From Anaerofustis stercorihominis (GTDB lineage: Bacteria; Bacillota; Clostridia; Eubacteriales; Anaerofustaceae): a DNA stretch of 64,000 nt. The stretch covers positions 1,060-65,059 of the forward strand of contig SVCP01000003.1 in assembly GCA_015058295.1 (NCBI GenBank), given 5' to 3'. Shown here one piece after another: positions 1 through 64,000 of this stretch. Under the pieces are notes generated by a model. The model saw only the letters and a list, made by a program, of their open reading frames with translations, ran no database searches and had not been told where the DNA came from. Both the position numbers and the translations under genes were made by a program. Within the stretch, counting starts at the first letter, position 1. Every line of letters starts with the position of its first letter.

Positions 1-1
1 C

Positions 2-82
2 ACACGTGACTCTCGTATGGTTGAACGTAAAAAATACGGTCTCAAAAAAGCAAGAAGAGCACCGCAGTTCTCAAAGAGATAA
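2..82 (+). CDS. rpsI: 30S ribosomal protein S9, C-terminal end (5' truncated by window)
   Basis: Partial translation TRDSRMVERKKYGLKKARRAPQFSKR*, the typical S9 C-terminus. Confidence 0.95.
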   Translation, partial: TRDSRMVERKKYGLKKARRAPQFSKR

Positions 83-104
83 TCACTTATGCAAATACGC
101 TCAG

Positions 105-136
105 AACCCGGAATTATGTTCCGGGTTTTTATTTTT
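105..136 (+). terminator. Intrinsic terminator after rpsI
   Basis: acccggaa-ttatg-ttccgggt stem followed by a T-rich run. Confidence 0.8.
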
Positions 137-262
137 TACAGATATATATTGTTGATAAATGCAATTCCAAAACAGAACAGCTGTTTATTTCAAAATATAC
201 ATATTGCGTTTGGTGAAAACAGGTATATAATAATATAAAAATGTATAAAAGGAGGCACGTTT

Positions 263-1144
263 ATGGCTTTAAATATATCGCCCAAAGCTATGGAAATAAT
301 ACGCACAATGCAGCAGAATGAGCTGACGGAAAGCGTAATTTATGAAAAAATCGCACGTTTTGCAAAGGGAGAAGAAAACAAAAAGACCCTTCTGCGTCTT
401 GCGGAAGATGAAAGAGCTCATTATGAGATCTGGAAGCAGTATACAGGGCAGGAAATGAAGCCGGAAAATGCAAAAGTATTCAAATACACATTTCTTGCTC
501 GCACACTCGGCTTTACGTTCGCTGTAAAGCTTATGGAGAAAGGTGAAGAAAATGCACAGACGGAATATTATATTCTTTCTGAGGAAGTTCCGGAAAGCCT
601 TTCAATAATGCAACAGGAAGAAGAGCATGAGCAGGCGCTTTTAGGAATGCTTGACGAAGAAAGGCTGCAGTACGTGGGAAGTATGGTGCTGGGGCTTAAT
701 GACGCACTTGTGGAGCTGACAGGCTCTCTTGCGGGGTTTGCTTTTGCGCTTCAGAACAATCGTCTTATTGCACTTTCGGGGCTTATTGTAGGGATTTCCG
801 CTACGTTTTCCATGGCATCGAGTGAGTTTCTCGCTGCAAGAAGCGAAGGCAGAAGTGATGCACTGAAGGCTTGTTCGTACACGGGGGTTGCGTATCTGCT
901 GACGGTTATTGCGCTGATCAGCCCGTATCTTATTTTCGGAACGGATCAGTATATTCCGGCGCTTGTGTGTATGCTTGCGGTTGTAATACTGATAATTGCG
1001 GGATTTACATTCTATACATCTGTTGCGCAGGACGAGCCGTTTTTCAAGCGTTTTGCTGAGATGGCGGTTATCAGCGTAGGGGTTGCGGTAGTGTCATTTA
1101 TTGTAGGGATTTTGGCTAAGATGTTCCTTGGTGTAGATTTATAA
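263..1144 (+). CDS. Ferritin-like (rubrerythrin-type) domain fused to VIT1/CCC1-family membrane transporter
   Basis: N-terminal E-rich ferritin-like helices (LAEDERAHYEIWKQYTG, QEEEHEQALL), then VIT-like membrane region (GLNDALVELTGSLAGFAFAL). Confidence 0.85.
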   Translation: MALNISPKAMEIIRTMQQNELTESVIYEKIARFAKGEENKKTLLRLAEDERAHYEIWKQYTGQEMKPENAKVFKYTFLARTLGFTFAVKLMEKGEENAQTEYYILSEEVPESLSIMQQEEEHEQALLGMLDEERLQYVGSMVLGLNDALVELTGSLAGFAFALQNNRLIALSGLIVGISATFSMASSEFLAARSEGRSDALKACSYTGVAYLLTVIALISPYLIFGTDQYIPALVCMLAVVILIIAGFTFYTSVAQDEPFFKRFAEMAVISVGVAVVSFIVGILAKMFLGVDL

Positions 1145-1213
1145 TATAATGCTTGTCTAAATTTCCGTATGCTGCGTTGTCAGAAGGTCATATGGTATAT
1201 TTTCTGATATGGT

Positions 1214-1290
1214 GAGGAATCACCGGGTGATGATGGGACAATCCCTCCCTGAACGGCGGTGCCGTTCTTTCCCTCCCTTACTAAGGGCGG
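1214..1290 (+). repeat. 77-bp hairpin-rich direct repeat, copy 1
   Basis: gaggaatcac...gggcgg; differs from 2381-2457 at about 2 positions. Confidence 0.9.
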
Positions 1291-1634
1291 GCAGACAATC
1301 CCCCCCTTTACACAAGGGGGGCATTACCCTCTCCGGTTCTGAGGAACCACCTCCCCCGGAGGGCGAGGCTGAGCCACCTGCGGCGGCATATTGGGTTGTG
1401 GGATATCAGTCCGGAGTGCGCTTTGTTAAATACTGAATAGTGTGGGATTCGGTTCATAAAATGAGAAATGATGCGGCGGTGGCAATTAATTCGCATCAGG
1501 GGGTTGCAATCCGTGGTGGCAAGTGGTAAAATAACCGTGTGACTAAATCGGACAGTATGCGTATGCGGTTACGCAATTGCGAAAAAGTCCGTATGAAAGA
1601 AAGAGAGAATACCTTCCGGGAAGGTCAGAGATAT

Positions 1635-2204
1635 ATGAACAAGACATTAAAAAAAGTATGGGATGGAGTAACTACAATTCTCGTTATATGTATTGCGGTA
1701 CTTGCGGTTTTGCTTGCAGGTCCGAGGCTTATGGGAATGCAGGTTCTCACTGTGCTTTCAGGTTCGATGGAGCCTGTATATCATGTCGGTTCTCTCATTT
1801 ATGTGAAAGATGTTGATCCGTTCACTCTGAAAGAAGGAGACGTGATCACATATATGCTCAGCGAAGATACGTTGTCAACGCATCGTATTGTGGGAGTTGT
1901 TCCCGACGAGGAAGACACGAGCGTTATTCGTTTCAGAACGAAGGGGGACGCGAACGACGCTGAGGATGCTACACTTGTGCATTATAAGAATGTTGTGGGC
2001 ACACCTGTGTTTACGATTCCGTATCTCGGATATATTGCGAATTACATCCAGCACCCGCCGGGAACATATATGGCGATTGCGGCAGGTGCGGTGTTCCTGA
2101 TTCTTGTGTTCTTGCCTGATTTGTTCGATGACGAAGATGAAGGCCAGAAGAAGAAGGGCAAAAAAGGCAGCAAAACGGATGATGCCGAGCAGGATGATAA
2201 TTAG
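1635..2204 (+). CDS. sipW: Signal peptidase I, SipW/ER type
   Basis: VLSGSMEPVYHVGSLIYV (catalytic Ser region), STHRIVGVV, RTKGDAND; N- and C-terminal TM segments. Start at 1635 preferred over the longer ORF at 1539. Confidence 0.88.
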   Translation: MNKTLKKVWDGVTTILVICIAVLAVLLAGPRLMGMQVLTVLSGSMEPVYHVGSLIYVKDVDPFTLKEGDVITYMLSEDTLSTHRIVGVVPDEEDTSVIRFRTKGDANDAEDATLVHYKNVVGTPVFTIPYLGYIANYIQHPPGTYMAIAAGAVFLILVFLPDLFDDEDEGQKKKGKKGSKTDDAEQDDN

Positions 2205-2380
2205 GACAGAACAGTAAATTTATCTGATATAGTACAGAGTTTTCTTCGGGGCGAGTGCTAAGCCGGAGAAAGCAGGGAAAGTAACTGTCCGGGTTTTGGT
2301 TGGTCGCAGGGTATGGTTATGTTGGTTTGAGAAACACAATCCCCGCCCGCCGCCCGTTTTAATGCAAGGCTTCGCCTTGC

Positions 2381-2457
2381 GAGGAATCACTGCGTGATGA
2401 TGGGACAATCCCTCCCTGAACGGCGGTGCCGTTCTTTCCCTCCCTTACTAAGGGCGG
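2381..2457 (+). repeat. 77-bp hairpin-rich direct repeat, copy 2
   Basis: Near-identical to 1214-1290. Confidence 0.9.
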
Positions 2458-2555
2458 CGCGTCGAAACAGCTTTGATTTACTACGAAATACCCTGAAGGG
2501 CATTTCTCCGCTTATATAGCTGTTTCTCCTTTGTCGCCAAAATGGGATTTTGGCG
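2457..2555. repeat. Structured element (cgtcgaaacagcttt...agctgtttctcc + tcgccaaaatgggattttggcga), copy 1
   Basis: Homologous to 44191-44294 with paired changes in the stem. Confidence 0.75.
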
Positions 2556-2700
2556 AAATTGCGACACTGTGTGTCGCCGGGTCGCCTGCGGCGATACCCT
2601 CTCAGTCAGCTTACGCTGACAGCTCTCCCAGAGGACGAGCCTATACTTGTATATAACACCGAGAGGTTTTATATAAATATTAAAGAAAGGAGAAAATAAT

Positions 2701-3450
2701 ATGAAGACAAGAAACAAAGCGATTCTTACAGCGGTATGTGCTGTTTTGTTGGTTGTTATGTCTGTAATGGGCACAATGGCATATCTTACAGATAAAGATG
2801 CGGTTGTAAATACTTTCACTGTAGGTAAAGTTGGACTTAGTCTTGATGAAGCCAAAGTTGATAAACTTGGTAACCTTCTTAATAAAGACGGAGACATTTA
2901 CGTTGAGGGTGATGAACTCGCTGAACGTGTGAAAGAAAATGTGTATCATCTTCTTCCGGGACATACATATGTAAAAGACCCGACAGTAACTGTTGATGCC
3001 GGCAGTGAAGAATGCTTCGTAAGAATGTTCGTTAAAGTGGAAAACATGGAAGCTCTTACAGGTCCGCTTGCAGGTAAAGATGGTTTCTGGCAGGGAGATT
3101 TATTCCTCCTTCAGGCACTTTGCGGTGGCTGGGATCAGTCAGTATGGGCTTGTGTAGGTCTTGTTGACAATACTAACAACATTTACGAATTCCGTTACAA
3201 AGAAGCTGTTGCTAAATCTGCAGATGCAACAACACTTCCGGCATTGTTCACAAGCATTACACTTCCGGGTGAATACTTCGGAAACGATGATATGGTTTCT
3301 GTAGAAGCTGACGAAGAAGCAGGTACAGAAGCTAAAGTTGGTCTTGATGCTGTGGCTATCAAAGTTTATGCACAGGCTATGCAGGCTGACGGATTCGAAG
3401 ATGATGTAGAAGGTGCTTGGACAGCTGCCGGTATGCCGCAGTTCAATTAG
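2701..3450 (+). CDS. SipW-dependent TasA/camelysin-like secreted protein 1
   Basis: MKTRNKAILTAVCAVLLVVMSVMGTMAYLTDKDAVVNTFTVG: SipW-type signal with GT-AY-T-D...N-FT motif; good RBS. Confidence 0.85.
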   Translation: MKTRNKAILTAVCAVLLVVMSVMGTMAYLTDKDAVVNTFTVGKVGLSLDEAKVDKLGNLLNKDGDIYVEGDELAERVKENVYHLLPGHTYVKDPTVTVDAGSEECFVRMFVKVENMEALTGPLAGKDGFWQGDLFLLQALCGGWDQSVWACVGLVDNTNNIYEFRYKEAVAKSADATTLPALFTSITLPGEYFGNDDMVSVEADEEAGTEAKVGLDAVAIKVYAQAMQADGFEDDVEGAWTAAGMPQFN

Positions 3451-3478
3451 TCTTTATTCATATGAAAGGTAGAAAAGT

Positions 3479-4123
3479 ATGAAAAAAGCTAAGAAAATTA
3501 CATTTGTATTGATTCTCGTTGCAGTTGCAGTATGTGTTGTAGGAACGACGCTTGCGTGGTTGCAGGACAGTGAGGGTCCCGTTGTGAATACTTTCACACC
3601 GAGTAATGTTAAGATTGACCTTGACGAAACTCAGACAGAGCGTGAATTTAAAATGGTACCGGGCTGGACTATTGCGAAAGAACCGTATGTTACTGTAGAA
3701 GCAGGAAGCGAAGATTGTTTTGTATTTATTGAAGTTATTAAATCAGATAATCTTGATGAATACATTGATTATGCAATCGTTGCAGATGATCCGGATACAG
3801 AAGCATTTGAAGGCTGGAGAGCACTTGAAGGTAATGAAGGTGTTTACTACAGAACAGTCAAAGATATTGCAAGCAATCAGGAATTCGGAATCCTTGCAGG
3901 CGGTTCAAACGAAGATATGGAAGGTTTTGCACCGTTCACATGGACAGCAGATCAGGTTCTTGTAAAACCGACAGTTACAGAAAAGATGATGGAGGATCTC
4001 GCAACAGAGGGCAATCCCACATTATCTTTCAAGGCATATGCGGTACAGTTGTGGAAAAACAACACAGAAGAATTTAAGCCCGAAGAAGCATGGGCAATCG
4101 CAAAACCGGTGGTGACACCGTAA
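3479..4123 (+). CDS. SipW-dependent TasA/camelysin-like secreted protein 2
   Basis: MKKAKKITFVLILVAVAVCVVGTTLAWLQDSEGPVVNTFTPSNV. Confidence 0.85.
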   Translation: MKKAKKITFVLILVAVAVCVVGTTLAWLQDSEGPVVNTFTPSNVKIDLDETQTEREFKMVPGWTIAKEPYVTVEAGSEDCFVFIEVIKSDNLDEYIDYAIVADDPDTEAFEGWRALEGNEGVYYRTVKDIASNQEFGILAGGSNEDMEGFAPFTWTADQVLVKPTVTEKMMEDLATEGNPTLSFKAYAVQLWKNNTEEFKPEEAWAIAKPVVTP

Positions 4124-4133
4124 TTATTAAGGT

Positions 4134-4161
4134 ATAAACGACGATGATCAGGTCGTTTGTA
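4134..4161 (+). terminator. Intercistronic hairpin (possible attenuator)
   Basis: aaacgac-gatgatca-ggtcgttt; weak U-tract. Confidence 0.4.
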
Positions 4162-4199
4162 TAAATGAAAATTTATATTTCGAAAGGAAAACAAAAGAA

Positions 4200-5039
4200 A
4201 TGAAAAAGAAAACATTGGCAATCGTTCTGGTTGTATGTCTTCTCGCTACAGCTCTTGTAAGCGGAACACTCGCATACTTCACAGATAAAGATGGCGCTGA
4301 GAACGTATTCACAGTTGGTAACGTTTCTATCATTCAGGATGAAACCAACGAAAAAGGCGAAGAATTTGTAGATAATCAGAAACTGTTCCCGTATACAGGC
4401 GACGGTACAGATAAAGATGAAAATAAGATTATCGTTAATGGTGACTACTGCACAAACGAAGGCGTTATGGATCCGGCAGACAACTGGATCAGCAAAATCG
4501 TTACAGTTAAGAACAATGGTTCTGAAGATGCATACGTTCGTACACTCTTTGCGTTCCAGATCCTTAAAGATGCTGAAGGCAAAGATATTATCGCTGCTGA
4601 CCCTGCAACAGGCGACCTTGCTTACAGAGCAAAACATGGTCTTATGTATGATTTGTATCAGGCTGCTGGTAGCATTAATTTTGCAAAAGATGCTAATGGT
4701 GCTTATCTTAAATATACAGATGCTAATGGCGTTGAATACATTGTTGGCGAATACCTCTATAAGATGGATCTTGGCAATGGTAAGTACGATTCTATGCTTA
4801 AGGCTGGTGAAAGATCACATGCGAGCCTTAAGAGCGTTGCTCTTGAAAGCTATGTTGACAATGAAGTTGCAGCTCTCTACAAAGACTATAAGATTCTCGT
4901 AGTATCTCAGGCTGTTCAGACAAAAGGCTTCACAGATGCTAACGGCAATGGCGTAGTTGCAGACGATGCTCTCAATGAAGCATTTGGTGCAGCTACTGAA
5001 TCTGCAAAATATGCTGAATGGTTTAAAATTGCACAGTAA
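4200..5039 (+). CDS. SipW-dependent TasA/camelysin-like secreted protein 3
   Basis: MKKKTLAIVLVVCLLATALVSGTLAYFTDKDGAENVFTVGNVSI. Confidence 0.88.
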   Translation: MKKKTLAIVLVVCLLATALVSGTLAYFTDKDGAENVFTVGNVSIIQDETNEKGEEFVDNQKLFPYTGDGTDKDENKIIVNGDYCTNEGVMDPADNWISKIVTVKNNGSEDAYVRTLFAFQILKDAEGKDIIAADPATGDLAYRAKHGLMYDLYQAAGSINFAKDANGAYLKYTDANGVEYIVGEYLYKMDLGNGKYDSMLKAGERSHASLKSVALESYVDNEVAALYKDYKILVVSQAVQTKGFTDANGNGVVADDALNEAFGAATESAKYAEWFKIAQ

Positions 5040-5059
5040 TTAATTAAAAATTACATACA

Positions 5060-5124
5060 GCCCTCTCTTTGAGAGGGCATATGAGAGTGGCCGGAGGGGA
5101 TTTCCTTTCGGATATTCTCATATG
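5060..5124 (+). other. Two intercistronic stem-loops
   Basis: gccctctctttgagagggc, then catatgaga...tctcatatg enclosing ggccggaggggatttcctttc. Confidence 0.6.
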
Positions 5125-5204
5125 AGAGAAAAAGTGTGGAAATTTAACTATTTTGTATAACATATTTTAAGAAAACTTGTTTAAAAACAGGAAAGGGGAA
5201 AAGT

Positions 5205-5798
5205 ATGAAGAAGAAAATACTTGTTTTATCGCTGATTCTGCTGTTTTTCACGGTAGCTGTCGGCGGAACTCTCGCCTATTTCAACGCGGAGGACGAAGCG
5301 CACAACGTCATCACATCCGGCGGAATCGACATCGACCTGCAGGAATGGGCGGACGAAGACATGACGATTCCTTACGACGAAGCGCATCCGGAAGGATTCG
5401 TTGAAGTCATGCCGGGAACGAAGGTTGGAAAGGTTGTTGTGGTTGAAAACCTCGAGCAGCCGGCGTGGATCAGAGCAGATTACACGATCACAATCGAAAA
5501 AGACGGCAAAATTCTGGACATTGACGCATCTGAGCTTGCGAAAATCGTGAAAATCCAAGAAGGCGCAGGCTGGGTCGAAAAAGACGGAATGTATTATTAC
5601 GACGAAGCTGTGGAAACAGGGGCAAAAACGGAACCTTTGTTCACGGTTGTGGAATTCGACGGCGTGAGCATGGGCAACGAATACCAGAACTGCACGTTTA
5701 CCATCGACGTCTATGCGGAAGCGGTGCAGGCGGCAAATAATCCGGAAAAACTGGGCTGGGATCAGGGAAAACTCCCGCCGGTGCAGGAAATCAAGTAG
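5205..5798 (+). CDS. SipW-dependent TasA/camelysin-like secreted protein 4
   Basis: MKKKILVLSLILLFFTVAVGGTLAYFNAEDEAHNVITSGGIDIDL. Confidence 0.87.
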   Translation: MKKKILVLSLILLFFTVAVGGTLAYFNAEDEAHNVITSGGIDIDLQEWADEDMTIPYDEAHPEGFVEVMPGTKVGKVVVVENLEQPAWIRADYTITIEKDGKILDIDASELAKIVKIQEGAGWVEKDGMYYYDEAVETGAKTEPLFTVVEFDGVSMGNEYQNCTFTIDVYAEAVQAANNPEKLGWDQGKLPPVQEIK

Positions 5799-5808
5799 GG
5801 GGTAGGCT

Positions 5809-8800
5809 ATGAGAAAGAAATTAATTGCTGTTGTTCTTGTGGTGCTGGCAGTTCTTGCTGTGATGCCGAGTGCGATGGGGGCGACGGATTTTAAAACTGC
5901 ATATGCTAATTCTACCAAAGCAACTGACAGCACGAGTATGTATGGTGAATATATATTAAATGGGAATGTCGAAATAGATTATATCATTCATATTCCGGCA
6001 GGAAAAACATTGAAAATTACCGGAAGTGGAACAATAAAAAGAGGGTCTCTGTTAAAGGCTAAGGGGCTTGATATTTTTCAGCTTGAGTCCGGTTCTAAAC
6101 TGATTATTGGTGAAAAGGATGTAAACAGTACTAAAAAAGATAAAATTGTTATTGATGGGGAAGATGTTGTCGTTCACAGACCATTGATTCTTGCTTACAA
6201 TGGCGGAGATGTTGAACTTAATCATGTTACTCTGAAAAATAACAGAAACAGAGCCACAGCGCAAAATCCTGCAGGTAATTCTTTTTCTGGAGGTGCCATA
6301 TTCATAGCTCCGAGTTATAAAACGGTCAATAAGGTTACAACCGTTGATCGCTTACCTTCACTTTCCCTTTATTCATGTTCAATACAGGATTGTACATCCT
6401 ATTCATACGGTGGTGGTATATACAGCTCTGGGTGCGACATAAATCTTATAAACTCTGAAATTTTGCGATGTAATGCTGTAGGTGGGTTGTATAGTACTAG
6501 TCAAAACACAAATTTAGGGCAGGGTATATTGGAAACCAACGAAGGTCCGTATAAAGGTTCCTATTGGGCTGATCGTGGAGCCGGTGGCGGTATCAAACTT
6601 GCAGGTATCCCATCTTATAATCTGAGACCAACATGCACTATCACAAATTCAAACATATCATACAATACAGCGGTAGGTTACGGTGGCGGCGTTGAGATAA
6701 ACAGTGGTGCTTCTGTTGTGATGAATTCAGGTTCGATGAATAACAATACATCTCTTAACAGAGGGGCAGGAGCATTGCATGTAACTGCTGATGCATCATT
6801 TACTATGAATGGCGGTGAGATGAAGAATAATGTCTGCTATGAAGTAGGCGGCGCTATTCATACATCATATACATGTGTACTCAATCTTAATGCAGGTGTT
6901 ATTGAGAATAATATCGCTTACGGACGTGGTGGCGGTGTCCATATCGATGTAGGCGGAGATTTGGTATTGAATGGTACTGATATTATAAACAATGAAGCAA
7001 GAGATAGCGTCGTTGTTTTGGATAAAGATTCTCAGAGTGAAGTTACTCATACCGAAATAGGTGTTTCAAATATAGTAGGTGGCGTATACACAGATGATAT
7101 AGGTAAGACTTTAAGTAAACCGATATGGCTTGGAAATGCGCAATTCCGCGGCGATGCAGGATATGGCGGCGGTGTACTTATTGACTGTGGAACATGTACA
7201 TTAAATAAAGGAACGATTTCTGGAAATAAAGCGGATATTGGCGGTGGCGGATTATGTTTTGTAATGTTGCTTATAAGCGCTGATAACCGATTTGGTCAGA
7301 CAAGTGCGTGCGCTTTTGAAATGAACGATGGTATTATCACTGAAAACTATGCCGGTGAAATGGGCGGCGGTGTATACCTTATGAAGAATGTTCTTACAGT
7401 AGAGAATATTGCTGAGGCAAACAACCTGGAATATAAAGAAGAAGCCGGTGGGTATCAGTTTTATAAGGATGATGGAACGAAATTTGATATGCTTAAAGCT
7501 GATGGAACAATTTGTACTCCGGCAGAAATAAAAGCGATCATTGATGAAATTCCTGAGGTTGAAATTAAAGGTGGAACTGTAAGTAACAACGATGCAGGTG
7601 AAAAGGGCGGAGCTTTTTATCTTGAAGAAAGTACAATCTTCACAATCAATGGCGGAACAGTTACAGAAAATGAAGCTGTTGACGGCGGTGCTGTTTATGT
7701 AGCTGAAGGTACAGCTAACATTGATGGCGGAACAATTATCAAGAATAATGCAACCAATGATGGCGGTGCCCTTTATGTAAAAGGGATCGTAAATATGACA
7801 GATGGATCTGTTACTGAAAATACAGCAACAGGTAATGGCGGTGCTCTTTACATTGCAGACGGCGAAAACGTAGATGCTGACTTCACAATGGCAAACGGTT
7901 CAATGACCAAAAACATAGCCGCTCTGAATGGCGGTGCGGCATATGTTTCCGGCGGTAACGTTATGATTACTCATGGTACGCTTGATGCAAACGAAGCTGT
8001 CAACGGTGGGGCTGTATATATGGCAGGTGATGCCGACACCACACTTAAAATGGAAAGCGGATATATGCGCAACAATAAAGCTCTTGGAGTAATCGACAGT
8101 GAAGGCAAAAGAGAGGACGGCACAGGAGACGGCGGTGCAATTTATGCTGAAAACGGAAAACTGTATATCGGACTTGAACACTGTACAGTAAATGATTCGT
8201 TACATGCTACAGGATATAATCACCCTGTTATTACAGGCAACTCGGCTGCAGATTCCGGTGGTGGTATAGCTATCGCAAATGAAGGGGAAGTTTACTTCTA
8301 CTGTGGTGAAGCAACAAGCAATAAGGCACTTTATAAAGGTGTAGGTCTTAACGTATTTATGGACGGTGGGACATTCAACCTTTATGACGGTGCAAATATC
8401 GGTGTTCCGAGAGACCCGGATCTTGTAATTATCGGTGGTACGCTGAACAATATGTGTCAGGAAACAAATTATGTGAATCTGTACTATTATATGAAGAATA
8501 CGGATACGGATACTTCTATGGTTGGATTGGCACAGTATGAAGAGTTGATGAATCTTCCGGACGGAGAGTATTTCTGGCCGAAATATGCTGAAGAAAATAA
8601 CTTTGTGTTCCTCGGCTGGACGGCAAAAGGTGCGGCTTCCGGTGAAGCTGATGAATATGTAAGAAACAAAGAACAGTATGTAAATTCGGGTGAACCGGTG
8701 CAGATTCTGGATGAAACAACTCCTGAAACAGACCAGACAAGCATCAACACAAACAGATTGTTTGACGGAACACCAGACAAGACGATACATTTATATGCTT

Positions 8801-9540
8801 TGTGGGCACCGAAAACAAGCACGATAAAATATGTTGACGGACTGACAGGCGATGAACTTGAGCTTGATCCGACAACATATGACTTTACAAGAGAAAGCAA
8901 TGTTCTCGATATCGGACCTGTTCCGAAAGCAGGATATGACCTGATGGGATGGTATATCTTCCAGGATGCAGATCAGAACGCAAACTGGAACGAAACTCTG
9001 AATGATGAAAGCTACGAACCGAGAGAAGCAACGAATTACGAAGGACTTAAATATCTGGAATTGAAAGACAGAAACGGTGTTTTAGAGCTTGAAGCAGGGC
9101 TGACAAACTTCGGATACATCACGCTGATTGCGAAATATGTTCCGGCATACACAGACCTTATCATCGACAAGGCTCTTGAAACAGGCTCAAAACTCGATGC
9201 AAATCAGATGTTTATGTTCAGGATTGTGGGAGATCCTTCGAATGAGGCTCTCAAAGATGTCGATATGATCGTTACGGTTAACGGTGACGGACAGACAACG
9301 GTTAAAGCTTTGCCTGTAGGAACATATACGGTTACGGAAATCGAAAACTGGAGCTGGAGATATACAAAAACGAATGTTGACCAAACAATGCCGATGAATC
9401 TTGCTGATTCGGAAGTTGATTACAAAGTAACCTTCACAAACAAACTCTCCAACCCCTTCTGGCTCTCAGGCGACAGCTATGTGAAGAACTCGTGGAAGAC
9501 GGGAATAGCAACGGATTTTGCCGGAAAACCGATTAATTAA
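5809..9540 (+). CDS. Giant secreted surface protein: parallel beta-helix/polymorphic-type repeats, InlB-like repeats, Cna-B/pilin-like C-terminal domain
   Basis: Signal peptide; repeated GG(A/G)(V/I/L)Y...NGGT...NNxA units; GYDLMGWY and LYALWAPK (InlB-like); MFRIVGD...TVTEIENWSWRY pilin-like domain; C-term NPFWLSGDSYVKNSWKT. Confidence 0.85.
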   Translation: MRKKLIAVVLVVLAVLAVMPSAMGATDFKTAYANSTKATDSTSMYGEYILNGNVEIDYIIHIPAGKTLKITGSGTIKRGSLLKAKGLDIFQLESGSKLIIGEKDVNSTKKDKIVIDGEDVVVHRPLILAYNGGDVELNHVTLKNNRNRATAQNPAGNSFSGGAIFIAPSYKTVNKVTTVDRLPSLSLYSCSIQDCTSYSYGGGIYSSGCDINLINSEILRCNAVGGLYSTSQNTNLGQGILETNEGPYKGSYWADRGAGGGIKLAGIPSYNLRPTCTITNSNISYNTAVGYGGGVEINSGASVVMNSGSMNNNTSLNRGAGALHVTADASFTMNGGEMKNNVCYEVGGAIHTSYTCVLNLNAGVIENNIAYGRGGGVHIDVGGDLVLNGTDIINNEARDSVVVLDKDSQSEVTHTEIGVSNIVGGVYTDDIGKTLSKPIWLGNAQFRGDAGYGGGVLIDCGTCTLNKGTISGNKADIGGGGLCFVMLLISADNRFGQTSACAFEMNDGIITENYAGEMGGGVYLMKNVLTVENIAEANNLEYKEEAGGYQFYKDDGTKFDMLKADGTICTPAEIKAIIDEIPEVEIKGGTVSNNDAGEKGGAFYLEESTIFTINGGTVTENEAVDGGAVYVAEGTANIDGGTIIKNNATNDGGALYVKGIVNMTDGSVTENTATGNGGALYIADGENVDADFTMANGSMTKNIAALNGGAAYVSGGNVMITHGTLDANEAVNGGAVYMAGDADTTLKMESGYMRNNKALGVIDSEGKREDGTGDGGAIYAENGKLYIGLEHCTVNDSLHATGYNHPVITGNSAADSGGGIAIANEGEVYFYCGEATSNKALYKGVGLNVFMDGGTFNLYDGANIGVPRDPDLVIIGGTLNNMCQETNYVNLYYYMKNTDTDTSMVGLAQYEELMNLPDGEYFWPKYAEENNFVFLGWTAKGAASGEADEYVRNKEQYVNSGEPVQILDETTPETDQTSINTNRLFDGTPDKTIHLYALWAPKTSTIKYVDGLTGDELELDPTTYDFTRESNVLDIGPVPKAGYDLMGWYIFQDADQNANWNETLNDESYEPREATNYEGLKYLELKDRNGVLELEAGLTNFGYITLIAKYVPAYTDLIIDKALETGSKLDANQMFMFRIVGDPSNEALKDVDMIVTVNGDGQTTVKALPVGTYTVTEIENWSWRYTKTNVDQTMPMNLADSEVDYKVTFTNKLSNPFWLSGDSYVKNSWKTGIATDFAGKPIN

Positions 9541-9552
9541 GGAGGCGCGAAG

Positions 9553-10158
9553 ATGAAAAAGACGAAAATCAAAGCAATTTCGCTGATGATCTGCCTTCTT
9601 ATGGTGGTTGGCGTGGTTGTCGGCGGAACGGTTGCATTCCTCATGGATGCAAGCGATGAGGTTGAGAATACATTTACTCCTTCAGAAGTAACGACGGATG
9701 TTGTTGAAGATACAGATTCGTTTGAAAATGAAGGAATCAAGAAAGATGTTGTAATCAAAAACACAGGAGACACGGACGCATTCATCAGAGCAGCGATCGT
9801 TGTTACATGGCAGGATGAACAGGGCAATGTTTACGGACAGAAGCCGGTTCCGGGAACGGATTACGAAATCTTGCTGAATGTTGATACAAAAGACAAGGAA
9901 GATGATGACAATAATTCGTGGATTCTTGGAAATGACGGATTCTATTATCACAAGGAAGCGGTTGCAGGAAACAACGATGCAACAGAAGTTCTGATAAATT
10001 CCTGCACAAGCAAAAACACCGAACCGGATTCAAACTACAAACTTTGCGTTGAGATCCTTGGCAGCGGAATCCAGAGTGTTCCGGAGGAAGTTGTTGAGAA
10101 TGTATGGGGCGTAACTGTTGAAAATGGTGTAATTACAGTAGGAGGAGGTAATCAGTAA
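9553..10158 (+). CDS. SipW-dependent TasA/camelysin-like secreted protein 5
   Basis: MKKTKIKAISLMICLLMVVGVVVGGTVAFLMDASDEVENTFTPSEV. Confidence 0.85.
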   Translation: MKKTKIKAISLMICLLMVVGVVVGGTVAFLMDASDEVENTFTPSEVTTDVVEDTDSFENEGIKKDVVIKNTGDTDAFIRAAIVVTWQDEQGNVYGQKPVPGTDYEILLNVDTKDKEDDDNNSWILGNDGFYYHKEAVAGNNDATEVLINSCTSKNTEPDSNYKLCVEILGSGIQSVPEEVVENVWGVTVENGVITVGGGNQ

Positions 10159-11117
10159 TGAAAAATATTAGAAAGATCTCCTCAATTCTGATGGTTATGA
10201 TGCTGATACTCAGCATGGGAAGCGTTTTTGCGGCGGAATCAACGGTTACATTCAAGGGACTTGAAGAAGGATTTGTTTTCGCACCGGGAAGCGGATACAC
10301 GGACACGGATCTTTTCGACGGGTTCAAGAATGTTATGCCCGGTGACAAGCTGACGGAAGAGATAGTTGTTGTGAACGATACAGAGGACTGCGATTTTATC
10401 AATGTTTACATGAAAGCTGTCGCTCACGACGAAGAAGAAAACCCGCTGACATATGACGAAGCATATGAAAATCTTGACGGCAAAGATCAGGCGAAGGTTG
10501 AAGGCACAAGAGATGAAACTGTTGCGACAATGGAAGATTTCCTGGCGCAGTTGAGTCTTAAAGTTTACAACGGAGCTGAGCTTATCGAAGAAAGCGATCT
10601 TTCCGACTTTGTATATCTCGGAACGCTTGTGAACGGCGAAGATCTGAAACTTAATGTTGAGCTTGAAGTGCCGATCACGATGGGAAATGAGTATGCGAAC
10701 AGAGTCGGTGAAGTTGACTGGGTATTCCATGCGGAAGCGATACAGTTTGATACACTTACTGTAAAGAAAGTATGGGATGACGATAACAGCAAGGACAGAC
10801 CTGAATCAGTTAAAGTAAATCTTCTCGGTGACGGTGAAGTTGTTGAAACGGTAGTTCTCAGTGATGAAAATGACTGGACGTATACATGGGAAACACTCGA
10901 TGACAGATATACATGGAGTGTGGAAGAAGTCGTTCCGAAGGATTACAGTGTTTCATACAGAGTGAACGGTGAAGTTGTTACGATCACGAACACAACGACA
11001 CTCATCTTCACAGGACAGGTAGACTGGCCGGTATATGTTCTTGGAACACTTGGTGTAATGATGATGTTCCTGGGAATAATTATCATGAGAAAAAAGAAAG
11101 AGAATGAAAATGTCTAA
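10158..11117 (+). CDS. Cell-wall-anchored surface protein with Cna-B domain and LIFTGQVDWP sorting-like signal
   Basis: Signal peptide; TVKKVWDDDNSKDRPESVKVNLLGDGE Cna-B; C-term LIFTGQVDWPVYVLGTLGVMMMFLGIIIMRKKK. Confidence 0.82.
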   Translation: MKNIRKISSILMVMMLILSMGSVFAAESTVTFKGLEEGFVFAPGSGYTDTDLFDGFKNVMPGDKLTEEIVVVNDTEDCDFINVYMKAVAHDEEENPLTYDEAYENLDGKDQAKVEGTRDETVATMEDFLAQLSLKVYNGAELIEESDLSDFVYLGTLVNGEDLKLNVELEVPITMGNEYANRVGEVDWVFHAEAIQFDTLTVKKVWDDDNSKDRPESVKVNLLGDGEVVETVVLSDENDWTYTWETLDDRYTWSVEEVVPKDYSVSYRVNGEVVTITNTTTLIFTGQVDWPVYVLGTLGVMMMFLGIIIMRKKKENENV

Positions 11118-11694
11118 GAAAGCAGGCATTGCATTCATAATAACGGGGGCAGTGCTGATGATATCGGCACTGCTTCTTTGGTATTCGAATGTAGCGGAAG
11201 ATAATCGTGCGGCTGAGGAAGCCGGAAATGTAATGGAGATAATCCGCCCGATAATAACGGATAAGGTGGAAGAGGAGAAAGAGCTTTCTCCGGAGATGCC
11301 GGTAGTGAAGATAGGCAGTTACGGATATATAGGGTATCTGAAGATAGAAGCTATAGATCTGGAGCTTCCGGTAATAGACAGCTGGTCGTATACGAAGTTG
11401 GAGACGGCACCGTGCAGGCATTTCGGATCGTCGAGGACAGATGATCTTGTAATAGCAGGGCATGATTATAAGGCGCATTTCAAGTATCTGTATAAGATAC
11501 CCATCGGAAGCGAGGCGGTATTTACGGATATGGAGAATATACAGAACAGATATGTACTTGAGAAGATATCAAAGGTAAAGCCGGAGGATGTTGAGGCTGT
11601 ACAAAACAGCGGATATGATCTTGTGCTTTACACCTGTACACCGGGTGGTAAAACAAGGACCGTGGGGTTTTTCAATCGCATTCAACAGGATTAG
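11104..11694 (+). CDS. Sortase (class not assigned)
   Basis: N-terminal TM; IAGHDYKAHFKYL (catalytic His) and LVLYTCTPGGKTR (catalytic Cys/Arg). Confidence 0.88.
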   Translation: MKMSKKAGIAFIITGAVLMISALLLWYSNVAEDNRAAEEAGNVMEIIRPIITDKVEEEKELSPEMPVVKIGSYGYIGYLKIEAIDLELPVIDSWSYTKLETAPCRHFGSSRTDDLVIAGHDYKAHFKYLYKIPIGSEAVFTDMENIQNRYVLEKISKVKPEDVEAVQNSGYDLVLYTCTPGGKTRTVGFFNRIQQD

Positions 11695-11732
11695 GTATCT
11701 GTCAAAGCAAAAATTAAATATCAAAAAATTAA

Positions 11733-11772
11733 TAGGGCATAGGCTTTTGCGGTGATATGCCCTTTTTTTTAT
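11733..11772 (+). terminator. Intrinsic terminator closing the surface-protein locus
   Basis: agggcata...tatgccct followed by T8. Confidence 0.85.
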
Positions 11773-12016
11773 AACATAATTTCACAATAAAATTGAAAAA
11801 ATCACACGTTTATTTTATATGCGGGGTGAATATGTCCCGCGCATTGAGTGTATGTTTTAATATATAATAGTTATAAAAATAATAATTTATATTGCAAAAA
11901 ATATCCCCCGGAGGGGCTTGCGGGCAGTTTTTTCTCCTGTTAGAATGAAACCATAGAAATTGAGTAAAGACTTTACCTTCAATCGTAAATACAAGATCAG
12001 GTCAGGGAGGAATAAA

Positions 12017-12385
12017 ATGAAAGTTTTTTTTCACGAAGGTCATCACGATTCCGACGGAAACCATGACCACAAACATGTACATACCCATACTCATGATGGG
12101 CTTACTCACACGCATGAGCATGCGCACGAACATTCTCATGATGGAGAGGAACATGTGCATGAAGAATTGAATCTTCATGACAGCAGCAAAGAGATGAAAA
12201 CCCTTAATGCACTTATTGGTCACTGGATCCTGCACGGAGAGGAACATTCAGTATCATATAAAGAGTGGGCAGATAAAGCTAAAACGCATGGATATGAGGA
12301 TGCTGCAGATGCAATAAATGAAGCAGTTGAGCTTCTGGAAAAGGCAAATGAAGCATTCAGAAAAGCTATCTCGTTTATGAGATGA
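12017..12385 (+). CDS. Small His-rich putative metal-binding protein
   Basis: HEGHHDSDGNHDHKHVHTHTHDGLTHTHEHAHEHSHDGEEHVHEE; RBS gggagg before ATG 12017. Confidence 0.8.
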   Translation: MKVFFHEGHHDSDGNHDHKHVHTHTHDGLTHTHEHAHEHSHDGEEHVHEELNLHDSSKEMKTLNALIGHWILHGEEHSVSYKEWADKAKTHGYEDAADAINEAVELLEKANEAFRKAISFMR

Positions 12386-12399
12386 ACAGGAGGGACAAA

Positions 12400-13995
12400 A
12401 TGAAAAGATATAAAAAATTAATCTGCATAATGCTTTGTGCAGTGATGATGATCGGAGCATTTACAGGTTGCTCCGGAAAAGACGAAAAGAATGGAATCGT
12501 GGTTTCTGCAGGAACAACATTGTTCGATGACAGCCTCGATCCCATAAAAGGTGGTATGTATTACGGATATCCGTTTGTAAACGAAGCTCTTCTGAAAGCA
12601 GCTCCGGATTCAGAATATGTGGGATGTCTTGCAACTGACTGGGAAATGGTGGATGCAACTACATATAAGTTCACACTTCGTGAAGGCGTAAAATTCAGCA
12701 ACGGAACAGACTTTACGGCAGAAGACGTAGTATTCACATATGAAACTGTAATGAATAATCAGGCGCTAAATCAGAACGTTGATCTTTCAAGCCTTGAAAG
12801 TGTTACGGCAAACGGAGACTATGAAGTAATATTCAAGCTTAATAAGCCCTATTCACCGTTCTTTGATGCGACAGCAATGCTTCAGATAGTTCCGTCTGAC
12901 AGCTATGATGCAACACTTTTCGATACTATGCCCATCGGAACAGGTGCATACAAGGTAGTTCAGTACGACACAAATCAGCAGATCATTCTTGAGGCAAACG
13001 AAAATTACTGGGGAGAAGCTCCGGACATCGAAAGAGTAACTCTCGTATATATGGACGAATCAGCAGCATTCGCTGCAGCAAAGTCCGGCAATCTTGATAT
13101 CGTAATGGTAAGTGTAAGTTATGCCGACGAAAAGATCGAAGGCATGAAATATGTGGAATTTGACACAATGGACGTAAGAAACATTTCAATGCCCACAGGT
13201 CCTGTACGTACAGTAACAAACCCGAGAAACGGTGAAGAAATTACTGTAGGTAACGATGTAACAAGCGATATTAACGTCCGTAAGGCTCTTGCAATCGGCA
13301 TTGACCGTGAAACTGTAATTAAAAACTGCTTCAACGGAGTAGGTCGTCCCACAGTAAATTATACGGAAAATCTTGTCTGGACAAGTAAAAACGGATACGA
13401 AGACAACCGTAAAGAAGAAGCAAAACAGATTCTCACAGATGCCGGTTGGACAGATACGGACGGAGACGGAATCCGCGAAAAGAACGGCGTAAAGTGTGCA
13501 TTTGATGTATACGCAACAAGCGGAGATGATGACCGTTACCGCCTTGTATCCGCAGTTGCAGTTGAAGCAAAAGAACTCGGTATTGAAATCACGGCAAAAA
13601 CAGCAACATGGGGAGAAATTGAAGTTCTTCAGTATACACAGGGTGTTATCTGGGGGTGGGGACAGTTCTCTCCGACAGTAATCAGATCCCTTTACCACTC
13701 AGACACATTCCTTGTGGGAACATACGATAACGTAGGCGGATATGACAATCCTCAAGTAGATGCTCTTATTGATGCGGCGATCACTGCTGAAAGCCGTGAA
13801 GAGGCAACTCAGAACTGGATCAAAGCACAGGATATTGCAAATGCAGATTATCCGTATCTTTATACGGTAAACATCAGACACGGTTTCTTCATCAGCGATA
13901 AGGTCGATGTGTCTATGGATACGCAGATTCCGCATCCCCACGGACACGGTGCTCCCATTATCAACAATATGGCCGACTGGAGCTGGAAACAATAA
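12400..13995 (+). CDS. ABC transporter substrate-binding lipoprotein, SBP_bac_5 (nickel/dipeptide) family
   Basis: Lipobox GAFTGCSG; LREGVKFSNGTDFTAEDVVFTYE; His-containing C-term IPHPHGHGAP. Confidence 0.9.
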   Translation: MKRYKKLICIMLCAVMMIGAFTGCSGKDEKNGIVVSAGTTLFDDSLDPIKGGMYYGYPFVNEALLKAAPDSEYVGCLATDWEMVDATTYKFTLREGVKFSNGTDFTAEDVVFTYETVMNNQALNQNVDLSSLESVTANGDYEVIFKLNKPYSPFFDATAMLQIVPSDSYDATLFDTMPIGTGAYKVVQYDTNQQIILEANENYWGEAPDIERVTLVYMDESAAFAAAKSGNLDIVMVSVSYADEKIEGMKYVEFDTMDVRNISMPTGPVRTVTNPRNGEEITVGNDVTSDINVRKALAIGIDRETVIKNCFNGVGRPTVNYTENLVWTSKNGYEDNRKEEAKQILTDAGWTDTDGDGIREKNGVKCAFDVYATSGDDDRYRLVSAVAVEAKELGIEITAKTATWGEIEVLQYTQGVIWGWGQFSPTVIRSLYHSDTFLVGTYDNVGGYDNPQVDALIDAAITAESREEATQNWIKAQDIANADYPYLYTVNIRHGFFISDKVDVSMDTQIPHPHGHGAPIINNMADWSWKQ

Positions 13996-14036
13996 ATATC
14001 GGGCTTTCAGTGTCTGAAAATAATAATTCGACTAAA

Positions 14037-14072
14037 ACAAGAAACACCGCTTTTGTTTTGCGGTGCTTCTTA
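14037..14072 (+). other. Intercistronic stem-loop between binding protein and permease
   Basis: aagaaacaccgc-ttttgtttt-gcggtgcttctt. Confidence 0.7.
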
Positions 14073-14095
14073 AGTTAAGGAGATGCTGTAAAAAC

Positions 14096-15106
14096 ATGAA
14101 CAAAAGAATTAAAAACGCAATTTTTGAGAGCGTGCGGATGATACTCCTTCTCATAGCTGTAAGTATCATAGCATTTCTTCTCATAATAAACTCCCCCATA
14201 GATCCCCTCACATCATATGTGGGCCCGGAATCTACGCTTTCCCAGGAAGCAAGGGAAGAGATCGCCGAACATTGGGGACTGTATGATACACCTGCAGAGA
14301 GATTTTTCAGCTGGGTAGGAAATATCCTCAAAGGAGACTGGGGAGATTCAATAACATACAAACGCCCTGTAAAAGATGTCATTTCAGAAAGATTCGGCTA
14401 TTCCTTCGGTCTGATGGCGTGTACATGGGTAATATCCGGGGTACTTGGTTTTATCGTCGGGATAATCTGCGGAATGAGGGAAGGCGGATGGTTTGACAGG
14501 TTGATGAAATCATTCTGCCTTATGGTAAAATCCGCTCCGACGTTCTGGATAGGGCTGTTGTTTCTCGTGATATTTGCCGTTGAGCTGAAGTTATTCCCTA
14601 TCGGCATGGCAGTCCCTCTCGGAAAGCCTGCGAGTGAAGTTACATTCTTTGACAGACTTTATCACATGGCACTTCCCGTAATTACGCTTTCTGTAATAAG
14701 CATGAGCGATATTATGCTTTATACAAGGCAGAAACTTATTGAGATAATAAACAGCGATTTTATCCTGTATGCAAGGGCGAGAGGTGAAAACGAAAAACAG
14801 ATAGTAATGCGTCATGTTATGAGAAATATTGCGCTTCCGGCAATCACCGTTCAGTTTGCTTCCTTCAGCGAACTCTTTGGTGGTATGGCACTTGCGGAAA
14901 ACGTATTTTCATATCCGGGCATCGGTACCGCAACAACAGCTGCGGCTATAAATGCAGATGTGCCCTTACTTTTAGGCATAGCCGTATGCAGCGCGGTATT
15001 CGTATTTGCCGGAAACTTAATGGCGAATATCCTTTACGGAGTATTTGACCCGAGAATAAAGGAGGGTGTAGTAACATATGAGCACACACACGCACACTCA
15101 CACTGA
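14096..15106 (+). CDS. ABC permease (DppB/NikB-like) with C-terminal HTHAHSH
   Basis: BPD_transp_1-type sequence ILYARARGENEKQIVMRHVMRNIALPAITV; C-term YEHTHAHSH. Confidence 0.9.
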   Translation: MNKRIKNAIFESVRMILLLIAVSIIAFLLIINSPIDPLTSYVGPESTLSQEAREEIAEHWGLYDTPAERFFSWVGNILKGDWGDSITYKRPVKDVISERFGYSFGLMACTWVISGVLGFIVGIICGMREGGWFDRLMKSFCLMVKSAPTFWIGLLFLVIFAVELKLFPIGMAVPLGKPASEVTFFDRLYHMALPVITLSVISMSDIMLYTRQKLIEIINSDFILYARARGENEKQIVMRHVMRNIALPAITVQFASFSELFGGMALAENVFSYPGIGTATTAAAINADVPLLLGIAVCSAVFVFAGNLMANILYGVFDPRIKEGVVTYEHTHAHSH

Positions 15107-15953
15107 TGATAATACAAAAAAAGAAAAGCGCTTCGAATTCAACAGACGCAGCTTTGTCAGCATAATGGTGGTATTTGCCATTGTTTATCTTGTGGGCATT
15201 GGGCTGTGGGGGCTTATAATGCCTGAGGAAGCGTATGCTGTTGATTATGGCGCAAAGTTCGTCTCTCCGGAGATTTCTCATCCTTTCGGTACGGACTTTA
15301 TGGGCAGGGATATGTTCAGCCGCTGTATAAAGGCTCTTTCAAACAGTCTTATTATCGGTGTGCTTGCGTCAATATTTTCTTCGTTTATAGCACTGTTTAT
15401 GGGTGTTTCTTCTGCAGTATTCGGCGGATGGGTGGATAAGTTCGTAAACTGGTGCGTTGATTTGTGTCAGGGGCTTCCGCATCTTGTCCTTCTGATACTC
15501 ATATCATTTATGCTGGGAAAAGGCGTGAAAGGCGTTACACTGGCTGTAATATTCACTCACTGGCCGAGCCTTACCCGTATAGTAAGGGCAGAAGTAATGC
15601 AGGTACGTTCTTCACAGTATGTGCAGGCGGCATATAAAATGGGGAAAACAAAGTGGCAGGTAGCATTCGGTCATATTCTTCCGCATGTTATTCCTTCGTA
15701 CATTATCGGGCTTATACTTTTGTTCCCGCACGCTATAATGCATGAAGCAAGTGTTACTTTCCTCGGTTTCGGGCTTCCGAAAGAAATGCCGGCAATAGGC
15801 GTTATCCTTTCCGAGTCAATGGATTATCTCGCCACGGGGAAATGGTGGCTTGCAGTATTCCCGGGGCTTATGCTTCTCGTTGCGGTAATGCTCTTTGATG
15901 TGATCGGAGACAATCTGAAAAAACTCTGGAACCCGGAAAGCGGAAATGAATAG
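15078..15953 (+). CDS. ABC permease (DppC/NikC-like) with N-terminal HTHTHT
   Basis: N-term MSTHTHTHTDD; EVMQVRSSQYVQAAYKMGKTKWQVAFGHILPHVIP. Confidence 0.9.
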   Translation: MSTHTHTHTDDNTKKEKRFEFNRRSFVSIMVVFAIVYLVGIGLWGLIMPEEAYAVDYGAKFVSPEISHPFGTDFMGRDMFSRCIKALSNSLIIGVLASIFSSFIALFMGVSSAVFGGWVDKFVNWCVDLCQGLPHLVLLILISFMLGKGVKGVTLAVIFTHWPSLTRIVRAEVMQVRSSQYVQAAYKMGKTKWQVAFGHILPHVIPSYIIGLILLFPHAIMHEASVTFLGFGLPKEMPAIGVILSESMDYLATGKWWLAVFPGLMLLVAVMLFDVIGDNLKKLWNPESGNE

Positions 15954-15962
15954 GAGCAGTTT

Positions 15963-16889
15963 ATGACAGAAAAAAGAACGATATTAAGTGTAGAAGATCT
16001 GACTGTTGCGTTTAATATGTACCGGAAGGGCGGATTCAAAAAAACGGACCTTGAAGTTATTCATCAGCTTTCCATAGATGTGAAGGAAGGCGAGATCGTG
16101 GCCGTTGTAGGCTCAAGCGGAAGCGGAAAGAGCATTCTTGCGCACAGTGTCCTTCATATCCTTCCGAAAAACGCAAAAGTCGGAGGAAAGATAACTTTTG
16201 ACGGAAAAGAACTTGATGAAAAGTATTGCAGGGAGCTTCTTGGAAAAGATATAGCGTTTATTCCCCAGTCAGTGGATTATCTGGATCCGCTTATGCATGT
16301 TGACAAGCAGGTCATCGGTGTATATGGGACAAAAGAAAGACAGAGAGAAGTTTTCAACCGCTATCAGCTTGACGAAAGAGTGGATAAACTCTATCCGTTT
16401 CAGCTTTCGGGAGGTATGGCCAGAAGAGTGCTTATTTCTTCTGCGGTAATGGAACATCCGAAGCTTATTATTGCAGATGAGCCTACTCCGGGGCTGAATG
16501 TTGAAATGGCAATGGAAACGTTGAATCATTTCAGGGAGCTTGCGGATAAAGGTACGGCTGTACTTATGATAACTCACGACATTGACCTTGCGTTTGAGGT
16601 TGCGGACAGGATCGCAGTGTTTTACGCAGGGACAGTTGTGGAGATCGCTCCCACACTTGATTTTATTATGGGAAGGGGATTCCTCAGGCATCCATACAGC
16701 ATGGCGTTTGTTGATGCTCTTCCTCAGAAAGGATTCAAGCCTATTGACGGAAAACAGCCTTATGCAGGCGATCTTCCGAGTGGGTGTCTGTTTGCTGACA
16801 GATGTCCGCTGAGAGATGATGCTTGTGCAGGTGAAATAGAAATGAGAGATGTCCGTGGCGGAAAGGTAAGGTGTGTCCATGCAACTTAA
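15963..16889 (+). CDS. ABC ATP-binding protein (DppD/NikD-like)
   Basis: GSSGSGKS Walker A, LSGGMARRV signature, LIIADEPT Walker B; oligopeptide/nickel-type C-terminus (RHPYSMAFVDALP, CLFADRCP). Confidence 0.92.
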   Translation: MTEKRTILSVEDLTVAFNMYRKGGFKKTDLEVIHQLSIDVKEGEIVAVVGSSGSGKSILAHSVLHILPKNAKVGGKITFDGKELDEKYCRELLGKDIAFIPQSVDYLDPLMHVDKQVIGVYGTKERQREVFNRYQLDERVDKLYPFQLSGGMARRVLISSAVMEHPKLIIADEPTPGLNVEMAMETLNHFRELADKGTAVLMITHDIDLAFEVADRIAVFYAGTVVEIAPTLDFIMGRGFLRHPYSMAFVDALPQKGFKPIDGKQPYAGDLPSGCLFADRCPLRDDACAGEIEMRDVRGGKVRCVHAT

Positions 16890-17559
16890 AGCAGAAAATA
16901 TCAGTTTCGGTTATACGGAAAAATCCCCCCTTATACTTGATAACATATCCCTCACCGTAGAGAGCGGAGAGAGAGTAGGAATCGTAGCTCCGTCGGGATA
17001 CGGAAAAAGTACCCTTGCGAAGATCCTTGCAGGATACCGTATGCCCACATCGGGACAGGTGCTTCTTGACGGAAAGCCCCTTCCGAAGAGCGGATATTGC
17101 CCTGTTCAGATGATATATCAGCATCCGGAGCAGGCTGTAAACCCCCGCTGGAAAATGGATAAGATACTAAGGGAGTCCTGGGAACCTGACGAAGAAATAC
17201 TCAGAAAAATGGGAATAGAAGATTCATGGATGAGCCGTTGGCCGTCGGAACTTTCCGGAGGTGAGCTGCAGAGATTCTGTATCGCAAGAGTTCTCGGTCC
17301 CGAAACAAAATTCCTCATTTGTGATGAGATAACCACAATGCTTGATGTTATCACTCAGGCACAGATATGGCATCTTCTTTTGGAGATTTCAGAAGAGAGG
17401 AATATGGGTATGATAATAATCACGCATAATTCTGCCCTTGCAAAAAGGGTATGTACGAGAATTGTTGACCTTACAAAGATTAATAATGTTCACTCACATA
17501 CCCACACTCATTTTCATGACCATGAGCATGGTGATGAAGAGGGCCATACACATCATTAG
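16879..17559 (+). CDS. ABC ATP-binding protein (DppF/NikE-like) with His-rich C-terminus
   Basis: APSGYGKST, LSGGELQRF, LICDEI; C-term HSHTHTHFHDHEHGDEEGHTHH. Start uncertain (16873 GTG or 16879 ATG). Confidence 0.9.
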   Translation: MQLKAENISFGYTEKSPLILDNISLTVESGERVGIVAPSGYGKSTLAKILAGYRMPTSGQVLLDGKPLPKSGYCPVQMIYQHPEQAVNPRWKMDKILRESWEPDEEILRKMGIEDSWMSRWPSELSGGELQRFCIARVLGPETKFLICDEITTMLDVITQAQIWHLLLEISEERNMGMIIITHNSALAKRVCTRIVDLTKINNVHSHTHTHFHDHEHGDEEGHTHH

Positions 17560-17561
17560 GC

Positions 17562-17640
17562 AATGCTTGTCTGAATCATCATATACGTGATTGTTTTCTT
17601 GCCGTATGTGAACGATCAGTGGTGTTATAATAAGTTTATC
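17562..17640. repeat. Post-stop-codon dispersed repeat (TGCTTGTCTGAAT...), long copy
   Basis: Shares tgctYgtctgaatcRYcatatacgKgattgttttYttgccgt with 47604-47650. Confidence 0.75.
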
Positions 17641-17672
17641 AGGACAATCCGAAAGGGTTGTCTTTTTTATTT

Positions 17673-17755
17673 CGCGGAAATTACAGTTTTTTTTACAGAG
17701 GCGCGGAATTTACAGATGCTCTTATGAATACATGCAACGCGAAATTTACAGCTTC
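17673..17755 (+). repeat. Three imperfect direct repeats cgcggaaatttacag upstream of merR-type gene
   Basis: cgcggaaattacag, gcgcggaatttacag, cgcgaaatttacag. Confidence 0.65.
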
Positions 17756-17786
17756 TTTTCAGGAAGTGTTTTGTCGGAGAAAAATG

Positions 17787-17816
17787 TTGACTGCACGCTG
17801 CGTGCAGTTTTACTCT
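17787..17816 (+). promoter_or_regulatory. Candidate MerR-type promoter/operator
   Basis: ttgact, spacer containing the palindrome ctgcacgc-t-gcgtgcag, then tactct. Confidence 0.55.
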
Positions 17817-17834
17817 GACAGAAAGGAGACGTTG

Positions 17835-18164
17835 ATGGAGGAGCTGTTATTGCGTGAAATCTGCGAAATGAGCGGTGTTTCGAGGCGTGCGGTGCAGGGC
17901 TACGAAAAAATGGGGCTTGTGTCTTCATGCGGAAAAAACAAGATGGGACATCTGCTTTATGACAAAAAAGCACAGCAGAAAATATTGCAGATAAAACAAT
18001 TTCAGGAGATGGGCTTTACGCTCAGGGAAATAAAACATATTTATGAGGCTCCCAAAACGGAGCTGAGGATAATACTGAAAAAACGCCTTGATGAACTGAA
18101 GAAGAAATCCGGCAAAATTGATGAACTGATAGTTTTGCTGGAAAAACTGATGGAACAATTATAA
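17835..18164 (+). CDS. MerR-family transcriptional regulator
   Basis: LLLREICEMSGVSRRAVQGYEKMGLV; start 17835 after gaaaggag RBS. Confidence 0.85.
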   Translation: MEELLLREICEMSGVSRRAVQGYEKMGLVSSCGKNKMGHLLYDKKAQQKILQIKQFQEMGFTLREIKHIYEAPKTELRIILKKRLDELKKKSGKIDELIVLLEKLMEQL

Positions 18165-18232
18165 AATACGCGACAAGGCACTTCCATCTTCCCATACATA
18201 AATAATTATCAGTATAAAAATTGAAATGAACA

Positions 18233-18264
18233 GAAACAGCAAGGGATAAACCCTTGCTGTTGTT
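18233..18264. terminator. Bidirectional terminator
   Basis: aacagcaaggg-ataaa-cccttgctgtt with flanking A/T runs between convergent genes. Confidence 0.85.
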
Positions 18265-18270
18265 TTTATA

Positions 18271-19524
18271 TTATTTCTTTCCGTATGTACGTACAGTTTC
18301 GACCATTGCTTCCACATTTTCCGGTTTTGCGTAGTCCATACCGCAGGATGTTTCAAAGATATATCCTCCGCCCGGTGCGCATACGTCAATAATGCGTTTG
18401 ACTTCGTCGATAACCTGCTGTTTTGTGCCGTAGTCAAGAAGATATACGGGGAATGCACCTGCGATGCAGGCAGTACCTCCGAGTTCTTTCTTTGCTTTTA
18501 CAATATCAACTTCTTCGAAGTGATAGATTACTTTTCCTTCCGGGACTTCCTTCAGGCATTCAAGACGGGATGTGTATTTGCCTTCCGTGTAGATATACGG
18601 AACCATTCCCGCATCAATAATAGCATTGATGATAATCTGCAGGTGATTCCAGTAGAAGTCGCGGTAATGTTCATCGCTCATGAAGCCGTCCATACCTTTG
18701 TGCAGTGCCATGAATACATGTTTGCCGGGGATTCTCTGTCCCTGCATTTTTATGGCTGCGAGAGTTTTTTCCAGCTGTTCTTCGCAGTATGCCATTACCT
18801 GCTCAGGTCTTTCGTAAAGGTCTGCGAGTCCGTCGAGTGTTCCTCTGAGGAAATCGCTGTATCCGTCATAAGGCACTCCCGCGCCTCCCATTGCGAGAAC
18901 AGGATATCCGTATTCTTCAACATCAACATTGAGCTGAGCGAGTTTCGGCTGTAATGCTGCGTTGATTTCATTTATTTTCCAGAGTTTTTTGATCATATCC
19001 TTGAACTCTGGTGTGCTTACAGCATTTGCCACTGCAGAGTGACTGTTATATACATTCATCTGCCCCGGGCGGAATGCTTTCATCGGTTCAAGAAGGCCTG
19101 TTGTTCTGGGCATACCCACATTCATTACCCAGCCGCTTCTGTCGTTGAAAAACATATCGAACTCATCTTCTTCAAGGAACGGGAATTCAATGAACTGATG
19201 GATTGAGTTTTTGTCGATAATATCTCCCGGCATACCTGCCCAGCGTGTGGTGTGCGGGTTTGCGAGCTCGAGTATTGGGCCCTGTCCGATACTTACATAG
19301 CTGTGTCCCATGAGTGCATCCGGCTGATAATCATCAAGGTACTTGAATATGCTTTCTCTTGCCTTTGTTACTTCCGTATCATATAGAATATCTGCCATTG
19401 TGTATCCTGCCTGAATATAAGGATAGCACTGAATGATGGGAATAAGGGGCACATCGCCTTCTTTGAGGGCAATGGCATCGTTGATTCTGTTTAATCTCTC
19501 ATTGTATTTTGCCTTGTTTGTCAT
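18271..19524 (-). CDS. Uroporphyrinogen decarboxylase (URO-D) family protein, probable methyltransferase
   Basis: URO-D-like fold residues; C-term IDVCAPGGGYIFETSCGMDYAKPENVEAMVETV. Confidence 0.8.
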   Translation of the reverse strand: MTNKAKYNERLNRINDAIALKEGDVPLIPIIQCYPYIQAGYTMADILYDTEVTKARESIFKYLDDYQPDALMGHSYVSIGQGPILELANPHTTRWAGMPGDIIDKNSIHQFIEFPFLEEDEFDMFFNDRSGWVMNVGMPRTTGLLEPMKAFRPGQMNVYNSHSAVANAVSTPEFKDMIKKLWKINEINAALQPKLAQLNVDVEEYGYPVLAMGGAGVPYDGYSDFLRGTLDGLADLYERPEQVMAYCEEQLEKTLAAIKMQGQRIPGKHVFMALHKGMDGFMSDEHYRDFYWNHLQIIINAIIDAGMVPYIYTEGKYTSRLECLKEVPEGKVIYHFEEVDIVKAKKELGGTACIAGAFPVYLLDYGTKQQVIDEVKRIIDVCAPGGGYIFETSCGMDYAKPENVEAMVETVRTYGKK

Positions 19525-19725
19525 ATTTCCTCCTTCTGAGTATTGCCGTACTCACAATATATCTGCAATTTTATTATATACATCTGTATTGAAAAATAAA
19601 AGGTAATGGGAATACGAAAATATTCCGTATATTCTGCGGATTTGTTGTACTGAGTACGGATAAAGATAAGTTTATTTACAGTTTACATTTTATTATTATA
19701 ATCGTATAATTTATATGCGGGAGGA

Positions 19726-20490
19726 ATGCATATGGACAGATTCAGAGAATATCTTACACAGTGCGAAAAGGATGCGGTGATACACGGCTGGGATTTTTCG
19801 CATATAGAAGGGAAATACCGCTCGTATGATGAGCTTTTAGGGTGGGATTATTACGACATAATAAAAGAATACCTGAAAGACGAACATATTCTCCTCGATA
19901 TGGATACAGGAGGCGGGGAATTTCTGCTGAAATTATCTCATCCCTACGAAAATACATCCGTTACGGAAGGATATTCCCCGAATGCAGAGCTTTGCAGGGA
20001 AAGATTGTCCCCTCTCGGGATCAGCGTGTATGAATGCGGTGCGCAAAGTTTGCCTTTTGATGACAATATTTTTGATATTATCATTAACCGTCACGGAAGC
20101 TTTTCCCCTTCGGAAATATACCGGGTATTGAAAAGCGGAGGTTTATTTATTACACAGCAGGTTGGCGAAGACAATGAAAGAGAGGTTGTGAAGCTTCTTC
20201 TTGGCGATACTCCGAAACCTTTTCCCGGAATGAATCTGAAAGAGCAGAAAAATGCATTTGAAAGTGCGGGATTTGAGATTGTGAAAGCAAGAGAATCATA
20301 TGTTCCCATAGAGTTTTATGATATATCAGCTCTCGTATGGTTTGCGAAAATAATTGAGTGGGAATTCGTCGGGTTTTCTGTTGAAAAATGCTTTGAGAGG
20401 CTTTGTGAAGCAAAACGCATTATTGATACAAAAGGAAAAGTAAGCGGAAATATTCACAGATATATGCTTGTATGCAGGAAAAAGCAATAA
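19726..20490 (+). CDS. Class I SAM-dependent methyltransferase
   Basis: LLDMDTGGGEFLLKL motif I; SLPFDDNIFDIIINRHG; YRVLKSGGLFITQQVG. Confidence 0.85.
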   Translation: MHMDRFREYLTQCEKDAVIHGWDFSHIEGKYRSYDELLGWDYYDIIKEYLKDEHILLDMDTGGGEFLLKLSHPYENTSVTEGYSPNAELCRERLSPLGISVYECGAQSLPFDDNIFDIIINRHGSFSPSEIYRVLKSGGLFITQQVGEDNEREVVKLLLGDTPKPFPGMNLKEQKNAFESAGFEIVKARESYVPIEFYDISALVWFAKIIEWEFVGFSVEKCFERLCEAKRIIDTKGKVSGNIHRYMLVCRKKQ

Positions 20491-20586
20491 ATCGGGAATA
20501 TTTATGCGAAAATATTACAAATATGTTGAGTTATCCGCTGTTTATCTATTATAATATGTTCAGATAAATTTAAAAGGAGAAAAACC

Positions 20587-22053
20587 ATGAAATACGTTAC
20601 AGAAGGTTACGAACCGAAGCAAGTTCTTCAGTATTTTGAAGATATCTCAAGAATTCCCCGCGGAAGCGGCAACGAAGCAGGCGTTGCTCAGTATCTTTAT
20701 GACTGGGGAAAAAATCTCGGTCTGGACGCATACAAAGATGAATACAACAACGTAGTCCTCAAGAAAAAAGGCAGTGCAGGCTGTGAAAATCTCCCGCCGG
20801 TTATTCTTCAGGGACATACAGACATCGTAGCTGTAAAACTTCCGGAAAGCGATCATAACTTCCTTACAGATCCGCTTCCGATCTATGTTGAAGACGGTCT
20901 TCTCAAATCAAAAGGCACAACACTCGGCGCAGACAACGGCAACGCTGTTGCATATATGATGGGTGTTCTTTCTGATGATACACTCGTTCATCCGCCTCTT
21001 GAATGTATCTTCACATCAGGCGAAGAAATCGGCCTCATCGGCGCAAACAAACTCTCAAAAGATGCTTACACAGGAAAACGCATGATCAATATGGACGGCG
21101 GCGGACTTGCTGACGGTAAGACAACAGTTTCAAGCGCAGGCGGTCTTGAGCTTACAATGGTTAAAACACCGGTATGGCAGGATGCAAAAGGTGAATTCAT
21201 TTCACTTTATATCCATGGTCTCAAAGGCGGTCACTCTGCAGGTGCTATCGACAAAGGAAGAGGTAATGCAGGCAAACTGATGGCAAGAATCATCAACAAA
21301 GTATCTCTTTCAACGAAGACAGTGGTGGCAACAATGAACGGCGGCGAAAAGATGAATGCAATCATGTCTGACATCAAGGCTGTTATCAGTGTAGAAGACA
21401 AAGCTGTTGCTATGCCTATCATTGAAAAAACTATTGCCGAAATCAAAGAAGAACTCAGAGTTACAGATGAAGGTTTCATCTGTGAAGTTGAAGAACTCTG
21501 CTGTGATAAAGCACCGAAAAAGATGCTTGATGACAAACAGTCAAAACAGCTCGTTCAGTTCGTTTTCACTATCCCCGCAACTGTAAGGGATATGAGCTTC
21601 GAGATCGAAGGTCTTGTTCTTAACTCTAACAACCTTGCTGCAGTTCAGGTATATGAAGATGTAATTAAAGTTCTCACACTCAACCGCAGCGGCGACTCTT
21701 CAAGACAGGAAGCAATGGGCGATGAGATCAAGGCTCTCGCAGATGCATTTGATTTTGAAGTACAGGTTGGCGCAAACTTCTCAGGCTGGAAATTCAAGCC
21801 CGATTCAAAACTCAGAGAAACACACATCCGTCTTGCAAAAGAAGTTCTTGGCGTAGAACTCCAGCTCCACGCAGGTCACGGCGGACTTGAAACAGGCGAA
21901 TTCTACGGCAAAGATCCGGAAATCGACATCATCACATTCGGGCCGAAAGGCGGCGGAGCTCATACTCCGGAAGAATTCCTCGATCTCGCATCATTCAAGG
22001 AAGTTTACGAATATCTCTGCAAACTCCTCGAAGAACTCACAAAAGAAGCGTAA
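20587..22053 (+). CDS. pepD: Aminoacyl-histidine dipeptidase (M20), copy 1
   Basis: ILQGHTDIVAVK, LGADNGNAVAYMMG, GEEIGL, HAGHGGLETGEF. Confidence 0.92.
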   Translation: MKYVTEGYEPKQVLQYFEDISRIPRGSGNEAGVAQYLYDWGKNLGLDAYKDEYNNVVLKKKGSAGCENLPPVILQGHTDIVAVKLPESDHNFLTDPLPIYVEDGLLKSKGTTLGADNGNAVAYMMGVLSDDTLVHPPLECIFTSGEEIGLIGANKLSKDAYTGKRMINMDGGGLADGKTTVSSAGGLELTMVKTPVWQDAKGEFISLYIHGLKGGHSAGAIDKGRGNAGKLMARIINKVSLSTKTVVATMNGGEKMNAIMSDIKAVISVEDKAVAMPIIEKTIAEIKEELRVTDEGFICEVEELCCDKAPKKMLDDKQSKQLVQFVFTIPATVRDMSFEIEGLVLNSNNLAAVQVYEDVIKVLTLNRSGDSSRQEAMGDEIKALADAFDFEVQVGANFSGWKFKPDSKLRETHIRLAKEVLGVELQLHAGHGGLETGEFYGKDPEIDIITFGPKGGGAHTPEEFLDLASFKEVYEYLCKLLEELTKEA

Positions 22054-22217
22054 GATATTACATACAGGTATGCATCTGCATACCTGTTTTTTTATGCACT
22101 ATCCGATGAATATGGCAGAATTTATTTAATGAATATTCGTGAAATACTTGAGAAAACAGGTGTTTACCACTATAATATACCTAATAAGTTTAAATTATAA
22201 AATCTCAGGAGGTCAAT

Positions 22218-23678
22218 ATGTATAAATATGTTACAGAAGGTTACGAACCGAAACAAGTTCTTCAGTATTTTGAAGATATCTCGAGAATTCCCCGCGGAAG
22301 CGGCAACGAAGCAGGAGTTGCGCAGTATCTTTATGACTGGGGAAAAGCTCTCGGTCTTGATGCATACAAAGACGAACACAACAATGTTGTATTGAAGAAA
22401 AAAGGCAGTGCAGGCTGTGAAAATCTTGAGCCGGTTATCCTTCAGGGACATACAGACATCGTTGCTGTAAAGCTTCCGGAAAGTGATCATAACTTCCTTA
22501 CAGATCCGCTTCCGATCTATGTTGAAGACGGTCTTCTCAAATCAAAAGGCACAACACTCGGCGCAGACAACGGCAACGCTGTCGCATATATGATGGGTGT
22601 TCTTTCTGATGATACACTCGTTCACCCGCCGCTCGAATGTATTTTCACAGCAAATGAAGAAACAGGACTTATCGGTGCTCATGAACTTTCAAAAGATGCA
22701 TTCACAGGAAAGAGAATGATCAATATGGACGCAGGCGGTATGGATCAGACAACTACAGCCGTTTCATGTGCAGGTGGTCTTGAAATGTTTATGACCCAGA
22801 AACCCATCTGGCAGGAAGCAAAGGGTGAGTTTATTTCATTATTCATCCACGGTCTCAAAGGCGGTCACTCTGCAGGTGCTATCAATCTCGGCAGAGGAAA
22901 TGCAGGTAAACTTATTGCAAGAATAATCAACAAAGTATCTCTTTCAACGAAGACAGTAGTTGCGAAGATCAACGGCGGATATATGAGCAACGCAATTATG
23001 TCTGATATCAAAGCTGTCATCAGTGTTGAAGATAAAGATGTGGCTCTCGAAGTTATCGAAAAAGAAGTAAAGATCATCACAGAAGAACTTAAAGTTACAG
23101 ATGAAGGCTTCATCTGTGAGTTTGCTCCCTGTGAAGCTCCGGAAAAGATGCTTGACGATATGCAGAGTAAGAGACTTGTTCAGTTTGCTCTTATGATACC
23201 CTCAACAGTAAGGGATATGAGCTTTGAGATTGAAGATCTCGTTCTTACATCAAACAACCTTGCGGCAATTCAGCTTACAGATGATCAGATCAAGTTCTGG
23301 ACACTTTCACGCAGCGGTGAAGATACACGTCTGTGGGCATTTGGTGATGAGCTTAAAGCATTTGCCGATGTATTCGGATATGATGTTGAAGTTGTTTCAA
23401 GCTATGTGGGATGGAAATATAATCCGGATTCAAAGATGAGAGAGCTTCATATGAAGCTGTTCAAGGAAAAATTCGGCATCGAGTTGAAGATCCATGCAGG
23501 CCACGGCGGACTTGAATGCGGTGAATTCTGCGGAAAAGAACCTGAAATGGATATTATTGCATTCGGTCCCAAGAGTGCAAACGGACATACTCCGGAAGAA
23601 TATCTTGATCTTCAGTCTTTCAAAGAAGTTTATGAATATCTCTGCATGTTCCTCGAAGCACTGACAAAAGAAGCATAA
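22218..23678 (+). CDS. pepD: Aminoacyl-histidine dipeptidase (M20), copy 2
   Basis: Tandem paralogue of 20587-22053; metal-site motifs conserved. Confidence 0.92.
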   Translation: MYKYVTEGYEPKQVLQYFEDISRIPRGSGNEAGVAQYLYDWGKALGLDAYKDEHNNVVLKKKGSAGCENLEPVILQGHTDIVAVKLPESDHNFLTDPLPIYVEDGLLKSKGTTLGADNGNAVAYMMGVLSDDTLVHPPLECIFTANEETGLIGAHELSKDAFTGKRMINMDAGGMDQTTTAVSCAGGLEMFMTQKPIWQEAKGEFISLFIHGLKGGHSAGAINLGRGNAGKLIARIINKVSLSTKTVVAKINGGYMSNAIMSDIKAVISVEDKDVALEVIEKEVKIITEELKVTDEGFICEFAPCEAPEKMLDDMQSKRLVQFALMIPSTVRDMSFEIEDLVLTSNNLAAIQLTDDQIKFWTLSRSGEDTRLWAFGDELKAFADVFGYDVEVVSSYVGWKYNPDSKMRELHMKLFKEKFGIELKIHAGHGGLECGEFCGKEPEMDIIAFGPKSANGHTPEEYLDLQSFKEVYEYLCMFLEALTKEA

Positions 23679-23689
23679 GGTAATATTTC

Positions 23690-23715
23690 AAAAGCCCGCT
23701 GATGCGGGCTTTTGT
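23690..23715 (+). terminator. Terminator hairpin, left duplicate
   Basis: aaaagcccgctgatgcgggcttttgt. Confidence 0.85.
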
Positions 23716-23922
23716 CAGCTTGTCGAAAAAGTCCGCACCGCCAAATCATTGATTTGATTTTTATTGTTGATTTGGCTTGCTGTGAGCAATTTCCGACTCA
23801 AAAATGCTCATTTACGGGTAGTAAACCACGCATTTTCTCGCAGAAATTTGCCTTGCCTCCGGACTTTTCGAACAACCTGTAAATAAAGAACAAACCGTCA
23901 AAAGGTTTTTTGACGGTTTGGC
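23716..23922. repeat. MITE-like element, copy 1
   Basis: cagcttgtcgaaaaagtcc ... ggacttttcgaacaacctg imperfect TIRs, then a ccgtcaaaaggttttttgacgg hairpin; flanked by a duplicated terminator. Confidence 0.65.
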
Positions 23923-23948
23923 AAAAGCTCGCTGATGCGGGCTTTTGT
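23923..23948 (+). terminator. Terminator hairpin, right duplicate
   Basis: aaaagctcgctgatgcgggcttttgt; one mismatch to 23690-23715. Confidence 0.8.
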
Positions 23949-23953
23949 GTGTA

Positions 23954-24268
23954 TTATTTATATTTATTCTGCAGTCTGACTAAACCGTAAGCGAGATAAA
24001 TACTTGAGAATACGGTTACCAGTATCGTAATGACCGCCATGGGGGAGTTCTGTCTCATATCAAAAAGCATAGGCACTGCTGCAAGTACTAAAAGTACCGC
24101 ATATTTAATGAACAGATTACCTGTTTCTTTATTGTACTGTTTTATATACTCTTCTTTGATTTTTATCGTAGTGTTTGCCCACGGCTGAATCTGTTTTTTA
24201 CTGTTTCTGAAAGAAATTCCTATAAGAATGAATACGAGGCACACAGAGCCCCAGATAATAATAAACAT
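23954..24268 (-). CDS. Small membrane protein, unknown function
   Basis: 104 aa ORF with hydrophobic segments; appropriate spacing. Confidence 0.6.
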   Translation of the reverse strand: MFIIIWGSVCLVFILIGISFRNSKKQIQPWANTTIKIKEEYIKQYNKETGNLFIKYAVLLVLAAVPMLFDMRQNSPMAVITILVTVFSSIYLAYGLVRLQNKYK

Positions 24269-24366
24269 ATGCTTCCTCCATATTCATTATATAACAGGTA
24301 AATCTTAAATACAGCTTAAAATTACCTCTTAATGCTTAAAACAGAGAAATTGCCACGTTAAAGTTA

Positions 24367-24394
24367 TTGACATATGACATAAACGGGGTATAAT
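24367..24394 (+). promoter_or_regulatory. Sigma-A-type promoter upstream of the DUF134 gene
   Basis: TTGACA-N16-TATAAT. Confidence 0.8.
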
Positions 24395-24426
24395 GAATTG
24401 TGTAGAAAGAACGGAGAGTTAATAAG

Positions 24427-24771
24427 ATGGGCAGACCGAGAAAATACCGACAAGTTTGCAAAATGCCTTCCTGCACACAGTTTGCACCGATGCATTCCGG
24501 TGAGGAAGAGACGACAGTAGTAATGAGTATCGACGAATATGAGGTAATACGTCTCATTGATCTGAACAAAATGACACAGGAAGAATGTGCCCGTCAGATG
24601 AATATAGCCAGGACGACAGTCCAGAAGGTGTATGACGAAGCACGCAACAAACTTGCCCGTTTTATTGTGGACGGTGCGAAGCTTGTCATCGATGGCGGAG
24701 ATGTCCGTTATTGTGAGAATGATGAATGTATCGCGCTTCACGGAAAGCCCTGCCGTTGCAGGAAAAACTGA
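24427..24771 (+). CDS. DUF134 family HTH protein
   Basis: MGRPRKYRQVCKMPSCTQFAPM; MTQEECARQMNIARTTVQKVYDEARNKLA. Confidence 0.88.
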   Translation: MGRPRKYRQVCKMPSCTQFAPMHSGEEETTVVMSIDEYEVIRLIDLNKMTQEECARQMNIARTTVQKVYDEARNKLARFIVDGAKLVIDGGDVRYCENDECIALHGKPCRCRKN

Positions 24772-24841
24772 TTTCACATTCTTTTACAAGAGTTGAAATA
24801 TATATCAAAAGTAAATCAATCAGAAATATGAAGGAGTTATT

Positions 24842-25663
24842 ATGAGCGAAAAATGCACAAGTAATTGCAGCACATGTGATAAAAGTGACTGCGCAGACCG
24901 CAATGACTTTCTTGAGCCGTTAAATAAAGACAGCAGTGTAAATAAAGTTATTGGTATCGTCAGCGGAAAAGGCGGCGTAGGTAAATCTCTTGTTACAAGC
25001 CTTTGTGCCGTTGCTATGAGAAGACTGGGCGCAAATGTTGCAGTACTGGACGCAGATATTACAGGTCCGTCTATTCCTACAGGATTCGGACTTCACTGTC
25101 AGGCAGATGTTGAAGACAATACGATTCTCCCTGTACGCACAGATACAGGTATCAAAGTAATGTCTATCAACCTTCTTCTTGCAAGCGAAACATCTCCTGT
25201 TGTATGGAGAGGTCCGGTTATTGCAGGCGCAGTAAAACAGTTCTGGACAGATGTACGTTGGGGTGATGTTGATTATATGTTCGTGGATATGCCGCCGGGA
25301 ACAGGTGATGTACCTCTTACAGTATTCCAGTCACTTCCCATTGATGGTATCATCGTAGTATCTTCACCGCAGGATCTCGTTGGTATGATCGTTGCAAAGG
25401 CTGTAAATATGGCAGAAAAAATGAATATCCCCGTACTCGGTATCGTTGAAAATATGTCATATTTCAAATGCCCCGACTGTGGCAAAGAACACCGCATTTT
25501 CGGTGACAGCCATGTAGATCAGGTTGCTGAAGAATTCGGACTTAAAGTTCTTGCAAGACTTCCCATCGATCCTGCAGTAGCAAAAGCATATGATGCAGGT
25601 ATGATCGAAACAGTGGGAACGGAAGTGCTCTCAGATGCAGTAGACGTATTCAAGAATCTTTAA
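24842..25663 (+). CDS. mrp: Mrp/NBP35-family Fe-S carrier P-loop ATPase
   Basis: VSGKGGVGKSLVTS, VDMPPGTGDVPLT, CPDCGKEHRIFG. Confidence 0.92.
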   Translation: MSEKCTSNCSTCDKSDCADRNDFLEPLNKDSSVNKVIGIVSGKGGVGKSLVTSLCAVAMRRLGANVAVLDADITGPSIPTGFGLHCQADVEDNTILPVRTDTGIKVMSINLLLASETSPVVWRGPVIAGAVKQFWTDVRWGDVDYMFVDMPPGTGDVPLTVFQSLPIDGIIVVSSPQDLVGMIVAKAVNMAEKMNIPVLGIVENMSYFKCPDCGKEHRIFGDSHVDQVAEEFGLKVLARLPIDPAVAKAYDAGMIETVGTEVLSDAVDVFKNL

Positions 25664-25750
25664 TGCTTGTCTAAATCCTTTTATGCTGCGCATTACCGTG
25701 AATTATACAGGAAGCTGTATAAAACATAAGTTAATAAATATAAAAGTAAA

Positions 25751-25777
25751 GCATCATCATACAGATGATGCTTTTTT
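25751..25777 (+). terminator. Intrinsic terminator
   Basis: agcatcatc-atac-agatgatgct followed by T-rich run. Confidence 0.75.
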
Positions 25778-25896
25778 GCTGCGTTGGTTTGACTGTCTGA
25801 GCGTATTATTCTCCTGTGTTTGGGAAATTTATGTAAAACTCTGTTGTCGTTTGTTTTGGAAACGAAAAAGGGACTTAAAGTCCCTTGTGAATTATT

Positions 25897-27570
25897 TTAA
25901 TCTTCCATGATCATCTTCGGATACAAGGAAATGAACACTTTAGCACAAATTCCGCTTAAAACAAGGGAAATTCCTGCGGCGGTGAGCATAGATGCGGTGA
26001 ATGTAAAGTTAAAGTTCATATAAAGCTGCCATACAGTAAATCCCATGATGACCGTATAAGCCATTCCTGCGAGCATTGAGAACAGCACATTCATATTCTG
26101 CTTTACTGCTCTTGCGGGATTGTCCCAGTCGATGAGCGGCTTTCTTCCGTCGAGAATCAGCCCGAAGATGTTTACGGGGATAAGACATGAGAATATACAG
26201 ATTGATGTTACCGCCATCGGAAGTATCTCAACATTCATAAATACAACAAGAAGTACTGCGAGTACAGCTACTGTGATCAGATTTATTATAATCTGCCCGG
26301 CAAGTCTTCCGATAAGCTGATCTTTTCCGGTAACGGGAAGGGATTTGTATATATGATGTGCTGTGCCTTCTCTTGAGAATGATGAAGCGGTTATGGATGC
26401 ACTTGAGAGCATAAACATCATTATTGCCGCATATACGAACAGGAAATAATCGCCGAACATATCGTAGAGAGAACCGAAAGTATCCATTACTTCCATACCT
26501 TCCGCCATGAAACCTATACCGAAGATAACGATCATGAGAGGAATGACGAATACAGTGTTGAATACGAATATTGGAGTGCGGAAAAGTATCCTTATGTCGT
26601 TTTTCATTATACTTACGGCTCTTGAATTTGTTCCGCTGCTTTTTCTGAGCTGTTCTCCGGAGAGTTTTTTGCTTTTTACTTTTGCTCCGAGCCCCTGACA
26701 CACAGCCTGCAGATAGAATTTATCCCCGATAAATACACTTATGGCAAAGCTGACAATACTTACAGCCACATATGCGCACAGATATATAAATCCGTTTACG
26801 GAAAACGGAGCAAGAAGAGCTTCCGTTGCAAGCAAAGCAGGGAAGTACACGCTCGTTACCTTGTCGGAAAGAAATGCCCCGTCTGTAATGATGGCATTTA
26901 TCAGTTCCTCTTCGTTCATATTCAGTGCCTGACCTGCTGTGCTGAAATTAAGCGCAAGTATGCATGCTGTCAGTGCGAGCATAAGAATGACCTGTACAAG
27001 CTCGGTGTTTATCCTCATTCCGAAAGCCCTTACGGTAACCACGGAGATTATCGTACTTACGGCAAGGGGAATAACTGCCGACAAAAGAATGATGATCAGA
27101 GCATATACATAGAACAATATACCGGCCCCTGAATTTATGCCGTAGCTTATGAACAGCGGCAGAAGTATCATCATAGAAATTACGGATTCAAACAGGAGAA
27201 TTACCGTGAGTTTGCTTGCGATAATATTTTTCGGTTTTATGGGCAGTGTCAGAAGCATATTCGTATCTTCCGAATCAAACAGCGTGGAAAACACATATGA
27301 CAGACCGAAAAAAAATGTAAGAGCGGCATTCATCATAACTCCGAAGCTGAGAATAGCTCTCTGCTGATTGAGTATTGAGAGCATATCGTATGCACCGTCC
27401 GCAAGGTAAATATATGCGGCATATGACGGAGCGAGGCAGAGTATGAGGATAATTACTCCCACAGCTTTGAGGAGGGATTTTTTGCTGTGAGCCATATCGT
27501 GTAGGGCTTTTTTCGGGTTGAACAGTGCCTTTGCCTGATATGCACATAATTTCAGATATTTACTGTTCAT
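25897..27570 (-). CDS. ABC transporter permease (ABC-2-like exporter)
   Basis: Multiple TM segments; overlaps the following ATPase gene by about 10 nt. Confidence 0.8.
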   Translation of the reverse strand: MNSKYLKLCAYQAKALFNPKKALHDMAHSKKSLLKAVGVIILILCLAPSYAAYIYLADGAYDMLSILNQQRAILSFGVMMNAALTFFFGLSYVFSTLFDSEDTNMLLTLPIKPKNIIASKLTVILLFESVISMMILLPLFISYGINSGAGILFYVYALIIILLSAVIPLAVSTIISVVTVRAFGMRINTELVQVILMLALTACILALNFSTAGQALNMNEEELINAIITDGAFLSDKVTSVYFPALLATEALLAPFSVNGFIYLCAYVAVSIVSFAISVFIGDKFYLQAVCQGLGAKVKSKKLSGEQLRKSSGTNSRAVSIMKNDIRILFRTPIFVFNTVFVIPLMIVIFGIGFMAEGMEVMDTFGSLYDMFGDYFLFVYAAIMMFMLSSASITASSFSREGTAHHIYKSLPVTGKDQLIGRLAGQIIINLITVAVLAVLLVVFMNVEILPMAVTSICIFSCLIPVNIFGLILDGRKPLIDWDNPARAVKQNMNVLFSMLAGMAYTVIMGFTVWQLYMNFNFTFTASMLTAAGISLVLSGICAKVFISLYPKMIMED

Positions 27571-28273
27571 TTGTAAGCTCCAGGAATATTTCTTCGAGGG
27601 AAGAATCTGTATTCTGTTTCAGTTCTTCCATACTGCCGACGGCAATAAGTTTACCTTTATTTATAATTCCTACTCTGTCGCAGAATTTCTCAGCCACATC
27701 AAGAACATGAGTGGAGAAAAATATGCTTTTTCCTTCAGCGCAGAGTTTTTTCATAAGTTCTTTTAAGTTGAATGAGCTCTTCGGATCAAGTCCTACCATT
27801 GGTTCGTCCAGGACGAGAAGCTCAGGTTTTGTTACAAGAGCTCCGATGAGGGATATCTTCTGCTGCATTCCGTGGGAATATGTAGAGATATAATCACCTA
27901 AGTTATCGGTCATTTCGAACATAGCTGCATATTCTTCGATGAGGGAAGCTCTTTCTTTGCCGATATCATACATATCCGCCATAAAATTTACATATTCAAT
28001 ACCCTTAATCTTTTTGTTTGCTTCGGGGGTATCGGATACATAAGCCATTTTTTTCTTTGCGGTTATGGGATCGACTGATATATCTGTTCCCATAACGGAT
28101 ATGCTTCCGCTTGTAGGACGGAGAATTCCCGTAATCATTTTTATTGTGGTGGTCTTTCCTGCACCATTAGGACCGAGGAATCCAAAAATTTCGCCGCTGT
28201 TTATGTCAAGGGATAAGTTATCAACCGCAGTCTTGTTGTTGTAGGATTTGCTGAGTTCGCGGATCTTAAGCAT
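27560..28273 (-). CDS. ABC transporter ATP-binding protein
   Basis: GPNGAGKTTTIKMI, YSHGMQQKISLIGAL, LLVLDEPM; start at 28273 after aaggaggt RBS. Confidence 0.92.
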   Translation of the reverse strand: MLKIRELSKSYNNKTAVDNLSLDINSGEIFGFLGPNGAGKTTTIKMITGILRPTSGSISVMGTDISVDPITAKKKMAYVSDTPEANKKIKGIEYVNFMADMYDIGKERASLIEEYAAMFEMTDNLGDYISTYSHGMQQKISLIGALVTKPELLVLDEPMVGLDPKSSFNLKELMKKLCAEGKSIFFSTHVLDVAEKFCDRVGIINKGKLIAVGSMEELKQNTDSSLEEIFLELTNEQ

Positions 28274-28390
28274 AAAAACCTCCTTGATATTCATTTTACA
28301 CTATATTATTATTTTTCACATATTAAGTCAATGAGATACTGTTAACTAATGAAATTTTAATGATTGCGTTATGAAAAACAGCTTTTGTCC

Positions 28391-28497
28391 GGGGACGCCG
28401 CAGGCGGTGGGAAGCGTAGGCTTCCCACCTTCAGAAGCGAAGCTTCTGAACTGCTGTCGCGGATGCGACAGCATGCCTGCGGCGGAGATGGGCGGGG
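28391..28497. repeat. Three-hairpin structured repeat, copy A
   Basis: gccgcagg/cctgcggc closing stem; inner stems tgggaagc/gcttccca, ttcagaagc/gcttctgaa, ctgtcgc/gcgacag; ends in gggcggg. Confidence 0.8.
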
Positions 28498-28528
28498 GTG
28501 CGGGCGAGGTACGAGGGGCACGAAAAAA

Positions 28529-28557
28529 CAGACTGCCGTGAATATGGCAGTCTGTAT
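28529..28557 (-). terminator. Terminator of the MarR gene at 28572
   Basis: acagactgcc-atattcac-ggcagtctgt then T-run on the minus strand. Confidence 0.85.
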
Positions 28558-28571
28558 ATGGCTGAAAAAAA

Positions 28572-29033
28572 TTATTTTAATTCTTCGTTTGCTTTTTCGA
28601 GAGATGCTTCCAATGAAGAAAGGATAGATGTGAGAGTTTCGATCTTTTCGGCATCAAGGAACTTGTCCATTGCAAGGCCTTTGTCATTAAAAGCAGCATT
28701 TGCTTCTTTGATCACTTCTTCGCCTTTTTCCGTAAGTTCAAGATATACGACTCTCTGATCATAAAAGTCTCTTGTTTTCTTGAGCATTCCTGCGATCTCA
28801 AGCTTTTTGCAGATAGGTGAAAGGTTTGATTTGCTCATATTGAGTTCGAGGCAGAGGGCATTCATGGAGAGCTTTCCTTCGCTGTGAATTCTGTTCATTA
28901 CATCCGACTGAGCAACAGTAACCGAATATGGTTTATAGAATTCTTCAATAATACTGTCGATGAGTCTGGAAACGTGTTTTATTTTCTGTGAAAGTGCCCC
29001 GTTAAGTTCTTCGTGTGTGTTGATGTTTGACAT
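28572..29033 (-). CDS. MarR-family transcriptional regulator
   Basis: winged-HTH: MNALCLELNMSKSNLSPICKKLEIAGMLKKTRDFYDQRVVYLELTEKG. Confidence 0.88.
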   Translation of the reverse strand: MSNINTHEELNGALSQKIKHVSRLIDSIIEEFYKPYSVTVAQSDVMNRIHSEGKLSMNALCLELNMSKSNLSPICKKLEIAGMLKKTRDFYDQRVVYLELTEKGEEVIKEANAAFNDKGLAMDKFLDAEKIETLTSILSSLEASLEKANEELK

Positions 29034-29058
29034 TATATATTTCTCCTTTTTTTATGGC

Positions 29059-29547
29059 CTAATCTCTTGTTGCCCGTTCGTGTTTTTCCAGATTGACGAG
29101 CAGTTTTCTTGCTGTCGAAACAAATGCAAGTATTTCTTCTTCGCTGATATCTTCCGTTAACTGCTCTGTCAGCTCTGCTGACACGACTCTTGCAAGCTCT
29201 CTGCTTTCAACAGCTAACTCGGTTGGGATAAGTTTTTTCAGTCTTCCGTCGTGTTCTGATGCTGTCCTGATCAGATATCCGTTATCTTCCAGAACCTTCA
29301 GCAGTGTGGAAACGGTTGATTTTCCCATATGAAATGCTGATTCAATATCTTTTTGATATACTTCCCGTTGCGAACTGTGTTTGTGAATGTATTCCATGAT
29401 TCCGAACTGATGTCCTGTAAGTCCGGGACCGGACTTTACATTTGACTGCACTTTTGCCTCAGAGAGTCTGAAGTCATGCTCCCGCTTTATCTGATTGGAA
29501 ACAGTTCTTATGGTATGCAACAGAAACTGAGATGGTATAATACTCAT
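29059..29547 (-). CDS. MarR-family transcriptional regulator
   Basis: DIESAFHMGKSTVSTLLKVLEDNGYLIRTASEHDGRLKKLIPTELA. Confidence 0.88.
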   Translation of the reverse strand: MSIIPSQFLLHTIRTVSNQIKREHDFRLSEAKVQSNVKSGPGLTGHQFGIMEYIHKHSSQREVYQKDIESAFHMGKSTVSTLLKVLEDNGYLIRTASEHDGRLKKLIPTELAVESRELARVVSAELTEQLTEDISEEEILAFVSTARKLLVNLEKHERATRD

Positions 29548-29581
29548 AATTGACCTTCCAATGTGAATATATGATACTTTA

Positions 29582-29599
29582 TAGTTCAGGTATGAACTA
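29582..29599. promoter_or_regulatory. Candidate MarR operator 1
   Basis: TAGTTCAGGTATGAACTA dyad. Confidence 0.6.
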
Positions 29600-29701
29600 A
29601 TATGACAAACCTCACCTTCATATCATAAGCATAACATCAACTTTGTTATGTCAGCTACGACAGGGATGGTTACGGTTTCGAACGCCATATGTATGAGGAT
29701 T

Positions 29702-29719
29702 TAGTTCGGGCACGAACTA
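29702..29719. promoter_or_regulatory. Candidate MarR operator 2
   Basis: TAGTTCGGGCACGAACTA dyad. Confidence 0.6.
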
Positions 29720-29962
29720 AATACGTACGTATTATACAGTATGTTTACATAATATGCAATACATTTACAAAAATATTTATCAAAATTCATAAGCATTATA
29801 ACATAAATCAAACAACACAAAACTTGTCACACGGATTTTTGGCACAATTTTTATATTATAATTATAATAGTACGGTTTCTGTTGTATCCATAATCAACTG
29901 CGCATACAAAAAATGAATATTTCTGTATAAGAAGATGCTAAGTTATGGTATAATTAAGTGCT

Positions 29963-30442
29963 ATGGAAAAAATAAGATTCAGGACCTCAGACGAACAACA
30001 GACAATTCTTCTTGCCACAGCAGTTGCTGAAATACTACGCCACGGTCAGATAATCGCTCTCAATGGAGATCTTGCCGCGGGGAAAAGTGTGTTTTCTGCA
30101 GCAGTACTCAGGCATCTCGGATATAAAGGAAAGGTGACGTCGCCTACATACACCATAATAAACGAATACGACCTGCCGGGAGGCACAGCGTATCATATGG
30201 ATGCGTATCGTCTCGGAAGCAGTGATGATCTTGATGTCATCGGATATTATGATATTATCGATGAGTGTGTTGTTATGCTCATTGAGTGGGCAGAGATAAT
30301 AGACGATGTTATAGAAGATGATGCCTTGTATATAGATATAACAAAAGGTGACGATGACGAAAGATATTTTGAAATGTATTCTTCGGATGAATCACTTATG
30401 AAAAAGCTTATGGAGGTTTCGTATGATTATCCTTGCCATTGA
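29963..30442 (+). CDS. tsaE: tRNA t6A biosynthesis ATPase TsaE
   Basis: LNGDLAAGKSVFSAAVLRHLG, VTSPTYTIINEYD, LIEWAE. Confidence 0.93.
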   Translation: MEKIRFRTSDEQQTILLATAVAEILRHGQIIALNGDLAAGKSVFSAAVLRHLGYKGKVTSPTYTIINEYDLPGGTAYHMDAYRLGSSDDLDVIGYYDIIDECVVMLIEWAEIIDDVIEDDALYIDITKGDDDERYFEMYSSDESLMKKLMEVSYDYPCH

Positions 30443-31115
30443 TACATCTACCGTATCCGCAAGTGTTGCGGTTATGGATGAGAATAAACTTCACGGACTG
30501 TACAGTACAAACTATAAACTCAAACATTCGGAAAAGCTTCTTCCTCTTATAGAATCTCTTCTTGAACAGATAAATATGACTCTCTCCGATATGGACGCTT
30601 TCGCACTTACTGTGGGCCCCGGATCATTTACAGGACTTCGAATCGGTGCGGCAACGATCAAAGGATTTGCATATGCCACAGGCAAGCCGGTAATCCCCGT
30701 ATCAACCCTCGAAGCTCTTGCGTATTCACAGGAAAACTTCACGGGAATTATAGCTCCGATACTTGATGCGCAGAGAAATCAGGTATACTGTGCAATGTTC
30801 CGTAACTCAGAGGATAAGCCTCAAAGGATCAGCGAGGACAACAGTCTCGGCATCGAAGAATTCTGCGAGATGCTTGTTTCTGAACTGAAAGACGGTGAAA
30901 GAGCATTGTTTCTCGGTGACGGGGTGATGAAATTCCGTGAAAAGATAATATCTCTTATGGGAAATAAGGCAAAATTTGCTGACAGTGTGAGCTGCATGCC
31001 GTCAGCTGCATATACAGCCAAAGCGGCACTTCTGAGCGACAGACGTGAGAGTGCGTATTCTCTTGATCTGAATTATATAAGAAAAGCCCAGGCAGAGGAG
31101 AACCTGAAAAAATGA
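30423..31115 (+). CDS. tsaB: tRNA t6A biosynthesis protein TsaB
   Basis: ILAIDTSTVSASVAVM, VGPGSFTGLRIGAATIKGFAY. Confidence 0.93.
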   Translation: MIILAIDTSTVSASVAVMDENKLHGLYSTNYKLKHSEKLLPLIESLLEQINMTLSDMDAFALTVGPGSFTGLRIGAATIKGFAYATGKPVIPVSTLEALAYSQENFTGIIAPILDAQRNQVYCAMFRNSEDKPQRISEDNSLGIEEFCEMLVSELKDGERALFLGDGVMKFREKIISLMGNKAKFADSVSCMPSAAYTAKAALLSDRRESAYSLDLNYIRKAQAEENLKK

Positions 31116-31558
31116 TCACTATCAGGGAAGCGACGGAAAACGATATTTTTGATATATATCCCATTGCCTGCAGTTGCTTTCATCAGCCCTGGTCGGAAGC
31201 TGCCCTGTTTGATGAGATCATAAGAGACACTTCTGTGGTCGTCGTTGCGGAATGTGACGGGAAAGTCGTGGGATTTGTCACTGTGACGGTTTTTTATGAC
31301 GAAGGGCATATAACAAATGTTGCTGTGCTTGGGGAATACAGACGGATGGGTATCGCATCAATGATGATGGATGAAGCGATAAAATTGTCTCTTGAAAGAT
31401 TTGAATTATACCTGCATACTCTTGAAGTCAGGATAACAAACGATGCGGCAATCGGACTTTATACGAAAAAAGGATTTGTCGCCGTTGGTATAAGGCCGAA
31501 CTATTACAATGACACAAATGAAGATGCTCTTCTTATGAGCATAATATATGGTGAATAA
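31112..31558 (+). CDS. rimI: Ribosomal protein S18 alanine N-acetyltransferase-like GNAT
   Basis: [49 protein letters not shown]. Confidence 0.9.
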
Positions 31559-31559
31559 A

Positions 31560-32567
31560 ATGAGCAGTATAAAAATTCTTGCAATAGAGTCCTCCTGCGA
31601 CGAAACTTCCGCAGCTGTAATTGAGGACGGAAAATTACTCTCAAATATAATTGCAACACAGATAGATATTCATGCACTTTACGGTGGGGTAGTCCCGGAG
31701 ATAGCTTCACGCAGTCATCTTGAAGCAATCAGTTCTGTCGTTGATTCCGCCCTCAATGAGTCCGGGTATACTCTTGAGGATATGTCTGCCATTGCCGTAA
31801 CGAAGGGTCCCGGCCTTGTCGGTGCGCTTCTCATCGGAGTATCTTATGCAAAAGCTCTTGCTATGGCTTCCGGAAAACCAATCATCGGCGTGAATCATAT
31901 GGCAGGACACATCAGCGCAAACTTTCTTCTTGGTGCAAAGCCTCCGTTTATCTGTCTCGTTGTTTCAGGGGGGCATACCATGATCGTAAGGGTAGATGAT
32001 TACACATCTTTCACCGTTCTCGGATCTACCCGTGATGATGCGGCAGGTGAAGCTTTTGATAAAGTTGCAAGGGTTATGGGACTTGCTTATCCGGGGGGCG
32101 CAAAACTTGACAAGCTGGCAGATCTCGGAGATGAATATTCCATAGATTTACCGAAAGCAATGCTTAAAGAAGATAATTATGATTTCAGCTTCAGCGGAAT
32201 GAAGAGTGCCGTACTTAATTACCTCAACAAGGCGAAGATGAAAGGCGAGGAAGTAAACAAAGAAAATTTATGTGCATCATTCAGACGCAGTGTTGTGGAC
32301 ATTCTCGTAACAAAGCTCGAAAAAGCCGCAAAAGCGGAAGGACTGAATACCATTGCTGTGTGTGGCGGGGTCGCATGTAACAGTCTTCTCAGAAAAGAGC
32401 TGAAGGCACTTGCAGACAGAAACGGTTATGAACTGTTTATTCCCGATAATGTTCTTTGCTCGGACAATGCGGGAATGATAGCAGCGCAGGCATATCATAT
32501 GTATAAAAACGGAGATTTCTCTGATCTGAAGCTTAACGCTGTTGCTTCTCTGGAGTTATGTCAGTGA
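31560..32567 (+). CDS. tsaD: tRNA N6-adenosine threonylcarbamoyltransferase TsaD
   Basis: [47 protein letters not shown]. Confidence 0.95.
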
Positions 32568-32583
32568 AATATATTTTTCGCAA

Positions 32584-32611
32584 AGAGTACCTTTGAGTGC
32601 TCTTTTTTTTG
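32584..32611 (+). terminator. Terminator after tsaD
   Basis: agagtac-ctttga-gtgctct followed by T-run. Confidence 0.75.
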
Positions 32612-32628
32612 TATGTGATTACTTCGTC

Positions 32629-32755
32629 GGGGCAGCCGCAGGCGGCAGGCATCGCCTGAGCGATGCCTGCTCGTGCAGATGCGTCGGAAACGCATCTGTA
32701 CGGTCATTGCAGCAAAGCTTCAATGACTGCGCCTGCCTGCGGCGGGGTGGGCGGG
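32629..32755. repeat. Three-hairpin structured repeat, copy B
   Basis: Same gccgcagg/cctgcggc frame and gggcggg tail as 28391-28497; inner stems caggcatcg/cgatgcctg, cagatgcgt/acgcatctg, gtcattgcagc/gcttcaatgac. Confidence 0.8.
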
Positions 32756-32817
32756 AAACGGCATATGAAAAGAAAATATAAAGAATTATTAAAAAAACAT
32801 TAGAAATGACTAAACTA

Positions 32818-32846
32818 TTGACAAAACTACTTTTGGGGAGTATACT
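32818..32846 (+). promoter_or_regulatory. Sigma-A promoter of the heat-shock operon
   Basis: TTGACA-N17-TATACT. Confidence 0.9.
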
Positions 32847-32855
32847 TTAGTCATG

Positions 32856-32882
32856 TTAGCACTCAAGTGAAGTGAGTGCTAA
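32856..32882 (+). promoter_or_regulatory. CIRCE element
   Basis: TTAGCACTC-N9-GAGTGCTAA, exact consensus, upstream of hrcA. Confidence 0.98.
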
Positions 32883-32919
32883 TAAAAAGAGGCGTGAGCC
32901 TCTGTGCAGAAGGTGTGCT

Positions 32920-33966
32920 ATGGCGAAGAATGATGAAAGGAAATACGAAATACTCAATGCAATCATAAAAGATTACATTCATACGGCTGAACCGGTCGGT
33001 TCAAGAACCCTTGAGAAGAAATACAATCTCGGTGTTTCATCCGCTACTATCCGCAACGAAATGGCAGATCTGGAAGATCTGGGATATCTTGTGCAGCCTC
33101 ACGCATCTGCAGGAAGGATCCCGACGCAAAAGGCATACAGATTCTATGTAGATAAATATATGCAGGTTTTTGATCTTCCGCCTACGGTAAGCGAAGAAGT
33201 GAGAACTCAGTACGAACAGTATCTCGGTGAGCTTGAAGCAGCAGTTGAAAAAACGGCGGAGATACTTAATAAACTTACGAACTATACGGCACTGATCACT
33301 TCACCGAATATTGCGGAGACAAATATAAGGGATGTTCATCTTATACCCGTTGAAAACGAAAGGATACTCATCGTTGTAATTACAATGCAGGGTATTGTAA
33401 AGAGTGCGGAATTCAAACTTGATATTATTCCCACAAGTTCTCAGCTTGAAAGGGTAGGAAACTTCCTTACGTTCTGTAAAAAAATAAAAACCGAATATTC
33501 CGCAGGAAGATTTGCCAGTGAATATGAACTTCTTGACAGGACGGAACAGAAGATACTTTCGCAGATAGTTCCTGCGATAAATCTTCTTCTGAACACATCA
33601 TCGGATACGAAGATTTATTCAAACGGGCTTACGGAGATACTCAATCATCCGGAATTTCAGAACACAGCAAAGGCAAAGCAGATCCTCGACACATTATACA
33701 AACAGGAACTTGTAGGTATGCTTCTCGCTTCCAATAATGAAAGTCTTGATATAAAAATAGGCTCTGAAACGGAAGTAAATGAACTTGAGGACTGTTCTCT
33801 GATCACAGCAACATATAAATATAACGGTGTGCCAATCGGCACCATCGGACTTATAGGTCCTACGAGAATGGATTACGACAAATGTGTATCGGCACTTAAC
33901 GTAATGACGAACCAGTTGAGTAAATATATAAACGACAGTATTGGAGGAAACGATCTTGACAATTGA
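32920..33966 (+). CDS. hrcA: Heat-inducible transcription repressor HrcA
   Basis: ILNAIIKDYIHTAEPVGSRTL, SSATIRNEMADLEDLGYLVQPHASAGRIPT. Confidence 0.96.
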   Translation: MAKNDERKYEILNAIIKDYIHTAEPVGSRTLEKKYNLGVSSATIRNEMADLEDLGYLVQPHASAGRIPTQKAYRFYVDKYMQVFDLPPTVSEEVRTQYEQYLGELEAAVEKTAEILNKLTNYTALITSPNIAETNIRDVHLIPVENERILIVVITMQGIVKSAEFKLDIIPTSSQLERVGNFLTFCKKIKTEYSAGRFASEYELLDRTEQKILSQIVPAINLLLNTSSDTKIYSNGLTEILNHPEFQNTAKAKQILDTLYKQELVGMLLASNNESLDIKIGSETEVNELEDCSLITATYKYNGVPIGTIGLIGPTRMDYDKCVSALNVMTNQLSKYINDSIGGNDLDN

Positions 33967-34495
33967 TAAAGAGATCTTAAACGAAGAAACTTCTCCCGAA
34001 ACAGCGGAAGAAGTTATTACTGAAGAAAACGCAGCGGAAGAAACTATTGAACTGAGCGAAACGGATATTTTAAAAGCACAGCTCAGTGAAAAGGAAGACA
34101 GCTATTTAAGATTATACGCTGACTTTGACAACTACAGAAAAAGAGCATCGAAAGAAAAGCTTGAAGCTTATACAGATGCAACCTCTTCCGTAATGGAAAA
34201 ACTTCTTCCGGTAATTGATAACCTTGAAAGAGCACTCTCAGCAGATGCGGAAGAAACTCCGTTTTATAATGGTGTGAAAATGGTTGCGAAGCAGCTTGAC
34301 GACACGCTTACTTCTCTCGGTCTTGAAAAAATTCAGGCAGAAGGAGCTCAGTTTGACCCGAATTTCCATTATGCGGTAATGACAGAAAGTCTTGATGACA
34401 GGGAAGACAATGAGATCGTGGATGTATTCCAGGCAGGATACACATTCAAAGGCAAAGTCATCAGGCCATCAATGGTAAAGGTGAATCAGAAATAA
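33941..34495 (+). CDS. grpE: Nucleotide exchange factor GrpE
   Basis: YADFDNYRKRASKE, LLPVIDNLERAL; start could be ATG 33941 or TTG 33956. Confidence 0.94.
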   Translation: MEETILTIDKEILNEETSPETAEEVITEENAAEETIELSETDILKAQLSEKEDSYLRLYADFDNYRKRASKEKLEAYTDATSSVMEKLLPVIDNLERALSADAEETPFYNGVKMVAKQLDDTLTSLGLEKIQAEGAQFDPNFHYAVMTESLDDREDNEIVDVFQAGYTFKGKVIRPSMVKVNQK

Positions 34496-34585
34496 TTGCC
34501 TCAAAGGCATAAAGTAAGTTTATACGGGAATATCCCATAATAATTTATATATATCGCAAACAACAATCAGGAGGAAAATAGATTT

Positions 34586-36424
34586 ATGGCTAAAGAAAAA
34601 ATTATCGGTATCGACCTTGGTACAACAAACTCTTGCGTAGCAGTTATGGAAGGCGGCGAAGCTGTCGTTATCGCTAACGCAGAAGGCGCAAGAACAACAC
34701 CGTCAGTAGTAGCTTTTACAAAAAACGGTGAAAGACTCGTAGGACAGGTAGCAAAAAGACAGGCAGTTACAAACCCGGACAGAACGATCTCTTCAATCAA
34801 GAGAGAAATGGGTACTAACCACAAAGTAAAAGTAGACGGAAGCGAATACACACCGCAGGAAATTTCAGCAATGATCCTTCAGAAACTTAAAAAGGATGCT
34901 GAAAGCTATCTTGGTGAAGAAGTAACAAAGGCTGTTATCACAGTTCCCGCATACTTCACAGACTCACAGAGACAGGCAACAAAAGACGCAGGCAAGATCG
35001 CAGGTCTTGAAGTTCTCAGAATTATCAATGAACCGACAGCTGCATCTCTCGCATACGGACTTGAAAAAGGCGACAACCAGAAGATCATGGTATATGACCT
35101 TGGCGGCGGCACATTCGACGTTTCAATCCTCGAACTTGGCGACGGCGTATTCGAAGTTCTCGCAACAAACGGCAACAACCGTCTCGGTGGCGATGACTTT
35201 GACGCAAGACTTATGAACTACTTCATCAATGAGTTTAAAAAACAGACAGGTATCGACCTTGCAGGCGACAGAATGGCTGTTCAGAGACTTAAAGAAGCTG
35301 CAGAAAAGACAAAGATCGAACTTTCAAGCGCAATGACAAGTGATGTAAACCTTCCGTTCATCGCTTCAGGTCCGGAAGGCCCGGTTCACTTCGAAATGAC
35401 TATCACAAGAGCAAAATTCGAAGAACTTATCCATGACCTTATCCAGGCAACAAAGATCCCGGTTCAGAATGCTATCCGTGACAGTGGTCTCAGCGTAAAT
35501 CAGATCGATAAAGTTATTCTCGTAGGCGGTTCAACACGTGTTCCTGCTGTTCAGGCACTTGTTAAGGAAGTTACAGGCAAAGAAGCTTTCAAAGGCATCA
35601 ACCCGGACGAATGTGTAGCTATCGGTGCTGCTATTCAGGGCGGCGTTCTTGCAGGTGATGTAAAGGATGTTCTCCTTCTTGACGTAACACCGCTTTCACT
35701 TGGTATTGAAACACTCGGCGGAGTATTCACAACACTCATTCCGAGAAACACAACTATCCCCACAAAGAAGAGCCAGATCTTCTCAACAGCTGCAGATAAT
35801 CAGACATCAGTAGACATTCATGTTCTTCAGGGCGAAAGAAAGATGGCAGGCGACAACAAGACTCTTGGTCGCTTCCAGCTCTCAGGCATCACAATGGCTC
35901 CGAAGGGAGTTCCGCAGATCGAAGTAACATTCGACATCGACGCTAACGGTATCGTAAACGTAAGTGCAAAAGACCTCGGAACAGGCAACCTTCAGAACGT
36001 AGTAATCAAGTCTTCAACAAACATGTCATCTGAAGAAATCGAACAGGCAATCAAAGATGCTGAAAGATTCGCAGAAGAAGACAAGAAGAAAGAAGAAGAA
36101 ATTACAACAAAGAACAATGCCGATGCGATGATCTATCAGGTAGAAAAACAGCTCAAAGATCTTGGTGATAAAGTAACAAGCGAAGAAAGAATGAACGTTG
36201 AAGCAGCTGTTAACGATCTTAAAGCGCTCCTTAACGGAAACGATACAGAAGCTATCAAGAACGCAACAGAAAAACTCAGTGAAGCATTCTACCCCATCGC
36301 TCAGAGAATGTATTCTCAGACAGAAGGTACACAGGGTGCTGAATTCACACAGGGCGCTGATTACACTCAGAATCCGGGAAACAATGACGACAACGTTGTT
36401 GACGCTGACTACGAAGTAGACTGA
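34586..36424 (+). CDS. dnaK: Molecular chaperone DnaK
   Basis: [48 protein letters not shown]. Confidence 0.98.
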
Positions 36425-36452
36425 TAAATTCCATCAATCCCAAATATATAAT

Positions 36453-36484
36453 TTATATCGCAGGGGATATCCCCTGCGATATAA
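36453..36484. terminator. 32-bp perfect palindrome in dnaK-dnaJ spacer (hairpin/attenuator)
   Basis: TTATATCGCAGGGGATATCCCCTGCGATATAA. Confidence 0.7.
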
Positions 36485-36627
36485 ACAAATAAATATCCGC
36501 GTTATCGCACAGGTATTTGAGTTATCGCAAGGATAATATCTTTGCGATGTTTGTATTTAGGTGTGTCCGCAGGATTTTCTCACGGGGGAATGCTCCGAAT
36601 GCATTGAAAAAACACAAGAGGTAACAA

Positions 36628-37758
36628 ATGAGCAAACAGGATTATTACGAAACGCTGGGCGTTGACAAAAGCGCCACAGATGATCAGATCAAAAAAGCGT
36701 ATAGAAAACTCGCCATGAAATATCATCCGGACCAGAATCAGGGTGATAAAGCTGCGGAAGAAAAATTTAAGGAAGTAAACGAAGCTTACGAAGTTCTCAG
36801 CGACGCAGACAAAAGAGCCGCTTACGATAAATACGGTCATGCGGCATTCGATCAGAACGCCGGTTTTGGCGGCGGAGGCTTCGGCGGAGGCGGATTCGGA
36901 GATTTCGGAGATATTTTCGGAGACATCTTCAATATGTTTGGCGGAGGCGGTTATCAGACTGCAAGAAGAGGCCCTGCAAGAGGCAGTGACATTCGTGCGG
37001 ATGTTGAGCTTACATTTGAAGAAGCGGCTTTCGGATGTGAGAAGAAGGTCAGTATCGCAAGAAAAGAGACCTGCCCCACATGTAACGGCAGCAAAGCAGC
37101 ACCAGGCAGCAGTGCCCATGTATGTGAAAAATGCGGCGGTACCGGAAGCATCAGAGTATCACAGAGAAGTGCCTTCGGCATGATGCAGACTGTAAAACCC
37201 TGCGATAATTGTGGCGGTACGGGCGAAGTTATAGATACACCGTGCTCTGACTGCGGAGGAACAGGTTCTGTGAACAAGAGAAGAACGATCACTGTAAACA
37301 TTCCTGCAGGTGTTGATAACGGAAGCGTTCTTCCGCTCAGAGGAGAAGGCAACTGCGGAACTCTCGGCGGAGGAAACGGAGATGTGTATATTTATATTTC
37401 CGTCAAGAAACACGAGCTGTTCGAAAGAGACGGCAACGATGTATATATCGATATTCCCATTACATTTGCACAGGCCGCACTCGGTGACGAACTCAGAGTT
37501 CCGACACTTGAGGGCAATGTAAAAATGAAAGTTCCAGAAGGAACACAGACAGGAACAACATTCAAGCTTAAGGGCAGAGGTATTGTGTCCGCAAACGGCT
37601 TCGGAAAAGGCAATCAGTATGTAACGGTCAATGTGGAAGTTCCGAAAAAGCTTTCCGACAAACAGAAAGAAGCCCTCAGAAACTTCGACAGTCTTACTCC
37701 GGAAAACCACGAAAAGAGCAAAGGATTCTGGAGCAAGGTGAAAGATCTGTTTGACTGA
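36628..37758 (+). CDS. dnaJ: Molecular chaperone DnaJ
   Basis: J domain (HPD), Gly/Phe region, four CxxCxGxG zinc motifs. Confidence 0.98.
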
Positions 37759-37937
37759 TGCAGGACCGGGATTTAATCCGGCACACAATAATATAAGATA
37801 AGAGGGCGGCCATGCGATCAGAGGTCGCTTTCTTAATAATTTAGCATTAAAAATATATAAATTCCTCAATTATTTATTTGCTTTTTTCTAAAAATCTGAT
37901 AAAATGGGGAGTAACATATTAAAAAGGAGGTGAAAAG

Positions 37938-39101
37938 ATGAAGAAGTTTAAATCACTGATGAAGGCACTGTATTTTACGTTCGGCTTTTTTGCGGGATAT
38001 AATCTTACGGCAGTGGTGTACGACCCTGCAAGCGGAGAAGTTGCCAATATTTTCGGCAAGATGATCGACGCACAGATATTATCCCTGGGCTTATCTGTTG
38101 TATTTGGTATTATTTTTGGACTCATTCTGTTATTATTCCTTCCGAGGATCGAAGAAGCAGTTATTGAAAACGTCAATGACTGGGCAAAGGCAATAAAGAA
38201 TATGCCCCTTCCGCAGATCATTACGTTTATCGTGGCTCTTATTCTCAGTCTTGTTGTAGCGTCTCTCATTGCGAACCCGATACTGAAGATAGATATGTCA
38301 GATCTTCTGAAGGTGCTTCTTGTTATTGCAATCTATGGCATACTTATTTACATAAGTTTTGTTATAAGTGCTGTGAAATATGCGGATATCGAAGGATATT
38401 TCAGGAATATGCTCTCAAGAGACAAGTCGCAGTCAAATGATATGACGGCTACATCGAGATTCCGTGTGAGTACAAGAAGAAATCAGAATGCTCCATCACA
38501 GGGACAAGGTGTTCCGAAAGTGCTCGATACGAGTGTTATCATCGACGGAAGAATTCTTGATATTCTCAGGACAGGTTTTGTGGATGGTCCGATCATTATT
38601 CCGACATTCGTGCTTGAAGAGTTGCAGTATATTGCGGATTCCGCTGATTCCATAAAGAGAAACAGAGGAAGAAGAGGTCTTGATATACTCAATCAGATCA
38701 AAGCCCTCCCTATAGAAGTTGTTGTAACACAGAAGGATTATGACGACATTACGGAAGTTGACTCAAAGCTTCTGAGAATGGCGACGGAGATGAAGGGAAG
38801 AATCATCACGAATGATTATAACCTCAACAAAGTTGCGGAAGTACAGGGAGTAAAGGTTCTTAATACAAACGACCTTACAAATGCAGTAAAGACAGTGGTC
38901 CTCGCAGGTGAAAATATGAACGTTACTGTCCTGAAGGAAGGCAAGGAATTCAATCAGGGCGTTGCATATCTTGATGACGGGACAATGATAGTTATTGAAG
39001 AAGGCAGAAAGCATATCGGAAAGACTGTAGAAGTTCAGGTTACAAGTGTGCTTCAGACATCTGCAGGCAGAATGATCTTTGCGAAAGTAATAAATTATTA
39101 G
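37938..39101 (+). CDS. PIN/TRAM domain membrane protein (YacL-like)
   Basis: TM segments; [24 protein letters not shown]-terminal TRAM-like region. Confidence 0.9.
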
Positions 39102-39149
39102 TATTGAAAAGGGGAGAGTTTCTCCTCTTTTTGTAAATACGGAGGAAAC

Positions 39150-39641
39150 ATGAATATAAAAGTAGTGAAATATGCAAATGAAGATATTCCCGCAATGGTA
39201 GACATATGGAATGAGGTTATCGAAGACGGAGTTGCATTTCCGCAGGAAGATTTTCTTGATGAAGTGAGCGCAACGGAATTTTTTGCTCAACAGACATACA
39301 CTGCTGTTGCAAAAGACACAGACAGTAACGAAGTGTGCGGATTGTATATACTTCACCCGAACAATGTGGGCAGATGTGGACATATCTGTAATACAAGCTA
39401 TGCTGTAAATTCCTCTCATCGCAGTAAAGGTATAGGCGAAATGCTCGTAAGGGATTCTCTTATAAAAGGCAGAGAGTGTGGTTTTTCGATTCTGCAGTTC
39501 AATGCTGTGGTAGCATCAAACACTTATGCAAGAAAACTTTATAAAAAGCTGGGTTTTATTCAGTTGGGAGTGATCCCGAAGGGATTCAGAATGAAGGACG
39601 GACATTACGAAGATATCTGTCCGTATTATATAGAGTTGTAA
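39150..39641 (+). CDS. GNAT-family N-acetyltransferase
   Basis: YAVNSSHRSKGIGEMLVRDSL, ARKLYKKLGFIQLG. Confidence 0.88.
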   Translation: MNIKVVKYANEDIPAMVDIWNEVIEDGVAFPQEDFLDEVSATEFFAQQTYTAVAKDTDSNEVCGLYILHPNNVGRCGHICNTSYAVNSSHRSKGIGEMLVRDSLIKGRECGFSILQFNAVVASNTYARKLYKKLGFIQLGVIPKGFRMKDGHYEDICPYYIEL

Positions 39642-39657
39642 CTTGCCTGAATCAACA

Positions 39658-39690
39658 AACCTCCCGTCACGGTTGACGGGAGGTTATCTT
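39658..39690 (+). terminator. Terminator after GNAT gene
   Basis: acctcccgtca-cggt-tgacgggaggt then T-rich run. Confidence 0.85.
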
Positions 39691-39747
39691 TTTCGGAATG
39701 GTTACTTTTTCTTTCTGAGTATACTTAATGTAATTATAAAATTAAAA

Positions 39748-39773
39748 AGCTCATCGCAAAGCGGTGAGCTTGT
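39748..39773 (-). terminator. Terminator after His/Cys-rich gene
   Basis: aagctcaccgctttgcgatgagctttttaatttt on the minus strand. Confidence 0.75.
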
Positions 39774-39778
39774 GTTTA

Positions 39779-40390
39779 TTAAAGGTAATCTTTGAAGAGT
39801 TCCTGAAGTTTTTCTTTCAGTTCGTCAACTGTAATTCCGAATACGATAGTTGCGATGTTTACATTACACTGTCCGTCGCGTGTGTGGTGGAACTGTACTT
39901 CGTCATCTGTGATAGAGAGCATTCCGCCTGTGCCTGCGCTTTCGATGAAAGCTTTGATGTGGCCGATGATGCCGTCTTTGTCGTATACCCAGTTTCCGAG
40001 AACTTCGAATATCTTTGTAAGTTCTTCTCTTACGCCGTCATATGTACCGGGCATCACTATGTCAAGTGAACCGATAACAGCTTCGTCGTGTGTGTACACA
40101 TTCAGATGATGGCCGTGGTCATGGCATCCGCAGTCGCAGTCTTCGCCATGTTCGTGGTGATGGTGATCGTGTCCGCAACCGCATTCACATTCTTCATCAT
40201 CTTCGTGGTGATGATGGTGATCGTGTCCGCAACCACATTCACATTCTTCATCGTCTTCGTGGTGGTGATGGTGATCGTGTCCGCAACCGCAGTCTTCATC
40301 GTGATGGTGATGTTTATGTTCGTGGTGGCATCCGCAACCACATTCTTCGTTTTCTTCGTGATCGTGGATCATTTTGTTTTCTTCGCTCAT
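39779..40390 (-). CDS. His/Cys-rich tandem-repeat metal-binding protein with a conserved-looking C-terminal domain
   Basis: 18-aa tandem unit HDHHHHHEDDEECECGCG; C-terminal ~115 aa non-repetitive domain. Confidence 0.85.
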   Translation of the reverse strand: MSEENKMIHDHEENEECGCGCHHEHKHHHHDEDCGCGHDHHHHHEDDEECECGCGHDHHHHHEDDEECECGCGHDHHHHEHGEDCDCGCHDHGHHLNVYTHDEAVIGSLDIVMPGTYDGVREELTKIFEVLGNWVYDKDGIIGHIKAFIESAGTGGMLSITDDEVQFHHTRDGQCNVNIATIVFGITVDELKEKLQELFKDYL

Positions 40391-40402
40391 GTTTTCTCCT
40401 GT

Positions 40403-41008
40403 TTATTCTTCGCCGAGAACAGCTTTCCATACGGCTGTGTCTACGTCTGTTGTTGTAGTGATCTTGAATATCTTTGCATTTTCGTTGAAGCCTCTTACGG
40501 ATTCTTCCACGAAAGCGAGCATTTCTTCGTCAACGAGGTCAATCTTGTTGATGAGAATTGTCTGTGCGCCTTCAAGCTGGTCTTTGATGAGATTTTTCAT
40601 AGGTATGAGAAGCCTCTTCCAGCGCTTTGCGTCTGTGAGTGCCGCAATCCTTACTTCGAGACCTTCGATCTCTTCGATAGTTTCTTTGATCTTTACAGGA
40701 TATGCAACTCCCGTAGCTTCGATGATGAGCCATTCAGGGTTCATATCTTCTTTTATCTTCAGTACGTTCATAACGACTTCACCGCTCATTGTGCAGCAGG
40801 CGCAACCCTGGAAAAGAGTATCAACTTTGTATCCGCCTGATGCGAGCACTTTATCGTCAACACCGATCTCACCGATCTCATTTTCGAGGATTACTACCTT
40901 GGGATTTGTATCCGTGGGTTTTGCATCCCTTGCAATGTAACGGGCAAGCTGCAGAAGTGAACTTGTTTTTCCTGAGCCGAGAAATCCGCCGAGAATTAAA
41001 ACTTTCAT
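40403..41008 (-). CDS. CobW/HypB/UreG-family GTPase
   Basis: ILGGFLGSGKTSSLLQLAR Walker A, GCACCTMSGE (CxCC motif), INKIDLVDEE. Confidence 0.9.
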   Translation of the reverse strand: MKVLILGGFLGSGKTSSLLQLARYIARDAKPTDTNPKVVILENEIGEIGVDDKVLASGGYKVDTLFQGCACCTMSGEVVMNVLKIKEDMNPEWLIIEATGVAYPVKIKETIEEIEGLEVRIAALTDAKRWKRLLIPMKNLIKDQLEGAQTILINKIDLVDEEMLAFVEESVRGFNENAKIFKITTTTDVDTAVWKAVLGEE

Positions 41009-41146
41009 TTGGTCGCCTTTCTGTTTTATGACATATGTCAAATATTCTGTGTAGATATTATATCAAATCGCAGTGTTGTTTAAAAGTCTATTGCATTAAT
41101 TTTTCTCCTGATTTGATGAAAAATTTGTTCTTATGCGAAAAGACAA

Positions 41147-41172
41147 ACCGGCGGAACAATTCCGCCGGCTGA
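41147..41172 (-). terminator. Terminator after URO-D gene
   Basis: ccggcggaa-caa-ttccgccgg. Confidence 0.75.
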
Positions 41173-41206
41173 TTCCGGGTATATGCCCGGTTATATGATG
41201 TATTAT

Positions 41207-42253
41207 TTATTTGTTGTAGAATGTTCTTCCGTAAGATTCGAGTTCTTCTGTCATCCAGCGTTTTTTGTTTTCTGTGTACGGGTCGCCTTTCGGGCCGTAA
41301 ACGCTTCCCCAGAATACGAATCCGCCGCCTTTAGCGTATGTATCGATAGTTTCACGAACTGCTTCACGAACCATTTCTTCTGTTGCATCCGGCCAGCCTA
41401 CAGGACCTGAAGAATCCCAGCATCCGCAGAGGAAGAGTTTGTTGCCGTATTTTGCCTTGATGCCTTTGAGGTCGTTCATTGTCTGTGCCGGGTTCCAGCC
41501 GATAACGCCGAGGTCGAACCAGTCTTCGATGTGGTCTTCACATCTTCCGCAGTTGTGGATTTCTACGGGGATTCCTCTGTCAAGAGTGCTCTTGAGTTCT
41601 TTTGCATAGAACGGTTTGAGGAGTTCACGGAACATTTCAAGTGACATGAACGGATCGTTTGCTGTAGCTGTATCGTCTGTAAGACCAACGATGTCCGGTT
41701 TGAAGTAGTCGATTGTGTTGTCGATGATTGTTGTGTAATAATCAGACATATATTCGAAGAGTTCTTTTACATATTCCGGCTCTTCGTGCATTGCGCACAT
41801 ACCTTCCGTGAAGCCCATGAGTTCCATGAGGAGCTGGAAGTATCCGAGTCCGCCTACACCTGTGTTGATGATGTATTTTTCTCTGTCGAGTTTAGCTGCT
41901 TCGAGGTCTCTCTGGCATGTGAGTTCCCAGTTTACATCTGAAAGATCCGGAGCTTTTACTACTTCGTGCCATTTTGTAATGTCTTCGAGTTTGAATACGC
42001 CCGGTTTCGGAAGTGCCATACCGCCTGTATCTTCTGTAGAAACGTATTCTACACCCCATTCGTCAACACGGTTTCCTTCCGGTGTCGGCGGATACGGGCT
42101 GAGGGCTGCACTTGAGCCGATTCTCTGTTTTACTGACGGATATTTCTGATACGGATCCTGCGGACCGTTTGCTGATGTGTTTCTCGGTACCCAGAGCGGC
42201 TGTTCCCCGCGCATGATCATAAGGAAATTTTCTCTTTCTGTTACATGTGCCAT
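41207..42253 (-). CDS. URO-D-family protein (probable corrinoid methyltransferase-type)
   Basis: PVEIHNCGRCEDHIEDWFDLGVIGWNPAQTMNDLKGIKAKYGNKLFLCGCWD. Confidence 0.85.
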   Translation of the reverse strand: MAHVTERENFLMIMRGEQPLWVPRNTSANGPQDPYQKYPSVKQRIGSSAALSPYPPTPEGNRVDEWGVEYVSTEDTGGMALPKPGVFKLEDITKWHEVVKAPDLSDVNWELTCQRDLEAAKLDREKYIINTGVGGLGYFQLLMELMGFTEGMCAMHEEPEYVKELFEYMSDYYTTIIDNTIDYFKPDIVGLTDDTATANDPFMSLEMFRELLKPFYAKELKSTLDRGIPVEIHNCGRCEDHIEDWFDLGVIGWNPAQTMNDLKGIKAKYGNKLFLCGCWDSSGPVGWPDATEEMVREAVRETIDTYAKGGGFVFWGSVYGPKGDPYTENKKRWMTEELESYGRTFYNK

Positions 42254-42439
42254 GGTTATTCTCCTTTATAGTATTTAAATATATTAACCAATTACATTAT
42301 ATAACAATGCCGCGCACAAAGAAACAGTCGCACAATACAAAAAAGAACAGATAATCTGCTTTATTTTTTGTCTGATGAGGATATATTGTTATTATAATTT
42401 AATGTATGCACATATCAATCTCAGTACAGAATATATATT

Positions 42440-43318
42440 ATGGATAAAAAGAATAAGATATTTATAACAGCTTCTGCCATGTGCCTTATAGGAGGGCTTC
42501 AGTTCAGTATATTAAAGATAGCTCTTTCATATTTTGACAGCGAGATAATGTTTTTATGGGCGAGATTTCTTTTTGCTTTTATCGCAGCATTTATTTTTGC
42601 AAGAATAAAAAAACTCGCTCTTCCCAAAGATAAAGCTGTAATATTTTTATCTTTAGTTCATCCTCTCTGTGCATTTTATTTTCAGAGTATCGGCGCGGCA
42701 AAGAGTGATGTGATGGTGATTTCCGTGGTTACAGCGTTGTTTCCTGCTGTGGCATCATTATTCGCATTTATTTCGGGAGAAGAAACTCTCAGCGTGAAAG
42801 GCTGGTTCAGCATTACGGGAATAGTCATCGGAGGACTCATATGTGCGTTTTTCGGTAAGCCGGGAGGGAGTTTTTTCGGTACAGGTGTATTGTATCTGTT
42901 CATATCCATAATACTCAGAGGGGTGTATTATGTCCTTGTGCATAAGATGTCCGTAAACCGTTCGTGTTATGAGATAAGCTATGCACAGATAACATATTCG
43001 TTTATCGGTTACAGCCTCATTGCCGTTATCTTCGGGGAATTTGATCTGTCGTTTGTAAGATATATGCCGCTGAGTGGCTGGGCGGCTTTACTGTATATGG
43101 GGGTTATATCAACGACCGCATCGTATATTCTGAACAACTATCTGCTGTCCTCCCTTCGCGTATCTGTGAGTGGTGCCCTTGCGGCAGTTACCTTCATAAT
43201 CAATCTGTTTGCGGCATCGTTCATAAACGGTGAAGAACTGAATCTGTGGATATATGCGGGAAGTGCAGTTGTCATAGTCTGCATAATCATTCTTACAAGA
43301 GAAAGACGGAAAAATTAG
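42440..43318 (+). CDS. EamA/DMT-family transporter
   Basis: Ten hydrophobic segments; SFIGYSLIAVIFGE, YMGVISTTASYILNNYLL. Confidence 0.85.
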   Translation: MDKKNKIFITASAMCLIGGLQFSILKIALSYFDSEIMFLWARFLFAFIAAFIFARIKKLALPKDKAVIFLSLVHPLCAFYFQSIGAAKSDVMVISVVTALFPAVASLFAFISGEETLSVKGWFSITGIVIGGLICAFFGKPGGSFFGTGVLYLFISIILRGVYYVLVHKMSVNRSCYEISYAQITYSFIGYSLIAVIFGEFDLSFVRYMPLSGWAALLYMGVISTTASYILNNYLLSSLRVSVSGALAAVTFIINLFAASFINGEELNLWIYAGSAVVIVCIIILTRERRKN

Positions 43319-43427
43319 TTTCAATGTATCCCCGTAAAGATATATAACATTAAGATTTGATTAGATTTGTTGTGTTTTTATGAAGGCAATGCTATACTGA
43401 AAATGAAATAATATTTCGGAGGCAGAT

Positions 43428-43628
43428 ATGGCAAAAAACAAAAATAAAAGATTCGACGTGAATAATGTTGATAATTCAATAAGCAGCGGAAATGTGAAGA
43501 TAATTGTTGACAGGCAGACCGGCGTGAATTATCTGTATTATTCAGCAGGATACAGTGGCGGGCTTACTCCGCTTCTTGATTCGGACGGGAAGGTTATCGT
43601 AACACCTGTCTACAGCTCGGAGGAATAA
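43428..43628 (+). CDS. DUF6440-like small protein
   Basis: VKIIVDRQTGVNYLYYSAGYSGGLTPLLDSDGKVIV. Confidence 0.8.
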   Translation: MAKNKNKRFDVNNVDNSISSGNVKIIVDRQTGVNYLYYSAGYSGGLTPLLDSDGKVIVTPVYSSEE

Positions 43629-44054
43629 ATGGACGAAAATTATAAAAAGTCCTATAAGGGATTTGTTCTCTGGCTGGTTTTATTTTTTGCTGTGCATATA
43701 TTCGGTGCAGAGCCTCTTATCAGTATGGTGGAGGAGAACTATTCCGTATATGCTTCACTGAGTCTGACTCTTATATTTCTCGATATTCTCACATATGTCA
43801 TATATAAGACGGAATACATATACTGGTACAATGGAATGAGCTATGATACCGCAAGGAAAGCTTCTTCCGGAGCAAGAAAAGAATATGCTCACAGGCATCT
43901 GATAAAATTTGTGTATGCGAGCATAATGTGGCTGTTTTACGGAATACTGAAAAGCCTCACGGGAATAAAGCTGTGGGTGGATGTACTCGTTTTCTGTGCA
44001 CTTATTATCGGAGCGGCGCTGAGCACCATTACGGTCAGGCTGGAAGATAATTGA
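43629..44054 (+). CDS. Hypothetical membrane protein
   Basis: Adjacent to DUF6440-like gene with RBS; about four TM segments. Confidence 0.65.
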   Translation: MDENYKKSYKGFVLWLVLFFAVHIFGAEPLISMVEENYSVYASLSLTLIFLDILTYVIYKTEYIYWYNGMSYDTARKASSGARKEYAHRHLIKFVYASIMWLFYGILKSLTGIKLWVDVLVFCALIIGAALSTITVRLEDN

Positions 44055-44066
44055 AAGAATTTACTA

Positions 44067-44457
44067 CCAAAAAAGCCCCGAATGGCTTCAGCTTGTCGAA
44101 AAGCCCAAACCGGTAAATTTCAGGGATAGAAATTTACCTTGCTGTGTTAATTTTTTTAAGTGAAAGGCTCATTTACATGTAGTAAACCACGCGCGTCGAA
44201 ACATCTTTGATTTGCCTCGAAAGTACCTGAAGGCACTTTCTCATTGCATAAAGATGTTTCTCCTTGTCTCGCCAAAATAGGATTTTGGCGAGAGTGGGAA
44301 AGTAACTGCAGATTGTGCGGAGTTTTTAAATTTTTGTTGTGGGTAATGATATCAAAAGCCGCCTGCCTTTGGACTTTTCGAACAAGCTGTGATTTAAGAA
44401 AGACCATCGAAAGGTTTTTCGATGGTCTGAAGCCCCGAAGGGCTTTTTTTAGTATCT
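44067..44457. repeat. MITE-like composite element, copy 2, flanked by duplicated terminator
   Basis: aaaaaagccccgaatggctt | cagcttgtcgaaaag...ggacttttcgaacaagctg...accatcgaaaggtttttcgatggt | gaagccccgaagggcttttttt. Confidence 0.65.
44191..44294. repeat. Structured element homologous to 2457-2555, nested in the composite
   Basis: cgtcgaaacatcttt...aaagatgtttctcc + ctcgccaaaataggattttggcgag. Confidence 0.75.
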
Positions 44458-44502
44458 GTTTGACGAATTGCCGGAGTTGTTTTTGTCAGAATTCTGATTA
44501 TT

Positions 44503-44706
44503 TTAATTCTTTTTGTTTGAGTTTTTGTTACTGGAGTTCTGATTGTCAGAATTCTGATTATTGGAATTATTATAATTGTTTGAGTTTCTGTTAGAATTAT
44601 CAGAATTATTTGAGTTATCAGAGTTGTTTTTGTTACAGTTCTGATTATTATCAGAAACCTTAATGATTCTTGAGTTTTCTTTTTTGTTTTTAGTGTTATT
44701 GTTCAT
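44503..44706 (-). CDS. Asn/Ser-rich low-complexity microprotein (67 aa)
   Basis: MNNNTKNKKENSRIIKVSDNNQNCNKNNSDNSNNSDNSNRNSNNYNNSNNQNSDNQNSSNKNSNKKN; RBS gaggtgattaat before ATG. Confidence 0.55.
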   Translation of the reverse strand: MNNNTKNKKENSRIIKVSDNNQNCNKNNSDNSNNSDNSNRNSNNYNNSNNQNSDNQNSSNKNSNKKN

Positions 44707-44850
44707 ATTAATCACCTCGCAGTTATATTCTTTGCCGGGAGTATAAAAATATACCAAAGAAAAAAGTAAATTCTGCGGCAAAGTTGCGAAATGCAGCTGT
44801 TTATGATATTATTGTTACAATACCATTACATTGATACAAACGGAGGTAAC

Positions 44851-46101
44851 ATGAACCGTAAATTTCATACACAAAAAAGAACCCAGTTACTGGAAAAATT
44901 GCCGGAAGGCAGTATGGCGCTCATTCCGTCGGGAATGGTAGTGAATTATTCCCTTGACGGAGATTATCCTTTTGAAGTAAACAGGGATTTCTATTATTTC
45001 ACAGGAATTGATTATCAGGATATGAAGCTTGTGCTTCTTAAATACAATTCTCTCACAAGAAGTGTCCTTGCAATTCCGAGAGTAGACCCCACACAGGAAA
45101 AATGGACAGGAAAGATGTTCACGCAGAAGGAATGTTCATTCATCAGCGGCATCGATGAAGTTATATTCCTCGATGAACTTGATGATATGCTGTATTCTCT
45201 TATTTATAACCAGAAGATAAAAACAGCATATATGATTCTTGAGTATGTGAAGGAAGGAAAACCTGACACACTCTGCAACCACATCGCTCATGATTTTATG
45301 AGAAGATATCCTCTCGTTGAAGTAAAGAATCTTACGCCGCTTACAATGCCGCTTCGTATGGTGAAAAGTGCGGAAGAGATCGAAGCTACGAAGTATGCTG
45401 TAAAAGTGTGCGCGGATGCATTTGAACATATGATGAAAAATACTCTGCCCGGCATGAAGGAATGGGAAAATCAGGCAAACTTCGAGTATGTGGTTAAGAA
45501 AAACGGAGGCAAAGTGGCGTTCAATTCCATAGTTGCATCGGGTATGAACGCAACCACACTCCATTATGTTGCAAATGACTGCGAAATGAAGGACTCAGAC
45601 ATGGTCCTTATGGACTGCGGGGCCAATGTTGATCATTATATTGCAGATGTAACGAGAACCATTCCTGTAAACGGCGTGTTCACAGACAGGCAGAAAGAAA
45701 TATACAATATCGTTCTTTCCGCAAACGAATATATAATCAGCATAGCAAAGCCCGGCCTTTCCACTGCGGAACTTAACCGCAAACTCATTGAGTTCTACGC
45801 ACAGAAGCTCAAAGCTGCAGGCCTTATCGAAGAAGACAATGAAGTCAGCGAATATTATTACCACGGAGTATCTCACTCCATCGGTCTGAACGTACACGAT
45901 ATTTATGACAAAGACATTCCGCTTCAGCCGGGTATGATAATAAGCGTTGAACCGGGACTTTATTTCGCAAAATACGGTATCGGTATCAGAATCGAAGACG
46001 ATGTTCTCATTACGGAAAGCGGATGCGAAGTTCTTACTTCCGCAATCCCCAAGACCGTGGAAGATATAGAAGAATTAATGGCAAATAAGGAGATTGACTG
46101 A
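44851..46101 (+). CDS. pepP: Xaa-Pro aminopeptidase (M24)
   Basis: MDCGANVDHYIADVTRTIPV, YYHGVSHSIGLNVHD, SVEPGLYFAKYGIGIRIED. Confidence 0.93.
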   Translation: MNRKFHTQKRTQLLEKLPEGSMALIPSGMVVNYSLDGDYPFEVNRDFYYFTGIDYQDMKLVLLKYNSLTRSVLAIPRVDPTQEKWTGKMFTQKECSFISGIDEVIFLDELDDMLYSLIYNQKIKTAYMILEYVKEGKPDTLCNHIAHDFMRRYPLVEVKNLTPLTMPLRMVKSAEEIEATKYAVKVCADAFEHMMKNTLPGMKEWENQANFEYVVKKNGGKVAFNSIVASGMNATTLHYVANDCEMKDSDMVLMDCGANVDHYIADVTRTIPVNGVFTDRQKEIYNIVLSANEYIISIAKPGLSTAELNRKLIEFYAQKLKAAGLIEEDNEVSEYYYHGVSHSIGLNVHDIYDKDIPLQPGMIISVEPGLYFAKYGIGIRIEDDVLITESGCEVLTSAIPKTVEDIEELMANKEID

Positions 46102-47483
46102 TGGCTAATCTTAAATACGAAAAGACAAGTGCCTGGACAGGCAAGCAGGAAGCTATCCTTTCATACAGCGAAGGATACAAAAATTATCTTGACAGCGGCA
46201 AGACAGAAAGAGAATGTTGCGTAAGTACTGTTGAAATGGCAGTGAAAGCAGGTTTTGTTGACCTTAACGAAAAGATCAGCAAAAACGAAGCAGTAAAACC
46301 CGGCGACAAGATTTATTACACATACCATGAAAAGGCAGTGGTATTATATGTCATCGGTACAGAGCCAATCGAAAAAGGCCTCAACGTGACAGCTGCACAC
46401 ATCGACTCCCCGAGACTCGACCTGAAGGCTGTACCTCTTTATGAAGACGGCGGTCTTGCACTTATGAAAACGCATTATTACGGCGGCATCAAGAAATATC
46501 AGTGGGGTGCAGTTCCTCTTTCTCTCCACGGTGTAATTTATACAACAGACAATAAAAAACTTACGGTAAACATCGGCGAAAAAGAAGATGATCCTGTATT
46601 CTTCATTTCTGATCTTCTTGTGCACCTTGCAGGCGATCAGCTTGCAAAACCAGCATCAAAGGTAATCACAGGCGAACAGCTCAATGTTATCTGCGGAAAT
46701 ATTCCTCTCGAAGATGAAGAATCGCAGAAAGTAAAGATGAATGTACTCAACATTCTCTTTGATACATACGGAATCGACGAAACAAGCTTCCTTTCAGCAG
46801 AGATCGAAGTTGTGCCTGCAGGAAAGGCAAGGGACGTAGGATTCGACAGAAGCCTTATCGCTTCTTATGCGCACGACGACAGAGTATGTGCTTATCCTGC
46901 AGTAACAGCACTTTTCGAAACAGAAAATCCCGCAAGAACATGCGTATGCATTCTTGCTGACAAAGAAGAGATCGGAAGCGTCGGCACAACAGGTCTCAAG
47001 AGCAGATACTTTGAAAACTCACTTGCTGAGATCATCAACCTCATGGGTGAATACTCTGAGCTGACACTCAGAAGAACTCTTGCAAACTCCTACGTTCTCT
47101 CTATGGACGTTTGCTGCGGATATGACCCGAGCTTTGCGGAAGCATTCGAAAAGAACAATACAGCTCTCATCGGTTCAGGCGCTATCCTTACAAAGTTCAC
47201 AGGCTCCCGTGGAAAATCAGGTTCCAACGACGCTCACAGCGAATATATGCACAAACTCGTAAGACTCTTCACAGACAACGATGTTGCATATCAGACAGGT
47301 GAGCTTGGCAGAGTTGACCAGGGTGGCGGAGGAACCGTTGCACTTATCCTCGCTGAATACGGTGCACACACAGTTGACTATGGTGTAGGCGTACTTGCGA
47401 TGCACGCACCGTATGAGCTTATAAGCAAGGCGGATTTGTATTCCTGTTACGAAGGCGCAAAAGCCTTCTACGGGCTTGTCTAA
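46101..47483 (+). CDS. M18-family aminopeptidase
   Basis: NVTAAHIDSPRLDLKAVPLYED, ADKEEIGSVGTTG, SMDVCCGYDPSF. Confidence 0.93.
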   Translation: MANLKYEKTSAWTGKQEAILSYSEGYKNYLDSGKTERECCVSTVEMAVKAGFVDLNEKISKNEAVKPGDKIYYTYHEKAVVLYVIGTEPIEKGLNVTAAHIDSPRLDLKAVPLYEDGGLALMKTHYYGGIKKYQWGAVPLSLHGVIYTTDNKKLTVNIGEKEDDPVFFISDLLVHLAGDQLAKPASKVITGEQLNVICGNIPLEDEESQKVKMNVLNILFDTYGIDETSFLSAEIEVVPAGKARDVGFDRSLIASYAHDDRVCAYPAVTALFETENPARTCVCILADKEEIGSVGTTGLKSRYFENSLAEIINLMGEYSELTLRRTLANSYVLSMDVCCGYDPSFAEAFEKNNTALIGSGAILTKFTGSRGKSGSNDAHSEYMHKLVRLFTDNDVAYQTGELGRVDQGGGGTVALILAEYGAHTVDYGVGVLAMHAPYELISKADLYSCYEGAKAFYGLV

Positions 47484-47720
47484 ATTCCCGTATGCGTCGT
47501 TGTTTGCATCGCAGCTGTCGCTCATTTACTGCAAGTAAACCACGCTCCATCTGCTCGCAAGCCGCCTAGCCTACGAAAATTTATACTTCGCCCATTTTAT
47601 GGTATGCTCGTCTGAATCGCCATATACGGGATTGTTTTTGTGCCGTCGGCGGTTACGTACTGTTATGTACGCGCCCTTCGCGCTGCAAAATCCGCACCCG
47701 TCTATGCCAATTTATACTTC
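47473..47720. repeat. Cluster of post-stop dispersed repeats
   Basis: gcttgtctaaattcccgtatgc at 47474 and tgctcgtctgaatcgccatatacgggattg at 47604; also gctcatttactgcaagtaaaccacgc. Confidence 0.7.
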
Positions 47721-47946
47721 GCATACAGTGGTGTAAGACATTGAAATAGCCATCCGGAAGGGTGGCTTTTTTCAATGTTTTCCGGCGTATATTTGCGGTA
47801 ATTATGAATTATAATGAGTGCATATTTTATTCTTTGTGGGAAAATGAAAATAAATATGCAAAAATGTGCTTAAAACACGGTACTTTGTAAATAATTATGC
47901 TATAATATGAGATACTGGATTTTATAAATATACTGAGAGGTATTAT

Positions 47947-48753
47947 ATGTTTGCTTTTCTGGGGATGCCGGATCCCATAGCATTTGAAATATTCGGGTTT
48001 GAAGTAAGGTGGTATGCACTTGTGATCACCATAGGTGTGCTTCTGGGTCTTACGCTTGTTCTCAAAAGATCGGAAAAATATGGCATAAAGGAAGATCATA
48101 TATATGATATATTCATTGTTGCGGTTCCTCTTGCAATAATCGGTGCAAGGGCATATTATGTGTTCTTTGAATGGGATTATTATTCCCTTCATCCTGAAAA
48201 GATAATTCAGGTATGGAAAGGCGGCCTTGCTATTCACGGAGGGATATTCTTCGGAATGCTCGCAGTATGGCTTGTATGCAGATACCGTAAGATAAGCTTT
48301 TTGAAGACTCTCGACCTTCTTGCTCCAAGCCTTATCTTGGGGCAGGCTATCGGAAGATGGGGAAACTATTTCAATATGGAAGCATACGGAACGGAAACGA
48401 CCCTTCCGTGGGCGATTACGGTTTATGAAGCAGGCAAAGGATATATAAATGTACATCCCACGTTCCTTTATGAATCGCTGTGGAACATCGGTGTATTCCT
48501 TATTCTTATGTTTGTTATCGAAAGAAAAAAGAAGTTCGACGGGCAGACAGCCTGCACGTATTTCATTTTGTATTCACTGGGAAGATTCTTCATTGAAGGT
48601 CTGAGAACAGACAGCCTTTATATAATGGGGCTCAGAACAGCTCAGCTTGTAAGTCTCGGGCTTATCGCGGTGGGAATACTCGGATATATTATTCTCGGAA
48701 AGAAAAATAAGACCAATACGGAGGCGCACAGTGGCGAAGAAAGTCAGACTTGA
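47947..48753 (+). CDS. lgt: Prolipoprotein diacylglyceryl transferase
   Basis: GLAIHGGIFFGML, GQAIGRWGNYFNMEAYG, HPTFLYESLWN. Confidence 0.95.
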   Translation: MFAFLGMPDPIAFEIFGFEVRWYALVITIGVLLGLTLVLKRSEKYGIKEDHIYDIFIVAVPLAIIGARAYYVFFEWDYYSLHPEKIIQVWKGGLAIHGGIFFGMLAVWLVCRYRKISFLKTLDLLAPSLILGQAIGRWGNYFNMEAYGTETTLPWAITVYEAGKGYINVHPTFLYESLWNIGVFLILMFVIERKKKFDGQTACTYFILYSLGRFFIEGLRTDSLYIMGLRTAQLVSLGLIAVGILGYIILGKKNKTNTEAHSGEESQT

Positions 48754-49534
48754 TGTAATGCTTGCAGACAGACTCCTTGCAGAATCAAGAAGCAAGGCGC
48801 AGGCGATGATAATGGCGGGAGTTGTGTATGTCAACGGTAACAAAGTCGATAAAGCCGGATATCAGGTGAGTGAAACCGACAACATAGAAGTCAGGGACAA
48901 TGCCTGCCCGTATGTAAGCAGAGGCGGATTCAAGCTTGAGAAGGCTCTCAGGGTATTTGATTTTTCCGTTGACGGAAAAGTTGCCATCGATGTAGGTGCG
49001 TCAAGCGGGGGATTTACGGATTGTATGCTGCAAAACGGAGCTGTGAAGGTATATGCGGTAGATGTGGGTACCAATCAGCTTGTGTATAAACTCCGCATCG
49101 ACGAAAGAGTACATGTTTTCGAGCAGACCAATTTCAGGAATATGCCCTTTGAGCTTATCGGGGAAAAAGTCGATGTTGCCGTAATGGATGTGTCGTTTAT
49201 TTCAATCACAAAGCTTGTCGGGAATCTCAAAAACTTTTTAAAGGAAGATGCGCACTGTGTATTTCTTATAAAGCCACAGTTTGAAGCGGACAAAAACGAT
49301 GTGGGCAAAGGTGTAATCACAGACATAAAACTGCACAGAAATATAGTGAAAAATGTGGTATATGCACTTGCGGATATGAATTATCAGTTGCTTGAGCTGG
49401 ATTATTCTCCCATAAAGGGGCCGAAAGGAAATGTTGAGTTCATTTCGCATTTTGTTCTCAGGGATGAAGTTGATACTTCTGCATATGAAAGTATGGTACT
49501 TGCCGCTGTGGATGCGGCACACGGTAACTTATGA
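48731..49534 (+). CDS. tlyA: TlyA-family rRNA methyltransferase (S4 domain + FtsJ-like)
   Basis: S4 domain RLDVMLADRLLAESRSKAQAMIMAG; VAIDVGASSGGFTDCMLQNGA; GTG start. Confidence 0.93.
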   Translation: MAKKVRLDVMLADRLLAESRSKAQAMIMAGVVYVNGNKVDKAGYQVSETDNIEVRDNACPYVSRGGFKLEKALRVFDFSVDGKVAIDVGASSGGFTDCMLQNGAVKVYAVDVGTNQLVYKLRIDERVHVFEQTNFRNMPFELIGEKVDVAVMDVSFISITKLVGNLKNFLKEDAHCVFLIKPQFEADKNDVGKGVITDIKLHRNIVKNVVYALADMNYQLLELDYSPIKGPKGNVEFISHFVLRDEVDTSAYESMVLAAVDAAHGNL

Positions 49535-50364
49535 TGAAAAATGCTGCTATTATAACGAATATGAAAAAGGACAAGGACCTTTGCGTTACGAAAGTCCTTG
49601 TTGATGAACTGAAAAAATATGGCTGGAACGTAAGTTTCGCGGAAGATCTTATCAGCGCCACAGGAGAAGGCAGTGTCATATCTTCAGATGAAAAATATGA
49701 TGTGTGCTTTGTTATCGGTGGTGACGGAACTGTTCTGAATGCTGTAAACCGATATCCGCACTTTACATTTATCGGCATAAACTTAGGCCGTATGGGATTT
49801 CTTACGGAGATTCCTTCGGGAGAGATCGCTTCTGCTGTGAAAGACATAACAGACGGAAAATATTTCACTGAAGAAAGAATGATGATAAATGTTTCCGCAG
49901 GAGATGTGAGCGTAGATGCGCTGAATGAAGTCAGTATAAAACACAAAGTCGCTTCAGGCATCGGGGAATTCAAAGTTTTTGTGAATGATGTGTTCCTTGC
50001 GCATTACGAAGCTGACGGAATTATCGTTGCGACGCCTACAGGCTCCACTGCATACAATCTTTCCGCAGGCGGCCCTATACTCAGCCCGGCCTGCGAAGGA
50101 ATGATCCTTCAGAGCATCTGCTCTCATTCCATGAATGCAAGAGGCGTTGTTGTATCTGCTTCGGAAGATATAACGGTGATGTTCGACAAGGACGAAAGTC
50201 ATGTTATGGCAGACGGAGATATACTTGATATTGATACAGATGCGATAAGGGTAAGAAAGAGCGAAAAGACAATCAGGCTTATGCATCTGAGTAAGTATAA
50301 TTTTTACAATTCTTTATTTGAGAAGATAAAGCAACCAAATTATTTAAGAGGAGGGCTGTCATGA
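49531..50364 (+). CDS. nadK: NAD kinase
   Basis: VIGGDGTVLNAV, GINLGRMGFLTE, ATPTGSTAYNLSAGGPI. Confidence 0.95.
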   Translation: MMKNAAIITNMKKDKDLCVTKVLVDELKKYGWNVSFAEDLISATGEGSVISSDEKYDVCFVIGGDGTVLNAVNRYPHFTFIGINLGRMGFLTEIPSGEIASAVKDITDGKYFTEERMMINVSAGDVSVDALNEVSIKHKVASGIGEFKVFVNDVFLAHYEADGIIVATPTGSTAYNLSAGGPILSPACEGMILQSICSHSMNARGVVVSASEDITVMFDKDESHVMADGDILDIDTDAIRVRKSEKTIRLMHLSKYNFYNSLFEKIKQPNYLRGGLS

Positions 50365-50813
50365 AACTGGACAGACACGCAAAAATATTACAGATAATAG
50401 AGGATAATATCGTAGAGACTCAGGATGACCTTGCGGAATTGCTCAGGGATGCGGGTTTCAATGTTACTCAGGCGACAGTATCCCGTGATATAAGGGAGCT
50501 GAAGCTTATAAAAGTAATGACCGACGGCGGCAGATATAAATATGCTTCGTACAGCACGGAAAGCACAGGATTTGATTCCCGTGTGGTTACCATCTTCCGT
50601 GAAGCGGTGCTCACTATTGATTATGCGGGGAATTTCGTTTGCCTGCATACAATAACGGGAATGGCAAGCGCTGCGGCAGTTGCTATTGATACAATAAAGA
50701 ATCAAGATATCGTAGGCTGTGTTGCGGGGGATGATACTATATTCATTCTCATGCGCAGTGAAGAAAAGGCAAAGAATATAGTAAAATATTTCAAGAATAT
50801 GCTGAAGAAATAA
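50361..50813 (+). CDS. argR: Arginine repressor ArgR
   Basis: TQDDLAELLRDAGFNVTQATVSRDIRELKLIKV; CVAGDDTIFILMRS. Confidence 0.94.
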   Translation: MKLDRHAKILQIIEDNIVETQDDLAELLRDAGFNVTQATVSRDIRELKLIKVMTDGGRYKYASYSTESTGFDSRVVTIFREAVLTIDYAGNFVCLHTITGMASAAAVAIDTIKNQDIVGCVAGDDTIFILMRSEEKAKNIVKYFKNMLKK

Positions 50814-50831
50814 ATCAGCCGGGAGGCAGAA

Positions 50832-52514
50832 ATGCTCGAAGTACTGTCTGTAAAAAACTATGCAATAATTTCATCCGTAAGAGTGGAGTTTACAAAAGGG
50901 CTCAATGTTCTCAGCGGTGAGACCGGTGCGGGAAAATCAATAATCGTAGGTGCACTTTCCCTTCTTCTCGGTGCGAGAGGAAACTCGGATATGATCCGTG
51001 CAGGAGAGAAAAAGCTCAGCGTGGAAGGTGTGTTCAGTTTTGATGAACTCAATCCTGCCCTGAAGGAAGCTCTTGATGAGAATGATATAGAATATGAAGA
51101 CAACACCCTCATTATCCGCAGGGAAATAAATGATACATCAAAAAACACATGCAGGATAAATGATGTGACGGTAAGTGTTTCCTATCTGAAAAGAATAGGC
51201 TCTCTTCTTGTGGACATTCACGGACAGCACGAGCATCAGAGACTTCTCGCAAAAGAGAATCATCTTTATTATCTTGATATGTATGCGCACGAAAGTATAA
51301 GCGTGGCGCTCGCTGCAGTGGCGCAGTCATATGATTTTATGAATTCCTGCAGGAAAGAACTCGATTCTCTGAAAGTAAAGCAGAAGGAAATATCAGATAA
51401 AAAAGATGAGTACGCTTCTGCACTTGCGGAGATAGAAAAAGTTTCTCCCGTCATCGGTGAAGACGAAAAAATATCCGCAAGGCTGAAGGTCCTTGAAAGT
51501 GCGGAGAAGATATACTCTCTCGTGGACAGTGCGTATGGTCTGCTTTACCTTAAAAATGAAAGTGTCCTGACACTTCTTGGAGATGCAATAAACGAGCTTG
51601 AAAAAGTATCAAAATATGATGACGGCATGGAAAGTATAATTCCAATGCTCAGCGAGTCTCTGATAAACATAGAGGAAAGCGTCAACGAGATACGTGCATA
51701 TCGTTCCAATCTTGAGTTTGAACCATATGAAATAGAAAATCTCAATGAAAGACTCTCTCAGCTGAACCGTCTGAAGAGAAAATACGGCTCCATCGAAGAT
51801 ATACTTGAGCGTCAGGAATATATGAAAGACGCTCTCAGCGGATTCGAAAGTATCGAAGACGATATCGCTCAGGGAGAAAAAAAATATTCCGATGCAGTAG
51901 AATCCTACAGGGAAAACGCATGGGCACTCTCCATACTCAGGCGAAGAGCCGCAGAGAACTTTTCCCGGGAAATAATTTCTCAGCTTAAAGATATGGCCAT
52001 GAAAGATGCGGAGTTTGAAGTCAGATTCACTGAAAAGAAACCTTCACCTGACGGAACGGACGATGTGGAATTTTTCATCACCGCAAACAAAGGCCAGCCT
52101 CTCAGGGAGCTTTCGAAGACTGCATCAGGCGGGGAGGTTTCGAGGATAATGCTTTCACTGAAAAGCATCATCGGTTCCCGTGACGGCATAGAGTGTATGA
52201 TATTTGATGAGATCGACACAGGTATCAGCGGGAATACCGCAAAAGTAGTCGGCCGTAAGATGGCATCTCTTGCAAAGAGTAAGCAGATCATTGCAATAAC
52301 CCATCTTGCGCAGATCGCATCCATGGCAGACGGACATTTCCTTATTGAAAAGAAAGATATTGATGATATTACAACGACATCTCTCAGACTGCTTGAGCGT
52401 GATGAGAGAATAAAAGAGCTTGCGAGGATAGTAGGTTCCGGCGAAAGTGAAACAGCACTTTCTCACGGAGCGAATTTACTCAGCGAAGCTGAAGAATATA
52501 AAAAGGGGATATAA
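50832..52514 (+). CDS. recN: DNA repair protein RecN
   Basis: LSGETGAGKSIIVGALSLLLG, VDIHGQHEHQRL, SGGEVSRIMLSLKSI. Confidence 0.96.
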   Translation: MLEVLSVKNYAIISSVRVEFTKGLNVLSGETGAGKSIIVGALSLLLGARGNSDMIRAGEKKLSVEGVFSFDELNPALKEALDENDIEYEDNTLIIRREINDTSKNTCRINDVTVSVSYLKRIGSLLVDIHGQHEHQRLLAKENHLYYLDMYAHESISVALAAVAQSYDFMNSCRKELDSLKVKQKEISDKKDEYASALAEIEKVSPVIGEDEKISARLKVLESAEKIYSLVDSAYGLLYLKNESVLTLLGDAINELEKVSKYDDGMESIIPMLSESLINIEESVNEIRAYRSNLEFEPYEIENLNERLSQLNRLKRKYGSIEDILERQEYMKDALSGFESIEDDIAQGEKKYSDAVESYRENAWALSILRRRAAENFSREIISQLKDMAMKDAEFEVRFTEKKPSPDGTDDVEFFITANKGQPLRELSKTASGGEVSRIMLSLKSIIGSRDGIECMIFDEIDTGISGNTAKVVGRKMASLAKSKQIIAITHLAQIASMADGHFLIEKKDIDDITTTSLRLLERDERIKELARIVGSGESETALSHGANLLSEAEEYKKGI

Positions 52515-52515
52515 T

Positions 52516-52986
52516 ATGGAAAAGATAGCAAGTTTTCAGGTAGATCACGACACACTTGAACCGGGACTTTACGTTTCCAGAATTGATGAATACAACGGTA
52601 TGAAAACCGTAACCTTCGATATAAGAATGAAAAAGCCCAATGACGGTGATTATCTTACAACTACTGAAGCTCACAGCATAGAGCATCTCGGTGCTACATA
52701 TCTTCGCAACAATGCAGATATAAAGGACAGGGTTGTGTATTTCGGCCCTATGGGTTGCAGAACGGGATTCTATGTGATTTTCTTTGATGACATTTCCGTG
52801 AAGGAAGCTTCGGTGATAATTACGGATATGTTTGAGTTTATCGCATCCTACGAAGGAGAAATCCCGGGAGCAAAGGCAAAAGAATGCGGCAACTATCTTG
52901 ATCTTGAGCTTGGGTGTGCAAAGACTCAGGCGAAGGAGTATCTGGAAGTTTTACATCGCCTTTGTTACGAAAACACGCATTATTAA
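52516..52986 (+). CDS. luxS: S-ribosylhomocysteine lyase
   Basis: HSIEHLGATYLRN, GPMGCRTGFYVIF, KECGNYLDLELG. Confidence 0.96.
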   Translation: MEKIASFQVDHDTLEPGLYVSRIDEYNGMKTVTFDIRMKKPNDGDYLTTTEAHSIEHLGATYLRNNADIKDRVVYFGPMGCRTGFYVIFFDDISVKEASVIITDMFEFIASYEGEIPGAKAKECGNYLDLELGCAKTQAKEYLEVLHRLCYENTHY

Positions 52987-53014
52987 AAAAAGTCCACTGT
53001 GTGGACTTTTTATT
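52984..53014 (+). terminator. Terminator after luxS
   Basis: aaaaaaagtccac-tgt-gtggactttttatttt. Confidence 0.85.
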
Positions 53015-53018
53015 TTGT

Positions 53019-53549
53019 TCAGTTTACCGGTTCTATACGTGTGTATGTATAGCCTTTGTCGTTGAGGGTGTCAATGAGTTCGCCCGGTGTGAGACCGTCG
53101 TAGTCGATGAAGAAAAGGCTGTAATCAGCAATCGCATCGCCTTCGATAACTTCTGTTTCGGCAGGTTCTTCATCGTTCTTCTGAAAATGGATCTCGATCT
53201 TCACGAGTTTGCCGTCTTCGTAATAAAGCGTAAATGAATTCCACTGCATTGCGTCGTCCGCAACGACCACTTTGTATTTTCCTCCGTTTGCCACATCGTC
53301 CGCAGTGTATGTTTTCGGGGGATTTTTCTGTTCTTCCTCTTTTTTCTGTTCTTCGTAATCCTTTACAATTCCGAGTTCACTCAGAAGTGCAGCTCTCTGC
53401 TCTTCGCTCATGGCTTCGATCTCTTCTTCGGAAAATCCTGCTTCTTCGAGGAGCGCCGCATCTTCCTTTGAGATTCCGCTTACATTTCCGCAGGCGCAAA
53501 ATGCCATAAGCATACAGGCTGTAAGTAATAACGCAATAAGCTTTTTCAT
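53019..53549 (-). CDS. Putative lipoprotein
   Basis: MKKLIALLLTACMLMAFCACGN lipobox. Confidence 0.8.
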   Translation of the reverse strand: MKKLIALLLTACMLMAFCACGNVSGISKEDAALLEEAGFSEEEIEAMSEEQRAALLSELGIVKDYEEQKKEEEQKNPPKTYTADDVANGGKYKVVVADDAMQWNSFTLYYEDGKLVKIEIHFQKNDEEPAETEVIEGDAIADYSLFFIDYDGLTPGELIDTLNDKGYTYTRIEPVN

Positions 53550-53663
53550 AAAAGTCTCCTTAAATTTTCTGATGCTGTAAGTATATCACTTTGCCCTGTG
53601 AAATTAAAGAGTATAGAATGTCGTATTTTTGAATTTTGCGGATATACTTTCCATGAAATAAAC

Positions 53664-53692
53664 TGAGGCAGCCATTAAGGGGATGACTGCCT
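53664..53692 (-). terminator. Terminator after dapH
   Basis: gaggcag(cc)att...atgactgcctc stem. Confidence 0.65.
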
Positions 53693-53750
53693 CCGAAAGG
53701 AAGAAAAGTATATAGTATAAGAACACTTGCGCATTCTTATATTATCAGTA

Positions 53751-54470
53751 TTATTTTCTCAGATCATCGAGAATCTCTGTCTTTTCTCTCGTCTGATCAT
53801 CAACATTTTTTACGACGACGGCCGGACTTCCCGCAACTACGGTGTACGGTGCAACATCCTGAGTTACCACTGCCCCTGCTGCAACAACTGCACCTTTTCC
53901 GACACGGATACCTTCCAGTACTACTGCGTTGGCACCTACGAGAACATCGTCTTCGATGATTACAGGTGTTTTTGATGGCGGTTCGAGTACTCCTGCGATG
54001 ACTGCACCTGCACCGATATGACATCTTTTTCCTATGGTTGCCCTTGCGCCGAGCACGGCCCCCATATCGATCATTGTTTCTTCACCGACGACGGCACCGA
54101 GATTGATTATTGCTCCCATCATTATTACAGCGTTATTTTCTATGATTGCGCCTTCTCTTATGAATGCTCCCGGCTCTATCCTTGCATTTACGGGCAGCAT
54201 ATCAATAAGGGGAATTGCGGAATTTCTTCTGTCCTGGACTATTCTGTATGAAGTTATGTTTTCTCTTTCTGCTTCTATAAGCGCCTGTGCGTCCGATGCT
54301 TCCGTAAACACCGTGTACGAGCCACTTGCTCCGTAGTATTCATAGCCGCAAAGTGCATCTTCGTTTATATTTCCTCTTATGTAAAGCGTTACGGGAGTAA
54401 CTTTTACGGACTCCCTGACATACCTTGCAAGTTCATAGGGGTTTGTGAAATCATATGTATTGTTGTTCAT
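53751..54470 (-). CDS. dapH: Tetrahydrodipicolinate N-acetyltransferase
   Basis: Left-handed beta-helix hexapeptide repeats; [45 protein letters not shown]. Confidence 0.95.
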
Positions 54471-55234
54471 TATATGTCCTCCATCATAATATCTGCTATC
54501 TGATCCATTGTATAATATCCGTTTTCTTTTCCGATGATCGTCTCTGCGGCAATGAGTGCTCCTTGTGCAAAAACTTCTTTTGAGCCGGCAGAGTGGGAGA
54601 GTTTTATTATCTCATCTTCTCCCGCGAAGATAACTTCGTGTTCTCCCACCACTGTGCCACCTCGGAGGGAAACTATGCCGACTTCGTTTTTATCTCTTTT
54701 TTCGTGTCTTTCATGCCTGCCGTATACGGGATATGTATCTCTTTTGCTGTTTGCCTGTATAACATCATACAGCATCTGTGCCGTTCCGCTGGGAGAGTCT
54801 ATTTTCTTGTTGTGGTGCATTTCAACAATTTCTATATCATAGTCCTGCGATAAAAGCTTTACCGCTTTTTCAAGCAGAACTTTCATTACGCTTATTCCGA
54901 ATGAGAAATTTTTGCTTCTTGCAACGGGAACTTTCTTTGAAAGTTCGAATATCGTTCTCTCATCGTCTTCGCCGATTCCTGTCGTTGCACTTACGAGCGG
55001 TAAAGAATGTTCTTTGCAGTACTCAAGAACATCAACAAGGAGATCCGGATGCGAAAAATCTATTACCATATCTGCATCCACATTTATATCCGCGACTTTT
55101 TCAAACACGGGGAAATTATCATTTAAGTTTACCCTGTCAACTCCTGCTGCTATTTTATGCCCTCTCTGTATTGCTGCAGAGATCACTTTGCGTCCCATTG
55201 CGCCGCCTGAACCGATAAGTATTATTCTCATCAT
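54470..55234 (-). CDS. dapB: 4-hydroxy-tetrahydrodipicolinate reductase
   Basis: [25 protein letters not shown]. Confidence 0.94.
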
Positions 55235-55239
55235 TTACC

Positions 55240-56118
55240 TCACACTGCATATCCGTAATTTCTCATGACTCCGATGAGTTTTTCCCTGTTCAGACTGTTC
55301 ATATTTACGAGAGGGAGTCTTAGTTCGTTGCTGCACATTCCCATAAGACTCATTGCTTCTTTGATTGTTATGGGGTTATTGTCAATAAACATTGCGTTGG
55401 CAAGATCAAGTGCATAATTTGCACTGTTTCTTGCAGACATAATGTCTCCTGCGAAGAATGAATCGGTGATGTTTTTGACCATTCTCGGAGCGAGATTGGA
55501 AAGAACTGAGATTACTCCGCTTCCTCCGAGAGAAAGTATGGGAAGTATCTGATCGTCATTTCCCGAATACAGTCTCTTTCCTTCCGGCAATTTAGCGCAT
55601 ATCTTCGCGATCTGGGAAATGTCACCGCTTGCTTCCTTGATTCCTGCGATCCTGTTATTTTTGAGAAGCTCGAGGGATAATTCCGCACTCATATTTTTCC
55701 CTGTTCTTGACGGGACGTTGTAAAGTATTATATCCCTGTCAACGGAGGCCGCGATAGATTCGTAACTTCTGAGAATGCCTTCATCGCTGGATTTGTTGTA
55801 ATAAGGATTATTTATAAGAAATCCGTCGGCACCTGCATCCTGCGCATATTCGCAAAGACGGATGACGTGTCTTGTGTTGTTTGTGCCGGTTCCCGCAATA
55901 AATGTCACTCTGCCGTCTATCATTTCTCCTGCAATGCGGAAAAGTTCTGCCTTTTCTTCATCGTCAATAGTAGGAGCTTCGCCTGTTGTGCCTGTTATGA
56001 CAATGGCATCAACGCCGCTTTCAACTTGAAAATCTATAAGTCTGTGTAAGCTTTCGTAATCTATTCTGTCATTTATGAATGGGGTAATAAGTGCTGTGCA
56101 TACGCCCTGAAATGTCAT
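55240..56118 (-). CDS. dapA: 4-hydroxy-tetrahydrodipicolinate synthase
   Basis: VITGTTGEAPTI, LYNVPSRTGKNMS, GIKEASGDI. Confidence 0.95.
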   Translation of the reverse strand: MTFQGVCTALITPFINDRIDYESLHRLIDFQVESGVDAIVITGTTGEAPTIDDEEKAELFRIAGEMIDGRVTFIAGTGTNNTRHVIRLCEYAQDAGADGFLINNPYYNKSSDEGILRSYESIAASVDRDIILYNVPSRTGKNMSAELSLELLKNNRIAGIKEASGDISQIAKICAKLPEGKRLYSGNDDQILPILSLGGSGVISVLSNLAPRMVKNITDSFFAGDIMSARNSANYALDLANAMFIDNNPITIKEAMSLMGMCSNELRLPLVNMNSLNREKLIGVMRNYGYAV

Positions 56119-56237
56119 AGTATGTACTCCTTTTTCGTTATTTTTTTGCTCTCTTATGAAATCCCGTTGAGTGTTTTTTTCACAAGAGCAGACCGTGTTT
56201 TTTATCTGATTGATTGTAATGAATCTGTTTTTGGGTA

Positions 56238-56276
56238 TAAAAAATACACCTCAACAGACCGTCTGCTGAGGTGTAA
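56238..56276 (-). terminator. Intrinsic terminator between asd and dapA
   Basis: minus strand tacacctcagcagacggtctgttgaggtgtattttttata. Confidence 0.85.
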
Positions 56277-56292
56277 GTAGTTGATATAATAC

Positions 56293-57297
56293 TTATTTAT
56301 CAAAATATCCTTTACTGATGAGATACTCTGCGATCTGAACTGCGTTTGTTGCGGCGCCTTTGCGGAGGTTGTCGGCAACAACCCACATATTGATTCCGTT
56401 TTCAACGGAGAAGTCGCGTCTGATACGACCAACGTAAACTTCGTCCGTGTCGCATGTAAGCCTCGGAGTCGGATAAACATTGTTTTCCGGATCATCCATA
56501 AGAACGAGACCGGGAGCATCCTTATAAAGGTTTTTGATGTCCTCAATTTCAAAAGGTCTGATTGTTTCTATGTTTACAGATTCGCTGTGGCTGTAAAGAA
56601 CCGGAACTCTTACGGTTGTTGCGGTAATTTTAAGAGTATCATCACCGAGAATTTTCTTTGTCTCGTTGACCATTTTCATCTCTTCTTTTGTATATCCGTT
56701 TTCGAGGAATGAGTCGATGTGCGGGAGAACGTTATAAGCGATTGGTTTCGGGTAGAATGTATTTTCTTCGCCTTTGATACCGTTTTCCAGATCTAAAATA
56801 CCGCCTCTTCCGCTTCCTGAAACAGCCTGGTATGTGCTATATATTATGCGTTTGATTCCGTATTTGTCATAGATAGGTTTAAGAGCCATTACCGCCTGGA
56901 TAGTTGAGCAGTTGGGGTTGGAGATGATGCCTTCGTTTGTGAGTGCAACATCACCGTTGATTTCCGGGACGATAAGGGGAACGTTATCGTACATTCTGAA
57001 TGCAGATGAATTGTCGATAACTGTTACACCGCATTTTGCGGCAATGGGGGAGAACTGAAGACTTGTTGATCCGCCTGCTGAGAAGAGTGCGAAATCAATG
57101 TCTTTTTCAAATGATTTTTCCGTAAGTTCTTCAACGACCCATTTTCGGTTATCGAATTCGATGGTTTTGCCTGCAGAGCGTTTTGATGCCATGGGGTAGA
57201 GATTTTCTACGGGAATTTTTCTTTCTTCGAGAACCTGAAGCATTTTTCTTCCTACAACGCCTGTTGCTCCTACTACCGCTACGTTATATTTTCTCAT
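56293..57297 (-). CDS. asd: Aspartate-semialdehyde dehydrogenase
   Basis: VAVVGATGVVGRKMLQVLEER, NPNCSTIQAVMAL. Confidence 0.96.
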   Translation of the reverse strand: MRKYNVAVVGATGVVGRKMLQVLEERKIPVENLYPMASKRSAGKTIEFDNRKWVVEELTEKSFEKDIDFALFSAGGSTSLQFSPIAAKCGVTVIDNSSAFRMYDNVPLIVPEINGDVALTNEGIISNPNCSTIQAVMALKPIYDKYGIKRIIYSTYQAVSGSGRGGILDLENGIKGEENTFYPKPIAYNVLPHIDSFLENGYTKEEMKMVNETKKILGDDTLKITATTVRVPVLYSHSESVNIETIRPFEIEDIKNLYKDAPGLVLMDDPENNVYPTPRLTCDTDEVYVGRIRRDFSVENGINMWVVADNLRKGAATNAVQIAEYLISKGYFDK

Positions 57298-57320
57298 TTG
57301 TTTCCTCCGTTCCTTATAAA

Positions 57321-57346
57321 TAAAGCCGACATACTTCGTCGGCTGC
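57321..57346 (-). terminator. Candidate riboswitch expression-platform terminator
   Basis: agccgac-gaagtat-gtcggct followed by ttattta on the minus strand. Confidence 0.75.
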
Positions 57347-57397
57347 ATTTACAGAATAAAATATGACCGTCACTATATTCATTAGTGCGAAATTTTT

Positions 57398-57568
57398 ATC
57401 CCTCAGCAGCACTCCACCTTTTTGGTGACAGTATTACGGCTGTTGACCGTAATACCGAAAAACATACCGGCAAATACACTTCTCTCGGCGGTATACCCTT
57501 TTGTCTTTCTTCTTTTCCGTTTGCCGACGGATCCGCAAGACTACTGATGATGACCGCGCCTCTGACTA
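57398..57568 (-). ncRNA. Lysine riboswitch (L-box) upstream of asd
   Basis: Minus strand: gtcAGAGGcGCGg...AGTAgtc...aaaaGGGtataccGCCGAgagaag...actGTCAccaaaaaggtGGAGtGCTgctga, matching L-box core order. Confidence 0.85.
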
Positions 57569-57659
57569 AAGTTTGTTTGTTGATTATAACACATGCTGTA
57601 AGAAAAATAAAGACCTTTTTTACAGAATTTTCTTTTTTTTATGAAAAAGGGAGACGCTT

Positions 57660-57692
57660 CGAAAAAAAAGAAGACATATAATGTCTTCCTTA
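57660..57692 (-). terminator. Terminator for gene at 57701
   Basis: minus strand gaagacattatatgtcttctttttttt. Confidence 0.85.
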
Positions 57693-57700
57693 AACTATTA

Positions 57701-58018
57701 TTATTTTTCAAATTCGAATGTTACATTCTGCGGCAATGCAAGATTTGCCTCTGCTTCGATGGCTTTGAGGATTGCGCTGAGAACAGGGCAGGTCGCATGT
57801 TTTACATATTTTTTGTATATTCCTGCGATCTCACTTGTTCCGAACGGCGTGAATATCTCCGAGTATGCGTCAAATGTCATATCCTGCAGTTCTTCGTTCA
57901 TTTTTTTGTATGCACCGCAGTCGGACTGAATTGATACAGTGATCTCATCATCGTCATTTGTCTGTGCTATGATGATTGTCTGAAGTTTGCACGGGCCGGG
58001 ATTTACAGTTACTTTCAT
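57701..58018 (-). CDS. Conserved small protein of unknown function (DUF6951-like)
   Basis: VTVNPGPCKLQTIIIAQ...SDCGAYKKMNEEL...CPVLSAILKAIEAEA. Confidence 0.7.
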   Translation of the reverse strand: MKVTVNPGPCKLQTIIIAQTNDDDEITVSIQSDCGAYKKMNEELQDMTFDAYSEIFTPFGTSEIAGIYKKYVKHATCPVLSAILKAIEAEANLALPQNVTFEFEK

Positions 58019-58043
58019 GATTCTCTCCTTATTAATAAAATGT

Positions 58044-58811
58044 TTATATTTTTATTTTCTGAGTCGGTTCCGTAAGTATGGTTACTTTCGGGAGGGATTT
58101 GCTGTATCTGTTTATTACATTTTTTATTCTTTCGAGCTCATCTTTTGTATTTTTCAGATGACAAAGAACCACCTGTTTCGGGCGGAGCATATTTATTATT
58201 TCCCTTCCGCTTCTTTGTCCGACCATATTTGCCGGGCAAAGAAGCACGTCGCATTTCTGCGGGAGTGCTGCCTTCTCAAAATCATATACCTTCTGTGTGC
58301 AGTCACCGAGAGCGAGGATCTTTTTTCCGTCAGCCTGAATGAAATATGCGAGATTTTCCACAACGGAGCTTGTTTCGCCGTCGTGGGGGATACGGTATGC
58401 GGTGAAGGAAAAGTCCTCGAATGATACAGGTACGGAAGAGTATTTCTGCAGCCCTGCAGTGAATATCTGTCCTGCGAGCATATCATTATAGTTTCTCTGC
58501 TGTCTGAGAAGCTGAGTTACGGATCTCGGGCAGATCAGACGGATGTGTTTGTTTCTTTTCAGCAGTTCATTTGCTGTCTGCGGCGATATATGATCCTTGT
58601 GAGCGTGAGTGACGAATATATAATCAATATTATGATACGGCTCTTTAGAAAGAATAAGACTTTCCGCAAAGCCTTCTTCCGGACCGATATATTTGCCGGG
58701 AAGCGGGTCTATAACACCGTCAATGATTATCTTTGTGTACGGTGTAGATATCATTACCCCTGCATTTGCTATATATGTGAGTGTGTTTTTTCCGAAAATT
58801 TTATCGAGCAT
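58044..58811 (-). CDS. MBL-fold metallohydrolase
   Basis: DYIFVTHAHKDHISPQTANELL. Confidence 0.85.
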   Translation of the reverse strand: MLDKIFGKNTLTYIANAGVMISTPYTKIIIDGVIDPLPGKYIGPEEGFAESLILSKEPYHNIDYIFVTHAHKDHISPQTANELLKRNKHIRLICPRSVTQLLRQQRNYNDMLAGQIFTAGLQKYSSVPVSFEDFSFTAYRIPHDGETSSVVENLAYFIQADGKKILALGDCTQKVYDFEKAALPQKCDVLLCPANMVGQRSGREIINMLRPKQVVLCHLKNTKDELERIKNVINRYSKSLPKVTILTEPTQKIKI

Positions 58812-59000
58812 ATGTCCTCCGACGGAAGTTATGTGTGAAAGCATTATACCATAACTTTACGGTTTATTCACGGATTTTATTGATTTAATATGCCCGGGCA
58901 TGTGTTTAAAAGCAAAAAACGGTTAAATTTAATCTGAATTTAATGTTAATGCAGGGAAAATATTATATAATGTACTCATAAAACTTTACGGAGAAAAAGA

Positions 59001-59495
59001 ATGAACATCAAATATTCCGATGAGGTATTGTATCTGGCATCACGCAGCACTCTGTCGAAAAAGCGATGCCACAGTGTGCTTGAGGAATGTGGCGGTGATG
59101 TGAATGAGGCTCTTGACAGGCTTATGATAATCGCCGGAAACAAGTATGACAAGGCAATGGACAATATATCTGCTCTGATTACAGGCGAAAGAGGAAGTAT
59201 CGTAACGGTTACTGAAGGAGGAGAAGCAATATTCAGGGTACCCTGCGCAATAGTTCTTCTGTGTCTGTTCGTTCTCGATATCCCGGGATGGGTGCTGGCT
59301 ATACTTATTATGCTGTTCATTGTGTTCGGTGCGGAAATAAATATTGTATTCACGGAAAACGACCGTTCTTCAAATATAAAGACGGTCAGTGTCGAAGAAT
59401 ACAAAAAAAAGCAGTCCATTTCAAAGAAAATATCAAAAAAGAAAAATACCGGCGGCCGTTCCGGCGATGGTTATAATGAGATCATTATAGAATAG
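59001..59495 (+). CDS. DUF4342-like membrane protein with UBA-like N-terminus
   Basis: LEECGGDVNEALDRLMI; TM PCAIVLLCLFVLDIPGWVLAILIMLFIVFG. Confidence 0.7.
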   Translation: MNIKYSDEVLYLASRSTLSKKRCHSVLEECGGDVNEALDRLMIIAGNKYDKAMDNISALITGERGSIVTVTEGGEAIFRVPCAIVLLCLFVLDIPGWVLAILIMLFIVFGAEINIVFTENDRSSNIKTVSVEEYKKKQSISKKISKKKNTGGRSGDGYNEIIIE

Positions 59496-59508
59496 TATGA
59501 GGGAGAAT

Positions 59509-60201
59509 ATGAAAAACGTACTTATAGTAGAAGATGAAAAAAGCATTGCGAGATTTCTTCAGCTGGAGCTTTCTCACGAAGGATATAACTGCGACATAGC
59601 ATATGACGGGGAGGAAGGGCTTTCGAAGATACTGTCAAATACGGCAGATATAGTAATTCTTGATATTATGCTTCCGAAGATGAACGGTATGCAGGTATGT
59701 GAAGAAGCAAGAAAGAAAGGTGTGGATATTCCCATAATCATGCTCACTGCAAGGGATGATGTTTCCGACAAGGTCGGAGGATTTGATGTGGGAGCGGATG
59801 ATTATATGACAAAGCCTTTTGCTATTGAAGAACTGATTGCAAGAATGAAAGTGGCACTGAAAAAATCATCAAAAGCAAACGAATCATCCGGTGATGAAAA
59901 TATACTCCGTGCAGGAAAACTTACTCTTGATCTGAATCGCTTCGAGGCATCATACGGTTCGGATGTGCTGAATATGACGAAAAAGGAAATGGAACTGCTG
60001 GAATATCTTATGAGAAACAAGAACATAGCGCTTTCCCGTGAAAAAATCGTGGAGCATATCTGGGGATATGATTATGAAGGGGAAACAAATGTCACAGATG
60101 TTTACATAAGATATCTCAGGAGCAAGATAGACAATGTATATAATACGAGCTATTTCCGTACAGTCAGGGGAATAGGATATATGTTTGAATACAAGGAGTA
60201 A
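59509..60201 (+). CDS. OmpR-family response regulator
   Basis: VLIVEDEKSIARFLQLEL, VILDIMLPKMNG, winged helix C-terminus. Confidence 0.95.
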   Translation: MKNVLIVEDEKSIARFLQLELSHEGYNCDIAYDGEEGLSKILSNTADIVILDIMLPKMNGMQVCEEARKKGVDIPIIMLTARDDVSDKVGGFDVGADDYMTKPFAIEELIARMKVALKKSSKANESSGDENILRAGKLTLDLNRFEASYGSDVLNMTKKEMELLEYLMRNKNIALSREKIVEHIWGYDYEGETNVTDVYIRYLRSKIDNVYNTSYFRTVRGIGYMFEYKE

Positions 60202-60214
60202 TGCAGGAGGAATT

Positions 60215-61642
60215 ATGTCATCTTCAGGCCACGGCTATTCGCTGAAAAGAAGAATATCATCCACATATATAGGTGTATATGTGGGAATAAGCGTGCTTAT
60301 GGTTCTTTCCATTATCATAGGCTGTGCTTTTTATGCGGATGACAAGTATGAAGAACCTTCTGTATATATTTCGGACAGTGTTGCGGAAAAACTTTCGGAA
60401 AGCGGCACAATAGTCGTTGACGAATTCAGGAGCTTCCTTCATGAAAGTTCGCTTTACGGAGGGGCAAGGGAGATATTTCTGTATAACACGAACAACGAAC
60501 TTCTCATTGCAACAACCTACACCCGTGATAACGACGATTATTTTGCCGCAAGCGGGAATAATCTTCTTCTGAAGCTGTTTCCTCAGTTCGTATACATCAC
60601 CGACGGAATACTTGTGAAAGAATCCGTAAAGAATGTGGAGAGTGAATCCCTCAGTTACGATGTGAGGATAATAATGCATTTTTCCATTGATGACGAACTT
60701 TCCATTTTCACGTATCTTATTAATATGAGTTTGGCTTTGCTTGTGGTCGGACTTGTACTGTTCGTACTGTTCGGGGTTTCAAAGACTCATCATATGCTCG
60801 CACCCATAAATGAGATGACAGAGACAGTAAAAATGATCAACGCAGAGAATATGAACCAGCGAATCGAAAATACAGATGCGAAATTCGAGCTGAGTGAACT
60901 TGCGGGAACGATAAATTCCATGATGGACAGACTGCAGAGTTCTTACGACAGGCAGAAACGGTTTGTCTCCGATGTGTCCCATGAACTCCGGACACCGATC
61001 TCCGTAATCTCCGGATACGCCAATATGCTCAAACGCTGGGGCAAGGATGATCCTGATATTCTTAAGGAAGGCATTGACAACATAATAGAAGAAGCGGAAA
61101 CTATGAACGAACTTGTGCAGACGCTGCTGTTTCTCGCACGTCACGACAACGAAACTCTGAAATTCGAGCCTGCTGATACAGACGTTTCCGACCTTGTTGC
61201 GGAAATCGTAAAAGATACGGCGATGGCAAATCCCGATGTAAATATAGTATCGCAGATCGATGCTCCTCTCGTTTCGTGCCTTGACGGAGCGAGATTCAAG
61301 CAGGCGGTGAGAGTATTTGTGGACAACGCAATAAAATATTCCAGGGACGGGGACAAACAGATACACGTTTCCCTGACAAAATTCCCGGAGCATTATGAAG
61401 TGTCCGTCAGCGACAACGGTATAGGAATATCGGAAGAGGATCTGCAGAAGATATTTGACAGATTCTACCGTGCAGATGAATCGAGAACCAAAAACAGCGG
61501 CGGATTCGGACTTGGACTCTCCATTGCGAAAGTAATTGTGCTTGCCCATGGCGGAAAAATCAAAGTAAGAAGCAAACCCGGTGTGGGAAGTGAGTTTACG
61601 GTGATTATGCCGTATGCCGAGGCTTATGCATCGGCTGAATGA
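60215..61642 (+). CDS. Sensor histidine kinase
   Basis: HAMP-like region, VSDVSHELRTPISVISGYANML, VSDNGIGISEEDLQKIFDRFYR, GFGLGLSIAK. Confidence 0.95.
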   Translation: MSSSGHGYSLKRRISSTYIGVYVGISVLMVLSIIIGCAFYADDKYEEPSVYISDSVAEKLSESGTIVVDEFRSFLHESSLYGGAREIFLYNTNNELLIATTYTRDNDDYFAASGNNLLLKLFPQFVYITDGILVKESVKNVESESLSYDVRIIMHFSIDDELSIFTYLINMSLALLVVGLVLFVLFGVSKTHHMLAPINEMTETVKMINAENMNQRIENTDAKFELSELAGTINSMMDRLQSSYDRQKRFVSDVSHELRTPISVISGYANMLKRWGKDDPDILKEGIDNIIEEAETMNELVQTLLFLARHDNETLKFEPADTDVSDLVAEIVKDTAMANPDVNIVSQIDAPLVSCLDGARFKQAVRVFVDNAIKYSRDGDKQIHVSLTKFPEHYEVSVSDNGIGISEEDLQKIFDRFYRADESRTKNSGGFGLGLSIAKVIVLAHGGKIKVRSKPGVGSEFTVIMPYAEAYASAE

Positions 61643-61659
61643 GCATTAGATTAAAAATA

Positions 61660-61726
61660 AAGGACCGATTTGTAACAAAACGCCTTGTTTTTCGTGGCAT
61701 TTAATGTAAACAGGTCCTTTTTTTGT
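61660..61726 (+). terminator. Terminator after the histidine kinase
   Basis: aaaggacc ... ggtccttttttt. Confidence 0.7.
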
Positions 61727-61852
61727 GGATTCGGCAATCAATTCTGACATTTTTCTCTTGAAAAACAGAAACGCTCGTGATAGAATGTATTAAGTCTTTA
61801 TGCCGACACACTCGGCAAGGCAAATCTTTATTTTAAAGAAAGGGAAATTCCA

Positions 61853-62995
61853 ATGAAAAAACTTATCGCTATGTTGCTCGCAGTTATGATGCTTTTCAGC
61901 TTCGCAGCTTGCGGCGGTGACGATGACGATGCTGCTTCAAAAGATTATAAGATCGCCATCCTCACAGGTACAACATCACAGGGTGAAGAAGAATACCAGG
62001 GCGCTCAGAGAATCAAAAACGAACTCAACGCTATCTACGGTGAAGACTTCATCATCACAGCTACATACCCGGACAACTTCACAACAGAAACAGAACAGAC
62101 AATCTCTACAGTTAAAGAACTCTGCTCTAAACCGGAAGTAAAAGCTCTCGTATTCGTACAGGCTGTTCAGGGCGCTACAGCAGCTATCAAAGCTGTTAAA
62201 GAAACAAGAGATGACATTCTCTTTATCTGCGGCGTTCCGGGCGAATCTCCGGCAGTTATCTCAGACGTTGCTGACATCTGCTTCCAGAGCGACGAAGTAA
62301 AAATGGGTACAACAATCATCCAGCAGGCTCACAAACAGGGCGCTAAAACATTCGTACACATTTCTTTCGCACGTCACCTCGGTATGGAAACAATCGCTAG
62401 AAGAAGAGACCTCTTCCAGTCAACATGCAAAGAACTCGGTATCGAATACGTTGAAGCTACTGCTCCGGACCCAACAGGTGACGCAGGCGTAACAGGCGCA
62501 CAGCAGTGGATCATCGAAAACGTTCCGCAGTACGTAAAACAGTACGGCGTTGACACAGCATTCTTCTCAACAAACTGCTCAATGCAGGAACCGCTCATCA
62601 GAACAGTTGCTGAACAGAAAGCAATCTATCCGATTCAGTGCTGCCCGTCTCCGTACCATGCATATCCGTCAGCATTCGGTATTGACGTAACAGGTCACGA
62701 AGGTGATGTAGCTTGGATGCTCGATGCTATCACAGCTAAAGTTAAAGAATACGGCAACTCAGGCAGAATGTCTACATGGTCTGCACCGGTTAACATGCTC
62801 ATGGTAGAAGCAGGCGTTCAGTACGCAATCAAATACCTTGATGGCGAAACAGAAGGCAAACTCGACAGAGAAGTTCTCGATGCAATCATCGTTGACATCG
62901 CTGGTGAAGGCGCAGAAATTTCTGAATACCAGGATACAAACCTCGGCGCACTCGCTAACTACCTCGTTCTCGCTTGCCCGTTCTATGATTTCTAA
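61853..62995 (+). CDS. DUF3798-family lipoprotein, periplasmic-binding-protein-like
   Basis: Lipobox FSFAACGG; YKIAILTGTTSQGEEEYQGAQRI; adjacent to ABC ATPase. Confidence 0.85.
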   Translation: MKKLIAMLLAVMMLFSFAACGGDDDDAASKDYKIAILTGTTSQGEEEYQGAQRIKNELNAIYGEDFIITATYPDNFTTETEQTISTVKELCSKPEVKALVFVQAVQGATAAIKAVKETRDDILFICGVPGESPAVISDVADICFQSDEVKMGTTIIQQAHKQGAKTFVHISFARHLGMETIARRRDLFQSTCKELGIEYVEATAPDPTGDAGVTGAQQWIIENVPQYVKQYGVDTAFFSTNCSMQEPLIRTVAEQKAIYPIQCCPSPYHAYPSAFGIDVTGHEGDVAWMLDAITAKVKEYGNSGRMSTWSAPVNMLMVEAGVQYAIKYLDGETEGKLDREVLDAIIVDIAGEGAEISEYQDTNLGALANYLVLACPFYDF

Positions 62996-63037
62996 AGATA
63001 GGCTAAGTATAGAGTTTTATCGACTTTAAATCTAATC

Positions 63038-63076
63038 TATTCAGTAGCCGTCCGTTAGCGGACGGTTACTGTTTAG
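63038..63076 (+). terminator. Hairpin between binding protein and ABC ATPase
   Basis: cagtagccgtccg-ttag-cggacggttactg. Confidence 0.75.
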
Positions 63077-63200
63077 TATGTGAGTATTTTTATTTTATTG
63101 ATTCAGAGTTTTTTCTCTAGATTTATGCATTTTTGTTTACAGTATTTGTAGTGAATGTGTATAGATTTTATGAAAAAACAATTAAGCTAAGGAGGTAATC

Positions 63201-64000
63201 ATGAACACCGATTACAGACTTGAGATGATCGGAATTACCAAGGATTACTCTGAAAACAGAGTTTTGGATAATGTTGAGTTGAAAGTCGGCAAAGGCGAAA
63301 TTCACGCTCTCATGGGCGAAAACGGCGCCGGCAAGTCAACACTTATGAACATATTATTCGGTATGCCCGTCATCCACAATACCGGTGGATTCAAGGGTAC
63401 TATCAAAATCGATGGCCAGGAAGTAAAGATCGATTCCCCGCAGAAAGCTCTGGAACTGGGAATTGGTATGGTACACCAGGAATTTATGCTTATTCCCGGA
63501 TTCACCGTAACAGAAAACATCAAAGTAGGAAGAGAAATCACAACACCGACAGTTGCCAGCAAAATCTTCGGTCATTCTCTCGAATCTCTCGACAGAGAAG
63601 CTATGCAGAAAGATGCAAGAAAAGCTCTTGACACTATCGGTCTTAACATTGATGAAAACGACAAAGTCGGCGGTATGCCTGTAGGTTACATGCAGTTCAT
63701 CGAAATTGCGCGTGAAATCGACAAGACAGGCATCAGACTTCTTATCTTTGACGAACCGACAGCTGTACTTACTGAAAGCGAAGCAGACAGACTTCTCGAT
63801 GCAATGAGAGTTATCGCTGCTCAGGATATTTCAATTATCTTCATTACACACCGTCTTGACGAAGTTATTTCTGTAACAAACAGTATGACAGTTCTCCGTG
63901 ACGGACAGTATGTAGGCAGAGTTGAAACAAAGGACACAACAGCCGAAACAATCGCACAGATGATGATCGGCCGTGCTGTTCAGAAGCTTGTTGACAAGAC
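63201..64000 (+). CDS. Sugar/nucleoside-type ABC transporter ATP-binding protein (3' truncated by window)
   Basis: My translation from ATG 63201 (not in the ORF track because no stop): MGENGAGKSTLMNILFG, GMVHQEFML, EIAREIDK, LLIFDEPTAVLTESEADRLL. Confidence 0.92.
   Translation, partial: MNTDYRLEMIGITKDYSENRVLDNVELKVGKGEIHALMGENGAGKSTLMNILFGMPVIHNTGGFKGTIKIDGQEVKIDSPQKALELGIGMVHQEFMLIPGFTVTENIKVGREITTPTVASKIFGHSLESLDREAMQKDARKALDTIGLNIDENDKVGGMPVGYMQFIEIAREIDKTGIRLLIFDEPTAVLTESEADRLLDAMRVIAAQDISIIFITHRLDEVISVTNSMTVLRDGQYVGRVETKDTTAETIAQMMIGRAVQKLVDK

Follow-up and report, generated by a model that had tools for sequence, protein, structure and literature searches.

The window analysed here, a 64,000-nucleotide stretch of Anaerofustis stercorihominis DNA, carries a cluster between positions 1635 and 11694, which encodes a SipW-type signal peptidase, five SipW-type ORFs, a beta-helix protein of 1243 aa, an anchored protein and, last, a sortase, all of them lying where a preliminary description of this DNA had placed them (Table 1). 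We consider the cluster to be best explained, with a probability of roughly 55%, as the genetic basis of a donor-strand fibre in which one end carries an exchangeable adhesin and the opposite end is a base fixed by the sortase. What is new here is the combination of parts, which is related to the known SipW/TasA/BsaA fibre systems. TasA-type fibres are known as biofilm scaffolds made of one or two subunits. If our reading is true, many uncultured gut Clostridia use TasA-type assembly for cell-fixed adhesive pili with interchangeable adhesins, and work on the TasA matrix, on donor-strand pili and on sortase pili becomes linked.

Donor-strand assembly of TasA and its initiation by TapA have been published, and a fibre of this kind has an unfilled groove at one end and a free donor strand at the other (PMC9674648, PMC10151520). 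In the assembly that we propose, SipW would cut the signals of the five subunits and thereby free an N-terminal donor strand (aromatic-L-x-D...N-x-F-T-x-G), which would then occupy the groove of the subunit that follows. At one fibre end, the one closed by TapA in B. subtilis, the large beta-helix protein would fill the free groove with its C-terminal tail, which would serve as a look-alike donor strand, and from this tip position the protein would present its exchangeable adhesive body. At the opposite end, the anchor could accept the last donor strand because its TasA-type domain is devoid of a donor strand, and the co-encoded sortase would join this anchor, with its Cna_B stalk and LIFTG signal, to the wall. 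We infer from the sortase which of the two fibre ends would face the cell. The model predicts that a donor strand is present at the C-terminus, that the base domain lacks one, that the sortase is specific for the anchor and that expression is controlled by inversion.

Table 1. Features of the SipW-centred cluster, in window coordinates
Feature	Position	Strand	Evidence
SipW-type signal peptidase, 189 aa	1635..2204	+	TIGR02228 E 6.7e-29, over cut-off; SGSMEP and THR motifs
496-bp gap of dispersed palindromic repeats, with one of two 77-nt direct repeats inside	2205..2700	+	
TasA-like subunit, slot 1 (W1)	2701..3450	+	TIGR04088 over cut-off; profile vs Bacillus TasA 93%; groups with slot-1 proteins
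TasA-like subunit, slot 2 (W2)	3479..4123	+	Profile vs W1 99.96%, vs Bacillus TasA 84%; groups with slot-2 proteins
TasA-like subunit, slot 3 (W3)	4200..5039	+	TIGR04088 2e-8; TIGR04090 3.7e-9; profile vs Bacillus TasA 96%
TasA-like subunit, slot 4 (W4), directly 5' of the large protein	5205..5798	+	AF2 model, match to TasA fibre 8aur; clade support 95
Large protein of beta-helix type (proposed adhesin), with a Cna_B/SpaA-like module at the C-terminus whose tail WLSGDSYVKNSWKTG resembles a donor strand	5809..9540	+	Chlam_PMP repeats, DUF5979
TasA-like subunit, slot 5 (W5), directly 3' of the large protein	9553..10158	+	TIGR04090 2.6e-13, below cut-off; clade support 99
Putative wall anchor with Cna_B (E 1.8e-16) and the sorting signal LIFTGQVDWP; the TasA-type N-domain has neither a SipW signal nor a donor strand	10158..11117	+	
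Sortase	11104..11694	+	PF04203 E 4e-12; clade serving base pilins
Intrinsic terminator closing the cluster	11734..11763	+	Hairpin -13 kcal/mol, then T run

The two motifs of the signal peptidase are invariant in its alignment (A1), and the protein is the only TIGR02228 match over the cut-off in its source genome, a 1.83-Mb draft in 91 contigs. Parts of the gap that follows sipW have 28 matches in the genome, and the hairpins within it are strong (z -3.2 to -4.8); because these 496 bp of dispersed palindromic repeats separate sipW from W1, there is no clear sign of one transcript running from sipW through the cassette. Tight coupling is seen for the last five genes, with gaps of 10, 12, -1 and -14 nt, and the terminator claimed at 11733 is indeed present behind them, although its z-score is only -1.95 and a simple scanner missed it. 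Neither the large protein nor the anchor starts with a SipW-type signal peptide; those of both are of the ordinary kind. As a separate observation, the two 77-nt direct repeats (1214-1290 and 2381-2457, 97% identical) lie one on each side of sipW and belong to a dispersed family with about 28 genome matches, which also occurs upstream of the second cassette discussed below; recombination between the two could excise sipW or move cassettes.

The five ORFs had been described as sharing a SipW-type signal followed by an N-x-[FI]-T motif. The motif occurs in all five (NTFT, NTFT, NVFT, NVIT and NTFT from W1 to W5), and the curated SipW-signal model TIGR04088 is passed by W1, W3 and W4; W2, however, matches neither TIGR04088 nor TIGR04090 and is joined to the group through its profile similarity to W1. 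The NCBIfam model TIGR04090 ('BsaA family SipW-dependent biofilm matrix protein') matches W5 with 50.3 bits, W3 with 36.7 and W4 with 34.8, all below its curated cut-off of 60 bits, and the subunits are consequently to be regarded as relatives, not members, of the BsaA family. Profiles derived from related loci connect the five subunit families with one another at 98.8-99.96% and with Bacillus TasA at 84-98%. Structural models were made for W4 and the anchor, so that the assignment of a TasA-type jelly-roll is based on the model and Foldseek for W4 and on profile comparison for the other four subunits. A PDB search with the slot-4 profile recovered the TasA fibre 8aur at 5.5e-8 and TasA 5of1, with AbpX of archaeal bundling pili as a weak further match. 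For W4, the AlphaFold model (pLDDT 85.5, with low confidence in residues 21-40, the expected donor strand) likewise had 8aur as its best PDB match (E 3.4e-4, probability 1.00), with modest TM-scores of 0.47/0.41. The TasA-like character ascribed to the five proteins is thus borne out, and on these comparisons they can be assigned to the TasA/BsaA superfamily.

SipW-centred loci were gathered from a genome collection by an alignment search with SipW, and their ORFs were called on the same strand. Among these loci, the order SipW, slots 1 to 4, large protein, slot 5 and anchor, at times followed by a sortase, recurs in Holdemania and in the families Oscillospiraceae and Lachnospiraceae, and one Christensenellaceae contig holds a portion of it, showing that the arrangement is conserved in related genomes and across many gut bacteria. 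Among 77 SipW loci, 41 have at least three TasA-like ORFs within 12 kb, 15 combine these with a large protein and an anchor, and four of the 15 also have a sortase; since many contigs end early, these counts are lower bounds. A second gene order (L014, L016, L018, L019 and L075) places the large protein first, with slot 5 still next after or adjoining it. The number of genes in slots 1-3 also varies between loci, with slots missing in L030, L059 and L069 and slot 3 occurring up to four times in L050, where four slot-3-like genes in a row suggest that this slot may encode a shaft subunit prone to repetition. A SipW locus of other make-up was observed in the one same-genus genome (L015 in G001), with proteins of 280, 201, 463, 593 and 233 aa followed by one of 825 aa with SPSTG.

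A phylogenetic tree of 80 subunits from 19 loci requires only 12 slot changes (the minimum possible being 5, with 49 expected by shuffling) against 74 locus changes. Within it, the slot before the large protein resolves as a single clade (support 95), as does the slot after it (support 99, 16 loci). Because the tree groups by slot and not by locus, the subunits represent old, separate lineages, and their origin by recent tandem duplication is ruled out. Such lineages are to be expected if each subunit has its own place in a single structure, and this slot-specific orthology thus supports five distinct roles there.

By profile comparison, the N-terminal domain of the anchor is related to TasA (96%) and to W4 (97%), and its structural model, which is of modest confidence (pLDDT 74, pTM 0.54), has matches to the repeats of Cna B and to TasA. 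In a profile-profile test against the donor strand, no segment of the anchor family scored above 7.3. Two main kinds of anchor can be distinguished: a short one with a TGD-type signal, and one combining Cna_B with L[IE][FQ]TGQxxWP. The type of sortase seen in the window follows all four anchors of the latter kind (window, L030, L032 and L036) and none of the approximately 21 TGD-type anchors, a few of which lie at contig ends; L069, L049 and L094 adjoin a different sortase-like gene. This pairing of the anchor with a sortase of its own is consistent with a fixed base. As a side observation, small LPXTG-anchored proteins lie near sipW in Bacillus-type genomes (L091 10623-11225, L086, L102 and L107), scoring as a set 97.7% against TasA and 98.7% against the Clostridia anchors by profile, such that wall-anchored TasA-type proteins may exist in Bacilli too.

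In the sortase itself, His120, Cys178 and Arg185 occupy invariant columns of alignment A4. A single-sequence search with it found no relatives in the genome contig collection. Of the neighbourhoods of strong relatives of this sortase, 11 were read: nine of them hold a classical pilus cluster, comprising a class C sortase together with a base protein that ends in an LPQTGQLWWPV-like signal, and two contain one giant LPQTG protein. The genome of the window encodes a paralogue (C61, 39% identical) that is likewise situated in a classical pilus cluster (L022 9846-17130, G000:C61), which encodes a 1124-aa LPETG protein, a 475-aa LPSTG backbone, a class C-like sortase, a base protein with LPYTGVLWWPV and a base sortase. 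The window shares the base-protein feature, Cna_B plus a TG-x-x-W-P signal adjoining its sortase, and the anchoring module therefore appears to have been taken over from sortase pili. The locus is free of class C sortases and LPXTG backbone pilins, and a sorting signal is found in none of the five subunits nor in the large protein. A role of the sortase as polymerising enzyme is ruled out by the subunits lacking sorting signals and by the missing class C sortase. In a wide sample of the class, anchor and sortase of this type were co-located in 2 of 18 genomes with an anchor match, a rarity that marks the sortase as an optional part of the system rather than its hallmark.

The large proteins keep a common C-terminus on varying bodies: in pairwise comparison of 25 of them, the last 130 aa are similar in 206 of 300 pairs and the bodies in 30 of 300. 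Body types include the beta-helix (window, L046), DUF7601/DUF5979 stacks (L011), InlB-type repeats (L028, L032), VWA (L030), SpaA (L057) and Cna_B stacks, and we read these bodies as adhesin-like parts set on a common C-terminal foot. The beta-helix protein, to which the preliminary description gave no role, would accordingly be an interchangeable adhesin. The foot ends in ...DWSWRY...WLSGDSYVENRF, a tail similar to the N-terminal end of mature SipW substrates (YLTDTDEVTNTFTVG).

In the profile-profile test, the tail of the large-protein family scored 17.8 against the donor-strand profile, compared with 8.5 for the best of 735 control windows. When the asparagines of single proteins were ranked with a smoothed scoring matrix, the tail Asn came top among all Asn of its own protein in 10 of 21 cases, against an expected 0.29. 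In the large protein of the window it came second of 107; the tail there has Trp at the position of the donor strands' Phe, a difference that counts against the model. Because the tails of the large proteins are mutually homologous, the family-level profile test is the one to trust. The tail could instead be part of the protein's own terminal domain or a motif for another partner, its likeness to donor strands arising from beta-strand composition, an explanation that concerns one step and is compatible with the other readings. The motif is short, and in L011 and L036 the tail does not outscore the other Asn positions, both of which favour this explanation; we nevertheless regard it as somewhat unlikely, given that the family profile exceeds every control and that the tail comes after the Cna_B-like domain and forms the extreme C-terminus.

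Two further alternatives concern the cluster as a whole. It might be a biofilm-matrix operon of the BsaA/TasA kind, in which one or two subunits form released fibres and the others act as chaperones or caps, as TapA and CapP do, with the large protein and the anchor as separate surface proteins and the sortase outside fibre building. In C. perfringens, BsaA polymerises alone, bsaB and bsaC only give better pellicles, and srtB is dispensable for BsaA polymers, the last of these also counting against our model (PMC7395162); the TasA/CalY/CapP system of B. cereus is similarly sortase-independent (PMC13082335). We still judge a matrix operon unlikely in the face of the TasA-type domain in the anchor, the position of W5 directly after the large protein in both gene orders, and a large protein that itself carries neither a sorting signal nor a membrane anchor, yet retains a conserved donor-like tail. 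That the five subunits instead build at least two separate fibres, or act at different times, with the conserved order reflecting co-regulation, would agree with the variable number of slots 1-3 in L050, L030, L059 and L069, but is distinctly improbable when slot 4, the large protein, slot 5 and the anchor are strictly ordered and tightly coupled across families.

The locus had been said to go beyond the classical operon, which is correct relative to Bacillus; from C. perfringens, however, sipW-bsaABCRSD with a neighbouring srtB has already been described (PMC7395162). This is the closest known system: it shares SipW and BsaA-type secreted subunits, with polymerisation seen there and the window known from its genes, together with a nearby sortase gene, and its bimodal expression may be a further likeness. 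The published description, however, reports neither a large exchangeable protein with a donor-like tail nor a TasA-type domain in an anchor, and, besides its dispensable srtB, the system it differs in being regulated by a two-component system (PMC7395162). The B. subtilis tapA-sipW-tasA operon resembles the window, as judged from genes, in SipW processing, the TasA jelly-roll, the N-terminal donor strand and an accessory giver of the first strand (PMC9674648, PMC10151520), whereas it has one major subunit, TapA in place of a large adhesin, and neither a sortase nor a wall-anchored TasA-type protein. In B. cereus, TasA-CalY-CapP similarly comprises more than one SipW-processed TasA-like subunit, there forming heteropolymeric filaments, but CapP is chaperone-like rather than an adhesin or anchored base (PMC13082335).

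Classical sortase pili of the Spa/RrgB type have in common with the window the adhesin-type VWA and Cna_B domains, a base protein with Cna_B and TG-x-x-W-P, and the same sortase clade; unlike them, the window has no LPXTG backbone pilin, no class C polymerising sortase and no sorting signals on its subunits. Chaperone-usher pili and archaeal bundling pili, the latter represented by the weak AbpX match of W4, would share the donor-strand principle, but the window encodes no usher or periplasmic chaperone, and its tip protein would donate a strand rather than accept one. No published description of the arrangement was found in a search of open-access journal papers.

The same genome contains a second cassette (L011 9465-17632) in the same order, whose slot counterparts are 47-71% identical to those of the window and whose large protein is wholly different; it is without sipW and without sortase. 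A third cassette is partial, being cut by a contig end (L012 1-5451), and the single SipW presumably serves all cassettes of the genome. Directly 5' of the second cassette lies a tyrosine recombinase (PF00589; L011 8009-9465, G000:C23:18008-19464), followed by 22-nt perfect inverted repeats 259 bp apart and then slot 1. All eight loci with this type of recombinase (L011, L028, L033, L035, L036, L044, L057 and L066) have inverted repeats with the core ACATAAT-N4-ATTATGT, which are 13-24 nt long, 228-319 bp apart and located upstream of sipW or slot 1, with shorter perfect arms in L036; in a control with random pieces, arms of at least 17 nt occurred in 4 of 1840. In the window's genome, the repeat site of the second cassette is confined to these two inverted copies, and the segment between them showed no strong promoter. 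This segment is probably an invertible promoter and would act as a phase switch, a probable device for phase variation that is conserved among SipW fibre loci. For the window's own cassette, an adjoining inversion switch was rejected, with no inverted repeat in 1145-2720 and a recombinase of that type only at the second cassette.

Extending the donor-strand model beyond this locus, we tentatively propose, as a possibility rather than a probability, a new class of Gram-positive adhesive pili with a TasA-type donor-strand shaft of five ordered and specialised subunits, an exchangeable giant adhesin docked by a C-terminal donor strand, an anchor and sortase derived from sortase pili, and several versions per genome, some of them phase-variable by DNA inversion. 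The genome additionally encodes a lone SipW-type protein of 380 aa (L013 8312-9454), and the window a lysine riboswitch (RF00168, 94.5 bits) on the minus strand at 57399-57572.

Follow-up and report, generated by a model that had tools for sequence, protein, structure and literature searches.

Introduction

The closest described systems are the importers YntABCDE and NikABCDE of the Opp/Nik superfamily, of which Ynt is the chief nickel importer serving urease in Proteus (PMC11026637). On the side of the nickel enzymes, acetogens have CODH/ACS as their key enzyme, and the route by which nickel reaches it is poorly known. CooT is a small CODH-linked nickel-binding protein, and CooJ is a small His-rich nickel-binding protein that is also CODH-linked (PMC6006190). 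A further His-rich protein, 'hp' (CAETHG_1604), is encoded in the acetogen C1-fixing cluster, adjoins CooT and CODH/ACS, and is conserved in acetogens; its deletion in C. autoethanogenum slows growth in rich medium (PMC10230548). In a literature search, mainly outside subscription journals, no publication describing a nickel ABC importer with His tails was found.

We analysed a stretch of 64,000 nucleotides from the gut bacterium Anaerofustis stercorihominis (Clostridia), hereafter the window, in which the original prediction had placed a nickel/peptide-type ABC importer with His-rich ends on four of its five subunits and a His-rich companion protein. This importer has the five-subunit composition of YntABCDE and NikABCDE, and its substrate-binding protein (SBP) is closest to YpYntA. 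In contrast with these systems, its relatives are linked to lar and CODH/ACS-type genes, and in its own genus it carries cytosolic His tails. We favour, with moderate confidence, a Ynt-type importer in which nickel is captured by His-rich elements at the exit and handed over towards CODH/ACS and Lar maturation. The most useful outcome of the analysis is that an unnamed family of CODH/ACS-associated proteins could be connected with a nickel importer.

Results

The operon spans positions 12017-17559 and encodes, in this order, the companion, the SBP, permease 1, permease 2, ATPase 1 and ATPase 2 (open reading frames and Pfam). One SBP_bac_5 protein, two BPD_transp_1 permeases and two ABC ATPases in one operon constitute an Opp/Nik-type make-up. 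The features are the following.

11903..11924, + strand: GC-rich 22-nt element ATCCCCCGGAGGGGCTTGCGGG, upstream of the operon; also at the equivalent place in the same-genus locus L022 (8534-8555)
12017..12385, + strand: companion gene; 122 aa, 22 His; ribosome-binding site AGGGAGGA
12400..13995, + strand: SBP, a YntA-like SBP_bac_5 lipoprotein; PF00496 E=7e-74; YpYntA structures 4ofl/3ry3 E=2e-68
13930..13950, + strand: SBP motif PHPHGHG (in IPHPHGHGAP); P519, H520, G521, H522 and H500 nearly invariant (alignment A3)
14039..14071, + strand: stem-loop between SBP and permease 1; hairpins at the equivalent site in L022 and L139
14096..15106, + strand: permease 1, NikB/OppB type, C-terminus EHTHAHSH; PF00528 E=3e-40
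15078..15106, + strand: overlap of the permease 1 and 2 genes, 29 nt, CA-rich, encoding both His-containing ends in two frames; identical in L022
15078..15953, + strand: permease 2, NikC/OppC type, N-terminus MSTHTHTHT; PF00528 E=3e-28; GGAGG upstream; conserved in L022
15963..16889, + strand: ATPase 1, NikD/OppD type with oligo_HPY, without His tail; PF00005, PF08352
16879..17559, + strand: ATPase 2, NikE type, start ATG 16879; PF00005 E=4e-25
17491-17556, + strand: His-rich C-terminal extension of ATPase 2; relatives stop just upstream; His retained in L022
17641..17668, + strand: intrinsic-terminator-like hairpin, consistent with the operon end; such hits are about as frequent in the region as expected from shuffling

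The SBP start at ATG 12400 is backed by the ribosome-binding site AGGAGG, the earliest in-frame ATG being at 12382, and the permease 1 start at ATG 14096 was set by comparison with its orthologue. The companion gene is presumably co-transcribed with the importer genes. The 22-nt element may be an operator or a 5'UTR element; none was found in the other stretches of the same genome that were scanned, the CODH, lar and C20 loci included. Since the element was found solely upstream of the importer operon, an operator common to the importer, CODH, lar and C20 loci was rejected. Riboswitch control of the operon was also discarded, as no Rfam match reached the gathering score and a potC match was at chance level, and so was regulation by the downstream MerR-like gene, which is not conserved in L022. 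Elsewhere the window contains a lysine riboswitch (RF00168) at 57399-57572 on the - strand. The sequence of the stem-loop between the SBP and permease 1 differs in L022 and L139.

Every His string quoted in the original prediction is present where it was placed, and ATPase 1 does lack a tail, as had been said. The His content of the companion tract is not due to chance (binomial P 1e-17), nor is that of the ATPase 2 tail (2e-12), which ends in HSHTHTHFHDHEHGDEEGHTHH; the probabilities are weaker for permease 1 (9e-6), permease 2 (5e-4) and the SBP (1e-3). Five His codons at alternate codons occur at four places in this genome (1.83 Mb, 91 contigs), namely the companion, the ATPase 2 tail, a paralogue of the companion (contig C20) and a reverse-strand site on C91 at which no His-rich ORF was found. 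The count of His-rich ends on four of five subunits has to be reduced for two reasons. The permease 1 tail and the permease 2 head are not independent, as the same 29 nt encode both in different frames. Nor does the SBP motif represent a tail: P519-H520-G521-H522 lies 15-19 residues before the C-terminus and is nearly invariant also where the operons carry no tails, and H500 and H520 align with His residues in YntA. Since the SBP motif is family-wide and the permease ends are a single element, there are two independent His extensions of the transporter, the ATPase 2 tail and the overlap, in addition to the companion.

The closest solved relative of the SBP is the nickel-binding YpYntA. The gene neighbourhoods of related importers also point to nickel, as larE, larB or larC adjoin 6 of the 19 (L014, L015, L016, L021, L135 and L136), and DUF3842 is found beside related importers in three loci (L014, L134 and L137), together with CooT in one of them. 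The best reading of the operon is a Ynt-type nickel importer, and nickel is its best-supported substrate, although we infer the identity of the metal. An importer whose real ligand is a cobalt or zinc chelate of histidine, or peptides, and for which nickel is incidental would be in keeping with the promiscuity of the Opp/Nik superfamily. In NCBIfam searches the SBP and the ATPases score far below the NikA, NikD and NikE equivalog cut-offs (145 versus 600 bits for NikA, 135 versus 333 for NikE), and Opp4-type matches are obtained too. A need for cobalt is plausible, because the host has several UROD/MtaA-like genes, from a family that often uses corrinoids, and CbiM was not found in its genome. 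Nevertheless, we consider this alternative quite improbable, given the proximity of the SBP to YntA, the lar, CooT and DUF3842 genes that adjoin related loci, and the association of the companion family with nickel enzymes.

The host itself encodes nickel enzymes and their maturation proteins: a CODH (TIGR01702), CooC and two ACS genes (L101), larE on contig C79, and pieces of larC at the ends of C79 and C76 (L050, L051). The same-genus genome G001 (JAFXKY, a Eubacteriaceae metagenome-assembled genome from sheep rectum) carries an intact larE-larB-larC set. Among further nickel and cobalt systems, the search of the host genome covered [NiFe]-hydrogenase, CbiM and LarA; [NiFe]-hydrogenase was not detected, and LarA (PF09861) was not found although larE and larC are present.

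The companion is composed of a His-rich N-terminal tract (aa 6-54) and a helical-hairpin domain (aa 56-122) with the motif HWxxHxxxH, and has no signal peptide. AlphaFold2 predicts a two-helix hairpin (pLDDT 97) with three His at i, i+4 and i+8 of helix 1. Profile searches against Pfam, NCBIfam and the PDB gave no credible relative, and a fold search gave only generic helical hairpins with E>0.4, such as halves of rubrerythrin. Its relatives nevertheless form a family, in which the C-terminal domain has invariant L, H, W, H, H, W, A and A residues (alignment A2, 15 members); the companion carries the two marks of this family, HWxxHxxxH and a W at alignment position 29. Of 67 genomes from the order, 34 contain a member, as do 14 of 399 genomes drawn from the whole phylum. 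Across Bacillota their neighbours are cooT, DUF3842, acsB and cooS: CooT lies within 0.7 kb in 11 of the 12 phylum-wide loci (the host genome excluded), most of which also have DUF3842 and ACS, and six Eubacteriaceae-type loci have the arrangement cooS-cooC-acsB-His-rich companion-(cooT)-DUF3842-short companion. In one locus (L096:6697-9618) the companion, tract and hairpin included, is fused to the N-terminus of AcsB in a protein of 973 aa, and in two others (L150, L152) a member is encoded beside a CbiM-type transporter and a PDGLE-domain protein. The window companion adjoins the importer, away from the CODH/ACS locus of the host and from CooT or DUF3842, and was therefore assigned to the family by sequence, not by position. 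Judging from gene context, the companion family is relocated to the importer in the genus of the window.

A second companion paralogue is present in both genus members (L048:5921-6205, on C20, and L097:3887-4186), immediately following the gene of a two-domain SAM methyltransferase, and in neither is a nickel gene close by. The C20 paralogue thus has no CODH/ACS, CooT or DUF3842 neighbour.

The very His-rich tract and the lack of a catalytic domain might suggest that the companion and the tails form a store or detoxification buffer of the Hpn type, chelating excess nickel without delivering it, for which Hpn/Hpn-2 and HspA of H. pylori are precedents (PMC7840056). However, what is conserved across the family is the folded HWxxHxxxH hairpin, which is kept in members of 72-87 aa that have no His tract and are linked to CooT and ACS. 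The conservation of the hairpin without the tract, together with these linkages, argues for a role in maturation and makes a pure store improbable.

The same-genus genome G001 has the operon, the companion and all the tails, and the companion orthologue in L022 is 69% identical. Neither the tails nor the companion were seen in any of the 19 other related loci recovered in searches of the order and the class, permease 1 being readable in 19 and ATPase 2 in 16. The original prediction had taken the absence of tails from close homologues as evidence against it, and the answer is divided: they are kept in the same-genus relative and missing from the 19 other loci, including the closest tail-less relative, G281 (permeases 67%, ATPases 70-72%, SBP 58%). 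This distribution suggests that the tails are a recent addition outside the transport mechanism and, as they are found in two species only, that they are unnecessary for transport in the clade.

The absence of tails outside the genus and the CA-rich, repeat-like permease overlap are what a neutral expansion of low-complexity repeats would leave. This explanation is highly improbable, because no aligned His of the companion or the ATPase 2 tail is lost between the two species, in which the permease genes are 81% identical in DNA, while many His codons have changed synonymously. All 22 His of the companion are retained, with 8 synonymous CAC/CAT changes, and every aligned His of the ATPase 2 tail is retained, with about 5. 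The chance that all 13 changes are synonymous is about 3e-9 by hand arithmetic, if the probability that a CAY codon changes synonymously in a random event is taken as 4/18 (transition weight 4). Furthermore, the overlap forms the longest identical run (36 nt) between the two species within the permease genes. The His tails therefore look recent and selected.

Discussion

The N-terminus of permease 2 lies ahead of TM1 and is positively charged, and the C-terminus of permease 1 follows the last TM, beyond the cytosolic EAA loop characteristic of the family. Given this topology, the cytosolic location of ATPase 2 and the absence of a signal peptide in the companion, all the tails and the companion are placed at the cytosolic exit of the importer. 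The proposal that the His tails form a relay running from the binding protein through both permeases is not supported and was set aside, since the SBP histidines are an ordinary motif shared by the whole family, every tail faces the cytosol and a single DNA element encodes both permease ends. The other part of the original prediction, a nickel importer with a cytosolic His-rich sink, is in agreement with the YntA-like SBP, the lar, CooT and DUF3842 neighbours, the CODH/ACS and Lar genes of the host and the apparent selection on the tails.

In the mechanism that we favour, the SBP would take up Ni(II), probably as a chelate, and the permeases would let it go on the cytosolic side. The cytosolic face of the importer would in this genus have gained metal-binding His extensions, at the C-terminus of ATPase 2 and at the permease 1/2 overlap, which together with the companion would catch nickel at the exit; the companion would then pass it on to enzyme maturation, that is to CooC and CODH/ACS and to LarC. 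The His-studded inner ends and the presence of companion relatives beside nickel enzymes suggest that nickel is caught at entry and passed to these enzymes; we presume that the tails and the companion bind it and that the hand-over runs in this direction. More tentatively, the companion might dock on the His-tailed face so that nickel goes directly to the CODH/ACS and Lar maturases, the HWxxHxxxH family being a general nickel metallochaperone. If so, this family would connect nickel import with enzyme assembly.

Trans-inhibition, as known in ABC importers, works through folded regulatory domains. The position of the tails on an ATPase and on the cytosolic ends of the permeases would also suit a feedback gate, in which the tails sense free nickel and halt transport via ATPase 2 when the cell is replete. 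There is a precedent in H. pylori, where SlyD, a nickel-binding protein of the cytosol, interacts with the permease NiuD and regulates it, but the metal-binding C-terminus of SlyD is dispensable in a nickel-tolerance test (PMC7840056). Unlike folded domains, the tails described here are short, with no detectable partner domain, and they are accompanied by a separate His-rich protein. We regard such a gate as unlikely and retain capture at the exit as the preferred reading.

The companion resembles small proteins known from CODH loci. The His tract is C-terminal in CooJ and N-terminal in the companion, a distinction made by description, and no CooJ chain was among the matches in PDB profile searches with the companion. 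CooT (PF10133) is the constant neighbour of the family, but its sequence is unrelated to that of the companion, which matches no Pfam family. The resemblance to 'hp' lies in gene context, the two being likened by context and description only; 'hp' sits with CODH/ACS, whereas the window's genus has the companion gene beside the importer. By analogy, the companion family may be the 'hp' gene family, which we offer as a lead. It would provide a concrete hypothesis for an acetogen gene that has a deletion phenotype and so far no explanation (PMC10230548). More generally, the locus connects a nickel importer with a widespread CODH/ACS-linked family that has no model in Pfam or NCBIfam, and is a natural example of His tails added to a transporter.

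Several minor observations concern the surroundings of the operon and of its relatives. Upstream of the operon, at 5809-11694, lies a surface-protein cluster consisting of a PMP-repeat-like protein, a Cna_B protein and a sortase. At 20587-22053 and 22218-23678 are tandem paralogues of beta-Ala-His (Xaa-His) dipeptidase, the first above the TIGR01893 cut-off and the second assigned by eye; they could be a source of His near the nickel importer. In another genome (G016), the gene directly upstream of the related SBP (L013:10699-11733) encodes an EamA-type permease that ends in a His-rich tail, about 60 aa long. Finally, nickel-pincer cofactor genes are present in the host, in which the known racemase was not found, and at L014:1600-2891 and L054:8102-9387 LarC is split into two ORFs (LarC1/LarC2), of which LarC1 has a long His-rich stretch.
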